DNA from: Nitrospiria bacterium
Lineage (GTDB): Bacteria > Nitrospirota > UBA9217
Assembly (NCBI GenBank): GCA_919902495.1
Contig: CAKKRC010000028.1
Location: 1 to 64,000 of the forward strand
Length of the DNA: 64,000 nt
Direction: 5' to 3'
The first letter of the stretch is position 1. Each line of letters opens with the position of its first letter. The notes beneath the pieces were generated by a model. That model was given only the letters and a program-made list of their open reading frames with translations. It was not told the origin of the DNA and ran no database searches. Positions 1 through 64,000 of this stretch are shown one piece after another. The position numbers were made by a program, and so were the translations under genes.

Positions 1-49
1 GAGTGTGCCATGAAAAGCATTAACTAGCAAGAACTTATTTTACGCTGTA

Positions 50-640
50 CTAGTTGTTCTTTTGTTCGGGCATCTTGCAGACATTCGTGGTGCAGGGGGA
101 GAGCAGGGGCTGTTTCAGCTTCTTGCCGACCAGCGAGAGCAGCAGGAGAAAGGCAGCGGAGAACCCGAGAGCATTGAAGACGCGGTGTTCCTTTCCCAGC
201 AGGTTCGCGAGGATGAGGATGGGATAGAGCCACAGGAGCATCCAGCCTTCCCGGTAGCCAAAGCAGTAGGCTTCCTTGCCTACCATGCCGCCGGCCCCGA
301 CGCAGACCAGCCCGATCCCCGCTAAGATGATGGTCCCGGAATACTGGGGGGGTGCGTAGAGGCCGATGATCTGGAGGGGGATACCGATGAGGATGGAGCC
401 CAGGATGATCTTCTTGACCCACGACATCCATACGAGCAGGTAGGTCCCGGACAGGAGCGCGCCCGCGTTGAACAGCATGATGCCGATGGAGTAGAACGGG
501 TTCTCCATCGGATAGAGCACAGCGAGGGCCGCGGCGCCCAGGACCTGCACGATGAGGCCCGCACGGTAGGAAATATCGTGACGCCTTCCGTAGGTCAGGC
601 CTGCCGTCGCGATCTGTTCTTCCAGCGTAGGATCAGACAT
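50..640 (-). CDS. Polytopic membrane protein, possibly DUF2301 family
   Basis: A protein of about 196 residues with a short soluble N-terminus followed by roughly five or six hydrophobic segments. The start MSDPTLEEQ was chosen because AAGGAT lies about 6 bases upstream; a longer reading to 676 has no such site. The motif KEAYCFGYREGW between the fourth and fifth segments resembles the conserved centre of the DUF2301 family as I remember it, which is the only basis for the family name. It acts in the inner membrane; function is unknown. The gene stands alone at the window edge and its transcript would end in sequence outside or at the border of the window. Confidence 0.75.
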   Translation of the reverse strand: MSDPTLEEQIATAGLTYGRRHDISYRAGLIVQVLGAAALAVLYPMENPFYSIGIMLFNAGALLSGTYLLVWMSWVKKIILGSILIGIPLQIIGLYAPPQYSGTIILAGIGLVCVGAGGMVGKEAYCFGYREGWMLLWLYPILILANLLGKEHRVFNALGFSAAFLLLLSLVGKKLKQPLLSPCTTNVCKMPEQKNN

Positions 641-715
641 GGCTATCCTTATAGCACGCCGGAAAGGGCGTTGCAAGGGTAAACGTATCGTGGGAGGCCA
701 CGGCGCAGAACAGGC

Positions 716-846
716 CGTTGAAAAAGGCTCATGTTGTTGTCATTGCGAGGAGCGTTCGTGACGAAGCAATCTCGACGTGCTTGGTCAAGCGAACACAGAG
801 ATTGCTACGCTTCGCTCGCAAAGACACCTATAAACGGTTTTCAACA
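716..846. repeat. MITE-like palindromic repeat with GTCATTGCGAGGAGCG arm
   Basis: Outer arms are GTTGAAAA (716) and TTTTCAAC (838). Inner arms run at 739-773 (TGTCATTGCGAG and AAGCAATCTC) and 798-826 (GAGATTGC and CTCGCAAAGACA), which pair imperfectly. Repeats beginning GTCATTGCGAGNNNCG are scattered through many bacterial chromosomes. It carries no coding capacity. Confidence 0.75.
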
Positions 847-867
847 AACATCTGAAGGCTGGTATTC

Positions 868-2574
868 ATGAAGAGACCGGAAAAACAGCACATACAGCTG
901 AACGACCAGGATTGGCGAAAGACCGCCGGTATCGCGTTCATCCTTGCCGTACTGGCATTCCTTCCCTACGCGCAGACCGTCGAGCACGACTTCATCGATT
1001 TCGACGACCAGGAATTCGTGACTGAAAATGTCATGGTCCGGTCGGGGCTCACCTGGGCGGGGATCCAGTGGGCACTGACGACCTTTCACGCGGGGAATTG
1101 GCTTCCGCTCACCTGGATGTCGCACATGCTTGACGTCAGTCTCTTCGGCATGGACGCGGGCCGGCATCACCTCATGAATGCCTGTATCCACGCCCTGTCG
1201 ACGGCGCTGCTCTTCCTTGCCCTGTACCGCATGACCGGGGCGGCGGGGAAAAGCGCTTTCGCGGCCGCGCTCTTCGGCATCCATCCGCTGCATGTCGAGT
1301 CCGTTGCCTGGGTGGCGGAGCGCAAGGATGTTCTGTCGGGTCTGTTCTTCATGCTGGTGCTCATCTTCTACGAGCGGTACGCCCGCCGCGGCGGCACGGG
1401 CCGGTACCTGCTCGTGGTCCTGCTGTTCGCCCTCGGCCTCCTGTCCAAGTCCATGCTGGTGACGGTGCCGTTCGTCCTGCTGCTCCTGGACGTCTGGCCG
1501 CTGGGTCGAACATCGCTTGCCGCCGCAGCGGACGGCTCGCCGGGGTTGGCGGTCCCATGGGCAAGGCTGGTGCTCGAAAAAGCGCCGCTGTTCCTCATGG
1601 CCATCGCAGCCTCGGCGGTGACGTACCTTGCCCAGAAGGAAGGCGGCGCCATGGGCGCGATGGAGCGGGACCTGCTGTCCTTCGGCGACCGCCTGGCCAA
1701 TGCCGCCGTGGCCTATGCGGGCTATCTCGGAAAAACGGTCTGGCCGTCCTCGTTGGCCATATTCTATCCCCATCCCGGAAGGACGCTGCCATGGGGGAAG
1801 GTCGCGGGCGCGGCATCTGTCCTGCTCGGGTTGCTGCTGTTCACGCTGCGGCAGGGGCGGTCCCGGCCCTTCCTTTTGATCGGATGGCTGTGGTACCTGG
1901 GCATGCTCGTCCCGGTGATCGGACTGGTCCAGGTCGGCATCCAGGCACAGGCGGACCGATACACCTATTTGCCGATGATCGGCCTGCTCATCATGATCAC
2001 GTGGTCAGCCGGGGCCGCGTGGCCCCCTCTGCGGGACCATTGGAGCAAGGCCGTGTCCTTTTTCTCCGGCGCGGTCCTGCTGATCCTGCTGGCCGTTACG
2101 ACCCTCCAGGTCGGCCATTGGCGAAACACCGTTGCCGTCTTTCAACGCGCTGTCGAGGCGGCTCCGGACAACTGGTTCGCGCAGCGATCGCTGGCAGGCG
2201 CTTTGGCGAAGCGAGGGCTCGCCGAGGAAGCGATCGACCGTTACCAGGCCGCTCTGAGGCTGCGGCCCCGGGATGCAAAGGCGCACAACGACCTCGCGGT
2301 GGAACTTGCGGGCCGGGGGCGCCATCAGGAGGCAATCGGGCACTATCAGGAGGCGCTGCGGTTACGGCCGGATTTTCCTGAGGCCCTGAACAACCTCGGC
2401 AATGCCCTGGCCGTCACTGGCCGGCGCGACGAGGCGATCGAGCGGTACCGGGAAGCGGTAAAATTGCGGCCCGGCTGGACGATCGTCCGCGGAAATCTCG
2501 AATTGCTTCTCGCGGAACAGGAACGTTCAAACGGGGGACGATCGAAGGGGCGCAAGAGAATAGAAGACCGGTGA
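868..2574 (+). CDS. TMTC-like GT-C glycosyltransferase with C-terminal TPRs
   Basis: 568 residues. About ten hydrophobic segments (residues 20-430) are followed by three TPR units (about 433-545) and a basic tail. The first periplasmic loop contains FIDFDDQEF, the acidic pair expected of GT-C transferases that use lipid-linked sugars. HPLHVESVAWVAERKD and the LLSKSMLVT region are typical of bacterial proteins related to eukaryotic TMTC O-mannosyltransferases. A GAAGG site precedes the ATG. It probably glycosylates exported proteins or a surface polymer at the periplasmic face, with the TPRs docking a partner; the acceptor cannot be told from sequence. No glycan cluster is adjacent. Confidence 0.85.
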   Translation: MKRPEKQHIQLNDQDWRKTAGIAFILAVLAFLPYAQTVEHDFIDFDDQEFVTENVMVRSGLTWAGIQWALTTFHAGNWLPLTWMSHMLDVSLFGMDAGRHHLMNACIHALSTALLFLALYRMTGAAGKSAFAAALFGIHPLHVESVAWVAERKDVLSGLFFMLVLIFYERYARRGGTGRYLLVVLLFALGLLSKSMLVTVPFVLLLLDVWPLGRTSLAAAADGSPGLAVPWARLVLEKAPLFLMAIAASAVTYLAQKEGGAMGAMERDLLSFGDRLANAAVAYAGYLGKTVWPSSLAIFYPHPGRTLPWGKVAGAASVLLGLLLFTLRQGRSRPFLLIGWLWYLGMLVPVIGLVQVGIQAQADRYTYLPMIGLLIMITWSAGAAWPPLRDHWSKAVSFFSGAVLLILLAVTTLQVGHWRNTVAVFQRAVEAAPDNWFAQRSLAGALAKRGLAEEAIDRYQAALRLRPRDAKAHNDLAVELAGRGRHQEAIGHYQEALRLRPDFPEALNNLGNALAVTGRRDEAIERYREAVKLRPGWTIVRGNLELLLAEQERSNGGRSKGRKRIEDR

Positions 2575-3214
2575 TCGGTAAACTCTCTTGTCCGGCATCT
2601 TTGTCGCGGAGCACCGTCACGAGAAAGTTGCCACAAGGGAGAATAAATAGCGTATAGTACTAACAGGTCTCATAATGATATCAAACGGCGCGTTCGTATC
2701 TCTGATCTCCTGAGGTCTCATGGAATGATCTATACCCTTTTGACGGGCCTGCCGGCACTTTGGACGGCCTTCTGCTTGTTTCATAAAATAGCAACAAACA
2801 GTAGTTAAAATTACAACTTTGCATTGAAAAGACGGGTAGAAACTTCTTGACTTGACCTTTCTATTTTGCTATATTTTTTCAGACTTTTTACCATCCATGT
2901 ATTTCGTCGTGGTTTTTCGCGCGGTAAGTTAAGTATAGTGGCTCCTTGAACATTGCTCTTCTATGACATCCACTATCAGGAACCACATAGCGCCTCACCT
3001 CACATCCAACGCGGCTTCCGCCTGCTCTCCTGCGGCTGCAGCAGCGTGCCGGTCCTTTGTCCCGCGAACAGTTCGAAGCATTCCTGTCTTCAACCTTTAT
3101 ATGAAAGGGGGGATGATCTCGGCTTTCTAAAATGCAGCAGCAGGCATCATCGCTTCATGCGTAAGGTTTCTTAACCTGCTCCGAACAGGAGCAAAACTAC
3201 ATAAGGGAGGTTAC
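2575..3214. other. Intergenic region with long porin leader
   Basis: 640 bases without a convincing gene. A sigma-70-type promoter at 2847-2875 would give a transcript leader of over 330 bases before the porin start at 3215. A small hairpin, GCTCC/GGAGC, lies near 3177-3192. A 73-codon reading at 2953-3174 lacks a ribosome site and looks non-coding. Confidence 0.5.
2847..2875 (+). promoter_or_regulatory. Promoter for the porin gene
   Basis: TTGACT (2847-2852), 17-base spacer, TATATT (2870-2875), in an AT-rich stretch upstream of the outer-membrane porin. Confidence 0.6.
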
Positions 3215-4522
3215 ATGATGAAGAAGTTTCTGGTAATAATCGCAGTACTTGCAATGACGATGGTCAGCTCCGTGGCCATGGCCGAGATCACCTTTGACGG
3301 CAGTGTCGAATTCCTGATGCGGTCGGTCCGGAACACGACCGACTGGAACGAAAAGACCACGAATGCCGGTGATTTCACGCAGACCTATGAGCGTCTCCGC
3401 TTCGGCATCAACGCGAAGCACGAGGGCGTCAAGGCCCGCATCCAGATGGAAACGGACTGGGACACCTGGGCTGACGGCCAGACCGCCGCTTCACCGAACC
3501 CGGGCTTCGAGACCCGCCCGACCAACGATTTCTATCCCCGTGAAGCATGGTTGGATTTCCAGATCCCCGGCGCTGCTCCGGCCCATGTGAAGGTCGGCCG
3601 CCAGTTCCTGCAGCTCGGCAACGGCTGGTTCTTCCGCTCCGGCAAGTACGGCTCAGATGCATGGGTCGTCGGCCTCCCCGGCAAGAACACCGTAGCCTTC
3701 GTGAACGTGAAGGCTTCAGAGAACGCGACGAGCAGGGCAGATGACACCGACGCCTATGTGCTCCTCGACACCTTCAAGATCGACGACAAGAACACCGTGG
3801 GCGCGTACATCGTCCATGTGAAGGACCGTGCAGGCGTATGGACGAACAACGCCTTCTTTGGCGGCAACACCGCCCAGGCTAAGGAAACCACGCTCGACAA
3901 CCTCGGCCTGCACTACAGCGGCAAGGTAGGCCCGGTGAACCTTATGGCCGAACTCGACTTCCAGTCGGGCACGATCAAGTCCCTCCCGACGGCGACGATG
4001 GTAACGGCTGATACTTCGTACAAGATCAAGGGCATGCAGGCTGTTCTGCAGGCCAACATGAGCATGGATGCGCTGGCAGTCCGCGCCACGGCCGCCATGG
4101 GCACCGGCAATGACCCGGCCAGCACGGCCAATGAGATCACGGAGTACCTCGCGTTCCTGGACAAGGACCCGCACTACACGCTGGTCTATGAGTACTTCAT
4201 GGTCACGGCAGCGGGCGGAAAGAACACCGGCTTCGCGAACACCACGGCGCTCAGCCTCGGCGCTGACTTCAAGATCAGCAAGATGTTCACTGTTGGCGCC
4301 GACCTCTGGATGCTGAAGGCGACCGAGAAGGTCAGCATCAATGGCGATCCGGCGGACACCGAGCTCGGCAACGAGCTTGATGTGAAGTTCAACGTGGCAC
4401 TGTATGACCAGCTCAGCTGGAACACCACCTACGGCATGTTCATGCCCGGCAAGGCCTATGAGGCCGCTGCCAAGGCTGATAATGTCACGGCGTGGCAGAG
4501 CGTGCTGAGCTACAAGTTCTAA
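3215..4522 (+). CDS. Outer-membrane beta-barrel porin
   Basis: 435 residues with a cleavable signal peptide ending near VAMA/EITF. The mature chain is made of alternating amphipathic strands rich in aromatic girdle residues and Gly/Asn turns, and it ends in Phe (SVLSYKF), the usual BAM-recognition signature. GGGAGG lies 5-7 bases before the ATG pair at 3215/3218. It should form a general or anion diffusion channel. Codon use is strongly biased, which with the strong promoter and strong terminator suggests an abundant protein. The specific substrate is not evident. Confidence 0.85.
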   Translation: MMKKFLVIIAVLAMTMVSSVAMAEITFDGSVEFLMRSVRNTTDWNEKTTNAGDFTQTYERLRFGINAKHEGVKARIQMETDWDTWADGQTAASPNPGFETRPTNDFYPREAWLDFQIPGAAPAHVKVGRQFLQLGNGWFFRSGKYGSDAWVVGLPGKNTVAFVNVKASENATSRADDTDAYVLLDTFKIDDKNTVGAYIVHVKDRAGVWTNNAFFGGNTAQAKETTLDNLGLHYSGKVGPVNLMAELDFQSGTIKSLPTATMVTADTSYKIKGMQAVLQANMSMDALAVRATAAMGTGNDPASTANEITEYLAFLDKDPHYTLVYEYFMVTAAGGKNTGFANTTALSLGADFKISKMFTVGADLWMLKATEKVSINGDPADTELGNELDVKFNVALYDQLSWNTTYGMFMPGKAYEAAAKADNVTAWQSVLSYKF

Positions 4523-4576
4523 GAACAGTACGATGCCGTGCCGGTCAGTCCGGCAGGGCTGTCAAGCATAAGAAAG

Positions 4577-4610
4577 GTCCCCCGGGCATTCGTGCCCGGG
4601 GGATTTTTTT
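4577..4610 (+). terminator. Rho-independent terminator after porin
   Basis: A 10-bp stem, CCCCCGGGCA with TGCCCGGGGG, closes a TTCG tetraloop and is followed by a run of seven T. Confidence 0.93.
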
Positions 4611-4676
4611 CGGGACAAACGCAAATTGTAGATTGAGAACGTATGATGTTAAAATCACGAGCATAAGGAGAAACAC

Positions 4677-5252
4677 ATGAAAAAGACAATGATCATCGCA
4701 GTGGCAGTCATGATGGTCGCGGCGCTGTCCGGCAGCGCCTTCGCCGCCAACAGCCTGGCCTCCGGGTCCAAGGCCCTCACCATCGGTTTCGGCGACAGCG
4801 TGTTGAACAACGTGGCGAACCCGACGGACCAGAACCAGAACAATCCGATCGTCGACATCGGCGGCAAGTTCTTTGTCGGAAAGGACATGGCGATCACGGC
4901 AGGGGTTGGGTTCCAGATGAACACCGGCGATCTCGAGGGGACCTATCTGAGCTTCAACGTCGGCGCACGCAAGTACCTGAAGACCGACGATTTTGCTCCC
5001 TTCGTCGGCGGCCAGCTTTCGTATATCACCTATGACGCCGAACTCCCGGCCGCACAGGGCGGGAAGTATGTCGATTTCTCGGCGATCGAGTTCTCGGCCA
5101 TGGTCGGCGCTGAGTATTTCGTAGGCAAACAGTTCAGCATTGAAGGCTCTATCGGATTGGCTATCGGCAAGGCCGAGGACGACCAGAATAATCTGGATAC
5201 GACCTATATCGGCACCAAGAATTTAGGCGTCCGTGCGAACTTCTACTTCTAA
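4677..5252 (+). CDS. Small outer-membrane beta-barrel protein (OMP_b-brl type)
   Basis: 191 residues. A signal peptide ends at GSAFAA, followed by about eight predicted beta strands and a terminal Phe (VRANFYF). The length and the pattern of short periplasmic turns and long outer loops fit the OmpA-transmembrane/OmpX-like barrel group. AAGGAG precedes the ATG by 7 bases. It is separated from the upstream porin by a terminator and followed by its own terminator, so it is probably monocistronic. The role is likely structural or adhesive; no peptidoglycan-binding domain is present. Confidence 0.8.
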   Translation: MKKTMIIAVAVMMVAALSGSAFAANSLASGSKALTIGFGDSVLNNVANPTDQNQNNPIVDIGGKFFVGKDMAITAGVGFQMNTGDLEGTYLSFNVGARKYLKTDDFAPFVGGQLSYITYDAELPAAQGGKYVDFSAIEFSAMVGAEYFVGKQFSIEGSIGLAIGKAEDDQNNLDTTYIGTKNLGVRANFYF

Positions 5253-5309
5253 ACACGTTCCCGAGATCGAACTGCAGGCGTGACACGTCTGCAGCGTTGC
5301 AACACCATG

Positions 5310-5343
5310 TCCCCGGAGGTACGCGTCTCCGGGGATTTTTTTT
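5310..5343 (+). terminator. Rho-independent terminator after small barrel gene
   Basis: Stem TCCCCGGAG / CTCCGGGGA at 5310-5335 followed by eight T. Confidence 0.93.
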
Positions 5344-5429
5344 AATAAAGAACGGCCGGCACTCGCGTGGATGAACGGGAATTCTCCGATAGAACCCTTG
5401 AACTTGCAATGCCTTGTAGCTTGCTACAG

Positions 5430-5527
5430 GTTCCTCTCCCTTGATGGGAGAGGTTAGGTGAGGGTGAAGCAGGGGAATGGCGGACGCATCACCCTCCCCT
5501 TGATCCCCTCCCATCGTAGGGAGGGGA
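5430..5527. repeat. Palindromic repeat of the CTCTCCC/GGGAGAGG family
   Basis: Hairpin CTCTCCC-TTGAT-GGGAGAG at the left, then GGTGAGGGTGA facing TCACCCTCCCC, then CCCCTCCC-ATCGTA-GGGAGGGG. Related palindromes occur at 32649, 40069 and 41885. The 5253-5633 spacer otherwise holds only the terminator. Confidence 0.7.
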
Positions 5528-5633
5528 AGAATTAATAACAAGATACCCCGTCAGCTTGCTGCAGGGAGCTTCAATCACCATCGGAACTATGATAAGGTGC
5601 TTCGAATGAGCATGATGCGGTAAGGAGCGGCGG

Positions 5634-5992
5634 ATGGAACTGCGGAAGGGAACGGAAACGGTCCTTACTGCCGGAGGCGGCGAGGAGGCAGTGGAGATTT
5701 TCCAACAACATAAGAAAGAGATCGCCGTGGTGGTCCTGGATATCGTGATGCCCGGCGTGGACGGACGGGAGTCTTCCGGCGGGTCCGCGAGCTCGATCCG
5801 GCGGCACAGGTGATCATCGCAAGCGGCTATGACCAGGAGCGGGACGCGAACGATCTCCTGAAGGAAGGCGCCGTAGCATTTGTCCAGAAGCCGTATCGGC
5901 TCGCCTCGCTGGTCGGGACGGTGCAGGAAGTGATCGAAAAGGGCAGATTAAGAAAACAGACAACAGACAACAGACGAGCAGACAACAGATAG
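5634..5992 (+). pseudogene. Frameshifted response-regulator receiver fragment
   Basis: Read in two frames this gives the C-terminal two thirds of a CheY-like receiver. The first frame has VLTAGGGEEAVEIF, then VVVLDIVMPGVDGRE with the phospho-acceptor Asp. The second frame continues FRRVRELDP, VIIASGYDQ and the conserved Lys-Pro of FVQKPYRL. A single missing base near 5771 joins them (GRE-x-FRRVRE). The acidic pair normally near the start of the domain is absent, so the 5' end is also lost. It most resembles the terminal receiver of a hybrid histidine kinase. The 3' end runs into a short CAGACAA tandem repeat. Confidence 0.8.
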
Positions 5993-6020
5993 ACAGAGGA
6001 ATGAAGTAAGAAGAACAATA

Positions 6021-6050
6021 AAAAAAGAGGCCGGGATTATTTCCCCGGCC
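6021..6050 (-). terminator. Terminator of the fchA-folD transcript
   Basis: GGCCGGG/CCCGGCC hairpin at 6029-6050. On the minus strand it is followed by a T-rich tract (6020-6028), placing it just after the folD stop. The plus-strand side is also followed by ATTTTATTA, so it may work in both directions. Confidence 0.85.
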
Positions 6051-6094
6051 ATTTTATTATAACGTTAGGTATTCCTTGCCCCATGACCCTGGCT

Positions 6095-6946
6095 TTATGG
6101 ATTTTGCAGTTTCGCCGCCTTCACCACGTGCTTCAGCAGGACCCGTGTGGTGACCGTTCCCACGCCGCCCGGCACGGGAGTGATCGCGCCGGCCGTTTCC
6201 TTCACCCCGTCGGTGTTCACGTCACCTACGAATTTGTCGCCTTCCGGATTGATCCCGACATCCATGACCGTGGCGCCCGCCTTGATGTAGTCCGCGGTGA
6301 TCATCTTTGCCTTGCCGATGGCGGCAACAACGATGTCCGCCCGTCTGCATACGCCCGGAAGGTCCTTGGTCCTGGAGTGGCAGACCGTGACCGTGGCGTT
6401 CTCGCCCAGGAGCAGCATGGACATCGGTTTGCCCACTACCATGGAGCGGCCGATGACGACAGCCTCTTTCCCGCTCATGGGAATAGCGTAGAAGCGGAGC
6501 ATTTCCATGACGGCCTGGGGGGTGGCGGGGGGGAAACCGGTCATGTCGCCAGCCATGATCTTGCCGGCATTCACCGGGTTGAAGCAGTCAATGTCCTTCT
6601 CCGGCGCCAGGATGTGCTTGACCACATCTTCGCTGATCTGCTTCGGGAACGGACGCATGACGATGATGCCGTGGATGGTCCTGTCAGCGTTCCGCTGCTT
6701 GAGGGTATTCACGAAATCGTTCTGGCTCGTGCTCCCCGGGAGCTGCTCGATCTCGCAGATGATCCCGTTCTTCTCGGCCATCTTTTTGGCGCTGTTGGCG
6801 TAATAGACAGAATCCTCGGCCTCTCCTACGATCATGATCCTGAGCGCGGGGTTGATGCCTTTTCCCTTCAGCCCCTGGACCTCCGCCTGGATGTCCTGGT
6901 CCATCTTCTGAGCGACTTCTTTTCCGGTCAATAATTTAGCCGCCAT
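6095..6946 (-). CDS. folD: FolD-like methylene-THF dehydrogenase lacking cyclohydrolase residues
   Basis: 283 residues, full length for FolD (5,10-methylene-THF dehydrogenase / methenyl-THF cyclohydrolase). The NADP-binding half is normal, with VVIGRSMVVGKPMSMLL and the ITPVPGGVGTVT signature. The catalytic half is not. In a gap-free alignment to E. coli FolD, Tyr50 is kept (Tyr49 here), but Lys54 is Ala53 and Gln98 is Met97; the catalytic Asp121 is kept (Asp120). Lys and Gln are needed for the hydrolase step, so I infer a dehydrogenase-only enzyme. The adjacent upstream gene belongs to the FchA/FTCD cyclodeaminase family and could supply the missing cyclohydrolase. Both genes share one promoter and end at the 6021-6050 terminator. 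Confidence 0.9.
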   Translation of the reverse strand: MAAKLLTGKEVAQKMDQDIQAEVQGLKGKGINPALRIMIVGEAEDSVYYANSAKKMAEKNGIICEIEQLPGSTSQNDFVNTLKQRNADRTIHGIIVMRPFPKQISEDVVKHILAPEKDIDCFNPVNAGKIMAGDMTGFPPATPQAVMEMLRFYAIPMSGKEAVVIGRSMVVGKPMSMLLLGENATVTVCHSRTKDLPGVCRRADIVVAAIGKAKMITADYIKAGATVMDVGINPEGDKFVGDVNTDGVKETAGAITPVPGGVGTVTTRVLLKHVVKAAKLQNP

Positions 6947-7003
6947 GCATGACTCCTTTATCTGGAAAAATATTTATCGGAGGGTTCGCAGAGATTGAGA
7001 ACG

Positions 7004-7045
7004 TATTTCGCAATCCGAAATCCGCAATCCGAAATCCGCAATTTG
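7004..7045. repeat. Short AATCCGAAATCCGC repeat
   Basis: Tandem CGCAATCCGAAATC units between folD and fchA. The same motif recurs as an inverted pair at 9117-9203. Confidence 0.65.
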
Positions 7046-7046
7046 G

Positions 7047-7673
7047 TCATCCCATTTTCCTATACGTCGTTTCCATGACGGTCTTCTCCAGCGCCGCGAC
7101 CTGTTTCAGCACCGCCTCCATCTTCGACCAGGTCTCCTTGTTGTACGCGTCATCCTTGATGCTGTTGACGTTGATCTTTACATTCAGCGCTGCGCTCTGC
7201 GCGCATGCCTGTGCAAGCAGCACGGCGACGCCGGCATCGCTTACCGCCGCCACGTTCCCGATCTCCGCGGCGCGCTGGGCGAGCTGTGCGACTTCGAGCG
7301 ACTTGAGGCCGATCTCGAAGGGGACCTGGCAGGCCTTTTTGAGCGCTTCCTGCATCTTTACCGTGCGCGCGGCCTTTTCCGCGTCGGTGTTCTTCGGCAT
7401 CTTGTAGACCTCGGAGAGCCCTCCGTAGACCTCGGTGTCCTTCTGGATCAGGTCCTGCATTTCGATGCGGAGCTTTTCGGACTCCTTGATCAGGGCCTCC
7501 ACCTGGAGCTGGACGTCCTTGTACTTCTCCTTGCCCAGGGTCAGGCTGCACACCATGCTCACCAGCCCGGCGCCCAGAGAGCCGGTGAGTGCGGCTACGC
7601 TTCCACCGCCCGGCTCGGGGGATTTACTGGCAAGCTTGTCGAGGAAATGTCGTATCGGTTGCTCAATATACAT
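7047..7673 (-). CDS. fchA: Cyclodeaminase/cyclohydrolase family protein (FchA-like)
   Basis: 208 residues, the size of free-standing FTCD_C proteins, which include clostridial methenyl-THF cyclohydrolase FchA and the cyclodeaminase half of FTCD. Helical throughout. Family motifs are visible: PGGGSVAALTGSLGAGLVSM (residues 21-40), the acidic KDTEVYGGL segment, and GNVAAVSDAGVAVLL. GAGGTG precedes the ATG. It lies 100 bases upstream of a FolD that has lost its cyclohydrolase residues, and no hut genes are near. I therefore infer methenyl-THF cyclohydrolase rather than histidine degradation. Transcription starts at a consensus promoter with a terminator-like hairpin in the leader. Confidence 0.85.
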   Translation of the reverse strand: MYIEQPIRHFLDKLASKSPEPGGGSVAALTGSLGAGLVSMVCSLTLGKEKYKDVQLQVEALIKESEKLRIEMQDLIQKDTEVYGGLSEVYKMPKNTDAEKAARTVKMQEALKKACQVPFEIGLKSLEVAQLAQRAAEIGNVAAVSDAGVAVLLAQACAQSAALNVKINVNSIKDDAYNKETWSKMEAVLKQVAALEKTVMETTYRKMG

Positions 7674-7754
7674 GGGAATTGCACCTCGTTTGTGGGGAGT
7701 GTATAAAACGGTTACAGCGAGTACTAAGATTAGTGAAAAGAGGGTCTTTTGTCA

Positions 7755-7802
7755 ATAAAAAATGCCCCCCTCTCCGACATTGCTGTCTTCAAGGAGGGCA
7801 TT
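7755..7802 (-). terminator. Terminator-like hairpin in the fchA leader (possible attenuator)
   Basis: Read on the minus strand, a 10-bp stem AATGCCCTCC / GGGGGGCATT encloses a small GACA-GCAA-TGTC hairpin and is followed by TTTTTTATT. It sits between the promoter at 7838-7866 and the fchA ATG at 7673. The polarity fits only minus-strand transcription. Confidence 0.7.
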
Positions 7803-7837
7803 TCAGGGGAGGCGTATACAGCCTTTGATTTAGAAGA

Positions 7838-7866
7838 AGTATATCTGTAGTTTTAGAATAAGTCAA
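7838..7866 (-). promoter_or_regulatory. Promoter for fchA-folD
   Basis: Minus-strand TTGACT (7866-7861), 17-base spacer, TATACT (7843-7838). The predicted start near 7831 puts the hairpin about 30 bases into the leader. Confidence 0.7.
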
Positions 7867-7889
7867 GCATAATATAGTATAACTTTTCC

Positions 7890-7919
7890 TTGACTCAAAT
7901 TGTTGCGCTTTGGTATTAT
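7890..7919 (+). promoter_or_regulatory. Promoter for ccdA-merR
   Basis: TTGACT (7890-7895), 18-base spacer, TATTAT (7914-7919), divergent from the fchA promoter. The ccdA ATG follows at 7949 without an obvious ribosome site. Confidence 0.6.
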
Positions 7920-7948
7920 AAAGCGCTAATTACGATAAACAAACTCTT

Positions 7949-8677
7949 ATGGATATCACTCACGGCCTCTCGGTCACTTCGCTGTTCTTCTCGATGCTCA
8001 TGGGGATGATCTCCTTTGCGTCGCCCTGTATTCTCCCGCTTATCCCGTCCTATGTTTCCTATATCACGGGCATCAGCTTTGACGATCTTGTGGGGCCCGG
8101 GTCGCGCAGGAAGAACATCAACACCACGCTCCTGCATTCGCTTGTGTTCGTGGCCGGATTCACCGTTATCTTTGTCGTCCTGGGCGCAACGGCAAGCATG
8201 ATCGGCCAGCTGATGACCGAGCATCTGAACACGATCCGGATCGCGGGCGGCATGCTCATGATCGTTCTGGGATTGTTCGTGTCCGATGTTATCCCCATCC
8301 CGTTCCTGCAGCAGGACGCCAAGATCCACCTGAAGGACCGCCCGGCGGGTTTTCTGGGGACGTTCCTGGTAGGGGTCATATTCGCCGCGGGCTGGACGCC
8401 GTGCACCGGTCCGTTCCTGGCAGCGGCGCTCATGCAGGCGGCGCAGTCCGAGACCATGGTCACCGGCATGGTGCTCCTGGTCTTCTACTCGCTCGGCATC
8501 GGGATCCCGTTCATTCTCTCCGCCGTTGCCATCAGCGTGTTCCTGTCGTCCTTCAAGAAGCTGAAGGACTATCTCAAGGCCATCAAGATTGCCAGCGGCG
8601 TCATCCTCATCATTATGGGCCTTTTGCTCATTACCGATAAATGGACGCTGATCACGTCTTATCTCATGAATCCCTAA
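7949..8677 (+). CDS. ccdA: Cytochrome c biogenesis protein CcdA
   Basis: 242 residues, six hydrophobic segments, DsbD transmembrane (DsbD_2) family. The two redox cysteines lie in SPCILPLIPSY (Cys27) and GWTPCTGP (Cys152), in the mirrored helices expected of CcdA. It moves electrons from cytoplasmic thioredoxin across the inner membrane to keep apocytochrome c or periplasmic thioredoxin-like proteins reduced. The window encodes several c-type cytochromes (24713, 30107, 40153) that would need it. No thioredoxin-like partner is adjacent. A MerR-type gene follows 19 bases downstream and is probably co-transcribed. Confidence 0.9.
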   Translation: MDITHGLSVTSLFFSMLMGMISFASPCILPLIPSYVSYITGISFDDLVGPGSRRKNINTTLLHSLVFVAGFTVIFVVLGATASMIGQLMTEHLNTIRIAGGMLMIVLGLFVSDVIPIPFLQQDAKIHLKDRPAGFLGTFLVGVIFAAGWTPCTGPFLAAALMQAAQSETMVTGMVLLVFYSLGIGIPFILSAVAISVFLSSFKKLKDYLKAIKIASGVILIIMGLLLITDKWTLITSYLMNP

Positions 8678-8696
8678 GGGAGAGAGCGATACGATT

Positions 8697-9116
8697 ATGG
8701 TACCTGAAAGCCTGGACATTTTGAAAGACAAGGATGCACCGCTCTATACGATGGGTGTCGCCGCCCGCCTCGTGGGGACCACGGCACAGACCCTGCGGCT
8801 CTACGAGAAGCACGGCTTGATCCTTCCTACACGGGAGCGGAGGAACCGGCTTTATACCGAGAACGATATAAAATGGCTGCGCTGCATCCGGGAACTGATC
8901 CACACCAAGAAGATCAGCATCGAAGGGATCAAGAAACTTCTCGATTACGCGCCCTGCTGGGAGATCAAGGAGTGCCCCGATGACCGGCGGGTCACCTGCT
9001 CGGCGTTCACGAACAAGAGCAAGCCCTGCTGGGAGACCACCCGCTGCCGGAAGGACGAGGATTGTTCAACGTGCGTGGTTTTCCTCAGGAGCGGGAAGAA
9101 AGCGGCGAAGAAGTAG
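8697..9116 (+). CDS. MerR-family regulator with Cys-rich C-terminal domain
   Basis: 139 residues. Residues 16-85 form a MerR/HspR winged helix (LYTMGVAARLVGTTAQTLRLYEKHGL). The dimerization helix is short and leads to a 52-residue tail with seven cysteines at 87, 93, 101, 111, 117, 123 and 126. The tail has two CW-E repeats (PCWEIKEC and PCWETTRC). Such spacing suggests a bound metal or Fe-S cluster. GGGAGAG lies about 12 bases before the start. Co-transcription with ccdA suggests a thiol- or redox-sensing role; this is inference. Confidence 0.8.
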   Translation: MVPESLDILKDKDAPLYTMGVAARLVGTTAQTLRLYEKHGLILPTRERRNRLYTENDIKWLRCIRELIHTKKISIEGIKKLLDYAPCWEIKECPDDRRVTCSAFTNKSKPCWETTRCRKDEDCSTCVVFLRSGKKAAKK

Positions 9117-9203
9117 TACAATTGCGGATTGCGGATTTCGAATTGCGGATTTATTAAAGACTTTTCTTTCAATCCGCAATCTGCAATCCGAAATTCGCAA
9201 TCA
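9117..9203. repeat. Inverted ATTGCGGATT repeat
   Basis: AATTGCGGATTGCGGATTTC at the left faces AATCCGCAATCTGCAATCCG at the right around a short AT-rich loop. Same motif as 7004-7045. It forms most of the spacer between merR and the convergent moaD-moaE gene. Confidence 0.7.
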
Positions 9204-9875
9204 TGGATGTTCCTCAACCCACACCACGCCGTCCGGCGTGGTCTCTTTTTTCCATATCGGCGTGATCCGTTTCAGTTCATCAATGCAGAAGCGACAGGCC
9301 TTGAATGCCTCGTCCCGGTGCTCTGCCGCCACGACGATCAGGACGATATTCTCCCCGACGGGCATCGTGCCGACCCGGTGGATGATCGTCACATCGATCA
9401 CCCCGAGGTCATGGATGGCCCGCTCCCGGATCTCGGCAAGCTTTTTCTCCGCCATGCCCGCGTAGTGTTCGAACTCAAGCTTTGCAACGCGGCTGCCCCG
9501 TGAGACATCCCGGGTGGTGCCCAGGAAGGTCACGATGCCGCCGATGGCGCGAGAGGCGCTCTTTATACGCGCTATCTCCGCATCAAGGGAAAAGGGGTCT
9601 TCCTGGATGCGGACGAAGCCCTGCCGCTCCTGTCCGCCCGAAAAAGGGGGCATGAGCCCCACCTCGTCGCCGTCCTTGAGCCGGGCATCCTGTTTAACGA
9701 ACTCCTGGTTCACTGCGACCAGGATCCTCCCGCAGGCCAGAAGGTCCTTGATGTCCGGGCAGCGGTCCCCGACGAGCACGATCATGTCTCCGACCGTCGC
9801 GGGCTTCTCCGCAAGGATCACTTCGGAGATGCCTGCCTTGTCCCTCAGCATCGCGAACAGTTTTACGGTGATCAT
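9201..9875 (-). CDS. MoaD-MoaE fusion, molybdopterin synthase
   Basis: 224 residues. Residues 1-81 are a complete MoaD with beta-grasp fold ending in PPFSGG (Gly80-Gly81), the tail that is thiocarboxylated. Residues 85-224 are MoaE with GGIVTFLGTTRD, IIHRVGTMPVGE and the C-terminal Lys motif WKKETTPDGVVWVE. It converts cyclic pyranopterin monophosphate to molybdopterin. AGGAG lies upstream of the ATG. In mycobacterial MoaX a comparable fusion must be cleaved after the Gly-Gly to be active, and the same would be required here. The product serves the NapA enzyme encoded 16 kb away. Confidence 0.92.
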   Translation of the reverse strand: MITVKLFAMLRDKAGISEVILAEKPATVGDMIVLVGDRCPDIKDLLACGRILVAVNQEFVKQDARLKDGDEVGLMPPFSGGQERQGFVRIQEDPFSLDAEIARIKSASRAIGGIVTFLGTTRDVSRGSRVAKLEFEHYAGMAEKKLAEIRERAIHDLGVIDVTIIHRVGTMPVGENIVLIVVAAEHRDEAFKACRFCIDELKRITPIWKKETTPDGVVWVEEHP

Positions 9876-9936
9876 TCAGCCCTTCTCCTGGTGCCTTCAT
9901 CAACTAATTAAATTCTACAAATAAATTGCAAATACT

Positions 9937-10057
9937 TTTTCTCGCAAAGTCGCCAAGCTCGCAAAGAAAAGCAAATTTCGTTTTGTAATCCAGATCTTAA
10001 AGATTCCCTTTGCGTACTTTGCGGCTTTGCGTGAGACGCCTTTTGGCCTTGTCTTTT
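9937..10057. repeat. 9-bp-period palindromic repeat (GCAAAG type)
   Basis: Left arm has CTCGCAAAGT-CGCCAAGCT-CGCAAAG; right arm is CTTTGCG-TACTTTGCG-GCTTTGCG. Between the moaD-moaE start and the M48 protease stop. It belongs to the superfamily discussed at 44399-44828. Confidence 0.75.
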
Positions 10058-10092
10058 GATTCCGGCTTGTTCGGTCCAGGGAGAAGCGTTGC

Positions 10093-11691
10093 TCACACTG
10101 TTAACGGTACTTCCGGCAACAGCCTGTTCTCGATCATGCACTGGAGCATCTCGAGCTCGTCCTGGTCGAACCAGGTGAGCCCGCAGAAACTGCACCGGTC
10201 AACCTCGATCAGGTGGGCCGTGCTGTAGAACCCCCGATACATGGGATTCTTGCATTTGGGGCAGGGGAGAAGAGGGACCGGGCCCGCGCCATGAGCGGAT
10301 ACCTTTCGATAGATGTTCCTGGTCTGGTTCTGTTGAAGCACTGAGCGGGCAAGCGCATTCAACCGCTCCGTACAGGGGCGCTCCCTGCCGGTCCGTGCGA
10401 TGATCCTCGGGATCTTGCCGTTCTCGACGAGCATCCCGGCGCAGAAGCTGCACTGGAAGACCTGCGTCCCTTTGTAGGCGGCAGTGGCGAGCGGTTGTCT
10501 GCAGGAGGGACAGGTGAATCCGGAATCGGTACGCGTTTCCCCGGCAAGCCGCCGTAGGAAGATCGCGTTGATGAGAGGGTCCTTCCAGGCGCGTTCAGCG
10601 CTCTGTCCCTCCCCGGTCGCCACCCAGGTAAGGGGCGAGAGCCACGGCAAGACGTCAAGCTCGCCCCCGGTGAAGGGGCCCTGCCACTGCTGGCGCGGGC
10701 TCATGGCAAAGTAATTCGGCGCTGAATCGGCCTGTTTCTCCCCGGACCTTCTCTCCACGTTGGAGTCCAGTTCCGCGACGCTCACTCGCGCCATCGCCAG
10801 AAGGAGGTCCATGCGTTTCCTGAGCGGTGGATGGGTCGACAGCAGGTCCGGCAGGAAACCCTCGGTCTCATCGAGCGCCGTTGCCATCGGGTTCACGATG
10901 CAGAGCATCTCAAATCCGCTCCCGATAAAACCGGCGCCCCGCCAGCCCCGTGACAGGAAATGCAGGGTCTCGGCCAAAGCGAGGGGGTTGCGGGTCATGC
11001 GCACCGCAGCCGCATCAGCGCGGTACTCCCGCTCGCGGGAGATGAATAGATTCAAAAGATATCCCAATTGAAGCAGGACCCATGCCAGCAGAAATGCCGG
11101 AGAGGCGAACAGGCGGTTGCTTGAGGTATAGCGGATCTTTTCCATGGCCGACGAAAAGGTGCCGAAGATGCTTGCGGCAACCGTGGTCTCGAGGCAGTCC
11201 CCGGACAGAATATGGTGCGCTTCATGGGCGACGACCGCCTCGATCTGCGGCCGGGTGAGGCGCGAGAGCAGTCCCTCGGTGACGGCGATCACGGCGTTCC
11301 CCTTGAGATCGGCAGCAGCCAGGGCGTTCAGGGACAGGGACGGGATCACCGCGCAGCGGATATCCCGCTTGTTGCCGGAGACGACATGGAGTTCCTGGAT
11401 GATGTTCGCGAACATCCGGTGAATGTCGTCTTTCGGGTCCGGGGGCTGCGCATCGAGACGCCGCACCACGGTGTCCACCGCATTGGCGGCCGAGAACCAG
11501 AAATGGATGCCGGCAGCAAGGAATGATGCAACTACCAGAAAGATCCAGAACCGCGATTCCACTATGAGCGGGCCGGGAAGGGCGGCGCTGAACAGCGCGA
11601 CGACGGCGAGATACAGGACCATAAGGACCAGGAAGAACAGGGTGATGCGCCAGTTCTTCTGCCGTTCTATGTCGATGAAGGTCAGGGGCAT
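10093..11691 (-). CDS. Membrane M48 metallopeptidase with GYF-like and zinc-ribbon domains
   Basis: About 532 residues. Two N-terminal membrane segments precede an M48 (HtpX/Ste24-like) domain with zinc motif VVAHEAHHILSGD and the distal Glu ligand in REREYRADAAAV. A further hydrophobic pair lies between them. After residue about 330 comes a GYF_2-like stretch (GPFTGGELDVLPWLSPLTWV), then two zinc ribbons: CPSC/CSFC and CPKC/CSFC, the second of zf-TFIIB type (GLTWFDQDELEML). I prefer the ATG at 11691 because a longer GTG start lies in repeat sequence. It is paired with lemA upstream, a common LemA/M48 membrane-quality-control arrangement. Confidence 0.85.
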   Translation of the reverse strand: MPLTFIDIERQKNWRITLFFLVLMVLYLAVVALFSAALPGPLIVESRFWIFLVVASFLAAGIHFWFSAANAVDTVVRRLDAQPPDPKDDIHRMFANIIQELHVVSGNKRDIRCAVIPSLSLNALAAADLKGNAVIAVTEGLLSRLTRPQIEAVVAHEAHHILSGDCLETTVAASIFGTFSSAMEKIRYTSSNRLFASPAFLLAWVLLQLGYLLNLFISREREYRADAAAVRMTRNPLALAETLHFLSRGWRGAGFIGSGFEMLCIVNPMATALDETEGFLPDLLSTHPPLRKRMDLLLAMARVSVAELDSNVERRSGEKQADSAPNYFAMSPRQQWQGPFTGGELDVLPWLSPLTWVATGEGQSAERAWKDPLINAIFLRRLAGETRTDSGFTCPSCRQPLATAAYKGTQVFQCSFCAGMLVENGKIPRIIARTGRERPCTERLNALARSVLQQNQTRNIYRKVSAHGAGPVPLLPCPKCKNPMYRGFYSTAHLIEVDRCSFCGLTWFDQDELEMLQCMIENRLLPEVPLTV

Positions 11692-11698
11692 GGTTATA

Positions 11699-11770
11699 AC
11701 GGAGGGGTCAAGGGTCACGGGTCAAGGGTCACGAGTAGCGTTATGCCATGACCCCTGCCCCATGACCCGT
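11699..11770. repeat. GGGTCAAGGGTCACG palindromic repeat
   Basis: GGGTCAAGGGTCACGGGTCA at the left faces CATGACCCCTGCCCCATGAC at the right in the short gap between the M48 gene and lemA. Confidence 0.6.
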
Positions 11771-12330
11771 TACTTCCGTATGCTCAAATTCACCGCGGGG
11801 ACGGCCTTCGTCTCGGAGGGCGCCTCGAAGTACTCTTCGGTCTGGAAGTTGAACATCGAGGAGACGAAGTTATTGGGGAACACCTGGAGCGCCGTGCGGT
11901 AGTTCGCCACCAGGTCATTATAGAGCTGGCGGGCGAAGGCGATGCGGTTCTCCGTTGAGGTGATCTCTTCCTGGAGCTGCATGACGTTCTGGTTGCTCTT
12001 GAGGTCCGGGTAGTTCTCCATGACCGCGAAGAGCTTGCCGAGTGCCTGGGTGAGCATGTTCTCGGCTTCCGCCTTGGACTGCGGTCCCGACGCCCCCACG
12101 GCCTTTGCCCGGGCAGAGATGACCTTTTCCAGGGTGTCCTGCTCGAACTCCAGCGCCCCCTTCACCGTGGAGACAAGGTTCGGGATAAGGTCGTGCCGCC
12201 GGTTGAGCTGCACATCGATCTGCTTCCACGAACCCTGCACGTCGTTCCGCTTCGAAATGAGACCGTTGTAGATAACGATCAACCACAGGATGCCGAGGAC
12301 AACGATACCGATAATGATCCAACCCGCCAT
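11770..12330 (-). CDS. lemA: LemA family protein
   Basis: 186 residues with one N-terminal membrane helix (residues 3-22) followed by a long helical bundle. Family landmarks are YNGLISKRNDVQGSWKQIDVQLNRR in the first helices and the NRIAFARQLYNDLVANYRTALQVFPNN segment near the end (each longer than the conserved core). AAGGAGG lies 4 bases before the ATG. LemA proteins are anchored in the inner membrane with the bundle outside. The downstream M48 protease in the same orientation is the usual partner. Confidence 0.92.
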   Translation of the reverse strand: MAGWIIIGIVVLGILWLIVIYNGLISKRNDVQGSWKQIDVQLNRRHDLIPNLVSTVKGALEFEQDTLEKVISARAKAVGASGPQSKAEAENMLTQALGKLFAVMENYPDLKSNQNVMQLQEEITSTENRIAFARQLYNDLVANYRTALQVFPNNFVSSMFNFQTEEYFEAPSETKAVPAVNLSIRK

Positions 12331-12394
12331 AGTCCCTCCTTGTGATACGTTCTTTAGTAAGTAAGGATCAAATACTATTCAAAACGGCAAGAAA

Positions 12395-12577
12395 CTTTCT
12401 CGCAGCCAAAAGTAGGCGCTTCTAAGCGAGTCGCAGAGACTTCGGCGAGCTCAGTCGAGTCGTTCGCAGAGAAACATCAAATATATTTAAAATTAAAACT
12501 AAGACCTGAAGGTTTTGATTTAACTCTGCGTTCTCCGCGCGCTCTGCGAGAGATGCCCTTTTGGTTTTATTTTGCCC
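12395..12577. repeat. 9-bp-period palindromic repeat with inverted core module
   Basis: Left arm contains CGCAGCCAAAAGTAGGCGC, the reverse complement of the core shared with 21000, 47500, 57750 and 59215, then TCGCAGAG and TTCGCAGAG units. Right arm is CTCTGCG-TTCTCCGCG-CGCTCTGCG. The 12331-12634 spacer holds nothing else. Confidence 0.75.
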
Positions 12578-12634
12578 GAGTTTAGGTCAGAAGAAAAGGA
12601 CGGCCTTATTATACCATAAAACCTTTTTCTGTCA

Positions 12635-13474
12635 TTACCCGCGTGCAAAGAGAGGCATTTCCGAATGTGGGAATATCCCCCGATGTTCCGCTTCGGCAAA
12701 AAGCCGCTCCACCGCTGCGACGCCTTCTTCGCCGAGGTCACGGGAAAAGTCGTTCACGTAGAGGCCAATGTGGCTTTTCATCACGGTCTCGTCCATTTCC
12801 TGACTGTGTTCTTTCACATAGGAAAGGACCTCATCCGGATGACCGCGTGCGTACTTCAGGCTTTCCCGGATAGCCTCCTCCACCTTCGCCAGAGTTACCG
12901 TTCCGAGCGACCGCTTTCCGAGGATCCCTCCCAGGGGGATAGGGAGACCCGAATACCGTTCCCACCACGCGCCAAGGTCGAGAAGCATTTCGAGCTTATA
13001 GAGGGGATAGGTGAAACGGCTTTCGTGGATGATCAGACCGGCGGTGACCGTACCATCGGCCACGGCCTGCATGATGCGGTCGAAGGTCATGACCACGACA
13101 TTGCTGAGTTCCCGATCGAACAGCTGCAGGAGCAGCCACGCGGTCGTGAGTTTTCCGGGTATGGCGACGGTCCCGGACCTGAGGTCTTCGATACGGGTCC
13201 CGGGCCTTGCCACGATGAGCGGTCCGCATCCCCGCCCCAGCGCGCCGCCCGAGCGGAGCAGGGCATACCGCTCCCGCAGGTGTCCCAGGGCATGGTACGA
13301 TATCTTGGTGAGGTCCAGCGTGCCGTCCAGGGCCAGCCGGTTCAGGGTCTCCACATCCTCGAGCCGTTCCTGGAAGGTGATGCCCGGGACAGCGACCTTT
13401 CCGTGGACGAGGGCGTAGAAGATGTAGGTGTCGTTCGGGCAGGGAGAGTAGCCCAGGATTAGCTGTTGTTCCAT
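12635..13474 (-). CDS. mqnD: 1,4-dihydroxy-6-naphthoate synthase (futalosine menaquinone pathway)
   Basis: 279 residues, full length for MqnD. It has the hallmark GYSPCPNDTYIFYAL at the start, DLTKISYHA, the conserved His in IIHESRFTY, and LPIPLGGI. MqnD converts cyclic de-hypoxanthine futalosine to 1,4-dihydroxy-6-naphthoate. The futalosine hydrolase gene mqnB lies just upstream on the same strand, which strengthens the assignment. Menaquinone made by this route would carry electrons to the Nap system and to the cytochrome-oxidase branch encoded elsewhere in the window. A periplasmic-binding-protein fold can mislead annotation, but the motifs here are specific. Confidence 0.92.
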   Translation of the reverse strand: MEQQLILGYSPCPNDTYIFYALVHGKVAVPGITFQERLEDVETLNRLALDGTLDLTKISYHALGHLRERYALLRSGGALGRGCGPLIVARPGTRIEDLRSGTVAIPGKLTTAWLLLQLFDRELSNVVVMTFDRIMQAVADGTVTAGLIIHESRFTYPLYKLEMLLDLGAWWERYSGLPIPLGGILGKRSLGTVTLAKVEEAIRESLKYARGHPDEVLSYVKEHSQEMDETVMKSHIGLYVNDFSRDLGEEGVAAVERLFAEAEHRGIFPHSEMPLFARG

Positions 13475-13754
13475 GATGTGTCGTTTCTCTTAAAAACTTG
13501 ACATGCTCGCGCGAATGTTTGAACGATTTTCGTCGTTCGGTTACGGTAACGAGGCTCGTTTCGTCTATTGCGTCTATAAAGGTTACGTTGTTCTGCTGAG
13601 TCCTGTACGTTGCCGCTCGACACTTGACGATACGGGCATCGTAACCGATTGACGTTACCTTTGTTGCGGCCGGAGGCCGCGCGATGTCTCGGAAAGGGGT
13701 GCCGCATTCCGCGAAACGGCATTTCGGATGTTCATTCCGCAATTCTCAATCGGA

Positions 13755-14486
13755 TCATCCGCCCCATCCCTCCAGGATCCGCAGGACGGCCTTCTGCACT
13801 GCCTCGGCTGCCTTCGGGATGTCCCACTTCTGCATATCGCGGTCTTCCACGATGTTCGAGATCCCGCGCACCTCAAGCCACGGGACGGCGTGCAGTCCCG
13901 CCACTTGCGCGGCTGCCGCCCCTTCCATGTTCTCGCACAGCCCGTGATACCGCTCCTCCAGCTCCCGCGCCCGAGCGGTCGTTCCGGTGCAGGTCGAGAG
14001 GGTGACGAAGGATCCGAACTGCACGTCGTTCCTGCCGGGCTTCGAAGAAGTGACGAGTGTGTGGAGAGCCTGCTTCAGCAAGGGTTCCGATGCGGGGTAC
14101 GTGGTGAAGATCACCGAGGTGGCCGTCTTGAGGAGCGGGATGCCGATGTACTCCATGTCCTTGAACCCGTCATGGGTCAGCACGCCTTCGTCGCCGGCGA
14201 TCTCGACCTGAGCGAGAACGATGTCGCCGACCACCGCTCCGGATGAAGGATAGGCCCCTCCCACGCCGAAGATGAGCAGGCTGTCGGGGGAGAACTCCGC
14301 GATCATAAGCGCGGCGGCATGGGCGGCATTGACCTTACCCATCCCGCCCACGCAGAGAATGACCTGCTTGCCCGCAAGAGTGCCCGCGATGATCGATTTG
14401 GAGCCCAGCGTCGTCGTCCCCGTCACCACGAGATCAGCAAGCAGCAGTTGCGCTTCGGCCTGAACCGAACAGAGCAGTGCGATCAT
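13755..14486 (-). CDS. mqnB: Futalosine hydrolase
   Basis: 243 residues, nucleoside phosphorylase/hydrolase fold. Visible landmarks are CVGGMGKVNAAHAAALMI, FGVGGAYPSSGAVVGDIVLA, and the substrate loop CENMEGAAAAQVAGLH followed by LEVRGISNIVEDRD. MqnB removes hypoxanthine from futalosine in menaquinone synthesis. MTA/SAH nucleosidase is the nearest alternative, but the neighbouring mqnD supports futalosine as substrate. The 268-base gap to mqnD contains no gene I can support. Confidence 0.9.
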   Translation of the reverse strand: MIALLCSVQAEAQLLLADLVVTGTTTLGSKSIIAGTLAGKQVILCVGGMGKVNAAHAAALMIAEFSPDSLLIFGVGGAYPSSGAVVGDIVLAQVEIAGDEGVLTHDGFKDMEYIGIPLLKTATSVIFTTYPASEPLLKQALHTLVTSSKPGRNDVQFGSFVTLSTCTGTTARARELEERYHGLCENMEGAAAAQVAGLHAVPWLEVRGISNIVEDRDMQKWDIPKAAEAVQKAVLRILEGWGG

Positions 14487-14817
14487 TCATCCCTCATAAT
14501 CTTCCAGCTTAACAAGGTCGGTTTAATCATCATGTTCCCGATCAGAACCTTTGCAATCGATATCGGCCAGTATAACAGCACTTTCGATCTCTGCGATGGT
14601 CGATCATCTTATGTCAATGTTGCCGGAATATACCATACTTTTGATTGCACTTCTATTCCAAATTTGCTATGATGAGCCCGATTTTACAGGGTTTTTTCAG
14701 GGTTTTTTCGTGGATTTCACGGGTTAGGCCATTCCAGGAGCCCGAGTTTGCGCTAGATAACTATATGAAATATCAGGCATTTATCATAGCGGTTTCATTG
14801 TTCCATAAGGAGGCGCA
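14487..14817. other. Intergenic region upstream of aroC
   Basis: About 330 bases between the divergent mqnB and aroC. It holds the aroC promoter (14645-14673) and a direct duplication of CAGGGTTTTTT near 14686-14708. No gene is supported. Confidence 0.5.
14645..14673 (+). promoter_or_regulatory. Promoter for the aroC-aroK-aroB operon
   Basis: TTGCAC (14645-14650), 17-base spacer, TATGAT (14668-14673), giving a leader of about 140 bases. Confidence 0.6.
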
Positions 14818-16014
14818 ATGTTACGGTATTTGACTGCCGGGGAATCCCACGGCGAGCTCTTGATGGGTATCATCGAAGGCATGCCGGCCGGTCTGCTGAT
14901 CCGGATTACGGACATCGATAACGACCTTGCCCGTCGTCAAGCGGGCTACGGACGGGGCGGACGAATGAAGATCGAGAAGGACACGGTCAAGATCTTCTCC
15001 GGCGTGCGCTGGGGAAAGACCCTGGGCGGACCTATCGGCCTTACGGTCCGCAACAAGGACTGGGATAACTGGCGCGCCAAAATGTCTCCGGACCCGGTGT
15101 TCCTGAACACCGCCGAACCGGTGACGCGTCCGCGGCCGGGCCACGCCGACCTTGCCGGGGCCCTCAAGTATGGCATGACCGACATCCGGAACATCCTGGA
15201 ACGCTCCAGTGCCCGGGAGACGGCCATGCGCGTTGCCGTGGGGTCCGTGACGAAGAGGCTTCTGGACGAGTTCGGCATCACCATCACCAGCCAGGTGATC
15301 GCGATCGGCGGGGTCTATGCCCGGGGCGACAAGATGTCCCTCAAGGAGATCAGAAAACGGGCCGAGGCATCGGAGCTGCGCTGCGCCGACCACAACGCCG
15401 AGAAGCGGATGAAGCTCAAGATCGACGAAGCGTCTCGCGCGGGGGATTCCCTGGGAGGCATCTACGAGATCATTATTTCCGGCGCGCCCGTGGGTCTCGG
15501 GAGCCATGTTCACTGGGACCGGAAGCTCGATGCCCGGCTCGCTGCCGCGATCATGAGCATTCAGGCCATGAAGGGCGTGGAGATCGGCTCAGGTTTCGGT
15601 GTTGCCAACCGTCCCGGGTCTCGGGTGCATGACGAGATCTTCTGGGGGCCGAAAGGCGGGTTCTTTCGCAAGACAAACCACGCCGGCGGCATCGAGGGCG
15701 GCATGAGCAACGGCGAGGATATCACGCTCCGCGCCGCGATGAAACCCATCCCGACGCTGATGAAGCCGCTCCGCTCCGTCGATATGGAAACGAAGAAGCC
15801 CTTTAAAGCGGCCGTTGAGCGCTCCGATGTCTGCGCCGTGCCCGCTGCCGCGGTCGTAGGCGAGGCCGTCGCGGCCTTTGAGATCGCCTCTGCCCTGATC
15901 GAAAAGTTCGGCGGCGACAGCCTGGATGAGATGAAGCGGAACTTCGAGCAATACCGGAAGTACCTCAAGGACAGGATGGGGATCGTCGTCGAGGAAGAGT
16001 CGGCGAAGCAATAG
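14818..16014 (+). CDS. aroC: Chorismate synthase
   Basis: 398 residues, full length. The N-terminal LTAGESHGE motif, the central [14 protein letters not shown] and the late MKPIPT segment are standard. It converts 5-enolpyruvylshikimate-3-phosphate to chorismate with reduced FMN. AAGGAGG lies 5 bases before the ATG. It heads an operon with shikimate kinase and dehydroquinate synthase, interrupted only by a palindromic repeat. Confidence 0.97.
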
Positions 16015-16024
16015 AACAACACCA

Positions 16025-16130
16025 TTTGCCACAGAGGTCGCAGAGGACACCGAGAAAAGATTTACACCAATCCTCTATTTATTATAATTTTGTTTTACTC
16101 TCTGTGACCTCGGTGTTCTCGGTGGCAAAA
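16025..16130. repeat. 9-bp-period palindromic repeat between aroC and aroK
   Basis: Left arm TTTGCCACAGAGGTCGCAGA..., right arm ...CCTCGGTGTTCTCGGTGGCAAA; the ends TTTGCCAC / GTGGCAAA are inverted. The element lies inside the aro operon and would be transcribed as a long hairpin. Confidence 0.8.
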
Positions 16131-16160
16131 AGCTATTCATAGTTCTCTGGATTTTTCATT

Positions 16161-16676
16161 ATGTTCAAGAACATCATCCTCACAGGCTTCATGGGCGTCG
16201 GCAAGACCAGTGTGGGAACGCGGCTCGCGAAGGACCTGGGTTACACCTTTGTCGATACCGACGAACTGATCGAGGCGGACCAGAAGATGACCATTACCGG
16301 GATCTTCTCGGCCTTCGGTGAACCCTATTTCCGCGATGTGGAGACGCGCATCGTCAAACAGGTCCTGGAGAACGAGAGCCAGGTGGTCTCCACCGGCGGC
16401 GGCGCCGTCGTCCGCGACGAGAACCGCAGGGCCTTCAAGGAGAACGGTATCACCATCTGCCTCACCGCCCATCCGGAAAACATCTATGGCAGGATCAAGC
16501 ACGAGACCCACCGGCCGCTGCTGCAGGGAGAGGACCCCCTGGCGAAGATACGAGAGCTCCTCGATGCCCGGGAGCGGTTCTACCGCCAGGCGGATTTCAT
16601 CATCGACACGTCGGAGCGGTCCGTGGACGACGTGATCAACGAAATAAAAGAGAAGGTACGCCATGCATGTTGTTAA
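16161..16676 (+). CDS. aroK: Shikimate kinase
   Basis: 171 residues. Walker A is GFMGVGKTS (residues 9-17), the shikimate-binding D-E-L-I follows in FVDTDELIE, and the Gly-rich STGGGAV and lid arginines (ETHRPLL) are present. It phosphorylates shikimate. The last 14 bases overlap aroB, indicating translational coupling. Length and motifs are normal. Confidence 0.95.
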   Translation: MFKNIILTGFMGVGKTSVGTRLAKDLGYTFVDTDELIEADQKMTITGIFSAFGEPYFRDVETRIVKQVLENESQVVSTGGGAVVRDENRRAFKENGITICLTAHPENIYGRIKHETHRPLLQGEDPLAKIRELLDARERFYRQADFIIDTSERSVDDVINEIKEKVRHACC

Positions 16677-17745
16677 GGTAGAACTTGGCGCGCGGAGCTA
16701 CGATATCCTCATCGGCGCGAAGCTGGAAAAGCTCGGCGAGGAAATGGGCAAGCTCCGCTTCGGCCAGAAGACCGCCGTGGTCACGAACCCAACAGTGAAC
16801 AAACTCTACGGCCAGCGCGTGCTGAGGACGCTCACGGCGGCGGACTTCCGGGCGATGCCCGTGGAGGTCCCCGACGGCGAACAGTACAAGACCCTGGACT
16901 GGGCCAACGCCGTCTTCACCGCGCTCTTGATCAATGCCTTCGACCGCCGCTCTCCGCTCGTGGCCCTCGGCGGAGGCGTGATCGGCGACCTCACGGGATT
17001 TGCTGCCGCCTGCTACATGCGCGGCGTGCCCTTCGTCCAGGTGCCGACCACGCTCCTCGCCATGGTGGACAGCAGCGTGGGCGGCAAGACCGGCGTCAAT
17101 CATCCCCTGGGAAAGAACATGATCGGCGCGTTCTACCAGCCCCGGCTCGTGCTCATGGACCTGGACGCGCTCAAGACCCTCCCGAAGGAAGAGCTCCTTT
17201 CGGGCATGGCGGAGGTCATCAAGTACGGCGTGATCTGGGACCGCGAGCTCTTCGATTTTCTCGAAAAGAACCGGGAAAAGATCCTGAACCTTGAAGAAGG
17301 CCCGCTGGGACACATCATCCGCCGGTCCTGCGAGATCAAGGCGGACGTGGTGAGCAAGGACGAGCGCGAGGGCGGCCTCCGGGCCATCCTGAACTTCGGA
17401 CACACCGTGGGCCATGCCGTTGAGACCCTTTCTGACTATACGAGCAGACACGGCGAATCGGTCGCAATCGGCATGGTGTACGCATCGAAACTTGCCCACC
17501 GCGCAGGTCTCTGCGATGCCCGGGTCCCGGAGCGCATCGAGAACCTCATCAACGCCTATGGCCTCCCCACAAGCCTCTCCGTGATGAGACCCCGGCCGAC
17601 GGTAACGCAGTTCCTGGATATGATCCAGGTCGACAAGAAGGCCGAGGCCGGCAAGGTGCGTTTTGTCCTGCCGACAAAGATCGGCCAGGTGGCAGTCACC
17701 AGCGAATGGAGCGAGCAACAGCTTCAGGAGCTGCTCGCGGAATGA
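16663..17745 (+). CDS. aroB: 3-dehydroquinate synthase
   Basis: 360 residues. NAD-binding GGGVIGDLTGFAAACYMRG, the DSSVGGKTGVN motif, and metal-ligand His residues in NFGHTVGHAVE are all present. It closes the DAHP chain to 3-dehydroquinate, the second step of the shikimate pathway. Start overlaps aroK; no separate promoter is visible. Confidence 0.96.
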   Translation: MHVVKVELGARSYDILIGAKLEKLGEEMGKLRFGQKTAVVTNPTVNKLYGQRVLRTLTAADFRAMPVEVPDGEQYKTLDWANAVFTALLINAFDRRSPLVALGGGVIGDLTGFAAACYMRGVPFVQVPTTLLAMVDSSVGGKTGVNHPLGKNMIGAFYQPRLVLMDLDALKTLPKEELLSGMAEVIKYGVIWDRELFDFLEKNREKILNLEEGPLGHIIRRSCEIKADVVSKDEREGGLRAILNFGHTVGHAVETLSDYTSRHGESVAIGMVYASKLAHRAGLCDARVPERIENLINAYGLPTSLSVMRPRPTVTQFLDMIQVDKKAEAGKVRFVLPTKIGQVAVTSEWSEQQLQELLAE

Positions 17746-17824
17746 CCCCGCTGACGTCCCGCAGCAGCGGGGACGGCGGGATGTCGCTCTGTCCGGGTCC
17801 CGACGTGTCGGGATGCTGACGGGG
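17746..17824. other. Structured spacer with nested hairpins
   Basis: CCCCG (17746) pairs with CGGGG (17820) around two hairpins: GACGTCCCG / CGGGATGTC (17752-17785) and GTCCCGAC-GT-GTCGGGAT (17797-17814). It could be a repeat element or an RNA structure between aroB and the DUF4145 gene. Confidence 0.45.
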
Positions 17825-17855
17825 CTCCACCGCCAGCGAACTCAAGGAGGGAACC

Positions 17856-18548
17856 ATGAGCGAATATCTCTGGCATTGCCCGTACTGCAATGCCGACCAG
17901 TCCGTGACCGAGAAAGGGAGGCAGGTCGCTATAGCGGACCTCGTCCTGCCGAATGCAGACGGTCCGCGCCGCTTGGTGAGCATATTCGTTGTCTGTCCCA
18001 ATCCCCGGTGCAGACAATTCTCCCTGAGCGCTTCACTCCACACCCTGGAGATCGTGGGGAACCGCTCCTATACGGGCAAGCACCTCAAGACCTGGGCGCT
18101 GGTCCCGCCATCGCAGGCCCGCTCCTTCCCGGTCGCCCTTCCCCCGCAGATCGTTGAGGACTACCGGGAGGCCTGTCTTACCCTCGAATTGAGCCCGAAG
18201 GTCTCAGCGGCCCTGTCGCGGCGTTGCCTCTCGGAGATGCTGCGCGACTTCTGGCGCGTCCAGCCCGGCGGGCTCAACGACGAGTTCCGGCAGATCAAGG
18301 GCACAGCGGACCCGCTCACCTGGGAGGCCATCGAGTCCGTCAGGCGGAGCGGGATGATCGGAGCCCGGATGGAGAGCGAAGGCGCCGAGATCCAGGACGC
18401 CGATCCGGGCGAGGCGAAGCTGCTGATCGGGCTGATCGAGACGCTTATCCAGGACTGGTATGTCGCGCGAGACGAGCGGCGGAAACGGCTGGACAAGATT
18501 CGCCGGATCACCGGCGAGGAAACGGCGGAGAAGGGGAACGAAGCGTGA
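17856..18548 (+). CDS. DUF4145 domain protein with N-terminal zinc ribbon
   Basis: 230 residues. Residues 8-53 hold a CPYC ... CPNPRC four-cysteine ribbon. The rest matches the DUF4145 pattern: FPVALPPQIVEDYREAC, then ALSRRCLSEMLRDFW, then a vR-x-G-M segment and a closing helix. DUF4145 domains occur alone or fused to restriction and defence enzymes; the biochemical role is unknown. AAGGAGG precedes the ATG. No defence genes adjoin it here. Confidence in the domain name is moderate; the ribbon is seen directly. Confidence 0.75.
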   Translation: MSEYLWHCPYCNADQSVTEKGRQVAIADLVLPNADGPRRLVSIFVVCPNPRCRQFSLSASLHTLEIVGNRSYTGKHLKTWALVPPSQARSFPVALPPQIVEDYREACLTLELSPKVSAALSRRCLSEMLRDFWRVQPGGLNDEFRQIKGTADPLTWEAIESVRRSGMIGARMESEGAEIQDADPGEAKLLIGLIETLIQDWYVARDERRKRLDKIRRITGEETAEKGNEA

Positions 18549-18606
18549 CCGGTCCCGGCGCACGCTTCCGGCTGCAGGATGCCGGCAGGATAAAGGAGAG
18601 AAGATC

Positions 18607-19407
18607 ATGAACAACGTGCTATTGCGACATGCAGTCGTCGGCGTCATCCTGGCCGTTCTCATCGGGAGCACCGCGTTTGCGGCGCCTGCCATGAGTCCGA
18701 AGCAGTTCTGGGAAAAAGGGACCGGCTATGCGGAAAACAAGCTCTATGTCGATGCAGTGCAAGCGTTCACCCGGGCGATCAGGACGAACAAAGGAGAGAT
18801 CGCCATCGAGGACGTGGCCAGGATCTTCAACAGCCGCGGCATCGCCTACCAGGGAATGAACGAGCCGGACAAGGCCATCGACGATTTCAGCAACGCCCTT
18901 GAGCTCGACGACAAGAATCCGGAGTTCTCGTTGAACCGGGCGAATGCTTTCCTGGGCCGGAAACAGTACGAGCGGGCGCGGGATGATTTCAGCAGGGCGA
19001 TCGTGTTGGCCCCGCGCAATGCGGCGGCATATGCCGGCAGGGCGAGGGCGAACCAGGAAGCCGGCTCCCCCGACCTGGCGATAGCGGATTACCGGAAGCT
19101 TCTTGAGTTGGAGCCGCGGAACATCAGCGCTTTCTATGGCATGGGACTGGCATACAAGAGCAAACGCGAGGATGCAAAAGCGATAGAGACTTTCAATGAA
19201 CTGCTCAAGATCGATCCGCGCTACGCCGCGGCGTCCTATCAGAACGCCGGGTTGTTTGCCCGTGCCGGCAAGATCGACTCCGCCTGTGTCTGGCTGGAAG
19301 AAGCGGTCGCAAACGGATATCGCGACTGGGACACCCTGAAGAACGACGCGGATTTTGACGCCATCCGCAAGAATTCCTGCTACCGAAAGGTCCTGTCGGG
19401 GAAATAG
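18607..19407 (+). CDS. Exported TPR-repeat protein
   Basis: 266 residues. A signal peptide ends at TAFAA, followed by about five or six TPR units between residues 30 and 235. The ATG at 18607 was chosen for its AAGGAG site and because the signal peptide begins there; the in-frame extension upstream is Arg-rich and not credible. It is predicted to be periplasmic and scaffold-like. It lies 58 bases after the DUF4145 gene and just upstream of the CCA-family enzyme, but no functional link is evident. Confidence 0.8.
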   Translation: MNNVLLRHAVVGVILAVLIGSTAFAAPAMSPKQFWEKGTGYAENKLYVDAVQAFTRAIRTNKGEIAIEDVARIFNSRGIAYQGMNEPDKAIDDFSNALELDDKNPEFSLNRANAFLGRKQYERARDDFSRAIVLAPRNAAAYAGRARANQEAGSPDLAIADYRKLLELEPRNISAFYGMGLAYKSKREDAKAIETFNELLKIDPRYAAASYQNAGLFARAGKIDSACVWLEEAVANGYRDWDTLKNDADFDAIRKNSCYRKVLSGK

Positions 19408-19445
19408 CGCGGACCGCGATCGATGCGCTCGCTCCTGGATTTATC

Positions 19446-20867
19446 ATGGATATCCTCGCTTCCCCACTTCTGACAGAACTCCTCTCGTTAACCGCTCAAC
19501 CCCTCTACCTCGTCGGCGGGTCCGTCCGGGACCTGCTGATCGGCGTCCCGAACATCAAGGACGTCGATCTGCTCATGCCGTCCGGCTCGGAGGATGTCGC
19601 ACGGGCGTTCGCCGACAGGATCGGGGGAAGCTTTTTTTTTCTCGACGAGGAGCGGAAAGTCACCCGGGTGGTGAAGCATGAGGCGGGCGGGGCGGTCCAG
19701 TTCGATTTCACGAACTTCGAAGGACCGGACCTCCCTGCCGACCTCGCGAGGCGGGATTTCACCATCAATTCCATGGCCGTCGACGTGCGCGGCTTTCTGG
19801 AAACGCGTTCACTGGGCGGGATCATCGACCTCTTCGACGGCAGGGAGGACGTCCGGCAGAAGCTGATCCGGGTGGCGGACCCGAAGGTACTCGACGATGA
19901 CCCGCTCCGGCTGCTCCGCGGTGTGCGGTTCGCCGCAACGCTCGGCTTCGCTATCGAACGATCGACTGCGCGGCATATCCGGGACCGCGCGGACCTCGTC
20001 GTGAAACCATCAGCGGAGCGCATCCGGGACGAATTCTTCCAGATCCTCGCGGTGGCGGGCGCGGGTGGGCATCTCCTGCTCATGGAGTCGCTCGGCCTGC
20101 TCAGGAAGCTCCTGCCAGAACTTGAACCGCTCAAGGATTTTGCTCCCGGCAAACACCATCTCTACGACATCTTCACGCACTCCATCAAAGCGACCGAGTA
20201 TGTGGACAGCGTTCTCGAGAAATTCCCCTCGCTCAGCCCCGAACATGCAGGGACGGTCCTCGCTCATCTCGACCAGCAGCTTGAGCAGTTCGTGACCCGC
20301 AAGGCCGCACTGCGGTTCGCCTGTCTGCTGCACGATAGTGCGAAGTCCGAGACATACAGCCGCGACGAGGAGGGGGACGTCCATTTCTTCGGCCACGACA
20401 CCATCGGCGCCGACAAGGCGCTGTTCATCTGCCAGCGGTTCCGGCTGTCGAGCGACACCTCGTCGATGGTTTCCCGGCTCATCAGGCACCATATGCGGCC
20501 GCTCAATCTTTCCGCGCCCGGCGGGCCGAGCAAACGGGCGCTCTACCGTTATTGCCGTGACCTCAAGGACGCGGTGCCGGAAAGCATCGTGTTGTCCCTC
20601 GCCGACGCAAAGGCCACGTCAGAGGTCATGCCGGCGGAAGGCTTCACCGACACGCAGAAGGTCTCGGGGGAGGTCCTCGCTTACTATTACGGGAAGTTCC
20701 TCAAGACCGAGGCGAGGCCCTTCGTGACGGGGAAGGACCTGATCGCACGGGGGATGAAGTCGGGACCGAAATTCCGGGAGATACTCGATGACATAAAAGA
20801 ACGGCAGGCTGAAGGCACGCTGAAAGACCGGCAGGAAGCGCTGGAGTATCTGAAGAGCCTGACCTAA
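19446..20867 (+). CDS. CCA tRNA nucleotidyltransferase / poly(A) polymerase family protein with HD domain
   Basis: 473 residues. The head has YLVGGSVRDLLIG and the catalytic pair D-V-D in NIKDVDLLM. The family motifs RRDFTINSMAV, DDPLRLLRGVRFAATLGF and SAERIRDEFF follow. Residues about 300-400 form an HD-type domain (CLLHDSAKSETY, then HDTIGAD and RHHMRP). It probably adds or repairs the tRNA CCA end, with the HD domain removing phosphates; a poly(A) polymerase role cannot be excluded from sequence. It starts 38 bases after the TPR gene. Confidence 0.88.
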   Translation: MDILASPLLTELLSLTAQPLYLVGGSVRDLLIGVPNIKDVDLLMPSGSEDVARAFADRIGGSFFFLDEERKVTRVVKHEAGGAVQFDFTNFEGPDLPADLARRDFTINSMAVDVRGFLETRSLGGIIDLFDGREDVRQKLIRVADPKVLDDDPLRLLRGVRFAATLGFAIERSTARHIRDRADLVVKPSAERIRDEFFQILAVAGAGGHLLLMESLGLLRKLLPELEPLKDFAPGKHHLYDIFTHSIKATEYVDSVLEKFPSLSPEHAGTVLAHLDQQLEQFVTRKAALRFACLLHDSAKSETYSRDEEGDVHFFGHDTIGADKALFICQRFRLSSDTSSMVSRLIRHHMRPLNLSAPGGPSKRALYRYCRDLKDAVPESIVLSLADAKATSEVMPAEGFTDTQKVSGEVLAYYYGKFLKTEARPFVTGKDLIARGMKSGPKFREILDDIKERQAEGTLKDRQEALEYLKSLT

Positions 20868-20897
20868 CCCGGACAAGCCTGAAGCAAAAGGTCGAAC

Positions 20898-21030
20898 ACA
20901 AAAGGCGTCTCTCGCAAAGCCGCAAAGGACGCAAAGAAAATATTTAATCCTGGTTTTGAGAACAAATGATACAGTCTTTTTTTACGAGCTTAGCGCCTCG
21001 CTTAGAAGCGCCTGCTTTTGGCTGCGGTGA
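20898..21030. repeat. 9-bp-period palindromic repeat with core module
   Basis: Left arm CTCGCAAAGC-CGCAAAGGA-CGCAAAG. The right end carries CGCTTAGAAGCG followed by GCGCCTGCTTTTGGCTGCGG, the core shared with four other loci. Confidence 0.75.
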
Positions 21031-21057
21031 GTAAACTTTTTATTTTTGGGGTGTCCC

Positions 21058-21303
21058 ATGAACAGTAAGATCGAAAGACCTTATGAGGCCATGTCCATGG
21101 AGGAACTGCGGGCGGAGCTTAAGCGGCTCAAGGACAATCTGTGCGACCTGGAGGACACACACTCGTTCACGTTCGGGAAGACCACGGTCCATATCGGCGC
21201 GGAGCAGGCGCAGTCCATGCAGGAGGAGTATGAGGAGGAATGCAGTTCATACAACGAGCGGATCGCGGCTCTTGAAGTTCTCCTGCTGGCGCGGGGGCGG
21301 TAA
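21058..21303 (+). CDS. Small coiled-coil protein, unknown function
   Basis: 81 residues, highly charged, almost entirely helical with heptad-like spacing (MSMEELRAELKRLKDNLCDL, then a second helix to LEVLLLARG). GGGGTG lies upstream of the ATG. The central SFTFGKTTVHIG breaks the two helices and may be a turn. I do not recognise a family. It stands between a repeat element and a promoterless gap. Confidence 0.6.
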   Translation: MNSKIERPYEAMSMEELRAELKRLKDNLCDLEDTHSFTFGKTTVHIGAEQAQSMQEEYEEECSSYNERIAALEVLLLARGR

Positions 21304-21395
21304 AGACGCTTCTTTCCCGGGGGTCACCTTGCGTTGCGGCTTGGTTGCAAGGTCCTGCAATGATTGATTTTTTGTAACGCCCTCTCAAATTCTGC

Positions 21396-21424
21396 TTGCA
21401 CGAAGTCTAAAATTATGGTAATTA
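21396..21424 (+). promoter_or_regulatory. Promoter for the small exported protein at 21471
   Basis: TTGCAC (21396-21401), 17-base spacer, TAATTA (21419-21424). Confidence 0.5.
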
Positions 21425-21470
21425 TATCGCTCACAAGTGGTTAAAATACTCTTTCGAGGGGGATTATAGA

Positions 21471-21755
21471 ATGAAGAAGCTTTCCGTTGTTCTGGTAGTA
21501 GTGCTGTCGATCTGCCTGGTTGCCTCGCTTGCGCTTGCGGCCCATCACGTCAAGACGGGTGCAGTGAAGTCCGTTGACGCCAAGGCCGGCTCGATCGTCG
21601 TGACCGTGGACGGCAAGGACATGACGTTCAAGGCGGGCAAGGATGTTGACGTTGCCAAGTTCAAAGCAGGCGACAAGGTCGAAGTGACGACCGACAAGGA
21701 TGTCGCTACGGCGATCAAGGCCGCTGCCGCGAAGAAAGCTCCGGTAGGCTGCTAA
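21471..21755 (+). CDS. Small exported beta-rich protein
   Basis: 94 residues. A signal peptide ends near LALAAHH; the mature part is a compact beta barrel-like chain in which short strands alternate with Gly-Lys turns (SVDAKAGSIVVTVDGKDMTF, then KAGDKVEV), reminiscent of OB-fold or DUF5666-like periplasmic modules. The Cys at the C-terminus is single. Its own promoter and a strong terminator make it monocistronic, and codon use is highly biased, suggesting abundance. Function unknown. Confidence 0.75.
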   Translation: MKKLSVVLVVVLSICLVASLALAAHHVKTGAVKSVDAKAGSIVVTVDGKDMTFKAGKDVDVAKFKAGDKVEVTTDKDVATAIKAAAAKKAPVGC

Positions 21756-21769
21756 TCCCGCATCATCAA

Positions 21770-21805
21770 CAAAGGCCGCCTCATCCGAGGCGGCCTTTTC
21801 TTTTT
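21770..21805 (+). terminator. Rho-independent terminator
   Basis: AAAGGCCGCCTC-ATCC-GAGGCGGCCTTT with a T-rich tail. It may also serve the convergent patatin gene on the other strand. Confidence 0.92.
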
Positions 21806-21844
21806 CACTCCCGTCTTCTCTCCGCAGTTCATCCTGCTTTATCG

Positions 21845-24535
21845 CTAAAAATCGAATCCCGCGGAAAAATACACCATATACCGCTTGTCCTCGCCTGCCC
21901 CGAGATCGAGCCGGACAGGGCCGATGAGCGTATCAGCATGGAGACCGATGCCCGCGCCCTTCCTGAGGTCACGGGGAGAAAGGTCGTCCCGATTGTCCCA
22001 GACGTTCGCCGCTCCGCCGGAAAGAACAAGATAGAGCGCCTTCACTGCCTTCAGCTGGTATTCCGCCAACATCCAGCGATAGGCGACGGATGCGCCCAGT
22101 GCATTGACACCGACGAACTCCCGGCGGTAATAACCCGGAAGGGGGAAGCCGAGCAGGCTGTCGGCTCCGCCGATCCCGAACTGCTCATGGTACGGAAGGT
22201 CGCCGCTCCCGAAGCCGGCCGCAGCGTTGATGATCACCGTGTGCCGTTCGGCCAGCGGAAGACATCCTTCCCCGGTGAGCGCGGTCTTCCGGAAATCCCG
22301 GTTCCCACCATACGTGTGCGCGGCGGTCTCGTAGGACCCTTTGAACAGGAGCCCGGTGTGCGGAAAGGCGCTCCGGTCGCGCGTGTCGATCGTTGAGAGG
22401 AAGGCAAGGCTTCCTACGTGCGAGGTGGATTCCACGCCGGACGCTCCGAAGATGTTCACCGCGTGGTCCGATTCATAGCGGTAGCGGAGATAGGTATCGC
22501 CGAACCGGAACCATTGATAGCCGAACGCGAAATCGACGCCGGTGCGGGTCACGTCCAGTTCGCCGGTCCTGCGCTGATCGGTATAGAGGGTATAGGTCCG
22601 ATCGGAGTAAAACGCCTGCAGGGTATGAACGAAGTAGGTGTCGATGAGAACGGGTGAGCGGTAGCCCAGGGCCAGATCGGTATAGTTCCCGAACCGAGTG
22701 TTCAGGAACAGCTTGATGCCCCTGCCGGCGAGATTGTCCACAGAGAGGTCCGCGAGGCCGGTGAAGGAATCCTCGAGGTCGTACCGGATGCCGAGCAGCA
22801 GGGTCCCGCGGGGCTTTTCCTTGATCCTGAACGTGAGGATGACGCCGTCCCCCCCGCTGTCGGCGATGTCGACATTCAGCGAATCGAAGAAGTTCAGGCC
22901 ATAAAGCCGCTGGATGTCCTCCTCCAGGGTCGTGAAGTTAAGCGGCGCCCCTTCCTCCAGACGGGTCTCCCGCCGGATAAGAGAGGGTTGGGTGCGCCGC
23001 TGACCCGCGAGCCGGATGCCGTCCACTCTGCCTTCGGACAAGATGATCGAAAGCGTGGCCCCATCCTGCTCCATGCCCGCGTGCTTCACACCCACGAGAA
23101 GGTAACCCTGCTTCCGATAGCGCTCGACAACGCGCTGAAGCGCCTTGTCGACCTTGGTGACGTTGAGCGGCTGCCCCAGCTGGCCTTCGAGCTCGTCCAT
23201 GATCTCGCCCGCGGGGACCAGTTCGGCGCCGGAAATGCGTATGGCGCCGACCACGGGATGCCTGGTGGCGGTGATGACGGCGCCGTACGCCGCGCCCCGC
23301 GGCACAAGCTCCAGGGAGAGGTCCTTGAAGACGCCCAGCCGATAGATCGCGGCAAGCAGTTCCCGGAGTTCACCCTCGGTCGCACCCGCAGGCCGCAAGG
23401 CCGCGTCGAATGTTGTCCGGACCTGCGTCTGCATTGCCTCGGGAATGCCGCTCAGGGTGAGATCGGTTATCGCATAGCGGATCTCGGGCTGCAGGGCCGA
23501 TCGGCGGGCAAGAACTTCGCGGATGCGCGGGAGCGCCGCACGGGCGGCCTCTTCACCGGTCCGGATGATCCCGGCGATATTTTCGAAAGCAGCGAAGGGA
23601 TAGGCCGCCGTGTCGGGAGTGATCACGACATCGGCGAGCTCCGCTTGACGCTCGGTATCGCGTCTGACCGGGATGGAGATGGACTGGCTCATGATATCAA
23701 CGAGCGATGACAGGCGCTCCCTCGTTTCGAGCCGGGACGAAGGATCGACGGCGATCACGAGGTCCACGCCCATGGCCCGGACGACGTCGACCGGAAGGTT
23801 GTTCGACATCCCTCCGTCAACCAGGAGCCTTCCCTCGTGCTCAACCGGCTGAAAGACCACGGGGATGGCTGAGCTTGCGCGCATGGCGTCGGAGAGGATG
23901 CCGCGGCCGATGACCACGGTTGCGCCGGTCTCAATATCCGTCGCGACGGCCCGAAAGGGGATGGAAAGACGGTCGAAGTCCAGTCCGGCCTGGAACGACG
24001 AGGCCAGGGTCTTCGACCGGAGAAGGTTGGTCAGTTTTTGGCCCGCCGTCAGGCCGGAGGTGGGGAGAAAACTCGCGCCGATGAGGCTGAACTGGAGAAG
24101 ATGGCGGCTGCCCGCCTCTTTTTGCTCCTGCGTCAGGAACGCGCGGGACGGTGTGTCCGAGAACAGGTCGTTCAGGTCGTTCTCCAGGAAGATGGCCTCG
24201 ATCTCATCGGGTTGGTAACCTGCCGCCGCAAACCCTCCGACGATGGCGCCCATGCTGGTCCCCGCAATGGCATCGACCGGGATGCCTTCCTTGTAGAGGA
24301 CCTTGAGCACGCCTATGGACGCGGCGGCCTTTGCGCCTCCCCCGGCAAACGCGATCCCGATCCGGGGACGGCCCCTTCCTGCGGCGGGCATGACCGTTCT
24401 GATCGTTCCCTGCGCAACAGCTGTGGTGAGCGTGAACCGAAGCGACCGGGAAGGGGTCTGCCCGGACAGGGCGGGGTGCGGAAGAGAGAACGTCATGAAG
24501 CAACAGACGAGAAACAATGCGCTCCGCTTGAACAT
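21845..24535 (-). CDS. Patatin-like phospholipase fused to POTRA and BamA-type barrel
   Basis: 896 residues. Signal peptide (1-24), then a patatin domain with GGGAKAAASIGVL as oxyanion loop, nucleophile Ser94 in GTSMG and the catalytic Asp in VDGGMSN. Residues about 355-560 form POTRA-like repeats, and the remainder is an Omp85/BamA surface-antigen barrel ending in Phe (FSAGFDF). This is the PlpD-like type Vd autotransporter layout, with the lipase at the N-terminus. The second Gly of the usual GGGxKG loop is Ala here, otherwise catalytic motifs are intact. The divergent cytochrome gene starts about 180 bases away. Confidence 0.93.
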   Translation of the reverse strand: MFKRSALFLVCCFMTFSLPHPALSGQTPSRSLRFTLTTAVAQGTIRTVMPAAGRGRPRIGIAFAGGGAKAAASIGVLKVLYKEGIPVDAIAGTSMGAIVGGFAAAGYQPDEIEAIFLENDLNDLFSDTPSRAFLTQEQKEAGSRHLLQFSLIGASFLPTSGLTAGQKLTNLLRSKTLASSFQAGLDFDRLSIPFRAVATDIETGATVVIGRGILSDAMRASSAIPVVFQPVEHEGRLLVDGGMSNNLPVDVVRAMGVDLVIAVDPSSRLETRERLSSLVDIMSQSISIPVRRDTERQAELADVVITPDTAAYPFAAFENIAGIIRTGEEAARAALPRIREVLARRSALQPEIRYAITDLTLSGIPEAMQTQVRTTFDAALRPAGATEGELRELLAAIYRLGVFKDLSLELVPRGAAYGAVITATRHPVVGAIRISGAELVPAGEIMDELEGQLGQPLNVTKVDKALQRVVERYRKQGYLLVGVKHAGMEQDGATLSIILSEGRVDGIRLAGQRRTQPSLIRRETRLEEGAPLNFTTLEEDIQRLYGLNFFDSLNVDIADSGGDGVILTFRIKEKPRGTLLLGIRYDLEDSFTGLADLSVDNLAGRGIKLFLNTRFGNYTDLALGYRSPVLIDTYFVHTLQAFYSDRTYTLYTDQRRTGELDVTRTGVDFAFGYQWFRFGDTYLRYRYESDHAVNIFGASGVESTSHVGSLAFLSTIDTRDRSAFPHTGLLFKGSYETAAHTYGGNRDFRKTALTGEGCLPLAERHTVIINAAAGFGSGDLPYHEQFGIGGADSLLGFPLPGYYRREFVGVNALGASVAYRWMLAEYQLKAVKALYLVLSGGAANVWDNRDDLSPRDLRKGAGIGLHADTLIGPVRLDLGAGEDKRYMVYFSAGFDF

Positions 24536-24595
24536 GATACCTACTATAGCATATTGGCTGCGTCATATCCATGCTGCCCCCGCCCGTTTTTCGGC

Positions 24596-24624
24596 TTGCC
24601 TATACGGTTTATCCTGCCTATAAT
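24596..24624 (+). promoter_or_regulatory. Promoter for the triheme cytochrome
   Basis: TTGCCT (24596-24601), 17-base spacer, TATAAT (24619-24624), 90 bases before the ATG at 24713. Confidence 0.7.
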
Positions 24625-24712
24625 ACATCTCACATGCGCCGGACGGGCCAGGCGCTGTTGTCTGCGGGGTCAGGAGCGTCGAATGCATGAGCGACACAAG
24701 GGAGGAGCGCAC

Positions 24713-25042
24713 ATGAAAAAGATCTGTTCTGGTCTGGTGGGTTTGTTCCTGGCGGCATCTCCCGCCTGGGCCGTCATAGGCGGCGGCGATATTGTCTTTA
24801 AGATGGAAGGAATGGCAAGTGTGCTTTACAGCCATGACTATCATGTGAACAAGGCCAGGCTGAAATGTTCCGAATGCCACCCCTTTCTCTATAAGAACCG
24901 CGCGCAACACAATGTCGTGGGGATGGCGAGCATGCAGAAGGGGAAGTCTTGCGGGTCCTGCCATAACGGTAAGAAGGCTTTCGATGTGGCAGACAAAAAA
25001 CAGTGTGCCACGTGCCATAATAATAAGTCGCCGGAAAACTAG
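24713..25042 (+). CDS. Triheme c7-type cytochrome
   Basis: 109 residues. Signal peptide to about residue 20, then three c-type heme sites: CSECH, CGSCH and CATCH. The spacing SHDYH ... CSECH ... MQKGKSCGSCHNGKKAF ... CATCH matches the c7 triheme domain found in 'nanowire' type cytochromes, where the extra His residues are distal ligands. It is periplasmic and would shuttle electrons. GGGAGGAG lies 6 bases before the ATG. It precedes the nap island, so it may pass electrons to periplasmic acceptors, though no direct link is shown. Confidence 0.92.
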   Translation: MKKICSGLVGLFLAASPAWAVIGGGDIVFKMEGMASVLYSHDYHVNKARLKCSECHPFLYKNRAQHNVVGMASMQKGKSCGSCHNGKKAFDVADKKQCATCHNNKSPEN

Positions 25043-25097
25043 CGGTGGTACGGCCGGGCTTTGGAACATTTTAGACTTCATTACGGGAGCAGTCTCC

Positions 25098-25346
25098 ATG
25101 GTTCATCCGAAACGAAGAAAAGCCGATGCTACGGTCACCGGAGACCACTGCCAGCGGTTCGGCGCGATCGCCGTGCGCAAGGGCATTGTGTCCCTCGAGG
25201 ATGTGAAGGCCGCCGTGAACGAGCAGATCGATGACGACATCAACGGCCGCGAACACCGCCTCCTTGGGACGATCCTGTACGATAACGGCCTCATCACCGA
25301 GTACCAGATCGATATCGTGCTCCAGGAGCTTAAAAAGACCTTGTAA
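25098..25346 (+). CDS. Small MshEN/T2SSE-N-like protein
   Basis: 82 residues. The pattern FGAIAVRKGIVSLEDVKAAV followed by LLGTILYDNGLITEYQIDIV is the repeated helix-turn pattern seen in the N-terminal domains of type II secretion/pilus ATPases (MshEN), here as a free-standing unit. MshEN domains can bind c-di-GMP, but I cannot confirm the binding residues. GGGAG lies about 9 bases before the ATG. It follows the triheme cytochrome by 55 bases and is probably in the same transcript. Confidence 0.6.
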   Translation: MVHPKRRKADATVTGDHCQRFGAIAVRKGIVSLEDVKAAVNEQIDDDINGREHRLLGTILYDNGLITEYQIDIVLQELKKTL

Positions 25347-25485
25347 TGAACCTGTCCGGGTATTCGGAGTCCTTTTCCGCGCTGGCTGTTCCACGACCAC
25401 CCCTTGTGCACGTGCCGTAGCCCCTCCGATAACGAAGAACGATACCCTCTGCACCTTTCTGGAAACCTCCGGTTCCCCGTATTCC

Positions 25486-25514
25486 TTGACAGAAAACATT
25501 TTCACCGCTACACT
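25486..25514 (+). promoter_or_regulatory. Promoter for the nap operon
   Basis: TTGACA (25486-25491), 17-base spacer, TACACT (25509-25514), leaving a leader of about 130 bases before napA. Confidence 0.7.
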
Positions 25515-25564
25515 TTCAGTATGCGCGTTAAAAGCATCATCCGGAATTGGCGGTCAAGGTACGG

Positions 25565-25582
25565 GTATGATCCATGTCATAC
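25565..25582. promoter_or_regulatory. Inverted repeat GTATGA-N6-TCATAC in nap leader
   Basis: Perfect 6-6-6 dyad about 45 bases downstream of the predicted start site. It could be a repressor site for a regulator such as the ModE-like protein at 31738, but no consensus is recognised. Confidence 0.4.
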
Positions 25583-25654
25583 GTTCCCTCGTTGATCATC
25601 TAGTACACTTGCCGGGAATATTCCCTATGTCTCAGTCCACGGAAGGGGGCAGCC

Positions 25655-28423
25655 ATGTCATTATCAAGAAGAGAGTTCATTAAGACCACAGCGGCAGTTG
25701 CCGCCGCTACGGCGGTGGGGATGAGCGTGCCGGAGGATATCCTCGCTATCGCGGCGAAGGCGGAGGTCGGCTGGAGGTGGGACAAGTCGGTCTGCCGGTT
25801 CTGCGGGACGGGCTGCGGCATCATGGTCGCCACGAAGGACGACCGGATCGTCGCGGTGAAGGGCGACCCCGCTGCGCCGGTGAACATGGGCCTGAACTGC
25901 ATCAAGGGATATTTCAACGCCAAGATCATCTACGGCGCGGACCGGCTGACCGAACCGCTCATGCGCATGAATGACAAGGGCGAGTTCGACAAGAAGGGGA
26001 AGTTCAAACCTGTCACCTGGAAGAAAGCCTTCGACGAGATGGCGAAGCAGTTCAAGAAGCACTATGCCGCGCTCGGCCCCAAGGGCGTCGCGGTCTTCGG
26101 CTCCGGACAGTACACCATCATGGAAGGGTACGCGGCCGCCAAGCTCATGAAAGCGGGTTTCCGCTCGAACAACCTCGATCCGAACGCGCGCCTCTGCATG
26201 GCAAGCGCCGTCGCCGCCTTCATGGAGACCTTCGGCATCGACGAGCCGGCCGGGAATTACGACGACATGCACCACACCGACACGGTCGTGCTGTGGGGCG
26301 CGAACATGGCGGAGATGCACCCGGTCCTCTGGTCCAAGATCACCAACCGGAAACTGGCCGACACCAAGCGCGTCAAGGTCGTGAACCTCACGACCTTCAC
26401 CAACCGCTGCTCCAACCTCGCCGACAGCGAGATCATCATCAAGCCGAACACGGACCTTGCCATCCAGAACTACATCCTCAGGGAGATCGTGAACCGTCCC
26501 GGCGCTATCGACTGGGAATTCGTGAACCAGAACTGCGTGTTCGCGACCGGCTATGTGGACATCGGCTACGGCTTGCGGCCGAAGATCGACCACCCGAAGT
26601 ATAAGAAAGAAGAGCTCGATACGGCCAGCAAGGAGGCCTTCAAGGTAATCACGAAGGACGAGGCCATCGCCATGGGCGCCCTGGGCATCAAGGAAGGCGA
26701 CAAGATGGAGATGAAGAACGCCGCCAAGGCCGGCGTGCATTGGGCCATCTCTTTCGAGGACTTCAAGAAAGGCCTCGAACCCTATACGCTCGACTTCGTG
26801 GCCCAGCTTTCAAAGGGAAACGCCGACGAACCGCTGGACGAGTTCAAAAAGAAGCTCCAGGCGCTTGCCGACCTGTATGCCGAGAAGGACCGCAAGGTTG
26901 TCAGCTTCTGGACCATGGGCTTCAACCAGCACGTGCGCGGGACCTGGGTGAACGAGCAGATCTACGCCATCCATCTCCTGCTGGGCAAGCAGGCCCAGCC
27001 CGGGAACGGGGCCTTCAGCCTGACCGGCCAGCCGAGCGCCTGCGGAACGGCGCGCGAGGTCGGGACCTTCGCCCACCGGCTCCCGGCGGACATGGTGGTC
27101 ATGAACCCGAAGCACCGGCAGATCACCGAGAAGATCTGGAAGGTCCCTGAAGGCACGATCAACCCGGTCATGGGGTCGCACTTCATGAAGATCATGCGCG
27201 ACCTCGAGGACGGGACGATCAAGTGGGTCTGGGTGCAGGTGAACAATCCCTGGCAGAACGCGACCAACGCGAACCACTGGATCGCCGCGGCGCGGGAGAT
27301 GGACAACTTCATTGTCGTGTCCGACGCCTACCCGAGCATCTCTGCCAAGGTCGCGGACCTGATCCTGCCGGCGGCGATGATCTTCGAGAAATGGGGCGCC
27401 TACGGCAACGCCGAGCGCCGGACCCAGCACTGGCGCCAGCAGGTGACGCCCATCGGGAAGTCCATGTCCGACACCTGGCAGACCACCGAGTTCGCGAAGC
27501 GCTTCACTCTTGCGGAGGTCTGGAAGGAGTGGAAGATCGACGACAAGACCACGCTGCCCGATGTGACGGCCAAGGCGCGCGAGATGGGCTACACCGAGAA
27601 GGACACGCTGTTCGACGTGCTCTTTGCCAACAAGGAGGCGAAGACCTTTGCGTGGCCCGATCCGGTAGGCAAGGGTTCCTTGAACAGCGAAGCCGCCGGC
27701 GACAAGCGCAATGTCGAGGGCTTCAAGGGCTACGGTTTCTTCCTCCAGAAGTACCTCTGGGAGGAATACCGGAAGTTCGGCCTCGGCCATGGACATGACC
27801 TTGCCGACTTCGACACGTATCACAAGGTGCGCGGTCTTCGCTGGCCGGTCGTGGACGGGAAGGAGACCCTATGGCGTTTCAATGCCGAGTACGATCCTTA
27901 TGCTAAGGCGGCGAACCACGGCAAGTTCGCGTTCTACGGCGACGCCGGCAAGGAGATCCCGAAGGGGAACCTTATGGGGCCCGTGGGCGAGGAGAAGGTC
28001 AAGCTGCCGAACCAGGCCAAGATCTTCCTGCGCCATTACATCGATCCGCCAGAGATCCCGAGCGCGGAGTATCCGCTCTGGCTTTGCACCGGCCGCGTGC
28101 TTGAGCACTGGCACACCGGCACCATGACGATGCGGGTCCCCGAGCTCTACCGGGCCGTGCCGGAAGCGCAATGTTTCATGAGCCAGAAGGACGCAGAGGA
28201 GAACAAGTTCAAGGACGGCGAGCTTGTATGGATCGAATCGCGGCGGGGCAAGGTAAAGGCGCGGGTCGAGACGCGCGGAAGGAACCTGCCGCCCAAGGGG
28301 CTGATCTTCGTGCCGTTCTTCGACGAACATGTTCTGATCAACAAGGTGACGCTCGACGCCACCTGTCCCATCTCGAAGGAACCTGACTACAAGAAGTGCG
28401 CGGTGAAGGTGTACAAGGCATAG
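25655..28423 (+). CDS. napA: Periplasmic nitrate reductase catalytic subunit
   Basis: 922 residues. A twin-arginine signal (SRREFIK) is followed by the [4Fe-4S] ligands Cys47, Cys50, Cys54 and Cys82, and Cys181 in [10 protein letters not shown] as the Mo ligand. NapA-specific stretches such as [34 protein letters not shown] and [19 protein letters not shown] are clear. It reduces nitrate to nitrite in the periplasm with Mo-bis-MGD. It is about 90 residues longer than E. coli NapA because of insertions around residues 310-380 and 640-700. Genes napG, H, B and D follow in order; napC and napF are absent. Confidence 0.97.
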
Positions 28424-28439
28424 AACACCGAACCGGATG

Positions 28440-28485
28440 TAACCACGGGTCACGACTTCGTCGTGACACACAGATGAAAGCAGAT
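28440..28485. repeat. Palindromic spacer repeat between napA and napG
   Basis: GTAACCACGG then GTCACGA-CTTCG-TCGTGAC hairpin (about 28450-28469) then ACACACAGATG. A similar CCACGGGTC ... GGGACACACAGATGAA pair flanks 41850-41970. Confidence 0.6.
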
Positions 28486-28495
28486 CAATAGGATA

Positions 28496-29278
28496 ATGAA
28501 GAGCCGGCGACAATTTCTCATCGATGCGGGAAGAGGGATCGGCATCGCTGCCGCCGGCGGGCTGGTCTGGGCAGGGTTCCTCAGCGGGAAGAAAGCATAT
28601 CCGACGGTCCTCCGGCCGCCGGGCGCTGTCGAAGAAGATAGGTTCCTCGCCGCCTGCACAAAATGCGGTCTCTGCGTCACGGCTTGTCCCTATCAGGCGC
28701 TCGTTCTGGCGGCACCGGGCGACGGCAGGCCGGTTGGGACGCCTTATTTCGTGATGCGGGAACGTCCCTGTCGGATGTGCCGGGACATTCCCTGTACCGC
28801 CAATTGCCCGACCGGCGCACTGGATGCCGGGCTGGTGAGCGACGGCGAGGCCGGTAAAGCGGTCTTGAACGTCAACAAGACCCGCATCGGGCTTGCGGTC
28901 ATCGACCGCGAGACCTGCATCGCCTACTGGGGCATCCAGTGTGATGCATGTTACCGGGTGTGCCCGGTGATCGACAAGGCCATCACCGTCGACCCTGTCC
29001 GCAACGACCGGACCGGAAAACATGCGATCCTCGGCCCGGTCGTGCACAGCGAGCACTGCACGGGCTGCGGCATATGCGAGCGGGCGTGCGTTACGAAAAA
29101 AGCGTCGATCTTCGTGCTCCCGCGCCGGATCGCCATGGGCGAGTCCAGCGACCGGTACATACGGGGATGGGAAGCAGGCGACGAGAAGCGCATCCACGAT
29201 GCGCCCGAGGACACAACGACCGTGACTCCCCGGAGCGAAAAGAGCCCGGCCGACTACCTCAACCGGGAGGACCTGTAG
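28496..29278 (+). CDS. napG: Ferredoxin-type protein NapG
   Basis: 260 residues. A twin-arginine type leader (SRRQFLIDAGRG) is followed by four [4Fe-4S] motifs: CTKCGLCVTACP, CRMCRDIPCTANCP, CIAYWGIQCDACYRVCP and CTGCGICERAC. It is periplasmic and forms with NapH a menaquinol-oxidising route to NapB/NapA. It sits 2 bases before napH. With no napC in the operon, NapGH is the likely sole quinol connection. Confidence 0.95.
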   Translation: MKSRRQFLIDAGRGIGIAAAGGLVWAGFLSGKKAYPTVLRPPGAVEEDRFLAACTKCGLCVTACPYQALVLAAPGDGRPVGTPYFVMRERPCRMCRDIPCTANCPTGALDAGLVSDGEAGKAVLNVNKTRIGLAVIDRETCIAYWGIQCDACYRVCPVIDKAITVDPVRNDRTGKHAILGPVVHSEHCTGCGICERACVTKKASIFVLPRRIAMGESSDRYIRGWEAGDEKRIHDAPEDTTTVTPRSEKSPADYLNREDL

Positions 29279-29279
29279 G

Positions 29280-30110
29280 ATGCCGGGCATCGTGGAAAAT
29301 CGGTATCGCATCCTGCGACGGCTGGTCCAGGCCGGTGCGCTCTCCTTATTCTTCGCGGGGAACGCCTGGGGCTGGAAGGTCCTGCAGGGCAGCCTCAGTT
29401 CGTCCCTGCTTTTCGGCATCGTGCCGCTGGCCGATCCCTTCGCGCTGCTGCAGGTGTTCGCGACGGGTACGATGGTGGCCGCAAAGGCGCTTTTGGGCGG
29501 CGGCATCGTCCTGCTCTTTTTCGCGGCAATTGCCGGCAGGGCGTTCTGCGGATGGATATGCCCGGTCAACATCGTGACGGACCTCGCGGACACCGTGAGC
29601 ACTGCGGTAGGAGAAGGGAACCGGTCCCTGCGGTTGAGCAGGAATGCCCGGTACTGGGTGCTCGGCCTCAGCCTGGTGCTGTCCGCGTGGCTCGGCATCG
29701 CCGCTTTTGAATGGATCAGCCCTATCGGCGCGCTGCACCGGGGTGTTGTCTTCGGCATGGGAATGGGGTGGACATCGGTCGCGGCGGTGTTCCTGTTCGA
29801 TGTGTTCGTGGTCAGGAACGGCTTCTGCGGTCATCTCTGCCCGCTCGGGGCGTTCTATTCCCTTGCCGGCGGATGGAGCTGGATGAGGGTCGTTCACAGC
29901 AAGGAGCAGTGCACCAGCTGCATGCGGTGCATTGAGTCCTGCCCGGAACCGCAGGTCCTTCCCATGGTTGGAAAACGGGACGGCCCGGTAACATCGGGAG
30001 AATGCACGAACTGCGGACGGTGCATCGAGGTGTGCCCGGACGACGCGATGCGCTTCGGGCTCAGGACGCAAGGTACGAAAGAAAAGGATCCGAAGGAGGT
30101 AACATCATGA
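29280..30110 (+). CDS. napH: Quinol dehydrogenase membrane component NapH
   Basis: 276 residues with four membrane segments. Two cytoplasmic-side CxxxCP motifs (CGWICPVNIV, CGHLCPLGAF) precede two C-terminal [4Fe-4S] motifs (CTSCMRCIESCP and CTNCGRCIEVCP). It anchors NapG and takes electrons from menaquinol. The TGA stop overlaps the napB start as ATGA. Confidence 0.95.
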   Translation: MPGIVENRYRILRRLVQAGALSLFFAGNAWGWKVLQGSLSSSLLFGIVPLADPFALLQVFATGTMVAAKALLGGGIVLLFFAAIAGRAFCGWICPVNIVTDLADTVSTAVGEGNRSLRLSRNARYWVLGLSLVLSAWLGIAAFEWISPIGALHRGVVFGMGMGWTSVAAVFLFDVFVVRNGFCGHLCPLGAFYSLAGGWSWMRVVHSKEQCTSCMRCIESCPEPQVLPMVGKRDGPVTSGECTNCGRCIEVCPDDAMRFGLRTQGTKEKDPKEVTS

Positions 30111-30658
30111 AAGGTCACCGGTTCATCTTCATTATGGTCGGCAGCATGCTGCTGGTGTGCGCCCTTGCGGCAGGCAGCGCGTTCGCGCAGGCAAAGGCAA
30201 AGAGCGAGGACGAGATCGGGCTTCGGCAGGAGACGACCCTCTACGATGAGACAAAGGCAATGCCGGCGCACGGCGAGTACGGCAAGGCAGAGGCCGGCAA
30301 GAGCAAACCCCTCGGCAGGGCGTTCGAGAACAGTCCGCCGCTCATCCCTCATGACCTGACCGGGATGCTGCCCGTCGTGGAAACGAACAACGCCTGCCTG
30401 AACTGCCATATGCCGGAGCATGCGAGAGCCCTGGGGGCGACCCCTCTGCCCAAGTCCCACTTTTTCGACATCGATACGGGAAAGGACCTGAAGGGCCAGC
30501 TGGATGGCAAGCGGTATCCCTGCATGCAGTGTCATGTGCCGCAGGTCAATATTCCCGAGGCGATCAAGAACACCTTCAAAGCGGACTTTCGGTCGAAGAA
30601 GTCGAAGACGAGCTCCAACCTGCTCGATACCCTGAACGAAGGCGTCAAGGCGGAATGA
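30107..30658 (+). CDS. napB: Diheme cytochrome NapB
   Basis: 183 residues with a signal peptide ending at GSAFAQ and two heme sites, CLNCH and CMQCH. PPLIPHDLTGMLP and the ACLNCHMPEHARALGATPLPKSHF layout (longer than the motif shown in E. coli) are typical. It passes electrons to NapA. AAGGAGG lies before the ATG at 30107; both ends overlap neighbours by ATGA. Confidence 0.95.
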   Translation: MKGHRFIFIMVGSMLLVCALAAGSAFAQAKAKSEDEIGLRQETTLYDETKAMPAHGEYGKAEAGKSKPLGRAFENSPPLIPHDLTGMLPVVETNNACLNCHMPEHARALGATPLPKSHFFDIDTGKDLKGQLDGKRYPCMQCHVPQVNIPEAIKNTFKADFRSKKSKTSSNLLDTLNEGVKAE

Positions 30659-30966
30659 TCGTGAATATATCCAGTCTCGTGGTCAAGGTCCTTCCGGTGA
30701 ACATGGAGCCGGCGCTCGAAGCATTGAAGCGGTCGGGTCTGTGCGACATCCATTTCCATGACCGGCAGAAGGGCACGGTCGTCGTGACGATCGAGGGGAA
30801 GGATACGGGCGAGGAGATGGACAAGGTGAAGGCGATCGAGAAGCTTCCCCATGTCCTCGGGGCCGCGCTCGTATACGCCTACAGCGAGGCGGAGCTGGAC
30901 GCCGCGGTCAAAAAGATCGCCGAAAAGCCGGGCGATCCGGTTCCCGAGGAGCTGAAGAACGCGTGA
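30655..30966 (+). CDS. napD: NapD-like chaperone
   Basis: 103 residues. The ferredoxin-like fold starts IVNISSLVVKVLPVNMEPAL and contains VVVTIEGKDTGEEM and GVLGAALVY-type closing strand (here HVLGAALVYAYSE). NapD binds the NapA twin-arginine signal and proofreads its export. The start overlaps napB by ATGA, supporting this assignment. A charged C-terminal tail of about 20 residues is longer than in E. coli. Confidence 0.88.
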   Translation: MIVNISSLVVKVLPVNMEPALEALKRSGLCDIHFHDRQKGTVVVTIEGKDTGEEMDKVKAIEKLPHVLGAALVYAYSEAELDAAVKKIAEKPGDPVPEELKNA

Positions 30967-30992
30967 TCCAGGAGCGACAATAATTAATGAAC

Positions 30993-31087
30993 GGCTTTCG
31001 CCACCGAGGACACCGAGGTCACCGAGGACGGCTTCTTGCAGAAGATGCGTGGTCTTCTCTGTGAACTCTGTGCTCTCTGTGGCAAAA
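30993..31087. repeat. 9-bp-period palindromic repeat (CACCGAGGA type)
   Basis: Left arm is three exact-length units, CACCGAGGA-CACCGAGGT-CACCGAGGA; right arm is CTCTGTG-AACTCTGTG-CTCTCTGTGG. It separates the nap genes from fmdE. Confidence 0.8.
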
Positions 31088-31130
31088 TGCTGTTGACGGT
31101 GATGTTGATTCCCAGGCAACGGGAGAAGAG

Positions 31131-31754
31131 ATGGAAAAGCAGTTCAAATCATTATTAGAAGAATCCGTCCGGGTCCATGGCCATCTGTGCGCGGGCCAGG
31201 TGCTTGGGGTGCGGATGTCCCTGCTTGGCCTGCGGGAGATCGGCATCAGTGATCCGAAGGGCGCTGACCGGAAACAGATCATCGTGTTCGTCGAAATGGA
31301 CCGGTGCGCCACCGACGCGGTGCAGTCCGTGACCAGTTGCAGCCTCGGCAGGAGAACGATGAAGTTCATGGATTTCGGCAAGATGGCTGCGACCTTCGTC
31401 AATCTCAGGACAGGCAAGGCCGTCCGGGTGCTGGCGCGCGAGGAATCCCGTGGGAAGGCAAAAGAACGATTCCCGCATTTTAAGAGCAAATATGCAGCGC
31501 AGCTTGAGGCCTACAAGACCATGAGCGATGAGGACCTGTTCCAGGTCATGTCCGTGCAGGTACAGATCCGACCTGAGGACATGCCGGGACGGCCGCTCAG
31601 CAGGGTCGCGTGCGAAGCGTGCGGAGAACTTGTCCAGGACGGCCGGGAGGTCCGGCGCGATGGAGTCGTTCTCTGCAAAGCGTGCGCGGGAAACGGCTAT
31701 TACACGCCGGAGAATGTTCCTTTCTGTGTGGAGCGTTATGCAGAAAAGTCATAA
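31131..31754 (+). CDS. FmdE-family protein with C-terminal zinc finger
   Basis: 207 residues. The FmdE core is present: VHGHLCAGQVLGVRMSLLG, then DRCATDAVQSVTSCSLGRRT and FGKMAATFVN. Residues 165-200 form a CxxC ... CxxC finger (CEACGELVQDG, then CKACAGNGYY). FmdE proteins are named from molybdenum formylmethanofuran dehydrogenase operons of methanogens, but many bacteria carry them beside Mo-enzyme genes. The gene lies between nap and a ModE-like regulator overlapping its 3' end by 17 bases, so a role in molybdenum cofactor or Mo-enzyme handling is likely, though the reaction is unknown. Confidence 0.85.
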   Translation: MEKQFKSLLEESVRVHGHLCAGQVLGVRMSLLGLREIGISDPKGADRKQIIVFVEMDRCATDAVQSVTSCSLGRRTMKFMDFGKMAATFVNLRTGKAVRVLAREESRGKAKERFPHFKSKYAAQLEAYKTMSDEDLFQVMSVQVQIRPEDMPGRPLSRVACEACGELVQDGREVRRDGVVLCKACAGNGYYTPENVPFCVERYAEKS

Positions 31755-32115
31755 CGAGCTGGATGTCAGGTCCAAGATCTGGATAGAGGTGGATGGTGAA
31801 CCGGTATTCGGCCGCGGACGCCGGCTCCTGCTTGATGCGATCGACTCTCATGGTTCCATCAACCAGGCGGCAAAGGAGGTGGGCGTATCCTATCGCAAGG
31901 CGTTGAGCCATATCCAGGCAATGGAGCAGCGGCTGGGCATCGCGCTCGTCGTGCGCCACGCCGGGGGAAGGAACGGCGGAGGGGCGACGCTGACACCCGA
32001 GGCCCGGGAGTTCCTCAAGAAGTTCGAGTCGATGGAACAAGGACTGCGGCAGTTCGTGGACGCGAAATTCAACGAGCTGTTCCGGGAAGAGGAAAGAGAG
32101 GCCCAGCATGTGTGA
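31738..32115 (+). CDS. ModE-like winged-helix regulator without Mop domain
   Basis: 125 residues. The whole protein is the ModE N-terminal DNA-binding domain: GRRLLLDAIDSHGSINQAAK, the recognition helix around VSYRKALSHIQAMEQRLG, and the wing with RHAGGRNGGGATLT. It lacks the C-terminal TOBE/Mop repeats that bind molybdate in E. coli ModE, so it would sense molybdate indirectly or with a partner. Overlaps with fmdE (17 bases) and with the MoeA-like gene (8 bases) show tight coupling. Confidence 0.88.
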   Translation: MQKSHNELDVRSKIWIEVDGEPVFGRGRRLLLDAIDSHGSINQAAKEVGVSYRKALSHIQAMEQRLGIALVVRHAGGRNGGGATLTPEAREFLKKFESMEQGLRQFVDAKFNELFREEEREAQHV

Positions 32116-33328
32116 TGCTCATTATGACGACCATGATGCGATGAATTTCGTAGGTGCGGCAAAGGCCATCCCGGTCTCAGAGGCTGTCGGCATGGTGCTC
32201 GCCCATGACGTCACCGAGATCCGGAAGGACGAGTTCAAGGGACCGGCCTTCCGAAAAGGCCATGTCATCCGGGAGCAGGACATCTGTCATCTGCAGCGCA
32301 TCGGCAAGGAGCGTCTCTTTGTCCTGTCGCTGGGTCCTGACGAGATGCACGAGGATGATGCTGCGCTCGTGCTTGCGGGGGCGCTGATGGGGGAAGGGGT
32401 AACGATCAAGGGAGAGCCTCGCGAGGGGAAGGTCACGATCATCGCCGGCAGGGACGGTTTGCTTACGGTGGATCGGGAGAGGCTGAAGGCATTCAACATG
32501 ATGGGCGAGGTGATGTGTGCCACCCTCCACACGAACACGATTGTCAAGAAAGGCCGGGAGGTTGCCGGAACGCGGGCGATCCCGCTGGTGGTGAAGAAGA
32601 GCGTGGTGGAAGAAGCGGTCAAAATTGCAGAACACGCGCGGAATGCGTCACCCCCCCAGCCCTCCCTTGCCAAGGGGGGGAACAGAGGGGGGGTCGTTGA
32701 AGTAAAAGAAATTCGTAAACCCCGGGCAGGCGTGGTGATAACCGGCAACGAGGTCTATCACGGCAGGATCAAGGACGCCTTCGCGCCGGTCATCGCGAAG
32801 AAGATCGAGGATTTCGGCGGAGAGATCGTGGGGATCTACTTCGCGCCAGATGATGAAGCCTTCATCGCCGACCGTTTGAGGGAACTCATCGCAGCTGGTG
32901 CGGACCTGCTCATCACCACGGGCGGCATGTCCGTGGACCCCGATGATGTGACGCGCTTCGCCATCCGAAGCATCGGCGCAACGGATATTACCTACGGCTC
33001 GGCTGTCCTGCCGGGGGCGATGGTGCTGGTTGGATATGTTGAAAATAACGGACACGGGGACACGGGGACACGGGGACAGGGAGATGATGACAGCAACAGG
33101 AGTAATGTTGACGTTGCGCCGCGTCTCCGCGTCTCCGCGTCTCACATTCCGATCTTAGGCATCCCCGCCTGCGGCATGTACCACCGGACCACGGTATTCG
33201 ATCTTATCCTGCCGCGCATTCTCGCCGACGAGCGGATCGGCCGGGAAGAACTTGCCGAGCTTGGGCACGGTGGACTCTGCCTGCACTGCAAGGAATGCCA
33301 CTATCCTGTCTGCCCCTTCGGGAAGTAG
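32108..33328 (+). CDS. MoeA/MoCF-like molybdopterin-binding protein with in-frame repeat insertions
   Basis: 406 residues. After an N-terminal part with MoeA-type AVGMVLAHDVTEIRKDEFKG comes the MoCF_biosynth domain: AGVVITGNEVYHGRI, LLITTGGMSVDPDDVTRFAI and the late IPACGMYHRTTVFDLILPR. The C-terminus ends in a Cys/His cluster (LCLHCKECHYPVCPFGK). The Asp of the GGxSVDPDD motif is present. Two palindromic DNA repeats interrupt the reading frame without breaking it (see 32649 and 33048). It probably handles molybdopterin or Mo insertion for the enzymes of this island. It is not a standard full-length MoeA. Confidence 0.85.
   Translation: MCDAHYDDHDAMNFVGAAKAIPVSEAVGMVLAHDVTEIRKDEFKGPAFRKGHVIREQDICHLQRIGKERLFVLSLGPDEMHEDDAALVLAGALMGEGVTIKGEPREGKVTIIAGRDGLLTVDRERLKAFNMMGEVMCATLHTNTIVKKGREVAGTRAIPLVVKKSVVEEAVKIAEHARNASPPQPSLAKGGNRGGVVEVKEIRKPRAGVVITGNEVYHGRIKDAFAPVIAKKIEDFGGEIVGIYFAPDDEAFIADRLRELIAAGADLLITTGGMSVDPDDVTRFAIRSIGATDITYGSAVLPGAMVLVGYVENNGHGDTGTRGQGDDDSNRSNVDVAPRLRVSASHIPILGIPACGMYHRTTVFDLILPRILADERIGREELAELGHGGLCLHCKECHYPVCPFGK
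32649..32697. repeat. In-frame palindromic repeat inside the MoeA-like gene (first)
   Basis: CAGCCCTCCCTTGCCAAGGG-type palindrome followed by AGAGGGGGGG, encoding Ser-Pro-Pro-Gln-Pro-Ser-Leu-Ala-Lys-Gly-Gly-Asn-Arg-Gly-Gly. It lies in a linker before the MoCF domain. Same family as 5430 and 40069. Confidence 0.75.
33048..33145. repeat. In-frame palindromic repeat inside the MoeA-like gene (second)
   Basis: Left arm is three GGACACGG units of 8 bp; right arm is three GCGTCTCC units of 8 bp. They face each other around about 45 bases. The insert adds about 30 residues, Gly/Asp/Asn/Arg rich, between LVGYVENN and IPILGIPACG, and the reading frame stays open. Confidence 0.78.
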
Positions 33329-33654
33329 CATACCCTGATAATACCACATCGCAGTTCTTGACAATTTCCGGCATGTATTTATAATCGGGATAATCCCTTC
33401 AATGACCTTTGCTCGCTTTTCCGCTAGTGCATTCGTACGTATATAGTTTGGAGAAGCTGAAGTCTTAAGTCATGCGTCCTGTTTTACTGTCATAGCATCA
33501 ATAGAATGATAGTAAGCAGTCTCATCCTTCTTAAACGCATCGCTGCTCAAGCCGGATAGATGCTATATGAAATAACGATGTTGCAATCTTGAGACGCTGT
33601 GAAAATCACGACTACATGGTCAGATCGCTCGAAACTCTTGTAAGGAGCAACCTG
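33329..33654. other. Upstream region of secreted-protein trio
   Basis: 326 bases of lower GC than the flanks. It contains one strong promoter at 33358-33385 and no supported gene. Confidence 0.5.
33358..33385 (+). promoter_or_regulatory. Consensus promoter for the secreted-protein trio
   Basis: TTGACA (33358-33363), 16-base spacer, TATAAT (33380-33385), both hexamers perfect. Confidence 0.7.
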
Positions 33655-34872
33655 ATGGGCATAATGAAAATGCTTGTTATAGCCGCTATTCTTCTGTGTT
33701 CGCCCAGCAGCGTTTTCGCCGGATGGTCCGCACCCCAAGAGGTCCTTTCGGGAGCATGGGGAACCGGAGAGCAGCTGTTTGGAATTGTCGAGAGATATAA
33801 TATGGTTGAGTTCCCGAAGGGATTTGTCGTGGATGATGAAGGGAGCATTATTGTCGCAGACAGTGTGAACAGACGAGCGAAAGTATATACAGACAAGGGA
33901 CGGCTCAGAGCCATCATTAAACCCCAACTAGAATATGAAGATATTGAACAATGGCCGACGTCAATTATCGCTGCTTGGAACGGCAAACTGTTTGTGGATG
34001 CGGGAGAGCACTTTCAGTTTTATGATTACGATGGCAAACTCGTTAGCGATTTTAAAGTACCGGACGCCCGATTTCGAATGTTGCTGAAGGACGGCAGCAT
34101 CATCGTTGTTATGGTAGGAACCCCCCGGGGGTTTCGAAGATATACCTACAGTGGGAAAATGCTCGAGACATACACGGACAGGCCGCGGGAATTGAGCTTT
34201 GTCGAGCGATTTAATGAAGAAAAATCGAACATTCCGGAAATATGGAACCGGATCATCTATTCCGATAAAACATACAGCATTGTTGAGGCGGGATATTTCC
34301 ATCGTGGTTACGTACGTGATAAATACGACAATTTGTATGATCTCTATAATCCTGTTTACCGCTTCGATAAATGCGGCAATCCTTCGGCCAAGGTTGATCT
34401 GCCGCAATCGCAATATGAAGAAATCCGCCCCTCAAGGGGGGATTACGGTGCGCTTTCTGAGGCGATAGCTGAGTATGGCAATCCCTTTGTTTCATCAATG
34501 GGGGATGTTTACCTATGGAAACGCACGCCAACGACGTACAGTATTCTTAAGTTGACGTGGAGTAATGAACAAAATCCGGGTGTTTCCTGGCAAAATGAAC
34601 CGAGAAATCTTACGGCCTCTACGACCACGTCAGGAATAGATCTTTCGTGGGACACGTCCCTGCATGATCCCGGATGCGTTACCGAATATGAGATCGGACG
34701 AGCGATGCAATCTGGTGGTCCCTATACGTCAATTGGCAGAGTGGCCAAGGGGGTCTTGCGATATCTGGACAGTTCAATACCTTCCAGGAACATGTATTTC
34801 TACGCAGTTCGAGCGGTCATGCATGGCGAATACTCTGGTTATTCTAACGAGGCAATAGGAAGTGCCCGGTGA
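33655..34872 (+). CDS. Secreted propeller-like protein with FN3-like C-terminus, paralog 1
   Basis: 405 residues. AAGGAG precedes this ATG, and the signal peptide ends at VFAG. The mature start WSAPQEVLSGAWGTGEQLFG is shared in outline with the next two genes. Residues 30-300 look like an NHL-type beta propeller (GFVVDDEGSIIVAD, GKLFVDAGEHFQFYDYDGKL). Residues about 310-400 are fibronectin-III-like, with HDPGCVTEYEIGRAM and YFYAVRAV. It is likely a surface or periplasmic binding protein. Base composition is AT-richer than the flanks, suggesting recent acquisition. Function unknown. Confidence 0.75.
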   Translation: MGIMKMLVIAAILLCSPSSVFAGWSAPQEVLSGAWGTGEQLFGIVERYNMVEFPKGFVVDDEGSIIVADSVNRRAKVYTDKGRLRAIIKPQLEYEDIEQWPTSIIAAWNGKLFVDAGEHFQFYDYDGKLVSDFKVPDARFRMLLKDGSIIVVMVGTPRGFRRYTYSGKMLETYTDRPRELSFVERFNEEKSNIPEIWNRIIYSDKTYSIVEAGYFHRGYVRDKYDNLYDLYNPVYRFDKCGNPSAKVDLPQSQYEEIRPSRGDYGALSEAIAEYGNPFVSSMGDVYLWKRTPTTYSILKLTWSNEQNPGVSWQNEPRNLTASTTTSGIDLSWDTSLHDPGCVTEYEIGRAMQSGGPYTSIGRVAKGVLRYLDSSIPSRNMYFYAVRAVMHGEYSGYSNEAIGSAR

Positions 34873-34941
34873 TGGCAGAGATGGTGTTGCACTTGCTGTA
34901 TATGCTCGATGGCATACAGCAAGCAGCGGATCGGAGATAGA

Positions 34942-35937
34942 ATGAAGGCCTTAATGAAGTCGATTGCGGCGATCGTGATCATCGCCCTGCCCGCGTATGC
35001 GGTGGCCGACTATATCGGTCCAGAAGAAATAGCATCCTGGAAATGGGGAACGGCAGAAGATCAGATCGGGCCGGGCAGGGACCAGTGCGACATCGATTAC
35101 CATCCACTTTTAGCGGTCATGCCGGACGGAAGCATCTATATCAATGATATTGGCAACACTGCGCTGAAAATCTATACGAACGGTGTTCTTCAAAAGAAAT
35201 CGAAATCGAACTGCGATACGTTAAGAGTGATGGGCGTTCAAGGCTTGGAAGAGGGGCGAGGGGAAGTTACGTACAAACGATTATCAGAATACTCCACTGA
35301 AATAAAAGCAGTCTTTAAGGACAAAAATTACCAGTCTGGAACATTCTATAGAGACAAGTCTGGAAATATATATACCGTAGCCAGGAGAGAGGTTCGACGA
35401 TATAACAAAGAAGGATACTATGTGGGTAATTTATTGACAGCCACTGATGATCATACGGTGTATTACGCCGTAATCGAGCCGGGCGGCAAACGATCTGGTC
35501 CATACTCATACGCCGAACAGGCTATTGGGATAAGGAATCTTGTGATCGGTCCCGATGGCAATATTTACTGCGAAAAAAGGTCTCACGATGGGTTCCATCT
35601 TCTCAAATGGACATGGCGAGAGGCTCAGGAGCTTTACGGATTGCCTGACACTCCTCGCTACGTAGAAGCGTCCAGTTCCCCAAATGGAATTATAATCCGG
35701 TGGTGGGGAGTTCTTCAGGGCAACGAATCCATAACTGCATATGAGTTTCTCCGCTCGAAGAAATCAGGCACTTCATCCTATACTTCACTGGGTATCCTTC
35801 AGAGAAAAGATATTGCGGGCTTTGCGTCTTTCGAAGATAAGACTGCAGAAAAGGGGATCACATACTACTATCGGATGCGCTCCATCTCAGGAGATAAGTA
35901 TTCCGTATATTCGAACGAGGCCATCGGAAGGCGATAA
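34942..35937 (+). CDS. Secreted propeller-like protein with FN3-like C-terminus, paralog 2
   Basis: 331 residues. The ATG with GGAGATA upstream is preferred over an in-frame ATG 33 bases earlier. The signal peptide ends near YAVAD. It begins YIGPEEIASWKWGTAEDQIG, matching paralogs 1 and 3, but the propeller part is about 60 residues shorter. The C-terminal FN3-like domain ends ISGDKYSVYSNEAIGRR, nearly the same closing as paralog 1 (YSNEAIGSAR). It ends 11 bases before the third gene. Confidence 0.72.
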   Translation: MKALMKSIAAIVIIALPAYAVADYIGPEEIASWKWGTAEDQIGPGRDQCDIDYHPLLAVMPDGSIYINDIGNTALKIYTNGVLQKKSKSNCDTLRVMGVQGLEEGRGEVTYKRLSEYSTEIKAVFKDKNYQSGTFYRDKSGNIYTVARREVRRYNKEGYYVGNLLTATDDHTVYYAVIEPGGKRSGPYSYAEQAIGIRNLVIGPDGNIYCEKRSHDGFHLLKWTWREAQELYGLPDTPRYVEASSSPNGIIIRWWGVLQGNESITAYEFLRSKKSGTSSYTSLGILQRKDIAGFASFEDKTAEKGITYYYRMRSISGDKYSVYSNEAIGRR

Positions 35938-35948
35938 GGAGCATATTC

Positions 35949-37463
35949 ATGAGGAGACTTCTGCTGTCCTTGCTATTCGTTGTACTTGTCCGGCCTGTAC
36001 CTGTGTTAGCGGATTGGAGCGGTCCCGAGATTATCGTATCAGGCACATGGGGCGCTGCGGAAAATCAGTTTACGGTGGAGTCGACCGATATGGGTGATAT
36101 TTACCCTACAGAGTTTTTCGTGCTCGCTGACGGGGCCGTCATCATTCAGGAGGGGAAGCTCAAAGTGTACCGGAATGGAGCGTTTACAGGAGTACAGAAC
36201 TATGATGGGCACATCGAGTTCTGCGACCAGGCAATCGTGGTCGTGCCCGAGGGGCGGGAAGACGGTAAACCGGTTGACCCGGACATCTCGTACTATGACT
36301 CGGATGGTCGGCTGAAATGGAAAGTGGCAGCGAAAAAGTATTCCGGAAGTTTGAAATGGGTTGGACGGGATTGTACATTCTGGACGATGGATAAGGAGAA
36401 GATGTATCGCCGCTATTCGCCAGCAGGAGCACTACTGGAGACGAGACTTCATCGAAAAGAGATTCATCATGAGCGCCTGAACAACGGACAATATCGTACT
36501 ACAATTACCTATAATGAAATAGCGTATGTAATCACACGTAGAAATGAGTACGCCTATAATCGATATGTGCAGGATACGAATAAGCTGCTTTATGGGATTA
36601 AGGGCAATTCTGTTGATGTTCTCGATCAATGCGGCAAGATCATCGACACCTTGCAACTGCCGAAAGACATTAAATTCCAAGGCGGTGAAGACAACGACCA
36701 TGGCCGGTACCAGTTTGTTCACGATGAGTATGGAGAACCCTTCGTGGATGCTCACGGGAATATATATACCTGGAGGCGCACACCGGCAAGTTTTAGCATA
36801 CTCAAATGGTCCCGCCGAGCCGGGCCAGTCGCTTCGCCTGTCCCCGATGCTCCACTTGAGCCATTAGCTGTAACCGTTTCCTCCGGCCTGTACGTCACGT
36901 GGCGACAGTCGCCGCACGATCCCGGATGCGTTACCGGATATGACCTCAGCAGGGCCATTGACCGATGCGGACCCTATACAGCCCTGGCTAGGGTCGAGCG
37001 CGGTGTTCTGAAGTACAAGGACTCATCGGCGGACCCTGGAACGACATACCATTACCGAGTGAGATCCATTGCAGGAAAGATGCACTCCGCTTATGCAACG
37101 ACACCATCCTCCGTGAATACCGGCTGTCCGGGGCAAAGCCCCTATGAGATGATGCGCCGGTATTTTCAGGATAAAACATATTTTGCCGACAAAAGATCAT
37201 ATAGTCTAGGAGATATAGAGATGTGGAAAACCGACGGCGGAGTGTATTCCGATGTTGACAAGAAACTGATTGTAAAAGCTCTGCGCAATGAAATTTATGC
37301 ACGTCATGGCAGGGCATTTGAGAGTACGGAAATGATCAGGATATTCGAAGCAGTATCTTGGTACAAACAGAGAAACAATTTCTCTGATTCTGAGTTGAAC
37401 GAAATCGAGAGAAAGAATGTTGAGTTTATAGTGGGATATGAAAAAAAGATGGGGTGGAGATGA
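35949..37463 (+). CDS. Secreted propeller/FN3 protein with C-terminal YARHG domain, paralog 3
   Basis: 504 residues. Signal peptide to VLAD, then WSGPEIIVSGTWGAAENQF as in the paralogs, propeller-like repeats, and an FN3-like domain (HDPGCVTGYDLSRAI). It alone has an extra domain (residues about 405-500) with LRNEIYARHGRAF, EAVSWYKQRNNFSD and LNEIERKNVEFI, the YARHG module of extracellular proteins. AAGGAG lies 7 bases before the ATG and overlaps the end of the previous gene region, so all three are one transcript. Role unknown; cell-surface binding is plausible. Confidence 0.77.
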   Translation: MRRLLLSLLFVVLVRPVPVLADWSGPEIIVSGTWGAAENQFTVESTDMGDIYPTEFFVLADGAVIIQEGKLKVYRNGAFTGVQNYDGHIEFCDQAIVVVPEGREDGKPVDPDISYYDSDGRLKWKVAAKKYSGSLKWVGRDCTFWTMDKEKMYRRYSPAGALLETRLHRKEIHHERLNNGQYRTTITYNEIAYVITRRNEYAYNRYVQDTNKLLYGIKGNSVDVLDQCGKIIDTLQLPKDIKFQGGEDNDHGRYQFVHDEYGEPFVDAHGNIYTWRRTPASFSILKWSRRAGPVASPVPDAPLEPLAVTVSSGLYVTWRQSPHDPGCVTGYDLSRAIDRCGPYTALARVERGVLKYKDSSADPGTTYHYRVRSIAGKMHSAYATTPSSVNTGCPGQSPYEMMRRYFQDKTYFADKRSYSLGDIEMWKTDGGVYSDVDKKLIVKALRNEIYARHGRAFESTEMIRIFEAVSWYKQRNNFSDSELNEIERKNVEFIVGYEKKMGWR

Positions 37464-37494
37464 GGGAGGCCGTTATGGATCACCCGCAGTTCTG

Positions 37495-37635
37495 TTATTC
37501 TTCCGGCTCCGGAAAACACACCGGACAATAGGCCTCGCCCTCGTCCCGAGGGCAAACATGGCCTCACTCGGGGCAGCAGATGCAGTCCTGGACCGCCAGA
37601 CCGCAGGCATTGCAGATGCTTTCTTGCTCTTTCAT
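37495..37635 (-). CDS. Possible selenoprotein: 46-residue zinc-ribbon-like protein with in-frame UGA
   Basis: Too short for routine gene calls. Reading from the ATG at 37635 gives MKEQESICNACGLAVQDC then ICCPE, an in-frame TGA at 37564-37566, then GHVCPRDEGEAYCPVCFPE and TAA. If UGA is read as Sec, the protein has CxxC, CCPE-U-G and CxxC elements, with Sec at the second position of a CPxCG knuckle, also a CxxU redox pair. The start overlaps the methyltransferase stop (TGATG) and has GGAAGG upstream. A SECIS-like hairpin follows the UGA directly. A nonsense mutation of a Cys codon is the alternative. Confidence 0.5.
37531..37563 (-). promoter_or_regulatory. SECIS-like stem-loop directly after the UGA
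   Basis: Minus strand: GGCC, then GCCCTCG-GGA-CGAGGGC (7-bp perfect stem, loop begins with G), then GGCC pairing with the first GGCC. The loop starts 17 bases after the UGA, inside the 16-37 base window and loop rule described for bacterial SECIS elements. Confidence 0.5.
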
Positions 37636-38612
37636 CACAATCCCTTCCTTCCCGTGACCACCACCGTATCACCCAGGTCCTTCTTCGTGATCTTCCGGCA
37701 TCCCACCTTCTTCAGCCATGCGGTCATCTCGCGCGGCGTGTAGCTGCGCCCTTCCGGCGTATTTACGAGCATGTTCACGGAGAAGAGCGCGCCCGGCAGG
37801 GGAGATGCGCGGTCCTCGGCGAGGGTGAACTCGTGGACGGCGATGGTGCCCTTTGGGGCGAGCGCATCGTAGACCTTGCCCAGCAGGGCCAGGTTTTCGA
37901 GGGAACTGTGGGAGTGGAGTACCTGGCTCAGGAGGGCCAGGTCGTAGCCGTTTCCAATGTCGTCAAAATGGAAATCGCCTCCCCGGAAGGTGACGTTCTT
38001 TACGCCGGCCTTCCGGATCATCTCGTGGGCTATCTCGACGGTATTGGGAAGGTCGAAAAGAGTGACCTCGATCCCCCGTTCCGCGAGCGCGATGCCATAG
38101 GTCCCGGGCCCTCCGCCAAGGTCCAGGGCGCGCGTCACGCCGCGCAGGTCAAGCGCCTTGAGCACGCTCTCAACGCGAAGTACAGCGTTGTTATGCATTG
38201 CCCGGATAAAGACATCATGCTGCCTGCCGCCGGATCGGTTCGGCATGCCGGTCCTGACCACATCGTCGAGGCCGGACCAGTTCTTCCAGAGTATGTCCAG
38301 GTGGCGCAGCATGTCACCCTGGTACCAGGGGCTTTTCGGGAGCAGGAACTGCTTCGCCGTGGCGGTAAGCCGGTAGATGCCCCGCGATTTCCTGAGCAGC
38401 CCAAGGGCGGTGACCGCATCGAGCAGGATCTCAGTCGCCCGTGGATCTGTGTTCAGGATTTTGGCCAGTTCCGGAGCGGCCACACCTTTTCCCACATGTT
38501 CGAATATTCCCAGATTGTTCGCGGTCATCACCACCCGCGACGCACGGAACCCTCCCGAGATCCTTGCAAACTCCTGTACCTGTTTTGCGAACTTTTTGTC
38601 CATGGCCTTCAT
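37635..38612 (-). CDS. SAM-dependent O-methyltransferase, acetylserotonin-OMT family
   Basis: 325 residues. An N-terminal dimerisation winged helix (residues 10-95, with TDPRATEILLDAVTALGLL) precedes a class I Rossmann fold with the SAM-binding LDLGGGPGTYGIAL, the acidic strand ending VTLFDLPN and GGDFHFDDIGNGYDLALLSQ-type motif IV. Small-molecule O-methylation is typical; some relatives act in carotenoid, polyketide or tetrapyrrole pathways. The start overlaps the upstream YkgJ-type gene by ATGA, and the stop overlaps the small UGA-containing gene. The substrate is not evident. Confidence 0.88.
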   Translation of the reverse strand: MKAMDKKFAKQVQEFARISGGFRASRVVMTANNLGIFEHVGKGVAAPELAKILNTDPRATEILLDAVTALGLLRKSRGIYRLTATAKQFLLPKSPWYQGDMLRHLDILWKNWSGLDDVVRTGMPNRSGGRQHDVFIRAMHNNAVLRVESVLKALDLRGVTRALDLGGGPGTYGIALAERGIEVTLFDLPNTVEIAHEMIRKAGVKNVTFRGGDFHFDDIGNGYDLALLSQVLHSHSSLENLALLGKVYDALAPKGTIAVHEFTLAEDRASPLPGALFSVNMLVNTPEGRSYTPREMTAWLKKVGCRKITKKDLGDTVVVTGRKGL

Positions 38613-39007
38613 CCTTTCAGTTTGTCATAGCATTCGATCATGTCCTTCATGGCCCGGGAAAGCGCCCGCGCTTTTTTCTGCGGTCCGTCGTTCATGGCTT
38701 CGAGAAGCGGATCGCAGAAGTACCAGGTGCATTTGAACGGCCGGAGCCAGCGGGGATGGGCGCAGCCGCGCTCGCCGATCGCCTCGCAGGGGCCGTCCAG
38801 AGGTCGTGCCGGATCGCGTGCAGGGATGGCGGTTCCCAGGGCATTGAGATACAGAATGTCCCGCTCGCGGTAGATGCCGTGTTTCTGTCTGCAGCAAACG
38901 TCCGTGCAGACGGGACAGAGCTCCCGAGTGTACTCCTCGATAAGGGGAGAGCTTTCGATCATAAGCTGCTGCAGCATTCCGGCTGCATCGATACGGGACA
39001 GCGGCAT
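38609..39007 (-). CDS. YkgJ-type cysteine-cluster protein
   Basis: 132 residues; the ATG at 39007 has AAAGG 7 bases upstream. Cys residues cluster as ELCPVCTDVCCRQKHG, then GPCEAIGERGCAHP and RPFKCTWYFCDP. The pattern CxxCxxxCC ... C ... C ... CxxxxC resembles YkgJ/Fe-S or zinc binding CxxCxxCC proteins. It is cytoplasmic. Translational coupling (ATGA) to the methyltransferase suggests they work together, with a metal- or Fe-S-dependent step as one possibility. Confidence 0.72.
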   Translation of the reverse strand: MPLSRIDAAGMLQQLMIESSPLIEEYTRELCPVCTDVCCRQKHGIYRERDILYLNALGTAIPARDPARPLDGPCEAIGERGCAHPRWLRPFKCTWYFCDPLLEAMNDGPQKKARALSRAMKDMIECYDKLKG

Positions 39008-39037
39008 GGAAGACCTTTCATTACTGAAACGGCAGAT

Positions 39038-39185
39038 GTAACCACAGATGGACACGGATAGACACAGGTACTGAAAAGTTAAGAACTAGTACTGCACAAA
39101 ATCCTTGACCAAAAGTCAGATGACATAACTTTGTCTGAAGCTGTCGCATGAAACCGTGTTTATCTGTGTTAATCCGTGGTAAAAA
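39038..39185. repeat. Palindromic repeat, CACAGATGGACACGG type
   Basis: GTAACCACAGATGGACACGG at the left and GTGTTTATCTGTGTTAATCC then GTGGT at the right. Related in style to the 9-bp-period family; separates ykgJ-type gene and ctaB. Confidence 0.75.
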
Positions 39186-39198
39186 AAGTCTTTCCGGT

Positions 39199-40062
39199 TC
39201 AACCTCTCGAAAGGAAGGAATCGAACACGGCAAGAAGCATGAACAGGAGGATAAAGATATTTACGCGCCTGAAGGCGGGGCGCAGGGCTGTGGCTGCGGT
39301 GTCCTGAATGATGATGCCGAACCCTGATCCGGAGATCCATACTGCCATAATGACTAGGAAGGCATAGGCGAAGGGGGAACGGACAATGCCGAAGAGGGGC
39401 ATGGCCAGACTGGCGACCGCCGCCGCGGCGATCCAGAGAAGAGTGATCCTCGCCAACAGTTCCTGCGGAATGATCGACGTAAGGGTCGGGAGACCGGCCT
39501 GCTCATACTGCGCGGCGTTACGCAGAAGCAACAGCCAGAAGTGGGGGATCTGCCAGAGGAAGAACAGCATGGCAAGGGCGAAGATCCGGGGATCGGCAAT
39601 ATGTCCGCCGCCCGCCAGCCACCCCATGACAGGCGGGAGCGCACCGACCAACGCCCCGGGAACAGCGGCAAAGGCCGTCATCCGCTTGAGCGGCGTATAC
39701 AGGCCGTTGTACCAAAGGAGGGCAAGAGAGCCGAACATGACTGATGTCCAGCCCAGGGCGGCGAGCAGCAAAAGGCCCGAGAGGATAAGCACAACCGAAG
39801 CAACAAGTACGTGTACGGAGGTCATAGCCCCCGCGGGAAGCGGACGGAGACAGGTGCGCTCCATCATCGCGTCGAGGTCGCGGTCCTGAAACTGGTTCAG
39901 AGCAGAGGCGCCGCAGGCAAGGAGAAAGACACCCGCCGCCAGTAAGACGGCAGGCCACACCGATGTCGAGCCGGTGAGCACGTATCCCGTGAGGCTGGAA
40001 CAGGTCGCGAACAGGGAGATGGGCAGCCGGCAGAGATTAAAATATGCTGTGACGGTTTTCAT
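39199..40062 (-). CDS. ctaB: Protoheme IX farnesyltransferase (heme O synthase)
   Basis: 287 residues, UbiA superfamily with about nine membrane helices. The first Asp-rich motif is NQFQDRDLDAMMERT with RPLPAG following; YNGLYTPLKR and the second motif region PHFWLLLL are as in CtaB/CyoE. It farnesylates heme B to heme O for the oxidase. It is the last gene of the cox cluster on this strand, about 90 bases after coxB with a palindromic repeat between. Confidence 0.93.
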   Translation of the reverse strand: MKTVTAYFNLCRLPISLFATCSSLTGYVLTGSTSVWPAVLLAAGVFLLACGASALNQFQDRDLDAMMERTCLRPLPAGAMTSVHVLVASVVLILSGLLLLAALGWTSVMFGSLALLWYNGLYTPLKRMTAFAAVPGALVGALPPVMGWLAGGGHIADPRIFALAMLFFLWQIPHFWLLLLRNAAQYEQAGLPTLTSIIPQELLARITLLWIAAAAVASLAMPLFGIVRSPFAYAFLVIMAVWISGSGFGIIIQDTAATALRPAFRRVNIFILLFMLLAVFDSFLSRG

Positions 40063-40068
40063 TATTCC

Positions 40069-40152
40069 CCCTCACCCTAGCCCTCTCCCGCGAGGGGAGA
40101 GGATACGATACGATCACCCTCCCTTAATTGGAGGGATGAAGGGAGGGTGAAG
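40069..40152. repeat. Palindromic repeat, CCCTCTCCC-GGGAGAGG type
   Basis: CCCTCACCCTAGCCCTCTCCC-like left half (40070-40090) with GAGGGGAGAGG, then CACCCTCCC facing GGGAGGGTG at 40142-40150. Occupies the coxB-ctaB gap. Confidence 0.75.
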
Positions 40153-41070
40153 TTAATGCAGGCCCTTCATGTACTCAACCAGCGCGTCGATCTCAGCATC
40201 CTTGAGGACCCCTTTCTGCGACGGCATGATGGGGGGGAATCCCTTCACCACATCCGCCTGGGGATCGACCAGGGACTTGCGGAGATAAGCGTCAGTTGCC
40301 GTGATCTCGCGTTCCTTGCCGCCCGTCAGCACCGTAACACGATGGCCGGAGACTCCCTTCAGGGTAGGTCCCACCTTGGGCGAACCATCAATGCTGTGGC
40401 AGGCTGAACAGCCCTTGTCCGCAAACAGTTTAACTCCGTCCGGACCCGATCTGCCGTCAGACGCCTTCCCGGTCGCCCCGCGGTACCAGGCATTGAAATC
40501 TTGCTCCGACATGACCTCGACCTTGGTGACCATTGCCGAGTGGCCCATGCCGCAGTATTCGGTGCAGAAGAGGTCGTAGGACCCGGTGAGCTCGGGCTGG
40601 AACCAAAGATAGTTCTCCCTGCCGGGAACGGCATCCTCTTTCACGCGAAAGGCAGGGATCGAGAGGCTGTGCAGGACGTCCGACGACGTGATGGCGAGCT
40701 TCACCGGCTGGTTCACCGGCACCTTCAGTACCTCGCTCGTGGCGCCGTTCTCATACGTGAAGCGCCATGACCACATGCGCGCGGTGACCTTCACCAGCAT
40801 GGCGTCCTGCGGCACGGTGCGCATATACACGAAGCCCTTCCAGCCGACCCAGAAGATGGCGAGCACCAGGAGTGTGGGGATCACCGTCCAGACGATCTCG
40901 AGGGCCAGGTTGCCCTCGATGTTCTCGGCATGCGGATGCTTCGACCTCCGGTACCGGACGGCGAAGTAGACCATCGCGCCGGTGACGCCGACCAGCAGGA
41001 CGAGCGATATCCCCATGATGAACAGGAATACGCTGTCGACCGAGCTTGAGAGATTTGTCCAGCCGTGCAT
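40153..41070 (-). CDS. coxB: Cytochrome c oxidase subunit II with fused cytochrome c (caa3 type)
   Basis: 305 residues. Two N-terminal membrane helices, then a cupredoxin domain with CuA ligands: His in VLHSLSIPAF and the CTEYCGMGHSAM motif. Residues about 205-305 are a class I cytochrome c with CSACH and the Met ligand in FPPIMPSQKG. It accepts electrons from soluble carriers and passes them to CoxA. Genes for subunits I, III and IV and the Sco and CtaB assembly factors are in the same cluster. Confidence 0.95.
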   Translation of the reverse strand: MHGWTNLSSSVDSVFLFIMGISLVLLVGVTGAMVYFAVRYRRSKHPHAENIEGNLALEIVWTVIPTLLVLAIFWVGWKGFVYMRTVPQDAMLVKVTARMWSWRFTYENGATSEVLKVPVNQPVKLAITSSDVLHSLSIPAFRVKEDAVPGRENYLWFQPELTGSYDLFCTEYCGMGHSAMVTKVEVMSEQDFNAWYRGATGKASDGRSGPDGVKLFADKGCSACHSIDGSPKVGPTLKGVSGHRVTVLTGGKEREITATDAYLRKSLVDPQADVVKGFPPIMPSQKGVLKDAEIDALVEYMKGLH

Positions 41071-41089
41071 AAGAACCTCAGATCATTGG

Positions 41090-41200
41090 AAATAGCAAAT
41101 ATTAAATTGGAAATTGGAACTTGGAACTTGAAGACCTGTCCAAAGAGTCTTCCTTAACTTTGAAATTTCCAATCTGCAATTTTCAACTTACAATCCCTTC
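41090..41200. repeat. TTGGAAATTGGAACTTGG palindromic repeat
   Basis: TTGGAAATTGGAACTTGGAA at 41105-41127 faces AAATTTCCAATCTGCAATTT at 41161-41183. In the coxB to coxD gap. Confidence 0.65.
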
Positions 41201-41218
41201 GGCGAGCCAGCCCAAGGG

Positions 41219-41503
41219 CTACCTGTACCACACATCCACGAACGTCAGCCCGATGATGACCGCGAGAGTGATGATCGGGACCAGCAGGAGAAGTTTCAGG
41301 AGACGTTTTTCATACTTCAGGTGCATGAAGTACCACAGCACGAAACCGGCCTTGATCGAAGCGATCATGATGGCCGTGAACGTACTGAACGCGCCGAGGT
41401 CCGCCTTCGCGACCGTGACCGTCACCGCCGTCAGCATGAGCAGCACGATCCAGACGGATACAAAGGTCTTCGTTGGGACGATATGTTTATCCTGTTCGTT
41501 CAT
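41219..41503 (-). CDS. coxD: Cytochrome c oxidase subunit IV (CoxD/CtaF-like)
   Basis: 94 residues with three hydrophobic segments. The sequence TKTFVSVWIVLLMLTAVTVT, then SIKAGFVLWYFMHLKYEKRL, is typical of the prokaryotic cytochrome c oxidase subunit IV family (the W-Y-F-M-H-L-K motif). An upstream in-frame extension to 41956 runs through another gene and repeat sequence and is rejected. No strong ribosome site is seen at the chosen ATG. Confidence 0.88.
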   Translation of the reverse strand: MNEQDKHIVPTKTFVSVWIVLLMLTAVTVTVAKADLGAFSTFTAIMIASIKAGFVLWYFMHLKYEKRLLKLLLLVPIITLAVIIGLTFVDVWYR

Positions 41504-41538
41504 GATGTATTGGCGCTTGACCCCTGACCCTTCTGTTC

Positions 41539-41820
41539 CTATTCCAGCGCTTCCCCGCAATGTCCGCACCGTGCCGGAGTGAGGAGCGTCCACCGGTACA
41601 GGTCCATTCCGAGCAGCTTCATCGGCTTGAGCAGCAAGGGCATCCTGCACTTCGGACAGCGGTTGATGAACGCGGCGAGAATGTAGATCACGACGCCCGC
41701 CAGCAAGTATCCCATGACCATGAGGTGACCCGCCTGGAATCCCCAGACGCCGAATCCCATGAGGAAGAAGCCGACGACCCAGACAAGCAAAACGATCCCG
41801 TGTATCGTGCGACGGCTCAT
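41539..41820 (-). CDS. Small membrane protein with C-terminal zinc ribbon, cox cluster
   Basis: 93 residues. Two adjacent membrane helices (residues 6-28 and 31-50) are followed by a four-cysteine ribbon, CPKC ... CGHC, separated by 32 residues. It lies between coxC and coxD in the same orientation. I do not recognise a named family. Position suggests an accessory or assembly role in the oxidase, perhaps sensing or delivering metal; this is inference. Confidence 0.7.
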   Translation of the reverse strand: MSRRTIHGIVLLVWVVGFFLMGFGVWGFQAGHLMVMGYLLAGVVIYILAAFINRCPKCRMPLLLKPMKLLGMDLYRWTLLTPARCGHCGEALE

Positions 41821-41849
41821 GTTGTTGAACCCTTGCGCCTTTCAAGAAC

Positions 41850-41990
41850 AAACCATAATGGAACCACGGGTCCCGAAAGACAACAGCACCCTCACCCCTG
41901 CCCCTCCCCCTCAGGGGGAGGGAAAAAGGGCGGGGGTTGTTCTTGCCGGGACACACAGATGAACACGGAATTGATACTTACTGAATACGT
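41850..41990. repeat. Nested palindromic repeats between coxC and the zinc-ribbon gene
   Basis: An outer pair, CCACGGGTCCCG near 41861 and GGGACACACAGATG at 41948, encloses a CCCTCACCCC ... CCCTCCCCCTCAGGGGGAGG palindrome at 41889-41925. One repeat family appears inserted in another. Confidence 0.65.
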
Positions 41991-42045
41991 CTTAAACCGT
42001 GTGCGGCGGAGCCGCCAGTGGTTATAACGCCCTGCTCTGCCTGAT

Positions 42046-42663
42046 CTAGGTGATCAGATAGAACAGCGGAAACAGGTATATCCAGATAAGGTCCACGAGA
42101 TGCCAGTAGAGTCCCGCGTTCTCCAGCTTGACATAGTCCGCGCCGGTGATCCTCTGCCGCATGGTCAAGGTCAGCATGATCCCGATGAGGACAAGGCCCA
42201 CGACGACGTGGATCCCGTGGAGTCCGGTCATAACGTAGTAAAGACCGTAAAACAGGATCTCACCGTGACTCCGCGTCAACAGTTCGGGGGCGTTCGGATA
42301 CAGTCCTTCATGGATATGGCCGCTCCACTCAAAATACTTGTTCACGAGAAAGACAAGGCCCAGCACGATCGTAGCGGACTGCAGCAGGACCGATCGCCTG
42401 CTGTTCCCGCGACGGAGCGCCGAGATGGAGAGCGCCATGGTCAGGCTGCTCGTGAGCAGGATGACCGTATTGACCGTTCCGAGGACGACGCTCAGCCCGG
42501 CCGCGGCAGCATGGAAGTCCTGCGGATACATCGACCGGTACACGGAATAGACCAGGAACAGCCCGCCGAAGAGAAGTATCTCCGTGAACAGGAAGAGCCA
42601 CATGCCGAGTTTGGAGCCGGCGTAGTCCTTGTGGGGCGATGCTGTTTGAGCGATATCGTTCAT
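42046..42663 (-). CDS. coxC: Cytochrome c oxidase subunit III
   Basis: 205 residues with five membrane helices, the short five-helix form seen in many bacterial oxidases. KLGMWLFLFTEILLFGGLF, the central NKYFEWSGHIHEGLYP and the late LHGIHVVVGLVLIG and YWHLVDLIWIYLFPLFYL segments are diagnostic. It stabilises CoxA and the proton-uptake pathway. Confidence 0.93.
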   Translation of the reverse strand: MNDIAQTASPHKDYAGSKLGMWLFLFTEILLFGGLFLVYSVYRSMYPQDFHAAAAGLSVVLGTVNTVILLTSSLTMALSISALRRGNSRRSVLLQSATIVLGLVFLVNKYFEWSGHIHEGLYPNAPELLTRSHGEILFYGLYYVMTGLHGIHVVVGLVLIGIMLTLTMRQRITGADYVKLENAGLYWHLVDLIWIYLFPLFYLIT

Positions 42664-42671
42664 AGATCAAC

Positions 42672-42802
42672 GTCTACCACGGAGACACGGAGTCACGGAG
42701 AAAAATCAATAGCAGGTCTTAAGATCACTACTGGTTTTCATCCGTGTCCATCTGTGTTCATCTGTGGTTAATAGCTGTATGTTTTTCTTTATATCTCCGT
42801 GG
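42672..42802. repeat. Nested palindromic repeats between coxA and coxC
   Basis: CCACGGAGACACGGAGTCACGGAG at 42675 (units of about 8-9 bp) faces CTCCGTGG at 42795; a second pair, ATCCGTGTCCATCTGTG, lies inside at 42740. The outer right arm runs into the coxA stop codon. Confidence 0.72.
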
Positions 42803-44389
42803 TTACTTGTAGTTGTACGGTCCTGTCGTGACCTCGGGGATCTTCTCGAAGTTCTCCGCCGGCGGCGGCGAGGTGGTCTTCCACTCCAGCGTGGTCCCGC
42901 CCCAGGGGTTGTCGCCGGCCTTCTCTCCGTCCTTAAGGGAGCGCAGAAGATTGTACACCATGAGCAGGATACCCGTGGCAAGGACCCAGGACCCGATGGT
43001 GGCGATGACATGGCCGGTCTGATACTGCGGCAGGTAGTCGTAGTAACGCCGCGGCATGCCCTGCCAGCCCAGGATGAACATGGGGAAGTAGAGAGTGTTG
43101 AACCCGACAAAGAGAACGAGGGCGGCGACCCGCGCGCGGCCCTCGTGGTACATCCGTCCGGACATCTTGGGGAACCAGTAGTGGAGGCTGGCGAAGAAGG
43201 CGAAGGCAGTGCCGCCGAACATGACGTAGTGGAAATGAGCGACGATGAAATAGGTGCCATGGACGTGGACGTTCGTGGCGAGCGCCCCCTGCACCAGTCC
43301 GGTAAGCCCGCCGATGGAGAACAGGAAGATGAATGCCATTACATAGAGGAACGGCGTGTCCAGCCGGATGGACCCCTTGTACATGCTCGCCACCCAGTTG
43401 AACACCTTGATGCCGCTCGGAACGGCCACGAGAAAGGTGAGGAGCGAGAAGATCATCCTTGCTTCGTCGCTCATCCCGCTGGTGAACATGTGGTGGCCCC
43501 AGACAAGGTAGCCGAAGAGGGCGATACCGAGGCTCGAGAAGGCGATGGCCTTGTACCCGAAAATGGTCCGCCGGGCAAAGACCGGGATGATCTCGCTGAC
43601 GGCGCCCATGGCCGGCAGGATCATGATGTAGACCGCCGGGTGGGAGTATATCCAGAAGAGGTGCTCGAAAAGGATGGGGTCGCCGCCCTTGGCGGGGTCG
43701 AAGAAACCTACGCCGAAGAACCGTTCGGCCATGAGCATCAGCAGTGTGATGGCGATGACCGGCGTGGCCAGGAGCTGCACCCAGCCCGTGGCATAGATCG
43801 ACCAGACGAAGAGGGGCATGCGGAACCACGACATCCCGGGCGCGCGCAGGCGGTGAATGGTCGTGACGAAGTTGAGCCCCGTGAGCGTCGAGGAGATGCC
43901 CATGAGGAAGACGCCGAAGACCGCCAACGATACGTTCGTTCCCGTCCGTATGCTGTAGGGGACATAGAAGGTCCAGCCCGTGTCGGGCGCGCCTCCGCCG
44001 GTGAAGAGCGAGGTGATGGCGACTGCCGCGCCGGTGATGTAGAACCACCACGATAAGAGATTGAGCCGCGGGAAGGACACGTCCTGTGCGCCGATCTGGA
44101 GCGGCAGCATGAAGTTCCCCAGCGCCGCTGGGATGCCGGGGATGATGAACAGGAAGATCATGATCACACCGTGGAGGGTAAAGAGCGCGTTGTAGGTGGA
44201 CGCGGCCATGAGCGTCCTGCCCGGCGCGATGAGCTCCAGCCGCATGAGGAGGCCGAGCGTCATGCCCGTGAGGAAGAATACGGTCATGCAGGAAAGGTAC
44301 AGGAGTCCGATGCGCTTGTGGTCCGTCGAGAGGACCCAGGCGAGGAGGCCGCTGTGCTTGCCGGGAGTGTTGTAGAAGCTCGATTTCAT
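42803..44389 (-). CDS. coxA: Cytochrome c oxidase subunit I, A2-type proton channel signature
   Basis: About 528 residues, twelve membrane helices. Heme ligands and CuB ligands are present: LHGVIMIFLF, YSHPAVYIMILP, WGHHMFTSGM and VHGTYFIVAHFHYVMFGG. The stretch YSHPAVY replaces the usual GHPEVY, so the Glu of the D-channel is missing and the Tyr-Ser pair marks an A2-type haem-copper oxidase. It reduces O2 and pumps protons. The ATG at 44389 has AAAGG upstream; a longer reading extends into the repeat arm and is not used. Confidence 0.95.
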   Translation of the reverse strand: MKSSFYNTPGKHSGLLAWVLSTDHKRIGLLYLSCMTVFFLTGMTLGLLMRLELIAPGRTLMAASTYNALFTLHGVIMIFLFIIPGIPAALGNFMLPLQIGAQDVSFPRLNLLSWWFYITGAAVAITSLFTGGGAPDTGWTFYVPYSIRTGTNVSLAVFGVFLMGISSTLTGLNFVTTIHRLRAPGMSWFRMPLFVWSIYATGWVQLLATPVIAITLLMLMAERFFGVGFFDPAKGGDPILFEHLFWIYSHPAVYIMILPAMGAVSEIIPVFARRTIFGYKAIAFSSLGIALFGYLVWGHHMFTSGMSDEARMIFSLLTFLVAVPSGIKVFNWVASMYKGSIRLDTPFLYVMAFIFLFSIGGLTGLVQGALATNVHVHGTYFIVAHFHYVMFGGTAFAFFASLHYWFPKMSGRMYHEGRARVAALVLFVGFNTLYFPMFILGWQGMPRRYYDYLPQYQTGHVIATIGSWVLATGILLMVYNLLRSLKDGEKAGDNPWGGTTLEWKTTSPPPAENFEKIPEVTTGPYNYK

Positions 44390-44398
44390 AAGATCAAG

Positions 44399-44828
44399 AC
44401 CTTTTGCCACCGAGGACACCGAGGTCACAGAGAAATACGTTTAACACCGGATACCAATTTGGAGGCGCCGAAATTTATCAGGAGCGCTCGTTTTAGATTC
44501 GTACTCTTCAAATAGGAAAGCGTCTGAGCGGAATAGATTTCGTTCAGAGTTCTTGTTGCCTTGATCTCGACGATCACTTGTTGTTCAACAACAAGGTCCA
44601 GCCGTTGACCTTTGATGACCTTGCCCTTATAAATGACGTCGATATCCTTTTGCCGCTCAAATGCTATTTCCCTGATCCTAAACTCATGACAGAGAGCTTC
44701 CTCATATATTGATTCCAGCAACCCGGGACCAAGAATGCGATGCACCTCTATTGCACAGGAAATGATCTGTTCTGTGAGAAGGTCTTTGGGTTCTCTCGGA
44801 GACCTCGGTGTTCTCGGTGGCAAATCTG
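44399..44828. mobile_element. GxxExxY-bearing element with inverted 9-bp-period arms
   Basis: Left arm at 44403-44435, TTTGCCACCGAGGACACCGA onwards; right arm at 44790-44825 is its near-perfect inverse, ending CTCGGTGTTCTCGGTGGCAA. The two arms enclose the GxxExxY gene. The element sits between sco and coxA inside the cox operon. Smaller repeats with the same arm style and no gene occur at 16025, 30993 and 47409. Confidence 0.7.
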
Positions 44829-44835
44829 TTTTCAA
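44425..44835 (-). CDS. GxxExxY protein, PD-(D/E)XK nuclease-like
   Basis: 136 residues. The name motif is seen as GPGLLESIYEEAL (residues 37-49), with VHRILG before it. The RLDLVVEQQVIVEIKATRTL segment has the D ... E-x-K spacing of the PD-(D/E)XK nuclease fold (PDDEXK_3 group). The C-terminal LLINFGASKLVSGVKRI is also typical. The first 15 residues (LPPRTPRSPRE) are encoded by the repeat arm itself. The apparent start is a TTG overlapping the sco stop, with AAAGG upstream in the end of sco. No enzymatic activity is established for this family as far as I know. Confidence 0.85.
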   Translation of the reverse strand: MKTDLPPRTPRSPREPKDLLTEQIISCAIEVHRILGPGLLESIYEEALCHEFRIREIAFERQKDIDVIYKGKVIKGQRLDLVVEQQVIVEIKATRTLNEIYSAQTLSYLKSTNLKRALLINFGASKLVSGVKRISL

Positions 44836-45614
44836 GGTTTTTTTCCTTTCCCCGGGCTTGTCACCATCAGATAAATAAAGAAGGAGGCCAGCGTAAGGAC
44901 CATGACCGTACCGACGACCTTCAGGATGTTGAACACATAGGATTTCTTCTGCGGATCGTAGCTGAAACAGTACGCAAGCACCCTGCCTGCCGGTGAGCCG
45001 ATCTTGCCCTGGCTGGCCTCGGTGACGGCCATGGTGATCTCGAAGGGGAGGAAGGTAACGCCGGAGAGGTAGCGCGTCACCTTGCCGCCGGGAGCCAGGA
45101 CGATGATGGCGATGGGATGGGAGAAATCCTCACCGTCCCGCTGGAACGTGTAGCCCACGGCATCGGTGAACTTCCGTATGTTCGCGTTGTCGCCGGTCAG
45201 GAACATCCACTCGCTTTCGGGGAAGGGCTTCCGGACAGCAGCGATATAGTTTGGTTTTTTCTCCCGGGCGATGGCGGGGCCTTCCCGCTCATCGAAGCTC
45301 AAGGTGACGACGCGGTAGTCCCTGCCGGGCTGAACGAGCTCCAGTTTGCCCAGCGCGCCGGCAAGGCCCGTCAGAAGCAGGGGACAGGTATGGGAGCAGT
45401 GCAGGTACACCGGAGCGATGATGGTGGGCTTGTCAATGAGGGTCCTGAGGTTGACCGGTTTCCCGTTCTCATCCTTGAGCAGGATGTCGCCGGGAATGAC
45501 CGCGCCGAGCTTCTCGTCCAGAATGATGTCCGCCTTGCCGGATTTGGCCTCGTGGGCTACGACCGGGAATGCAGCGGCAAGGATGAACAGCAACAGGGGG
45601 ACCAGTTTGCTCAC
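44832..45614 (-). CDS. SCO1/SenC-type copper chaperone with C-terminal membrane anchor
   Basis: 260 residues from a GTG at 45614 with GAGG 7 bases upstream. A signal peptide (to VVAHE) precedes a thioredoxin fold with the copper-binding CSHTCPLLL (CxxxC) and the distal His in DFSHPIAIIVL. A final membrane helix (residues about 225-250) is unusual for Sco but common in cox clusters of this kind. It delivers copper to the CuA site. It is the first gene of the cox operon. Confidence 0.9.
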   Translation of the reverse strand: MSKLVPLLLFILAAAFPVVAHEAKSGKADIILDEKLGAVIPGDILLKDENGKPVNLRTLIDKPTIIAPVYLHCSHTCPLLLTGLAGALGKLELVQPGRDYRVVTLSFDEREGPAIAREKKPNYIAAVRKPFPESEWMFLTGDNANIRKFTDAVGYTFQRDGEDFSHPIAIIVLAPGGKVTRYLSGVTFLPFEITMAVTEASQGKIGSPAGRVLAYCFSYDPQKKSYVFNILKVVGTVMVLTLASFFIYLMVTSPGKGKKP

Positions 45615-45658
45615 GGGACACCTCGTAGACAGAGAGAAGAGGCTATACAAACAAAATG

Positions 45659-45687
45659 AGCATAACGCAAACGACCGGGGAAATCAA
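45659..45687 (-). promoter_or_regulatory. Promoter for the sco-cox operon
   Basis: Minus-strand TTGATT (45687-45682), 17-base spacer, TATGCT (45664-45659). Confidence 0.55.
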
Positions 45688-45715
45688 GCCGGGACCCGAT
45701 ATAATATATTCCGCC

Positions 45716-45744
45716 TTGTCCTCCCCCCGCGACTGAGGTATCAT
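45716..45744 (+). promoter_or_regulatory. Promoter for the radical SAM gene
   Basis: TTGTCC (45716-45721), 17-base spacer, TATCAT (45739-45744). The ATG follows only 17 bases later, leaving a very short leader without a ribosome site. Confidence 0.5.
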
Positions 45745-45761
45745 ATTTTCAGAACGTCATC

Positions 45762-47189
45762 ATGAACATCCTCCTCATCAGCACGAACCGGAATACCCTC
45801 CCCATGCCCGTGATGCCCATCGGCGCCTGCATGGTGGCGGAGGCCTGCGAGCGCGCGGGCCATCGCGTCACGATGTTGGACCTCATGTTCGAGCGAAAGC
45901 CGCATGAGGCGGTCAGAAATGTCATCCGTTCGTCCCGGCCCGACGTGGTCGGCCTGTCTGTGCGGAACATCGACAATAACGATATGCGGGAGACCGCGTT
46001 CTTTCTCGAAGACCTGCGCCGCATCGTGAACACCGTCCGGGAACATTGCGCCGCGCCGGTCATCCTGGGCGGCGCTGCGCTGGCGGTGATGCCCGAAGCG
46101 ATCCTGCGTTTTTGCGAGGTCTCCTGCGCCGTGCTGGGAGACGGGGAGACGGTCTTCCCCCTGCTCCTGGAGCGCATCGCTGAAGGGGAACCATTCGGCG
46201 ATGTGCCCGGCATCGCCTGTCTGGACCATGACGGGTTCAACAGCACGCCCTGTCCCGGCCAGGGAGGCGCCACGGAATGCGGGGCGCCCGGCTACCACCG
46301 CTGGGTGGATGTGCCCGCGTACCGTTCCCAGCTCGCCACCGCCCCACTCCAGACCAAGCTTGGGTGCGCCTTCCAGTGCGTTTATTGCACCTACCGCAAG
46401 ATCGAGGGGAATGGCCACCGGCTTGCTGATCCCTTGAGCGTGGCTGACGCCGTCATGCGGCTGGCGGATTCCGGTCTCCGGGACATTGAATTGGTGGACA
46501 GCGTGTTCAATGTTCCCTATGATCACGCCCGCGGAGTGTGCGACGCGCTCGCAATGGTAAAGCACGGGGCGCGGCTTCAGAGCCTGGAGCTGAATCCGCG
46601 GTCCTTCGATGACGGACTGGTGTCGGCCATGGAACGTGCGGGCTTTGCCGGCATGGGGCTGACCGTGGAGAGCGCGTCGGACCGCGTTCTCGAGGGGCTG
46701 CGCAAGGGATTCACGACCCGTGAGGTGCATAACGCCGCCGAGGTTGTGGGCCGGCACGGCATCCCCTGCGCGTGGATATTCTTGTTGGGAGGGCCGGGAG
46801 AGACGCAGGATACGGTGGCTGAAACGCTCCGGTTCGCCAGGAACGCAGCCAGGCCGCAGGACGTGGTGTTCTTCAATATAGGCATCAGGATCTATCCGGG
46901 GACGGAGCTGGAGTCAATCGCGCGGCGCCAGGGCGTGCTCACAGCCCCCCCGGAACAGATGCTCCGGCCCGTGTTCTATGTATCGCCGGACGTGGATGCG
47001 GCATGGATGATGGACGAGGTCAGAAGGTCCATGAACGTGCACATGAACTTCATCAATACCGATTCCATCGGGCTGTCTATACTTCCCCGGGTCCACCGGT
47101 TCGCGCACCTGCTGGGCGTGCGTCCCCCGCTGTGGCGGCACACGCGGTTCATAAGACGGGGCTTGAGGATGATGGGCATGGATGTGTGA
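45762..47189 (+). CDS. B12-binding-fold radical SAM protein
   Basis: 475 residues. Residues 1-150 form a cobalamin-binding-like Rossmann domain (MNILLISTNR, PDVVGLSVRNID, VILGGAAL), but the D-x-H-x-x-G cobalamin loop is not evident. The radical SAM domain has KLGCAFQCVYCTYRKIEG, i.e. CxxxCxxC, and later SLELNPRSF, ESASDRVLEGLRKG and FLLGGPGETQDT. It would cleave SAM to start radical chemistry. A type III polyketide synthase and a DUF5714 gene follow, which suggests a small-molecule pathway; the substrate is unknown. Confidence 0.85.
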   Translation: MNILLISTNRNTLPMPVMPIGACMVAEACERAGHRVTMLDLMFERKPHEAVRNVIRSSRPDVVGLSVRNIDNNDMRETAFFLEDLRRIVNTVREHCAAPVILGGAALAVMPEAILRFCEVSCAVLGDGETVFPLLLERIAEGEPFGDVPGIACLDHDGFNSTPCPGQGGATECGAPGYHRWVDVPAYRSQLATAPLQTKLGCAFQCVYCTYRKIEGNGHRLADPLSVADAVMRLADSGLRDIELVDSVFNVPYDHARGVCDALAMVKHGARLQSLELNPRSFDDGLVSAMERAGFAGMGLTVESASDRVLEGLRKGFTTREVHNAAEVVGRHGIPCAWIFLLGGPGETQDTVAETLRFARNAARPQDVVFFNIGIRIYPGTELESIARRQGVLTAPPEQMLRPVFYVSPDVDAAWMMDEVRRSMNVHMNFINTDSIGLSILPRVHRFAHLLGVRPPLWRHTRFIRRGLRMMGMDV

Positions 47190-47214
47190 AAGACAGTGCG
47201 GAGTGGCGAGCCTG

Positions 47215-47313
47215 CCCCGTTAGAGATTCATCACAGCGGGTATAATTGCCATCGATGTGCAGGTGAATCACGCCATACTAAAATATTCTGTCTTCGCTCA
47301 ATCTCTAACGGGG
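47215..47313. repeat. 99-bp element with perfect 14-bp terminal inverted repeats
   Basis: CCCCGTTAGAGATT (47215-47228) and AATCTCTAACGGGG (47300-47313) are exact inverses. The interior is AT-richer and non-coding, in keeping with a MITE. Confidence 0.75.
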
Positions 47314-47408
47314 TGAACGGAGTGCGGAATAGATTGCATCACTATTGTTTCTTCGTGTCTTAGCGTCTTTCCGGCTAATGGCACATCAGGAAATGATCAA
47401 AAATACCA

Positions 47409-47527
47409 CTTCCGCCACCGAGTTCACCGAGTACACAGAGAACGGCTGACCTTGACCGTTGTCAGGATTTCCTCGGCGCCCTCGGTGTCCTCGCTTAGAA
47501 GCGCCTACTTTTGGCTGTGGCGAAAGG
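47409..47527. repeat. 9-bp-period palindromic repeat with core module
   Basis: Left arm CCACCGAGTT-CACCGAGTA-CACAGAGAA; right end has CTCGGTGTCCTCGCTTAGAA then GCGCCTACTTTTGGCTGTGG, the shared core with one change. Confidence 0.75.
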
Positions 47528-47564
47528 GTCTTACTATCACGGTTTCCTGTTGTGAGGATACACA

Positions 47565-48629
47565 ATGAACGATCAAACATCAAGCAACGCCTATATCGCT
47601 TCCTTCGCGGTCGTGCCGGGGCCGTATGTCGCGGACCAGGCATTCGCCGAGGCGTTCATGAAGAAGCACTATGGCGGCAGGCTGAACTCCCGGAGCATGG
47701 GCCTTATCAGCACCTGTTTTTCCCATCCCAGTATCAACAAGCGCCATTTCGCCATAGATGACCCGCTTGAGCTGGTGGACGAGGACCCGGACCGCCGCAT
47801 TGAACGGTTCACCCGGAGGTCCGTCGAGCTGTCTGCCGAGGCGATCACGAAGGCCCTTGGCCGGACCGGTGTCAGCGTCAAGGACGTGTCAGGCATCGTA
47901 GTGAACACCTGCACGGGCTATATCTGCCCCGGCATCTCCACCTACCTGATCGAACGGCTTGGTCTTTCTCGCACTATCCGCGCCTTTGATATGGTGGGAA
48001 GCGGGTGCGGGGGCGCCGTTCCGAACCTCCAGGCGGCGGGAGCTCTCGTCAAGAGCGGAAGCGTTGTCGTAAGCGTATCCGTGGAGATCTGCAGCGCGAC
48101 GCTCCAGATGGGCAATGACCTGAGCCTGATCCTGTCGAACGCCCTGTTCGGCGACGGCGCGGCAGCGGCAGTACTTTGGGACCGGCCGGCAGGATGGGAG
48201 CTTGTCGCGTCGGCCACCCGGTACGTGCCCGAACAGCGCGAGACCATCCGGTATGTTCATAAGAACGGGCAGCTCCACAACCAGCTTTCACTCAAGCTGC
48301 CGGACCTCGTAAAAAAGGCGGCGGCGGAAGTGGTCGCCGATGTCCTGAAGGCGCGTTCGCTTACCGTCGACGATGTTAAGCATTGGGCGCTCCATACCGG
48401 AGGGGAGAAGATCATCAATGCCGTGCGGGACGAGATCGGGATTCCCGAGGAGCGGCTCGCGGCAACGCGCAGGGTCCTGTCGGAGTACGGCAACATGTCG
48501 TCGCCCACGGTATGGTTCGTGATGGACGAGATCGGCAGGAACGGCGTCGCTCCCGGAGACTGGTGCGTCATGATAGCCTACGGAGCAGGGTTGTCGGCGC
48601 ACGCGTATCTACTGCAAAGGATGCCGTGA
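47565..48629 (+). CDS. Type III polyketide synthase (chalcone/stilbene synthase-like)
   Basis: 354 residues, thiolase fold. Active-site Cys in VGSGCGGAVPNLQAAG, catalytic His in WALHTGGEKI and catalytic Asn in YGNMSSPTVWF are in the standard order. It condenses malonyl-CoA with a starter acyl-CoA without an ACP. KAS III is an alternative, but the GNMSS motif and the long middle favour type III PKS. The product is unknown. It lies between a radical SAM gene and a DUF5714 gene, all in one direction. Confidence 0.88.
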   Translation: MNDQTSSNAYIASFAVVPGPYVADQAFAEAFMKKHYGGRLNSRSMGLISTCFSHPSINKRHFAIDDPLELVDEDPDRRIERFTRRSVELSAEAITKALGRTGVSVKDVSGIVVNTCTGYICPGISTYLIERLGLSRTIRAFDMVGSGCGGAVPNLQAAGALVKSGSVVVSVSVEICSATLQMGNDLSLILSNALFGDGAAAAVLWDRPAGWELVASATRYVPEQRETIRYVHKNGQLHNQLSLKLPDLVKKAAAEVVADVLKARSLTVDDVKHWALHTGGEKIINAVRDEIGIPEERLAATRRVLSEYGNMSSPTVWFVMDEIGRNGVAPGDWCVMIAYGAGLSAHAYLLQRMP

Positions 48630-48637
48630 TATCGGCA

Positions 48638-48666
48638 TTGTCATCAAAGCGTTGTCGGGGTATAAT
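48638..48666 (+). promoter_or_regulatory. Promoter giving a probable leaderless DUF5714 transcript
   Basis: TTGTCA (48638-48643), 17-base spacer, TATAAT (48661-48666). The ATG at 48673 lies 7 bases after the -10, where transcription would begin. Confidence 0.65.
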
Positions 48667-48672
48667 CTGACC

Positions 48673-49452
48673 ATGTCTACAATAAAAAACACCGAGCACT
48701 GCATGGCCTGCGGCGGCAAGCTGGATTACGTCGATAAAGCCGAGAACCTTGTCTGCACGTACTGCGGCGCAGGTCACCAGGCACATGTCAAATGCTCCAA
48801 GGGCCACTTCGTTTGCGATGCCTGTCACGGCAAGGATGCGCGCCAGGTCATCGAGGACCTTGCGCGAACCTCCGGGTCCCAGGACCCCGTTGCGATCGCC
48901 GAGCTCATGATGTCCCATCCGGCGTTACCCATGCTTTCCTGCGACCATGCGTTCATTGCCGCCGGGGCGCTCATGGCCGCGCTCAGGAACTCTCCCTACG
49001 GGTCGAAGATCGGGGAGGCGGAGATCGCCGAGGCGTTCGGCAGGACCGCGAAACAGGCGCACGGCGGCTATTGCGGCCTCACCGGCGTGTGCGGCGTCGC
49101 GCCCGCCATCGGCGCGTGTTTCTCCATCTTCCTCGGCGCCCGGTGCGGAACGGACCGGGAGCAAAGGATCGTGATGGAGGCAGTGACGCGGGTCAGCGGG
49201 GCGATAACGGACCTGACCGGCCCGAGCTGCTGCAAGGCCTATGTCCGCGCGGCGCTCACGGTGGCGGTGGCCCTGTTCGCTGAGAAGTTCGGCGTTGTCC
49301 TGCCGGTGCAGGAAAGTTCCAGCGTCTGCAGCCACTCGCTGCAGCATCCCCATGGCTGCCGCGAGGAGCGGTGTCCATACTATAAGAAGCCTGCCGGCGA
49401 TATCTTCACCGGGAAGACGTTCGTGCCGCGTACCACCGCCTGCGTTACCTGA
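48673..49452 (+). CDS. DUF5714 domain protein with N-terminal zinc ribbon
   Basis: 259 residues. The N-terminus has CMACGGKLDY ... CTYCG and C-x6-C-x2-C clusters (HVKCSKGHFVCDACHG), and the main body matches DUF5714: GGYCGLTGVCGVAPAIGACF and TGPSCCKAYVRAAL. Cys residues are numerous (about 16). DUF5714 proteins often occur beside radical SAM enzymes; the function is unknown. A longer TTG start is possible, but the ATG at 48673 sits at the predicted transcription start. It follows the polyketide synthase by 43 bases. Confidence 0.8.
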   Translation: MSTIKNTEHCMACGGKLDYVDKAENLVCTYCGAGHQAHVKCSKGHFVCDACHGKDARQVIEDLARTSGSQDPVAIAELMMSHPALPMLSCDHAFIAAGALMAALRNSPYGSKIGEAEIAEAFGRTAKQAHGGYCGLTGVCGVAPAIGACFSIFLGARCGTDREQRIVMEAVTRVSGAITDLTGPSCCKAYVRAALTVAVALFAEKFGVVLPVQESSSVCSHSLQHPHGCREERCPYYKKPAGDIFTGKTFVPRTTACVT

Positions 49453-49531
49453 AAGCCGTGAGCCGTCCCGGCGGGACGGGGAAGACCGGATACACTGCTC
49501 AGTTCATGAAAGTCGCCGCGCCCTGGAGCCC

Positions 49532-50410
49532 ATGCCCTACCTCTGGATCGTCCTATCCCTTACGTCCGCGTTCTCCCTCGCCACCAGCGACGCCCTGACG
49601 AAGAGGATCATCACGCCGGCAAATGAATATGCCATCGCCTGGCTGCGCATCGTTTATTCGCTGCCCGCGCTGGCCGCGGCACTGGCCTTCACGCCGGTGC
49701 CTTCCCTCGACGCGACGTTCGCGGTCGCATTCTGCGCGGCGCTTCCCCTCGAGATCGCCGCGATCCTCCTCTATTACAAGGCCCTGCGCGTCTCGCCCTT
49801 AAGCCTCTCGCTGCCGTTCCTGTCGCTTACGCCGGTGTTCCTCGTGATCTTCTCCTGGATCATCATGGGAGAGAAGGTGTCCGCGGCCGGGGCAGCCGGC
49901 ATCGCGCTCATCGCCCTGGGCGGGTACGGATTGAACCTGTCGTCGCTGCGGGCGGGTCCACTCGGGCCGCTGAAGGCGGTGCTGCGTGAGCGGGGTTCCC
50001 TGTACATGCTTGCCGTGTCCCTGATCTACAGCGCCACCTCGGCGCTGGGAAAGCTCGCCATCACCCACTCATCGCCGGCGTTCTTCGGCGCGACGTACTA
50101 TCTCGCCCTTGCCGTCTGCCTGCTGCCGGTGATCGTGTTCCTGGCCGGGGGGCGTGTGTTCTTTGCCGAGCTCAGGGCGACGGCGCGGGCCGCGCTCTTG
50201 CCTGGGGCGTTCGATGCGGTCCAGTCCGTCACCCATTTCTTCGCCGTGAGCATGGCCAATGTGGCGTATATGATCGCCATCAAGCGGTCCAGCCTGCTCA
50301 TGGGGAGCGTCTACGGATTCCTGCTCTTCGGCGAGCGAAACGTCCGGGAGCGTCTTGTCGGGTCCCTGATCATGTTCGCGGGATTTGTCGTGATCGTGGT
50401 GTACGGGTGA
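49532..50410 (+). CDS. EamA/DMT-family transporter
   Basis: 292 residues with ten hydrophobic segments in two EamA repeats. Typical landmarks are ALTKRIITPANEYAIAW in the first repeat, FSWIIMGEKVSAAGAAGIAL at its end, and LLFGERNVRERLVGSLIMFAG at the end of the second. GGAG precedes the ATG by 6 bases. It exports or imports a small metabolite at the inner membrane; in this context it could export the product of the PKS locus, but it may be unrelated. Confidence 0.9.
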   Translation: MPYLWIVLSLTSAFSLATSDALTKRIITPANEYAIAWLRIVYSLPALAAALAFTPVPSLDATFAVAFCAALPLEIAAILLYYKALRVSPLSLSLPFLSLTPVFLVIFSWIIMGEKVSAAGAAGIALIALGGYGLNLSSLRAGPLGPLKAVLRERGSLYMLAVSLIYSATSALGKLAITHSSPAFFGATYYLALAVCLLPVIVFLAGGRVFFAELRATARAALLPGAFDAVQSVTHFFAVSMANVAYMIAIKRSSLLMGSVYGFLLFGERNVRERLVGSLIMFAGFVVIVVYG

Positions 50411-50465
50411 GAACGAAGGGCATGAACAAAATTGCAGGACAGCAGGTCTGAAAGGACGGATCGAT

Positions 50466-51107
50466 ATGACCAGGGAACAAGAGCTGAAAAGGATCGCGGC
50501 AGAGATCACACGCTGCCGTCTATGCAAGAAGGGCGGGACGGGGAAGGCGGTGCCGGGGGAGGGATATCCCGCTGCGCGGGTCGTGTTCATCGGAGAGGCG
50601 CCGGGAAGGGAAGAGGCAAAGACCGGCCGGCCGTTCGTCGGGCGGTCGGGAAAGCTTCTGCGCCAGTCGATCCGGGACACGGGACTCGTCGAGTCCGAGG
50701 TGTTCATCACCAGTCCGGTCCATTATCTCCCGGACCGGGGTACGCCCTCGAAAGAGATGATCCGCCACGGCAGGGAACATCTCTTCAAACAGCTTGCGGT
50801 CATCGGCCCGGACATCATCGTTCTGCTCGGTAATTCAGCCTGCGTTGCCATGCTCGACGGCAAGGTGGAGATCACCAAAAAGCACGGGACCCTGGTGAAG
50901 AAGGATGGCAGGACCTATTTTATCACCGTCCATCCGGCTTATGCACTCCGCTTTGCCAAGGGAAAGGAAATGCTCTTTCAGGACTTTTCGAAATTAAAGC
51001 GGATGATCAGGCCGGCCCGGCAGGCTGCTGCCGCTCCCCGAAAAGCCCGGGGAACGGCGGAGCGTCCCAGGAAAATCCGGTTGAAATTCCCGAAAGATGA
51101 GTTATAG
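50466..51107 (+). CDS. Family 4-like uracil-DNA glycosylase with incomplete cluster ligands
   Basis: 213 residues. Motif A is GEAPGREEAKTGRPFVGRSG, and motif B is HPAYAL, as in family 4 UDGs. The N-terminal CRLC pair (Cys17, Cys20) is present. The other two Cys that normally bind the [4Fe-4S] cluster are missing: the KCxP region reads VHYLPDRG and the later A-C-R-P-Y region reads RHGREHL. It would remove uracil from DNA if still active. A Lys/Arg/Pro-rich tail of about 30 residues follows. Start has a weak GGACGG site. Confidence 0.85.
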   Translation: MTREQELKRIAAEITRCRLCKKGGTGKAVPGEGYPAARVVFIGEAPGREEAKTGRPFVGRSGKLLRQSIRDTGLVESEVFITSPVHYLPDRGTPSKEMIRHGREHLFKQLAVIGPDIIVLLGNSACVAMLDGKVEITKKHGTLVKKDGRTYFITVHPAYALRFAKGKEMLFQDFSKLKRMIRPARQAAAAPRKARGTAERPRKIRLKFPKDEL

Positions 51108-51138
51108 TTGTGCATACGATGCGGCAAGGAGGGCGTGT

Positions 51139-51546
51139 ATGAGCTTTGTATGGACCGATGATCTGCTTACCCGGGTGGATGATATCGATGAACAGCATAA
51201 AGAGATATTCGTGCGGCTCAATGCTCTTCTGGATGCCTTAGCCCGGCAGAAGGGCAAAGAGGAGATCGGCGGATTCCTCGACTTTCTGGAGGAATTCGTC
51301 GCCTATCATTTTGCCGCTGAAGAGCGGGAGATGACCGGCCATAAGTATCCCGGCCTGGCCGACCACGAGAAGGAGCATGAGGAGTTCAAGAAGAGGATCT
51401 GCGCCCTGAAGCGGGACTTTAACGAATCCGGGGCAAGCACCCAGTTGGTTCTGATGACGGTGCGGTCGTCCTGCGAGTGGCTGGTCGGTCACATCAAGAA
51501 GACCGACAAGGCGATGGCAGGTTTTTTGAAGCAGAAGGCCGTATAG
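51139..51546 (+). CDS. Bacteriohemerythrin
   Basis: 135 residues. All di-iron ligands are in place: His in DEQHKEIF, His/Glu in AYHFAAEEREM, His residues in DHEKEHEEF, and His/Asp in GHIKKTDKAM. A four-helix bundle binds O2 or senses O2/NO/iron. AAGGAGG lies 6 bases before the ATG at 51139; an earlier in-frame start has no ribosome site. It is 31 bases after the UDG gene. Confidence 0.95.
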   Translation: MSFVWTDDLLTRVDDIDEQHKEIFVRLNALLDALARQKGKEEIGGFLDFLEEFVAYHFAAEEREMTGHKYPGLADHEKEHEEFKKRICALKRDFNESGASTQLVLMTVRSSCEWLVGHIKKTDKAMAGFLKQKAV

Positions 51547-51583
51547 ATCTGACAGATGCCGTCGCGGGATGCAGCAACGGTGT

Positions 51584-52360
51584 TCAAAAGCGCTTCTTGC
51601 TCTGCGGATCCAAGGCAGAGATCATTTGTGCCAAAGCGTCCCGAAGAACGCTGATCTCGTCCTTGGTGCCTATGAAGGGAAGGGTGGTTCCCGCCTCGCC
51701 GGCGGTCAGTTTCTCGACCGCCTGGGTCATCGAACGGAGCGGCCGTATGACAACGACGGTGAGGATGCTGTACACGGCGATGCAGATCGCGGCCGCCAGC
51801 ACGATGATGAGCGCGATGACCTGTATCGTTGTCGCACGGATGGCATCTTTCACCGTATCCATCTTGAAATACGCCTCGATCACGCCTTCGGTCTTTCCGT
51901 CAATGACGACCGGCACGTAGACTTCCATCAGCTGACGATACCCGTGGAGCTCAATGTTCGCTTTTTCGGTCTGTGGCGGTTTGATGACGGACAGGACCCT
52001 GCTGTCGAGCAGCGATTGCCGGTAGTTCGAACTGTCGGTTTTCGTGCCGATATCCGCGGCGGTCGTGGAGTAGATGATGTCGAACTTGGCGTTGAAGATC
52101 TTGACCTTCAGGATCTCCGGCGTCCGCACCAGCCGGAGGAAACTCTCGAAGGCCGTTTTCTGCCGCTGAAAGTCCTGGTCCCGGAAATTCTCGACCGTGA
52201 GCCCTTCCCGGATCTTTGCCGCGACATGCTCCGCGGTCATCGCCTGGGCGCGCTGGAGCGCTTCCTGTTCGATGTGATCGGCTACGAAGTAGGCCGTGAG
52301 CAGGGACATTGCTGCGGCGATGAGGATGATGGGAAGAAGCAGCTTCATGCGAAGTTTCAT
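51584..52360 (-). CDS. Membrane sensor with HAMP domain and no output domain
   Basis: 258 residues. A membrane helix (residues 6-28), an extracytoplasmic sensor of about 130 residues (with FRDQDFQRQK and YVPVVIDGKTEGVIEAYF, Cache-like), a second helix (178-202) and a HAMP domain (203-255). It stops after HAMP with SKKRF. No kinase, cyclase or methyl-accepting domain follows, and no frameshift joins it to downstream sequence. It may be a truncated receptor or act through a partner. Confidence 0.82.
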   Translation of the reverse strand: MKLRMKLLLPIILIAAAMSLLTAYFVADHIEQEALQRAQAMTAEHVAAKIREGLTVENFRDQDFQRQKTAFESFLRLVRTPEILKVKIFNAKFDIIYSTTAADIGTKTDSSNYRQSLLDSRVLSVIKPPQTEKANIELHGYRQLMEVYVPVVIDGKTEGVIEAYFKMDTVKDAIRATTIQVIALIIVLAAAICIAVYSILTVVVIRPLRSMTQAVEKLTAGEAGTTLPFIGTKDEISVLRDALAQMISALDPQSKKRF

Positions 52361-52450
52361 GGGGCCTCCTTGTTGGACAGATGCAGGACGGCTGTCGGCC
52401 GTCTGTTCCTTTATGATAGCGTATGGACGGAATTTGTCAAGGAAGCCGGC

Positions 52451-53344
52451 TCATCGCCTCGCAGACAATGTTACGGCGGTGAGGGCGTGCATCGGTCCGA
52501 CAGCTTTTAACCTATCGAGTTGCTGGTCGCTCCAGACGAAGAAAGATCCGGCGAAGGCGAGGGAGTTCAAGGAAATGTCCTCAATATGCTCCCGTGACCA
52601 CGGGACGAGGAGCATCCACTCGCGCGTGACGATAAAACAGTAAGGCTGTGATTGGCGGGTGAGGGGCGACGTACCGGGAGCGTTCATGCCGACGCTCTTG
52701 AGCATGGCGGTGTAGAGCTCGAACGTTTCAATGGCCGCTTCGCGGGGCGTGTCTGCAATATTCGGCCTGAGCCTCACATAGGAGTGGAGGAAGGAAAAGG
52801 CGGGAATGGTTCCGGGTGCGGCGATCTGGCCCAGTCCCTGCAAGAGGGGGGCTATGGGCACCGGCGGTCCCGCAGGCGCCAGGGGAAGCGGCACCATTTG
52901 GAGATGTTTGTGCTGCTGGCTGGCGCCCGCTTCCCGGCCTCCATTGTAAAAGCCCAGGCCGTCATACTCGGCCATGCAGAGCCAGAGCGCTTCGAGGTCC
53001 AGCAGCGTGAGGAGTGAATCCTGGTCCTCGAAGTGACGGGTGACGATGAGCAGGTGATGGTCCACGACGTTGAACTTGTTCAGGACCGCGACATGGGTAT
53101 CGGTTATGTCCGCGACGGTAAGGTCCTGTTCGGGCGGGAGGAAGGGGTCCAAGTCCTGTTTCGTTCGAGCCACCGACTTTTCCCGGAGGGACGCCAGCAC
53201 GCGGACGAAGAACCGCACGCCGCCGTCCTCGATAAAGGCGTGGACGGTCGGGAAGGAACGGAGCGCGCCCGAGGTGAGCGCATGCTCCGTGGTCCTGACC
53301 ACGCGGTGCCAGAGAGTACCTTTTTCCAGAGGCTTGATCCCCAT
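52451..53344 (-). CDS. ATP adenylyltransferase (Ap4A phosphorylase-like)
   Basis: 297 residues, HIT-superfamily fold with the catalytic QQHKHLQMVPLPL motif and NKFNVVDHHLLIVTRHFEDQ upstream, as in Apa1/Apa2 proteins. GLGFYNGGREAGASQQHKHL runs directly to the His triad (shown in part). It would split diadenosine tetraphosphate into ADP and ATP by phosphorolysis or the reverse. Full length. No partner gene is evident; a short gap separates it from the HAMP protein downstream. Confidence 0.88.
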   Translation of the reverse strand: MGIKPLEKGTLWHRVVRTTEHALTSGALRSFPTVHAFIEDGGVRFFVRVLASLREKSVARTKQDLDPFLPPEQDLTVADITDTHVAVLNKFNVVDHHLLIVTRHFEDQDSLLTLLDLEALWLCMAEYDGLGFYNGGREAGASQQHKHLQMVPLPLAPAGPPVPIAPLLQGLGQIAAPGTIPAFSFLHSYVRLRPNIADTPREAAIETFELYTAMLKSVGMNAPGTSPLTRQSQPYCFIVTREWMLLVPWSREHIEDISLNSLAFAGSFFVWSDQQLDRLKAVGPMHALTAVTLSARR

Positions 53345-53503
53345 AACGCGAAAGCATTATAGCATAGACGAAGCATAATAGAAAACCTCCCCCGGGGGTC
53401 AATCCTGTCGGCAGACTGCGGATCGTATGACCTGTATCATAACGCCGGCTGTCCATCCGTCCTATACTACGATCATAATAAACTTATGACAGAGGAGGGC
53501 GTT

Positions 53504-53725
53504 ATGAAGGAACTCAATGTTACGACCATCGTTCCGAGGGACCGGCATCCGCTGATCTTCAAGACCTTCGATGATATGGAGAAAGGCGGGGCGTTCATTT
53601 TGGTCAACGACCACGATCCCAAGCCGCTCTACTATTCGTTCCTGCACGAACGGGAGGGACAGTTCGGATGGGAATATCTTGTCGAGGGGCCCGAGGAATG
53701 GAAGGTCAGGATATCGAAGAAGTGA
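53504..53725 (+). CDS. DUF2249-like small protein
   Basis: 73 residues. The pattern VTTIVPRDRHPLIFKTFDDM, then FILVNDHDPKPLYYSF and a Trp-Glu near the end (FGWEYLVEGPEEWKVRI), is the DUF2249 fold (TusA-like). GAGGAGGG lies before this ATG, so an in-frame start 18 bases earlier is less likely. DUF2249 proteins occur beside hemerythrin and nitrite/NO enzymes, and a hemerythrin is 2 kb away. Function unknown. Confidence 0.82.
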   Translation: MKELNVTTIVPRDRHPLIFKTFDDMEKGGAFILVNDHDPKPLYYSFLHEREGQFGWEYLVEGPEEWKVRISKK

Positions 53726-53810
53726 ACGCGCATATCAATGCTGGTTCATTCGCATAAAGTTGAAAAGGCAAGGGCGGACCACAGAAACAAAGGCTCGGAT
53801 GAAGAACTCA

Positions 53811-53901
53811 TCCACAGATTTCGCAGATTGACACAGATTTAGTCTTTAAACACGATTCAGGGCAGTCGCTTTAATCTGCGTAATCTGTGAAATCTGCGGA
53901 C
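53811..53901. repeat. CACAGATTTCGCAGATTGAC palindromic repeat
   Basis: TCCACAGATTTCGCAGATTG at the left and AATCTGCGTAATCTGTGAAA then TCTGCGGA at the right, with 9-bp spacing of CAGATT units. Confidence 0.78.
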
Positions 53902-54013
53902 GAATCTCAGTCTTTCTCTGTTCTTGTTTGTAAGGCTTTTTTCAACTGAAATACGATAGACCCTCAATACTGCCGTGATGTGACTTTCGATCCAGGAGGA
54001 ATGCTAACGACCG

Positions 54014-54193
54014 ATGGTGCCGAATATCGATTATAGCCTGTGCGAGGGGTGCGGCGGATGCGCCGAGGCCTATCCCCGGTTCTTTGAGATGCGCGATGAG
54101 AAGGCCTGGGTCATCAATGCTGCGGAGTTCGACGCGGAAAAGGACAAAGGTGTTTTAACGATCTGTCCCTATTATGCCATTTCGATCGAGTAG
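54014..54193 (+). CDS. Small single-cluster [4Fe-4S] ferredoxin
   Basis: 59 residues, below the length of routine gene calls. It reads MVPNIDYSLCEGCGGCAEAY, then FFEMRDEKAWVIN, and ends TICPYYAISIE. The cluster ligands are Cys10, Cys13, Cys16 and the Cys of ICP, the usual CxxCxxC ... CP arrangement of a single [4Fe-4S] ferredoxin; the Cys of a second cluster is replaced by Tyr (AYP). AGGAGG lies about 15 bases upstream, which is long. It should carry electrons at low potential in the cytoplasm. Confidence 0.8.
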   Translation: MVPNIDYSLCEGCGGCAEAYPRFFEMRDEKAWVINAAEFDAEKDKGVLTICPYYAISIE

Positions 54194-54301
54194 CCGCGGG
54201 GTGCGGGAGCACGGAAGATGCGCATTTGCGGAGCTGCGTAATTCTTTGTGTGCCGTGTCATACGAATGCCGAATGAACCGCTATCGGCAGTGCTCGTTCA
54301 C

Positions 54302-55264
54302 CTACCGGGCATCAACTGCAGCCCGGTTCTCTCCAACCTCAGCATCCATCGCATTACTGTTGATCCCCATTTTCACTTCCCATAGCCTTTTTGCCAATGC
54401 ATCGAGAAGGTCGTTATGCTCGACCGTTTCCCGCCACTGCGACGGGATGCCTTCGATGCCGTAACAGGCGCCGGCGATCGCGCCGGTCATCGCCCCGATC
54501 GTGTCCGCGTCACCGCCGAGGCTCACTGCATAGATCACCGCGCTCTTGAAATCGCGATGGGACAGAAAGGCATAGATGGCCGTCGGGACCGAATCGAGGC
54601 AGGAGGTCCCGGTCCCGAGCTTCGCCACGACATCCTCCCGCGATGCGCCGTTTTCGATGAACCCGATGATCGTCTTCAGCTTTTCCTGGTAGGGCCCCGG
54701 CTTGGCGAACATGCGGAGCGTGCCGAGGAAATCAGTAATGCTCAAATTCCCGGGTTCGGCGAGCGTTGCCAGAGCAACGGCACAGGCCTGGAGCGCCGCG
54801 CCTTCCAGTCCCCATTCGTGACTATGGGTGATGCCGGCGCTGTGATAGGCGATGTCACGGAGCATCCGGGGGTCGTCATGGTACAGCAGACCCACGGGGG
54901 CCACCCGCATGGCAGCTCCGTTGCCAAAGGACCCTTCCGCGTAGAGGTCCCGGTCGATCATCCCGAAGCCCAGCTTGCCGTTCCGCATCAGGCGGAACAC
55001 GCGGGTGATCGTGTGGCCGTAACGCCTCCACGGCTCCTGTTCGTATTTCTTGAGGAACAGTTCGGCCATGTGCCAGTAATGGAAGTCCCTGCATTCGGCG
55101 AGGGATTCCGCCACTGCGATGGTCATGGCGGTGTTCTCGGTGTACCGCGGGGCCAGGTCGGCAACCTCAGCGAACTCCGGGGACCCTTCGCGCCGGGCGC
55201 CGAGCGAGTCGCCAACAGCAGTACCGATGAGACATCCGGCGAATTTCGAAAGCATTGTATCCAT
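54302..55264 (-). CDS. ADP-ribosylglycohydrolase family protein
   Basis: About 320 residues (ATG at 55264 or 55255). The fold landmarks are GCLIGTAVGDSLGARREGS, FGNGAAMRVAPVGLLY and the C-terminal metal site GGDADTIGAMTGAIAGACYG. The first metal motif, normally T-D-D-T, reads TENTAM here, so one Asp pair is replaced by Glu-Asn. If active, it removes ADP-ribose from proteins or small molecules; DraG of nitrogenase control is one relative. No draT or nif gene is in the window. Confidence 0.88.
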   Translation of the reverse strand: MDTMLSKFAGCLIGTAVGDSLGARREGSPEFAEVADLAPRYTENTAMTIAVAESLAECRDFHYWHMAELFLKKYEQEPWRRYGHTITRVFRLMRNGKLGFGMIDRDLYAEGSFGNGAAMRVAPVGLLYHDDPRMLRDIAYHSAGITHSHEWGLEGAALQACAVALATLAEPGNLSITDFLGTLRMFAKPGPYQEKLKTIIGFIENGASREDVVAKLGTGTSCLDSVPTAIYAFLSHRDFKSAVIYAVSLGGDADTIGAMTGAIAGACYGIEGIPSQWRETVEHNDLLDALAKRLWEVKMGINSNAMDAEVGENRAAVDAR

Positions 55265-55426
55265 ACAATTGGGGTCTGTTGCCGCAGAGAATGCGGGGTT
55301 CAATGCGTGCCTTTATCCGTTTAACTAGTGTTAGTATAGCGGGAAATAACGGGACATGCAAGTTGTTGCAGAGGGAACGCAAGGAGATCCGTCCGGATCG
55401 TGCGGGCCCTGTATGCAGAGGATCTG

Positions 55427-57553
55427 TTACCGGACGATCTGGCCGATCAAGTCGTCCCGGGACATCTCGAAGAGGAACTTCGGCGGGGTGAACCGCTCAC
55501 CATACTTTGTCGCGTAGATCTCGAGCTGCTCGACGATGTACTTCGCTCCCAGTTTCTCCGCGTATCTCATCAGGCCGCCGCGGAAAGGCGGGAAGCCGAT
55601 GCCGAAAATGAGCGCCGCGTCCAGATGATCGACGCGGTCGATGATCTTGTCTTCCAGGCACAGGGCGGCTTCCTTGATCATCAGGAACACCGCCCGCTCT
55701 ACGATCTCCTGCTCCGGCACGGGTCTACGAGCACCCCCGCGCTTCCCTGCCATCGCTGCCACCAGGGGATTCTGCTTGCCGCGCTTCCCGCCGGAATAGA
55801 GATAGAACCCCTTGCCGTTCTTTTTGCCCAGATACCCTTCCTTATATAGGTCTTCGAGGAGTTGGGACTGCTTGATCCGCGCACCCAGACCCAGATGCAG
55901 GATGCCGGATACCTTGTGGCTGATATCGATGCCGATCTCGTCCAGCAAGATGAAGGCGCCCATGGGCATGCCGAACCGGAGGAGCGCCTGGTCGATCTCA
56001 TCGATCCCGCTCCCTTCCTCCAGCATGGCGAGCGCCTCGCCCAGGTAGGGCATGAGGATCCGGTTCACCAGGAACCCCGGCCCGTCGTTCACGACCACGG
56101 GGAGCTTGCCGAGCCTCCGGGAAAGCCCGGCTATGGCGGCGACGGTTCCCGTCGAAGTCCGATCTCCTTTCACGACCTCCACCAACGGCATCTTTTCCAC
56201 GGGATTGAAGAAATGCATGCCCACCACCAGCTCCGGCCGCCTTGCTTCGGATGCCAGCCCGGTGATGGAAAGGGAAGAGGTGTTCGAAGCAAAAATTGCA
56301 TGATCCTTTGCTACTAGCTCGAAATCCCGGAGCACGGCCTTCTTGACCTCCATGTTCTCAACGACGGCTTCGACCGCGAGGTCCGCGGCGCTGAATCCGC
56401 TGGCGTCGGTCGCCCCCGTGATCCTGTCCATGCCGTCCCGGGCCTGGAGGGGATCAAGGATGCCTTTCTTCGATCGTTTCCGGAATATCCCGTCAGCCGT
56501 ACGGAACCCCATGGATAGGGCTTTCGGCGTGACATCCTTCATGCGGACCGTGATGCCTTTTTCAGCGAAGAGCTGGGCTATGCCGCCGCCCATGATCCCG
56601 GCCCCGATGACGCTTGCATGGGTAACGGAGAACTGAGATGGAGAAGAGTCCTTCTTCAGCGACTCGTTCAGGTAGAAGACGTTGATGAGATTCTTCGAAA
56701 CCTCAGAGACGACGAGACTGCCGAGCGTCCGGGCCTCATGCTCGTAGCCTGCGGAAAGGCCGCGGGACAGGCCGAAGCGTACGGCTTCCAGTGCTGCAAG
56801 CGGAGCGGGATAGTTCCCCCGGGTCTCTTTGAGCACGCTCTTCCGCGCGGTCCGGTAGACAAGGGCCCGTGTCAGGGGATTGCTTTCGAGGAGCCTGATG
56901 AAGAGCGGTCTTTTCGCGCGGATGGCCGTCGGCCGCGGCTTGCCGATCGCCTGTTTCGCCGTCTGCACGGCGACGTCCAGAAGCGTTTCCTTGTATGTCA
57001 CTTCGTCGGCCAGGCCGATCTTCTTTGCTTTTTTCGCGTAGATGTTCTTGCCCGGCAGGATCATTTCGAGGGCATTCGAGAGCCCGACGAGCCGCGGGAG
57101 CCGCTGGGTGCCGCCGAAACCCGGGATGATGCCGATCTTCACCTCGGGAGGTCCGAGGACCGTCCTCGGATCGTTGCTGATCACGCGATGGGAGCAGGCC
57201 AGGGCGAGCTCCAGGCCGCCGCCCAGACAGGGGCCGTGGATGGCAGCGACGGTCGGGAAGGGAAGCGCTTCGAGCTTGTTCATGACCGACTGGCCCTTCC
57301 TGCTTAACTCCTCGCCCTTGTTCGCGTCGGCGATGTCCCGGATCTCGGCGATATCGGCGCCGGCAATGAAGATATCGGGTTTGCCGCTCCTGATGACGAG
57401 CGCTTTGATCGTATGATCCGCGGCGATCCCGTCGAGGAGCCGGTCCAGCTCGCTCATCACCGCGGTGGTGAGCTTGTTGACCTTCTCGCCCGGCAGGTCG
57501 AAGGTCAGGACGGCGATGCCGTCTTTCTCTATTTCATAGTGGAACGCTGACAT
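55427..57553 (-). CDS. fadJ: Fatty-acid oxidation complex alpha subunit (enoyl-CoA hydratase / 3-hydroxyacyl-CoA dehydrogenase)
   Basis: 708 residues. Residues 1-190 are a crotonase domain (SGKPDIFIAGADIAEI, HGPCLGGGLELALACSHRVI, GIIPGFGGTQRLPRL). From about 310 is a 3-hydroxyacyl-CoA dehydrogenase with GAGIMGGGIAQLFAEKG and the NPVEKMPLVEVV and NDGPGFLVNRILMPYLGEA motifs. Full length for FadB/FadJ. It hydrates enoyl-CoA and oxidises the 3-hydroxy product. The thiolase and acyl-CoA ligase genes on the same strand complete the set; no acyl-CoA dehydrogenase is in the window. Confidence 0.95.
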   Translation of the reverse strand: MSAFHYEIEKDGIAVLTFDLPGEKVNKLTTAVMSELDRLLDGIAADHTIKALVIRSGKPDIFIAGADIAEIRDIADANKGEELSRKGQSVMNKLEALPFPTVAAIHGPCLGGGLELALACSHRVISNDPRTVLGPPEVKIGIIPGFGGTQRLPRLVGLSNALEMILPGKNIYAKKAKKIGLADEVTYKETLLDVAVQTAKQAIGKPRPTAIRAKRPLFIRLLESNPLTRALVYRTARKSVLKETRGNYPAPLAALEAVRFGLSRGLSAGYEHEARTLGSLVVSEVSKNLINVFYLNESLKKDSSPSQFSVTHASVIGAGIMGGGIAQLFAEKGITVRMKDVTPKALSMGFRTADGIFRKRSKKGILDPLQARDGMDRITGATDASGFSAADLAVEAVVENMEVKKAVLRDFELVAKDHAIFASNTSSLSITGLASEARRPELVVGMHFFNPVEKMPLVEVVKGDRTSTGTVAAIAGLSRRLGKLPVVVNDGPGFLVNRILMPYLGEALAMLEEGSGIDEIDQALLRFGMPMGAFILLDEIGIDISHKVSGILHLGLGARIKQSQLLEDLYKEGYLGKKNGKGFYLYSGGKRGKQNPLVAAMAGKRGGARRPVPEQEIVERAVFLMIKEAALCLEDKIIDRVDHLDAALIFGIGFPPFRGGLMRYAEKLGAKYIVEQLEIYATKYGERFTPPKFLFEMSRDDLIGQIVR

Positions 57554-57599
57554 TGGAAACCCTCACTCAGAACCAACAATAGTATACTTAAAAGAGATA

Positions 57600-57770
57600 T
57601 TTACCGCAGAGTTCGCAGAGATCGCTGAGAAAACAGAAGAAAAAAACACTTCTATTAAACAGGTTGCACTTTGCGGTGAGCCGCTTTAATTACTTCTCTT
57701 ATAAAAAGAACTTACTCTGCGTTCTCAGCGATCTCGCCTGGAGGCGCCTACTTTTGGCTGCGGTGAAAAT
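57600..57770. repeat. 9-bp-period palindromic repeat with core module
   Basis: Left arm TTTACCGCAGAG-TTCGCAGAG-ATCGCTGAG; right arm CTCTGCG-TTCTCAGCGATC, then CGCCTGGAGGCG and GCGCCTACTTTTGGCTGCGG. The ends TTTACCGCAG / CTGCGGTGAAA are inverted. Confidence 0.82.
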
Positions 57771-57777
57771 TGTCGTT

Positions 57778-59061
57778 TCACGATCTTTCCACGATCATCG
57801 TCCCGCCCTGGCCGCCGCCGATGCACAGAGAGGCGAGTCCGGTGGAGAGCCCCCGCCGCTCCATTTCCTTGAGCAGCGTGATCACGATGCGGAGGCCCGA
57901 CGATCCGACCGGGTGACCCAGGGCGATGGCGCCGCCGTTCACGTTCAGGATGTCCCGCCGCAGTTCGCCGATGGGATCCTCGCCCGGCAGGTGTTTGTGG
58001 AAGAACTCCTTCGATGCAGCCGCTTTTTCGCAGGCGATCGTCTGGGCGGCGAAGGCCTCGTTCAGCTCGATGAGCTCGATGTCCGAAAGCTTCATGCCCG
58101 CCAGTTTCAGCGCTTTGTGCGTTGAGAATACCGGGCCGAGCCCCATCCGTGACGGGTCGTTTCCCGCAAAGGCGAAGGCCCTGATCCGCCCCAGGGGTCT
58201 GTGCCTCAGTTCCTTCGCCCGCTCAGCGCTCATAATGAGAGCTGCTGCCCCGCCATCGGTGATGGGCGACGAGTTCCCCGGTGTTACCGTGCCGTACTTC
58301 CGGTCGAAATAGGGCTTGAGCCGGGCCAGGTCATCCATGGTCTGATGCTTGCGGGGGCCGATATCCTCTTCGACCGGCTCGAACTTCGGCGGAACGTACA
58401 CGGGGGCGATCTCGTTCCTGAACTTGCCGGCTTCGTTCGCCGCCGCCCATTTCTGGTGGCTCCAGAGGGAGAACTCGTCCTGCTCCCGCCGGGTAATGCC
58501 GAAGTCCCGGGCAAGGTTTTCGGCGGTCTGTCCCATGTTCAGTCCCGAGATAGGGTCCGTAAGGCCCAGGGTGAGCCCTGGCACCGGCACCAGGTCCTTC
58601 GGCCTGATGGAGAGCGCCGCCGCGGCCTTTCCCCATACGGATTTCGACCTGCCGATACTGGTAAATATCTCTTTCAGCCGTTTCGTCGTATAGAATCCGA
58701 AATTGGACATGGATTCCACCCCGGCGACGAGAACGGTGTCTGAAAGCCCCGCCGCGATCTGCGCGTAACCGCTTGCGATCGCCTGCATTCCCGACGCGCA
58801 ATTGCGCTGCACGCTGTATGCGGGAACGCGCCGGGGGATGCCGGCGCGGAGCGCGATGACCCGGCCGATATTGGCGACCTCTGCCGGCATGCCGGCGTTG
58901 CCCACGATCACCTCGTCCACCCGCTCCGGGTCGATGCCGGTCCTGGCCACGATCTCCTTAATAACGAAGGTACCCAGCGCGTCTGCGGACAGTTCCTTCA
59001 GTGCCGTACCGGCCTTGGCGTAGGGTGTCCGGATCCCGTCTATGATGACGATGTCTTTCAT
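57778..59061 (-). CDS. fadI: Acetyl-CoA C-acyltransferase (thiolase)
   Basis: 427 residues. Active-site motifs are NCASGMQAIASG (nucleophile Cys), GHPVGSSGLRIV (His) and CIGGGQGGTMIVE (second Cys). It cleaves 3-ketoacyl-CoA to acetyl-CoA. It is separated from fadJ and fadD by closely related palindromic repeats, so all three may form one transcript. Confidence 0.95.
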   Translation of the reverse strand: MKDIVIIDGIRTPYAKAGTALKELSADALGTFVIKEIVARTGIDPERVDEVIVGNAGMPAEVANIGRVIALRAGIPRRVPAYSVQRNCASGMQAIASGYAQIAAGLSDTVLVAGVESMSNFGFYTTKRLKEIFTSIGRSKSVWGKAAAALSIRPKDLVPVPGLTLGLTDPISGLNMGQTAENLARDFGITRREQDEFSLWSHQKWAAANEAGKFRNEIAPVYVPPKFEPVEEDIGPRKHQTMDDLARLKPYFDRKYGTVTPGNSSPITDGGAAALIMSAERAKELRHRPLGRIRAFAFAGNDPSRMGLGPVFSTHKALKLAGMKLSDIELIELNEAFAAQTIACEKAAASKEFFHKHLPGEDPIGELRRDILNVNGGAIALGHPVGSSGLRIVITLLKEMERRGLSTGLASLCIGGGQGGTMIVERS

Positions 59062-59117
59062 AATATTATTTTACCTCTTAACCACTGATGAACACTGATA
59101 AGACCTTGATGCAACAG

Positions 59118-59236
59118 TATTTTACCGCAGAGGACGCAGAGCTCGCGGAGAAACGGCCAATAATGTTTTCATTCAGGACGGCCTCTGCGGTCTCAGCGAT
59201 CTCGCCTGGAGGCGCCTACTTTTGGCTGCGGTAAAA
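59118..59236. repeat. 9-bp-period palindromic repeat with core module
   Basis: Left arm TTTTACCGCAGAG-GACGCAGAG-CTCGCGGAG; right arm CTCTGCG-GTCTCAGCGATC, CGCCTGGAGGCG and GCGCCTACTTTTGGCTGCGG. Terminal TTTTACCGCAG / CTGCGGTAAAA is a perfect 11-bp inverted repeat. Confidence 0.85.
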
Positions 59237-59241
59237 AAGAT

Positions 59242-60951
59242 CTATATCTGCTCCTTGATCCCGAGCTTCACCCGCTCCTCATCCCGGAGCACCCGGCGGA
59301 GGACCTTGCCGACCAGGGTCTTCGGGAGCTGGTCGCGGAACTCCACTTCCTTCGGGACCTTGAATTTCGACAGCTCGACCTTGCAGAATTCGATGATCTC
59401 CGCGGCCGTGGCGGTCTGGCCCTCTTTGAGGACGATGTAGGCCTTTATCTTCTCTCCCATGAACTCTTCGTGCGGAAGGCCCACGACCACGGCGTCCTTC
59501 ACCTTGGGATGGGTGAACAGCACTTCCTCGATCTCCCGGGGATAGACGTTCTCTCCGACGGTCTTGATCATGTCCTTGATGCGGTCCACGATCATGAAGT
59601 ACCCCTCCGGGTCCATCTTCGCGATGTCGCCCGTGTGGAGCCATCCGCCCCGGAGCGTCGTCGCCGTCTCCTCCGGCTTGTTCCAGTAGCCTTGCATGAC
59701 ATGCGGTCCCCGGACGACCAGTTCCCCGGCCTCGCCGAGGGCAAGTTCCTTCATTCCGGTCTCGACGTCCATGATCTTCGCCTCGGTGTCGGGCCAGGGC
59801 AGGCCGATGGTCCCGGGCTTTCGTCTGCCGAAGATGGGATTCGCATGGGTGACCGGCGAGGCCTCGGTCAGTCCGTAGCCTTCCACGATCCGCGCCTTGG
59901 TGAGTTGTTCGAACATGTCCTGAACCTCATGCATGAGCGGGCCGGCGCCGCTGATGGCCGCCTTGATGGAGGTCAGGTCGTACTTCTGGATCTTCGGAAA
60001 GTGTCCGATGGCCTGATACATGGCCTGGATGCCGGGGAAGATGGTGGGGCGGTGTTTCTGGATCGCGTCGAGCACTTCCTTGGTGTGGAACTTCGGCAGC
60101 AGGATGAGCTCGGCGCCGATAAGAACGCCGAGGTTCATGGCCGTGGTCATGCCGTAAACATGGAAGAAGGGGATGACCGAGAGGATCCTCTCCTCGCCTT
60201 CGTTCCGAACCGTAAGCCAGGTCCTGCATTGCACCGCGTTCACGACCAGGTTCCGATGGGTCAGGATGGCCCCTTTGGGTATCCCCGTCGTCCCGCCGGT
60301 ATACTGAAGTATGGCCGTGTCCCGGGAGGAGACGGGACTGTCCGGCCTGGCATCGGACGCATGGGAGATGAGCGCTATGAAATCATGGATCGGCGGGACC
60401 CGTTTGACGGACACCCATTGTTTCTCGATCTTCGCCTTGATCGGGTACAGCAGGTTCAGCGGGAAGGGGAGATAATCCTTGATGCCGCAGAGGATGAGGG
60501 TCTTGACGGAAGTCTTCGGGAGCGCCTGCTTGATGACCGGGTAGAACATGTCCACGGCGACGAGGGTCTCCGCACCGCTGTCCTTGAGCTGTACTTCGAC
60601 CTCATGCGCGTGATAGAGGGGATTGGTCGTAACGGCGACGGCCCCGAGCCGAAGGGTGCCGTAGTACGCGATGACCATCTGGGGGATGTTGGGGAGCATG
60701 AGCGCCACGCGGTCGCCCTTCTTCACCCCGAGGCCCGCAAGGGCATGGGCAAAACGGTTGACCAGCCGGTCGAGTTCGGCGTAGGTGATCTTTCTGCCGA
60801 AGAACAAAAGCGCGGTATGGTCAGGGAATTTGCGGGTGGTTTCCTCAAGGACCCCGCCGAGGGTCAGGTCCGGATAGGCCAGCGTAGCCGATACGCCCGG
60901 TTCATAGTACTGGACCCAGGGCGTTAACGATGTGTTCTTGATGGTTTCCAT
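59242..60951 (-). CDS. fadD: Long-chain fatty-acid-CoA ligase
   Basis: 569 residues, ANL superfamily. AMP-binding signature ILQYTGGTTGIPKGA, plus GYGLTEASPVTHANP and the LHTGDIAKMDPEGYFMIVDR segment, with the catalytic Lys near KTLVGKVLRR. It activates fatty acids with ATP and CoA. The ATG at 60951 has AAGGAGG upstream. It lies in the same direction as fadI and fadJ. Confidence 0.95.
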   Translation of the reverse strand: METIKNTSLTPWVQYYEPGVSATLAYPDLTLGGVLEETTRKFPDHTALLFFGRKITYAELDRLVNRFAHALAGLGVKKGDRVALMLPNIPQMVIAYYGTLRLGAVAVTTNPLYHAHEVEVQLKDSGAETLVAVDMFYPVIKQALPKTSVKTLILCGIKDYLPFPLNLLYPIKAKIEKQWVSVKRVPPIHDFIALISHASDARPDSPVSSRDTAILQYTGGTTGIPKGAILTHRNLVVNAVQCRTWLTVRNEGEERILSVIPFFHVYGMTTAMNLGVLIGAELILLPKFHTKEVLDAIQKHRPTIFPGIQAMYQAIGHFPKIQKYDLTSIKAAISGAGPLMHEVQDMFEQLTKARIVEGYGLTEASPVTHANPIFGRRKPGTIGLPWPDTEAKIMDVETGMKELALGEAGELVVRGPHVMQGYWNKPEETATTLRGGWLHTGDIAKMDPEGYFMIVDRIKDMIKTVGENVYPREIEEVLFTHPKVKDAVVVGLPHEEFMGEKIKAYIVLKEGQTATAAEIIEFCKVELSKFKVPKEVEFRDQLPKTLVGKVLRRVLRDEERVKLGIKEQI

Positions 60952-61070
60952 GGCGAACCTCCTTGCCGTCGGCAGGATCATCACGCGGCAGACGGTTGGA
61001 AATTGAAGATAGAATTAGTCCTTAATATTCTGTCCTTATTATACCACCATCCGGAAACGTTTGGGGAGGG

Positions 61071-62324
61071 TCAGCGGCGGGGCTTGGACCGGTCGGACGT
61101 GCGTCGCCTGGCGGGTTGAGGAGGACGCAGCGCGCGTTCCCGTTCGCTTTTTTGCCGTTCCTCCTGCGTCCGCCGGATCTCCCGCACGTACAGGCTCTCG
61201 TCGGCCCATTCGACGGGTATCTTCTGGCCGATGTACGCCTCGATGGCCTCGAGGGAAAACACGTATTCCTCATCGGCGAGGCTCAAGGCCTTGCCGGTGG
61301 CCCCGGCCCTGCCGGTGCGGCCTATGCGGTGGACGTAGTCCTCGGCGTCCTGGGGAAGGTCATAGTTGATCACATGGGTGACGTCCTTGACATCGATGCC
61401 GCGGCTTGCCACATCGGTGGCCACGAGAAGGGGCAGCCGGCCCTCCTTGAAGTCAGCAAGGATCCTCAGCCGTTTCTTCTGTTCGATATCGCCGGTGATG
61501 GCCTGGGACTTCCAGTTGTTGCGATTCAGCCGCTCCACGACCATGTCGGCGGCGCGGCGGGTATTCACAAAAATGAGGGCGCGTCCGGGCTGCTCCTTTT
61601 GCAGGAGGCCGAGGAGGAGCGGGACCTTCTCATGTTTTCCCACATGATAGAGGACCTGTTCCACCTTTTCGACCGTCACCTGTTCGGGCGTGATGGAGAT
61701 CTTCTCAGGCAGGTTCATGTGCTCGTAGGCAAGCTCCATGACCCGGTAGGAGAGGGTGGCGGAGAAGAGCATGGACTGGCGTTTCGTGTAGTCGGGCAGT
61801 TTTTTCAGGAGGTACCGCAGGTCGTCAATGAAGCCCATGTCGAACATGCGGTCGGCCTCATCGATGATCAGATAGCGGGTCTTCTTGAGGCTGTATACGT
61901 GCTGCTTGAAATAGTCGATGAGCCTGCCGGGCGTGCCGATGAGAACGTCGACTCCGTTCTGAAGCGCGGTGCGCTGTTTTTCATAGTCGATACCGCCGTA
62001 GACCGCGAGACAGCGGAAGCCGGTGAACTTGCCGAGCCGCTCCGCCTCGTGGAATATCTGGTCCGCGAGCTCGCGGGTCGGCGCGATGATCAGGGCCTGG
62101 GGAGAGTTCCCGATATCGACAACGGGGTTGCGGACCATGCGGGTAAAGAGCGAGATGAGGAACGCCGCCGTCTTTCCGGTCCCGGTCTGCGCTTGCGCGG
62201 CAACGTCCTCGCCGCGGATCGCGCGGGGAAGGACGGCCTCTTGAACCGGTGTGCACGTCGTGAATGTCGAATGTTCTATACCCTGCCGGACCTCGTAGGG
62301 GAGGTCGAGTTCGCTGAAGTCCAT
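61071..62324 (-). CDS. DEAD-box RNA helicase
   Basis: 417 residues from the ATG at 62324 with GGAG upstream. RecA-like core motifs: AQTGTGKTAAFL (I), PTRELADQI (Ia), DEADRMFDMGF (II), SATL (III) and HRIGRTGRAG (VI). A basic tail ends QPARRRTSDRSKPRR, typical of RhlB/RhlE-type enzymes. It unwinds RNA in mRNA decay or ribosome assembly. An upstream extension reads into low-quality frame and is rejected. Confidence 0.95.
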   Translation of the reverse strand: MDFSELDLPYEVRQGIEHSTFTTCTPVQEAVLPRAIRGEDVAAQAQTGTGKTAAFLISLFTRMVRNPVVDIGNSPQALIIAPTRELADQIFHEAERLGKFTGFRCLAVYGGIDYEKQRTALQNGVDVLIGTPGRLIDYFKQHVYSLKKTRYLIIDEADRMFDMGFIDDLRYLLKKLPDYTKRQSMLFSATLSYRVMELAYEHMNLPEKISITPEQVTVEKVEQVLYHVGKHEKVPLLLGLLQKEQPGRALIFVNTRRAADMVVERLNRNNWKSQAITGDIEQKKRLRILADFKEGRLPLLVATDVASRGIDVKDVTHVINYDLPQDAEDYVHRIGRTGRAGATGKALSLADEEYVFSLEAIEAYIGQKIPVEWADESLYVREIRRTQEERQKSERERALRPPQPARRRTSDRSKPRR

Positions 62325-62843
62325 GGTGCTCCGTTCCTGGTGAAGACATTTCGTCAACAAAATAACCGTACCACTATACCATAAGAGCGCGATGCGGGAA
62401 AGGGAAAACAACAGTGTGATACGCGTACTGTGCGGCGTGTTGTTGACAGAACTGCACACGCGCGAGCGACAACGACGTTGGCGTTCATTGCGCGATCACG
62501 TGCGGCACCTCTTCCGAAGAGGCAGCGGGCTTTGTGGTGGTCTTGTCTGTGCGTGCAAACAGGGGAGAGTTTGGCGGGAAAAGAGCGTTCTTTCGTGCGA
62601 GCGGCACGTCTCCTCTCTTCCGGTGCTCGAACCGGAGCGAAATTTCTCCGCGAGAACGTGGCGCACGATGAACAAGTATTATTGGTAAAAAAGCTTATTT
62701 CCCAAACTATTCTGTCCCAATTTTTATCGGTGGTGATACATGTGTTGATAAATAGTCTAACCCCATGAGAAGTAATTTTTTTATTTTTTCTGTTGACAAA
62801 ATATACACTCTTGTTGTATATTCGTCCACAGAGGTGAGGGAAA
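62325..62843. other. Intergenic region, helicase to MNT/HEPN module
   Basis: 519 bases. The left part has no gene I can support; the composition changes to strongly AT-rich after 62690. The promoter and operator of the toxin-antitoxin-like pair lie at 62793-62822. Confidence 0.5.
62793..62822 (+). promoter_or_regulatory. Promoter with embedded operator dyad
   Basis: TTGACA (62793-62798), 18-base spacer, TATATT (62817-62822). AATATACA (62800-62807) and TGTATATT (62815-62822) are exact inverses separated by 7 bases and overlap the -10, a typical site for autorepression. Confidence 0.72.
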
Positions 62844-63410
62844 TTGCTAAGCAAACTCTTCTCTTCGACGAGAGCAGAGCTTTTAAGTTTGTTCTTTAAC
62901 AATCCGGATGAAAAGTTCTACCTCAGGGAGATCGCACGCCACATCAGCAAGGATGCGGCCGGGATCAAACGAGAGTTAGACACCCTGGTGAAGATAGGGC
63001 TTCTGGGAGTTGAAAAGCGGGGCGTGCAGAAGTACTACTCAGCCGACAAGAACTCGCCGATCTTCACCGAAATGAAGGGCCTCATCTTCAAGACGACCGG
63101 CATCCAGGGATCCATCAAAGCGGTCCTGTCGAGGTTGAAAGGGGTGCAGGTAGCGTTCATCTACGGCTCCTACGCCAAGGGAGCCGAAAAAGAGGACAGC
63201 AACATCAACCTCATGGTCATCGGGCAGGTGAACATCACGGAACTGAATGACGTGGTCATGGGGCTCGAAGAGAAGATGAAGCGTGAGATCGATTATCTGG
63301 CTTTCGACGAACAGGAGTACCGGAAGCGGAAGGATGCAAAGGACCCCTTCATCCGGGAGATCGTGAAAGGCAAAAAGATATTCCTGCTGGGTAAGGAAGA
63401 TGACATATGA
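62844..63410 (+). CDS. Winged-helix/MNT nucleotidyltransferase protein, antitoxin-like, with altered active site
   Basis: 188 residues, TTG start with GGTGAGGG upstream. Residues 10-70 are an ArsR/MarR-like winged helix (FYLREIARHISKDAAGIKRE). Residues 95-185 are a minimal nucleotidyltransferase with Gly108-Ser109 in YGSYAKG. The two catalytic Asp that follow at +12 and +14 are Asn120 and Asn122 (DSNINLMVIG). In MntA-type antitoxins this pair is needed to AMPylate the HEPN partner. It overlaps the HEPN gene by 11 bases. It probably binds its own operator upstream. Confidence 0.88.
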   Translation: MLSKLFSSTRAELLSLFFNNPDEKFYLREIARHISKDAAGIKRELDTLVKIGLLGVEKRGVQKYYSADKNSPIFTEMKGLIFKTTGIQGSIKAVLSRLKGVQVAFIYGSYAKGAEKEDSNINLMVIGQVNITELNDVVMGLEEKMKREIDYLAFDEQEYRKRKDAKDPFIREIVKGKKIFLLGKEDDI

Positions 63411-63882
63411 AGCGCTCCAAGAGATGGGACTGGAACAGCGTACCGCGGAGACCCAGGAGGTCATGGGGCTAATGATGCGGGCAGAACGCGATCTTGCCAC
63501 GGCCCGGTTGCTCCAGGACAAGGATGAGGAGTGGTCCTTTGCAGCAGCCTACCAGGCGATGGCGCGTTCAGGAAGGGCGCTGCTCCTCTCCGAAGGCTAT
63601 CGACCGAAGGGATCGCGGAGCAGGGACACGCACAAAACAGTGGTCACCGCGTCAGGGGTCATCCTTGGCGAGAAATACAAAAGCCTCATCAACAAGTTCG
63701 ACCGGATGCGAAGAAAATACCAGAACTTCATGGTCGAAGCGGGAAGCATGGTTTCCCGTTACGAGGCAGGACAGGCGATCCGGGACTCCGAGGAGTTCTG
63801 CAGCCTGGTGACCGCACGGCTCAGGGAAAAGTACTCGCAGATGTCGCTGCTGAATGATGTACCTCAGCTTGTATCTAGATAA
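63400..63882 (+). CDS. HEPN-domain protein, toxin-like
   Basis: 160 residues, almost entirely helical. The R-x4-H motif of HEPN ribonucleases is present as Arg73 ... His78 in SRSRDTHK. Preceding text MMRAERDLATARLLQDKDEE and AAAYQAMARSGRALLLSEGY is typical of HEPN helices that pair with MNT proteins. It may cleave RNA when free. Overlap with the nucleotidyltransferase-like gene and a shared promoter with a dyad support a toxin-antitoxin pair. Confidence 0.87.
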   Translation: MTYEALQEMGLEQRTAETQEVMGLMMRAERDLATARLLQDKDEEWSFAAAYQAMARSGRALLLSEGYRPKGSRSRDTHKTVVTASGVILGEKYKSLINKFDRMRRKYQNFMVEAGSMVSRYEAGQAIRDSEEFCSLVTARLREKYSQMSLLNDVPQLVSR

Positions 63883-63926
63883 GGCCGCTTAGCTCGATCG
63901 CGGTAACCGAAAGGGGGTGGATACTG

Positions 63927-63986
63927 ATGCCGGCGAAGAAAAAGGCTGCCAAGAAGAAGGCAAAGAAGAAAGCAAAGAAGAAGTAG
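63927..63986 (+). CDS. 19-residue Lys/Ala micropeptide
   Basis: ATG at 63927 with GGGGGTGG 6-8 bases upstream; TAG at 63984. After Met-Pro the product is only Ala and Lys (AKKKAAKKKAKKKAKKK), like the tail of histone H1-type bacterial DNA-binding proteins. It is 44 bases after the HEPN gene, in the same direction. It may be a genuine DNA- or RNA-binding peptide or a decayed fragment; the ribosome site favours the first. Confidence 0.45.
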   Translation: MPAKKKAAKKKAKKKAKKK

Positions 63987-64000
63987 CTTTTCTCCTCTAC

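Follow-up and report, generated by a model that had tools for sequence, protein, structure and literature searches.

A 46-codon gene in the window, the 64,000-nucleotide stretch of a Nitrospirota genome analysed here (contig CAKKRC010000028.1), very probably encodes a selenoprotein in which one in-frame UGA is read as selenocysteine (Sec). Comparative genomics, in genomes with Sec-decoding genes, indicates translation of this UGA, at a position where the other members always have Cys. As set apart by name, motif and model, the protein very probably represents a new, uncatalogued selenoprotein family of Nitrospirota.

A 46-codon gene with an in-frame UGA

The gene lies on the minus strand and is coupled to the gene upstream of it. 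The features of the locus are:

37495..37635, minus strand: putative selenoprotein gene of 46 codons that runs from ATG to TAA and contains a single in-frame UGA; member of a conserved family with the same motif
37564..37566, minus strand: UGA, predicted selenocysteine codon, residue 24, in CCPEU-GH; UGA in 65 genomes and Cys forms in 28, TGA, TGC and TGT being the only codons there among the aligned loci
37643..37648, minus strand: Shine-Dalgarno-like GGAAGG, 7 nt 5' of the ATG, read directly
37635..38612, minus strand: upstream O-methyltransferase gene (PF00891 and PF08100), with translational coupling through TGATG; L042 and L082 have this neighbour too
37537..37553, minus strand: SECIS-like hairpin with a 7-bp GC stem and a GGA loop that lies 17 nt from the UGA; it fits the published bacterial SECIS constraints, and UGA homologues have stronger such hairpins than Cys homologues

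Read directly from 37635 to 37495 on the minus strand, the gene is MKEQESICNACGLAVQDCICCPE-UGA-GHVCPRDEGEAYCPVCFPEPEE-TAA, and its ATG has the A in common with the O-methyltransferase stop codon, TGA. The UGA occupies the second-Cys place of a CPxCG motif and, together with C21, makes a CxxU pair. The sequence-only reading had described the minus-strand frame, its TGATG coupling and the upstream GGAAGG, all of which read back as first noted, and the sequence likewise bears out the position that it gave to the UGA in both motifs. With only 46 codons and a UGA at codon 24, genes of this kind would be missed or cut short by ordinary gene-calling programs. Just past the end of the gene, the plus strand carries three tandem paralogous genes (33589-37463; 427, 342 and 504 aa). 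A search for plasmid carriage of the gene gave no match.

A family distributed over Nitrospirota

When 99 Nitrospirota genomes were searched with tblastn, more than a dozen contained the frame, carrying UGA or Cys at the corresponding codon. Scanning 84,980 species genomes with an alignment yielded 49 loci, of which 48 were full relatives; their labels were nearly all Nitrospirota, Nitrospiraceae or Thermodesulfovibrionia, with one Deltaproteobacteria and a few without a phylum label. When a profile was run against 396 sampled Nitrospirota genomes, the family was present in 92 genomes from 59 genera, and it is thus common in this phylum. These carriers had UGA in 65 cases and Cys in 28, with both forms in two; one further weak match, in G063, had only a TAA. 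With homologues in dozens of genomes, a chance open frame is ruled out.

The family motif is CxxC-x6-C-x-CC-x2-(U/C)-[GS]-H-x-C-x2-D-x-GE-x2-CPVC-x-P. C8, C11, C20, U/C24, H26, C28, C37 and C40 do not vary, and C18 and C21 hardly do, C21 of the CxxU pair being Phe in two UGA members (L080 and L082). Two copies, one with UGA and one with Cys, were seen in G113 (L054 and L071), G255 and G412; the UGA copy of G255 (L139) also has diverged residues.

Codon usage at residue 24 and selection after the UGA

In the 48 colinear loci the codon at the Sec site was TGA in 27 and TGC or TGT in 21, and no other codon occurred. The homologues that the earlier reading had proposed to look for, aligning through the UGA and with UGA or Cys at this position, were therefore found. 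The alternative reading that the UGA is a true stop, leaving a 23-residue peptide followed by a decaying remainder or a separate peptide, agrees with the standard meaning of UGA and with evidence that is of sequence alone, and a few members carry further disruptions (the TAA of G063, and a TGA at Gly33 in L067). Against it, the residues after the UGA are better conserved than those before it, with a mean pN/pS of 0.21 downstream versus 0.34 upstream in 25 UGA members, which argues that the downstream part is translated and under purifying selection. The alternative codon is, moreover, always TGC or TGT and never another sense codon, and the UGA forms are confined to genomes with Sec-decoding markers. 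We thus regard a true stop as extremely improbable. A frame that is simply decayed in relatives, named at the outset as the finding that would speak against recoding, was not seen, and both decay and a genuine stop were rejected on the conservation past the UGA.

On a weakly resolved tree of 36 columns, at least seven switches between UGA and Cys were needed, and the near-identical sisters L047 and L061 have UGA and Cys, respectively. These repeated switches and the sister pair imply that the UGA/Cys contrast does not reflect one old split.

The TGA at Gly33 is a separate observation. In L067 (5998-6570), and also in L131, the Sec site has Cys, and upstream of tadA and in frame with it a TGA replaces the conserved Gly33; the relative L133 has GGA at that codon. 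This second TGA may be an error, decay or a second recoding.

A SECIS-like hairpin associated with the UGA

The hairpin of the window, GCCCTCG-GGA-CGAGGGC (37553..37537), starts 10 nt 3' of the UGA, and G-U and A-U pairs lengthen its stem to 10 bp (-14.3 kcal/mol). The perfect 7-bp stem, the GGA loop and the distance of 10 bases from the UGA, all part of the sequence-only reading, are confirmed. Published bSECIS constraints (loop of 3-9 nt, stem of 4-16 bp, G in the first two loop positions and spacing of 16-37 nt; PMC13188914) were applied by script: the window hairpin falls within them, as do most members of the main clade, while a five-member subclade is weak in this respect. A bSECIS-shaped hairpin this strong follows just 0.5% of the 2,015 TGA triplets in the window.

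Treating related members as independent, as all our hairpin counts and tests do, the best hairpin averaged -7.2 kcal/mol in 27 UGA members versus -3.2 kcal/mol in 22 Cys members (Mann-Whitney p=2.2e-4), and the difference between UGA and Cys hairpins held relative to synonymous recoding (p=2.8e-5). An earlier version of the test, performed on the whole 42-nt fold, agrees. For single members the folding test is modest (p=0.04 for the window). Third codon bases point the same way: in 22 main-clade UGA members those within the stem are near-invariant (C12 22/22, G18 22/22, G24 21/22), whereas those outside it vary. Gly33 is encoded by GGG in 22 of 27 UGA members versus 4 of 22 Cys members. As judged from these comparisons, the hairpin appears to belong to the UGA members more than to the coding sequence as such. 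The five UGA members with weak hairpins (L049, L050, L051, L054 and L073) share an [SN]LDxGE motif; in them a longer or otherwise different element may serve.

Sec-decoding genes in genomes with the UGA form

The earlier reading had proposed looking for selenocysteine genes in the window genome. It encodes selA (E 3e-159), a selB adjoining selA that includes a SelB-wing domain, and a tRNA-Sec above the Rfam cut-off, so that all three markers are present. Over the family, selA was found in 59 of the 65 UGA genomes, and each of the 65 has at least one of selA, selB and tRNA-Sec. The six without selA have SelB (G362 and G372) or tRNA-Sec above the cut-off (G006, G188, G263 and G438), and the absent genes therefore look like assembly gaps. 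G188, listed as 99% complete, gave two tRNA-Sec matches above the cut-off (C1:231988 and C16:80860), with selA and SelB not found.

Three Cys genomes lack selA (G036, G364 and G257), and G257 has SelB. In the Cys-only genomes G036 and G364 (listed completeness 100% and 88%) no selA, selB or tRNA-Sec was found, absence from a draft genome being weaker evidence than presence. Presence of the gene went together with presence of selA (82/9/95/210, Fisher p about 1e-24, a test that shared ancestry inflates).

These markers also bear on translation of the UGA as Cys, or Trp, through near-cognate read-through or a suppressor tRNA. Cys would suit the column, and such decoding is compatible with the sequence data alone. 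However, selA, selB or tRNA-Sec occurs in all 65 UGA genomes, SECIS-like hairpins are stronger in the UGA members, and Cys members just use TGC or TGT; we therefore consider this kind of read-through very unlikely. Decoding as selenocysteine, as first proposed, is strongly supported by the UGA and Cys homologues, the Sec-decoding markers, pN/pS and the hairpin contrast, and from the markers and the hairpin we infer Sec insertion. SelB and tRNA-Sec would decode the UGA, aided by the stem-loop that begins 10 nt downstream.

TATAAT boxes close to the start codon

Of 48 scored members, 16 had an exact TATAAT no more than 20 nt 5' of the start, versus 6 of 249 longer genes from the same loci, with start codons assigned by script and by eye. 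There are 5-10 nt between the end of the box and the start codon, a Shine-Dalgarno sequence is not evident, and the arrangement resembles that of leaderless mRNAs. The loci with a box about 5-10 nt before the start are:

L047, L048, L055, L056, L061, L063, L066, L069, L070: TATAAT before the start
L075-L078, L081, L084, L086, L087: TATAAT before the start, further loci

From their upstream sequences, the TATAAT-bearing members are candidate leaderless mRNA genes.

Gene neighbours and fusions to TadA

Clustering of the neighbours of the loci revealed no operon common to all members. In 13 of 49 loci, tadA (tRNA adenosine-34 deaminase, recognised by motifs) lies directly downstream and often overlaps; this coupling is a feature of one clade. 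One UGA member (L050) and four Cys members (L044, L062, L132 and L133) encode the module and TadA as a single in-frame fusion. In the UGA fusion (L050:6001-6624, from G109) TadA lies 3' of the UGA, and by eye its TadA could begin in frame either at the fused start 5' of the UGA or at FMRLAL, where there is an internal ATG. The genomes of three fusions, G109 (L050), G103 (L044) and G121 (L062), have a single detectable tadA each. The clade of the window has the O-methyltransferase gene upstream (window, L042 and L082), and most other clades have unrelated neighbours, which were named by eye as RarA-like, YajQ-like, methyltransferase and YceD-like. As neighbours differ between clades, the TadA link may reflect inheritance of a single arrangement and not function. 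The TadA fusion offers a first lead to a partner and raises a possible link between selenium and tRNA editing.

Possible metal sites and function

No Pfam model scored above its cut-off, and the window protein is far below the zinc-ribbon gathering score; the few zinc-ribbon matches in other members were weak (best E 0.0012). NCBIfam models gave chance-level matches only, none above the cut-off, and nothing convincing came from a PDB sequence profile search, a PDB fold search or an Rfam search near the gene. AlphaFold models were of low confidence, both for the module alone (pLDDT 70, pTM 0.38) and within the TadA fusion (pLDDT about 50-75), and Foldseek gave no fold match for one such model of the module. 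The zinc knuckle of the sequence-only reading is thus plausible but unproven, with weak Pfam matches and a low-confidence predicted fold. With low-confidence models and no fold match, any metal sites and redox role rest on the conserved residues.

Ten conserved residues (C8, C11, C18, C20, C21, U24, H26, C28, C37 and C40) could form two metal (Zn or Fe) sites. Since ten potential ligands would fill two tetrahedral sites with two to spare, this count suits a CxxU pair of C21 and Sec24. Sec24 could act as the redox partner of C21 or as a selenolate ligand beside it. The net charge of the 46-codon protein is -8, which makes nucleic-acid binding unlikely. Tentatively, then, the family's residues suggest an acidic two-metal module with Sec in a CxxU redox or metal-ligand site; such a Cys-rich protein might guard partner proteins, buffer metal for them or act on them as a thiol/metal redox switch. 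For one clade this partner would be TadA, a zinc enzyme, coupled or fused to the module.

Given a selenoprotein, two other roles were weighed. As a structural zinc adaptor for translation-related partners such as TadA, the protein would use Sec merely as an oxidation-resistant zinc ligand. The 13 loci with tadA directly downstream, the several fusions, one of them with UGA, and a charge that favours protein over nucleic-acid binding are in line with such an adaptor; however, neighbours are unrelated in most other clades and a structural role alone leaves the retention of Sec unexplained, so that we rate it as rather doubtful. We hold a rubredoxin-like electron carrier, with Sec replacing one of four Cys around iron, to be unlikely: the spacing of CPxU[GS]...CPVC resembles rubredoxin and zinc-ribbon knuckles, and there is a weak profile match to rubredoxin chain 4tpu (E 0.0099), but the family has ten conserved potential ligands as against four, Pfam rubredoxin models do not match it above the cut-off, and no redox partner gene is common to its neighbourhoods.

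A wider version of the redox-switch reading, which we put forward as a long shot, would make these phylum-wide minimal selenoproteins with Sec in a two-metal redox/metal switch for partner enzymes, one lineage having its TadA fused 3' of the UGA. If true, production of full-length TadA in the fusion lineage would depend on selenium supply. The UGA/Cys switches, the UGA-linked hairpin and the Cys-only members without detected Sec genes together form a natural experiment on why Sec is kept.

Comparison with known selenoproteins

A 2026 inventory comprises 119 prokaryotic selenoprotein families and subfamilies (PMC13188914, Table 1), and deep-Sep added nine new selenoprotein families (PMC12013277). 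Compared by name, motif and NCBIfam model rather than with every representative sequence, neither source contained a match to the family motif. In the literature covered, mostly the main text of open papers, there was no earlier report of the family or of a link between Sec and TadA.

Nearest in character are FmdB and NF041197. The FmdB-family selenoprotein, a putative regulatory protein from the GOS metagenome (PMC2398784, PMC13188914), is likewise small and Cys-rich, has Sec in CxxU or UxxU and has many Cys homologues. The present family differs by its CC-x2-U-x-H-x-C between two CxxC pairs and by the lack of an FmdB model match: TIGR02605 gave none in 16 members searched at E<=1, nor in 47 members for which the best 25 of 31 families were considered. 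OS_HP3, or hypothetical protein DW (NF041197; PMC13188914), is also a small selenoprotein with two CxxC pairs, but its Sec motif is RxU/GxU; NF041197 gave no match in the complete list for 16 members at E<=1, nor in 47 members at E<=10 among the best 25 of 31 families. The Pfam zinc-ribbon and double zinc-ribbon domains Zn_Ribbon_1, Zn_ribbon_3 and DZR, and also rubredoxin, share the CPxCG...CPxC-like knuckles, from which the family is distinguished by its extra Cys/His ligands and by predicted Sec at the second knuckle position.
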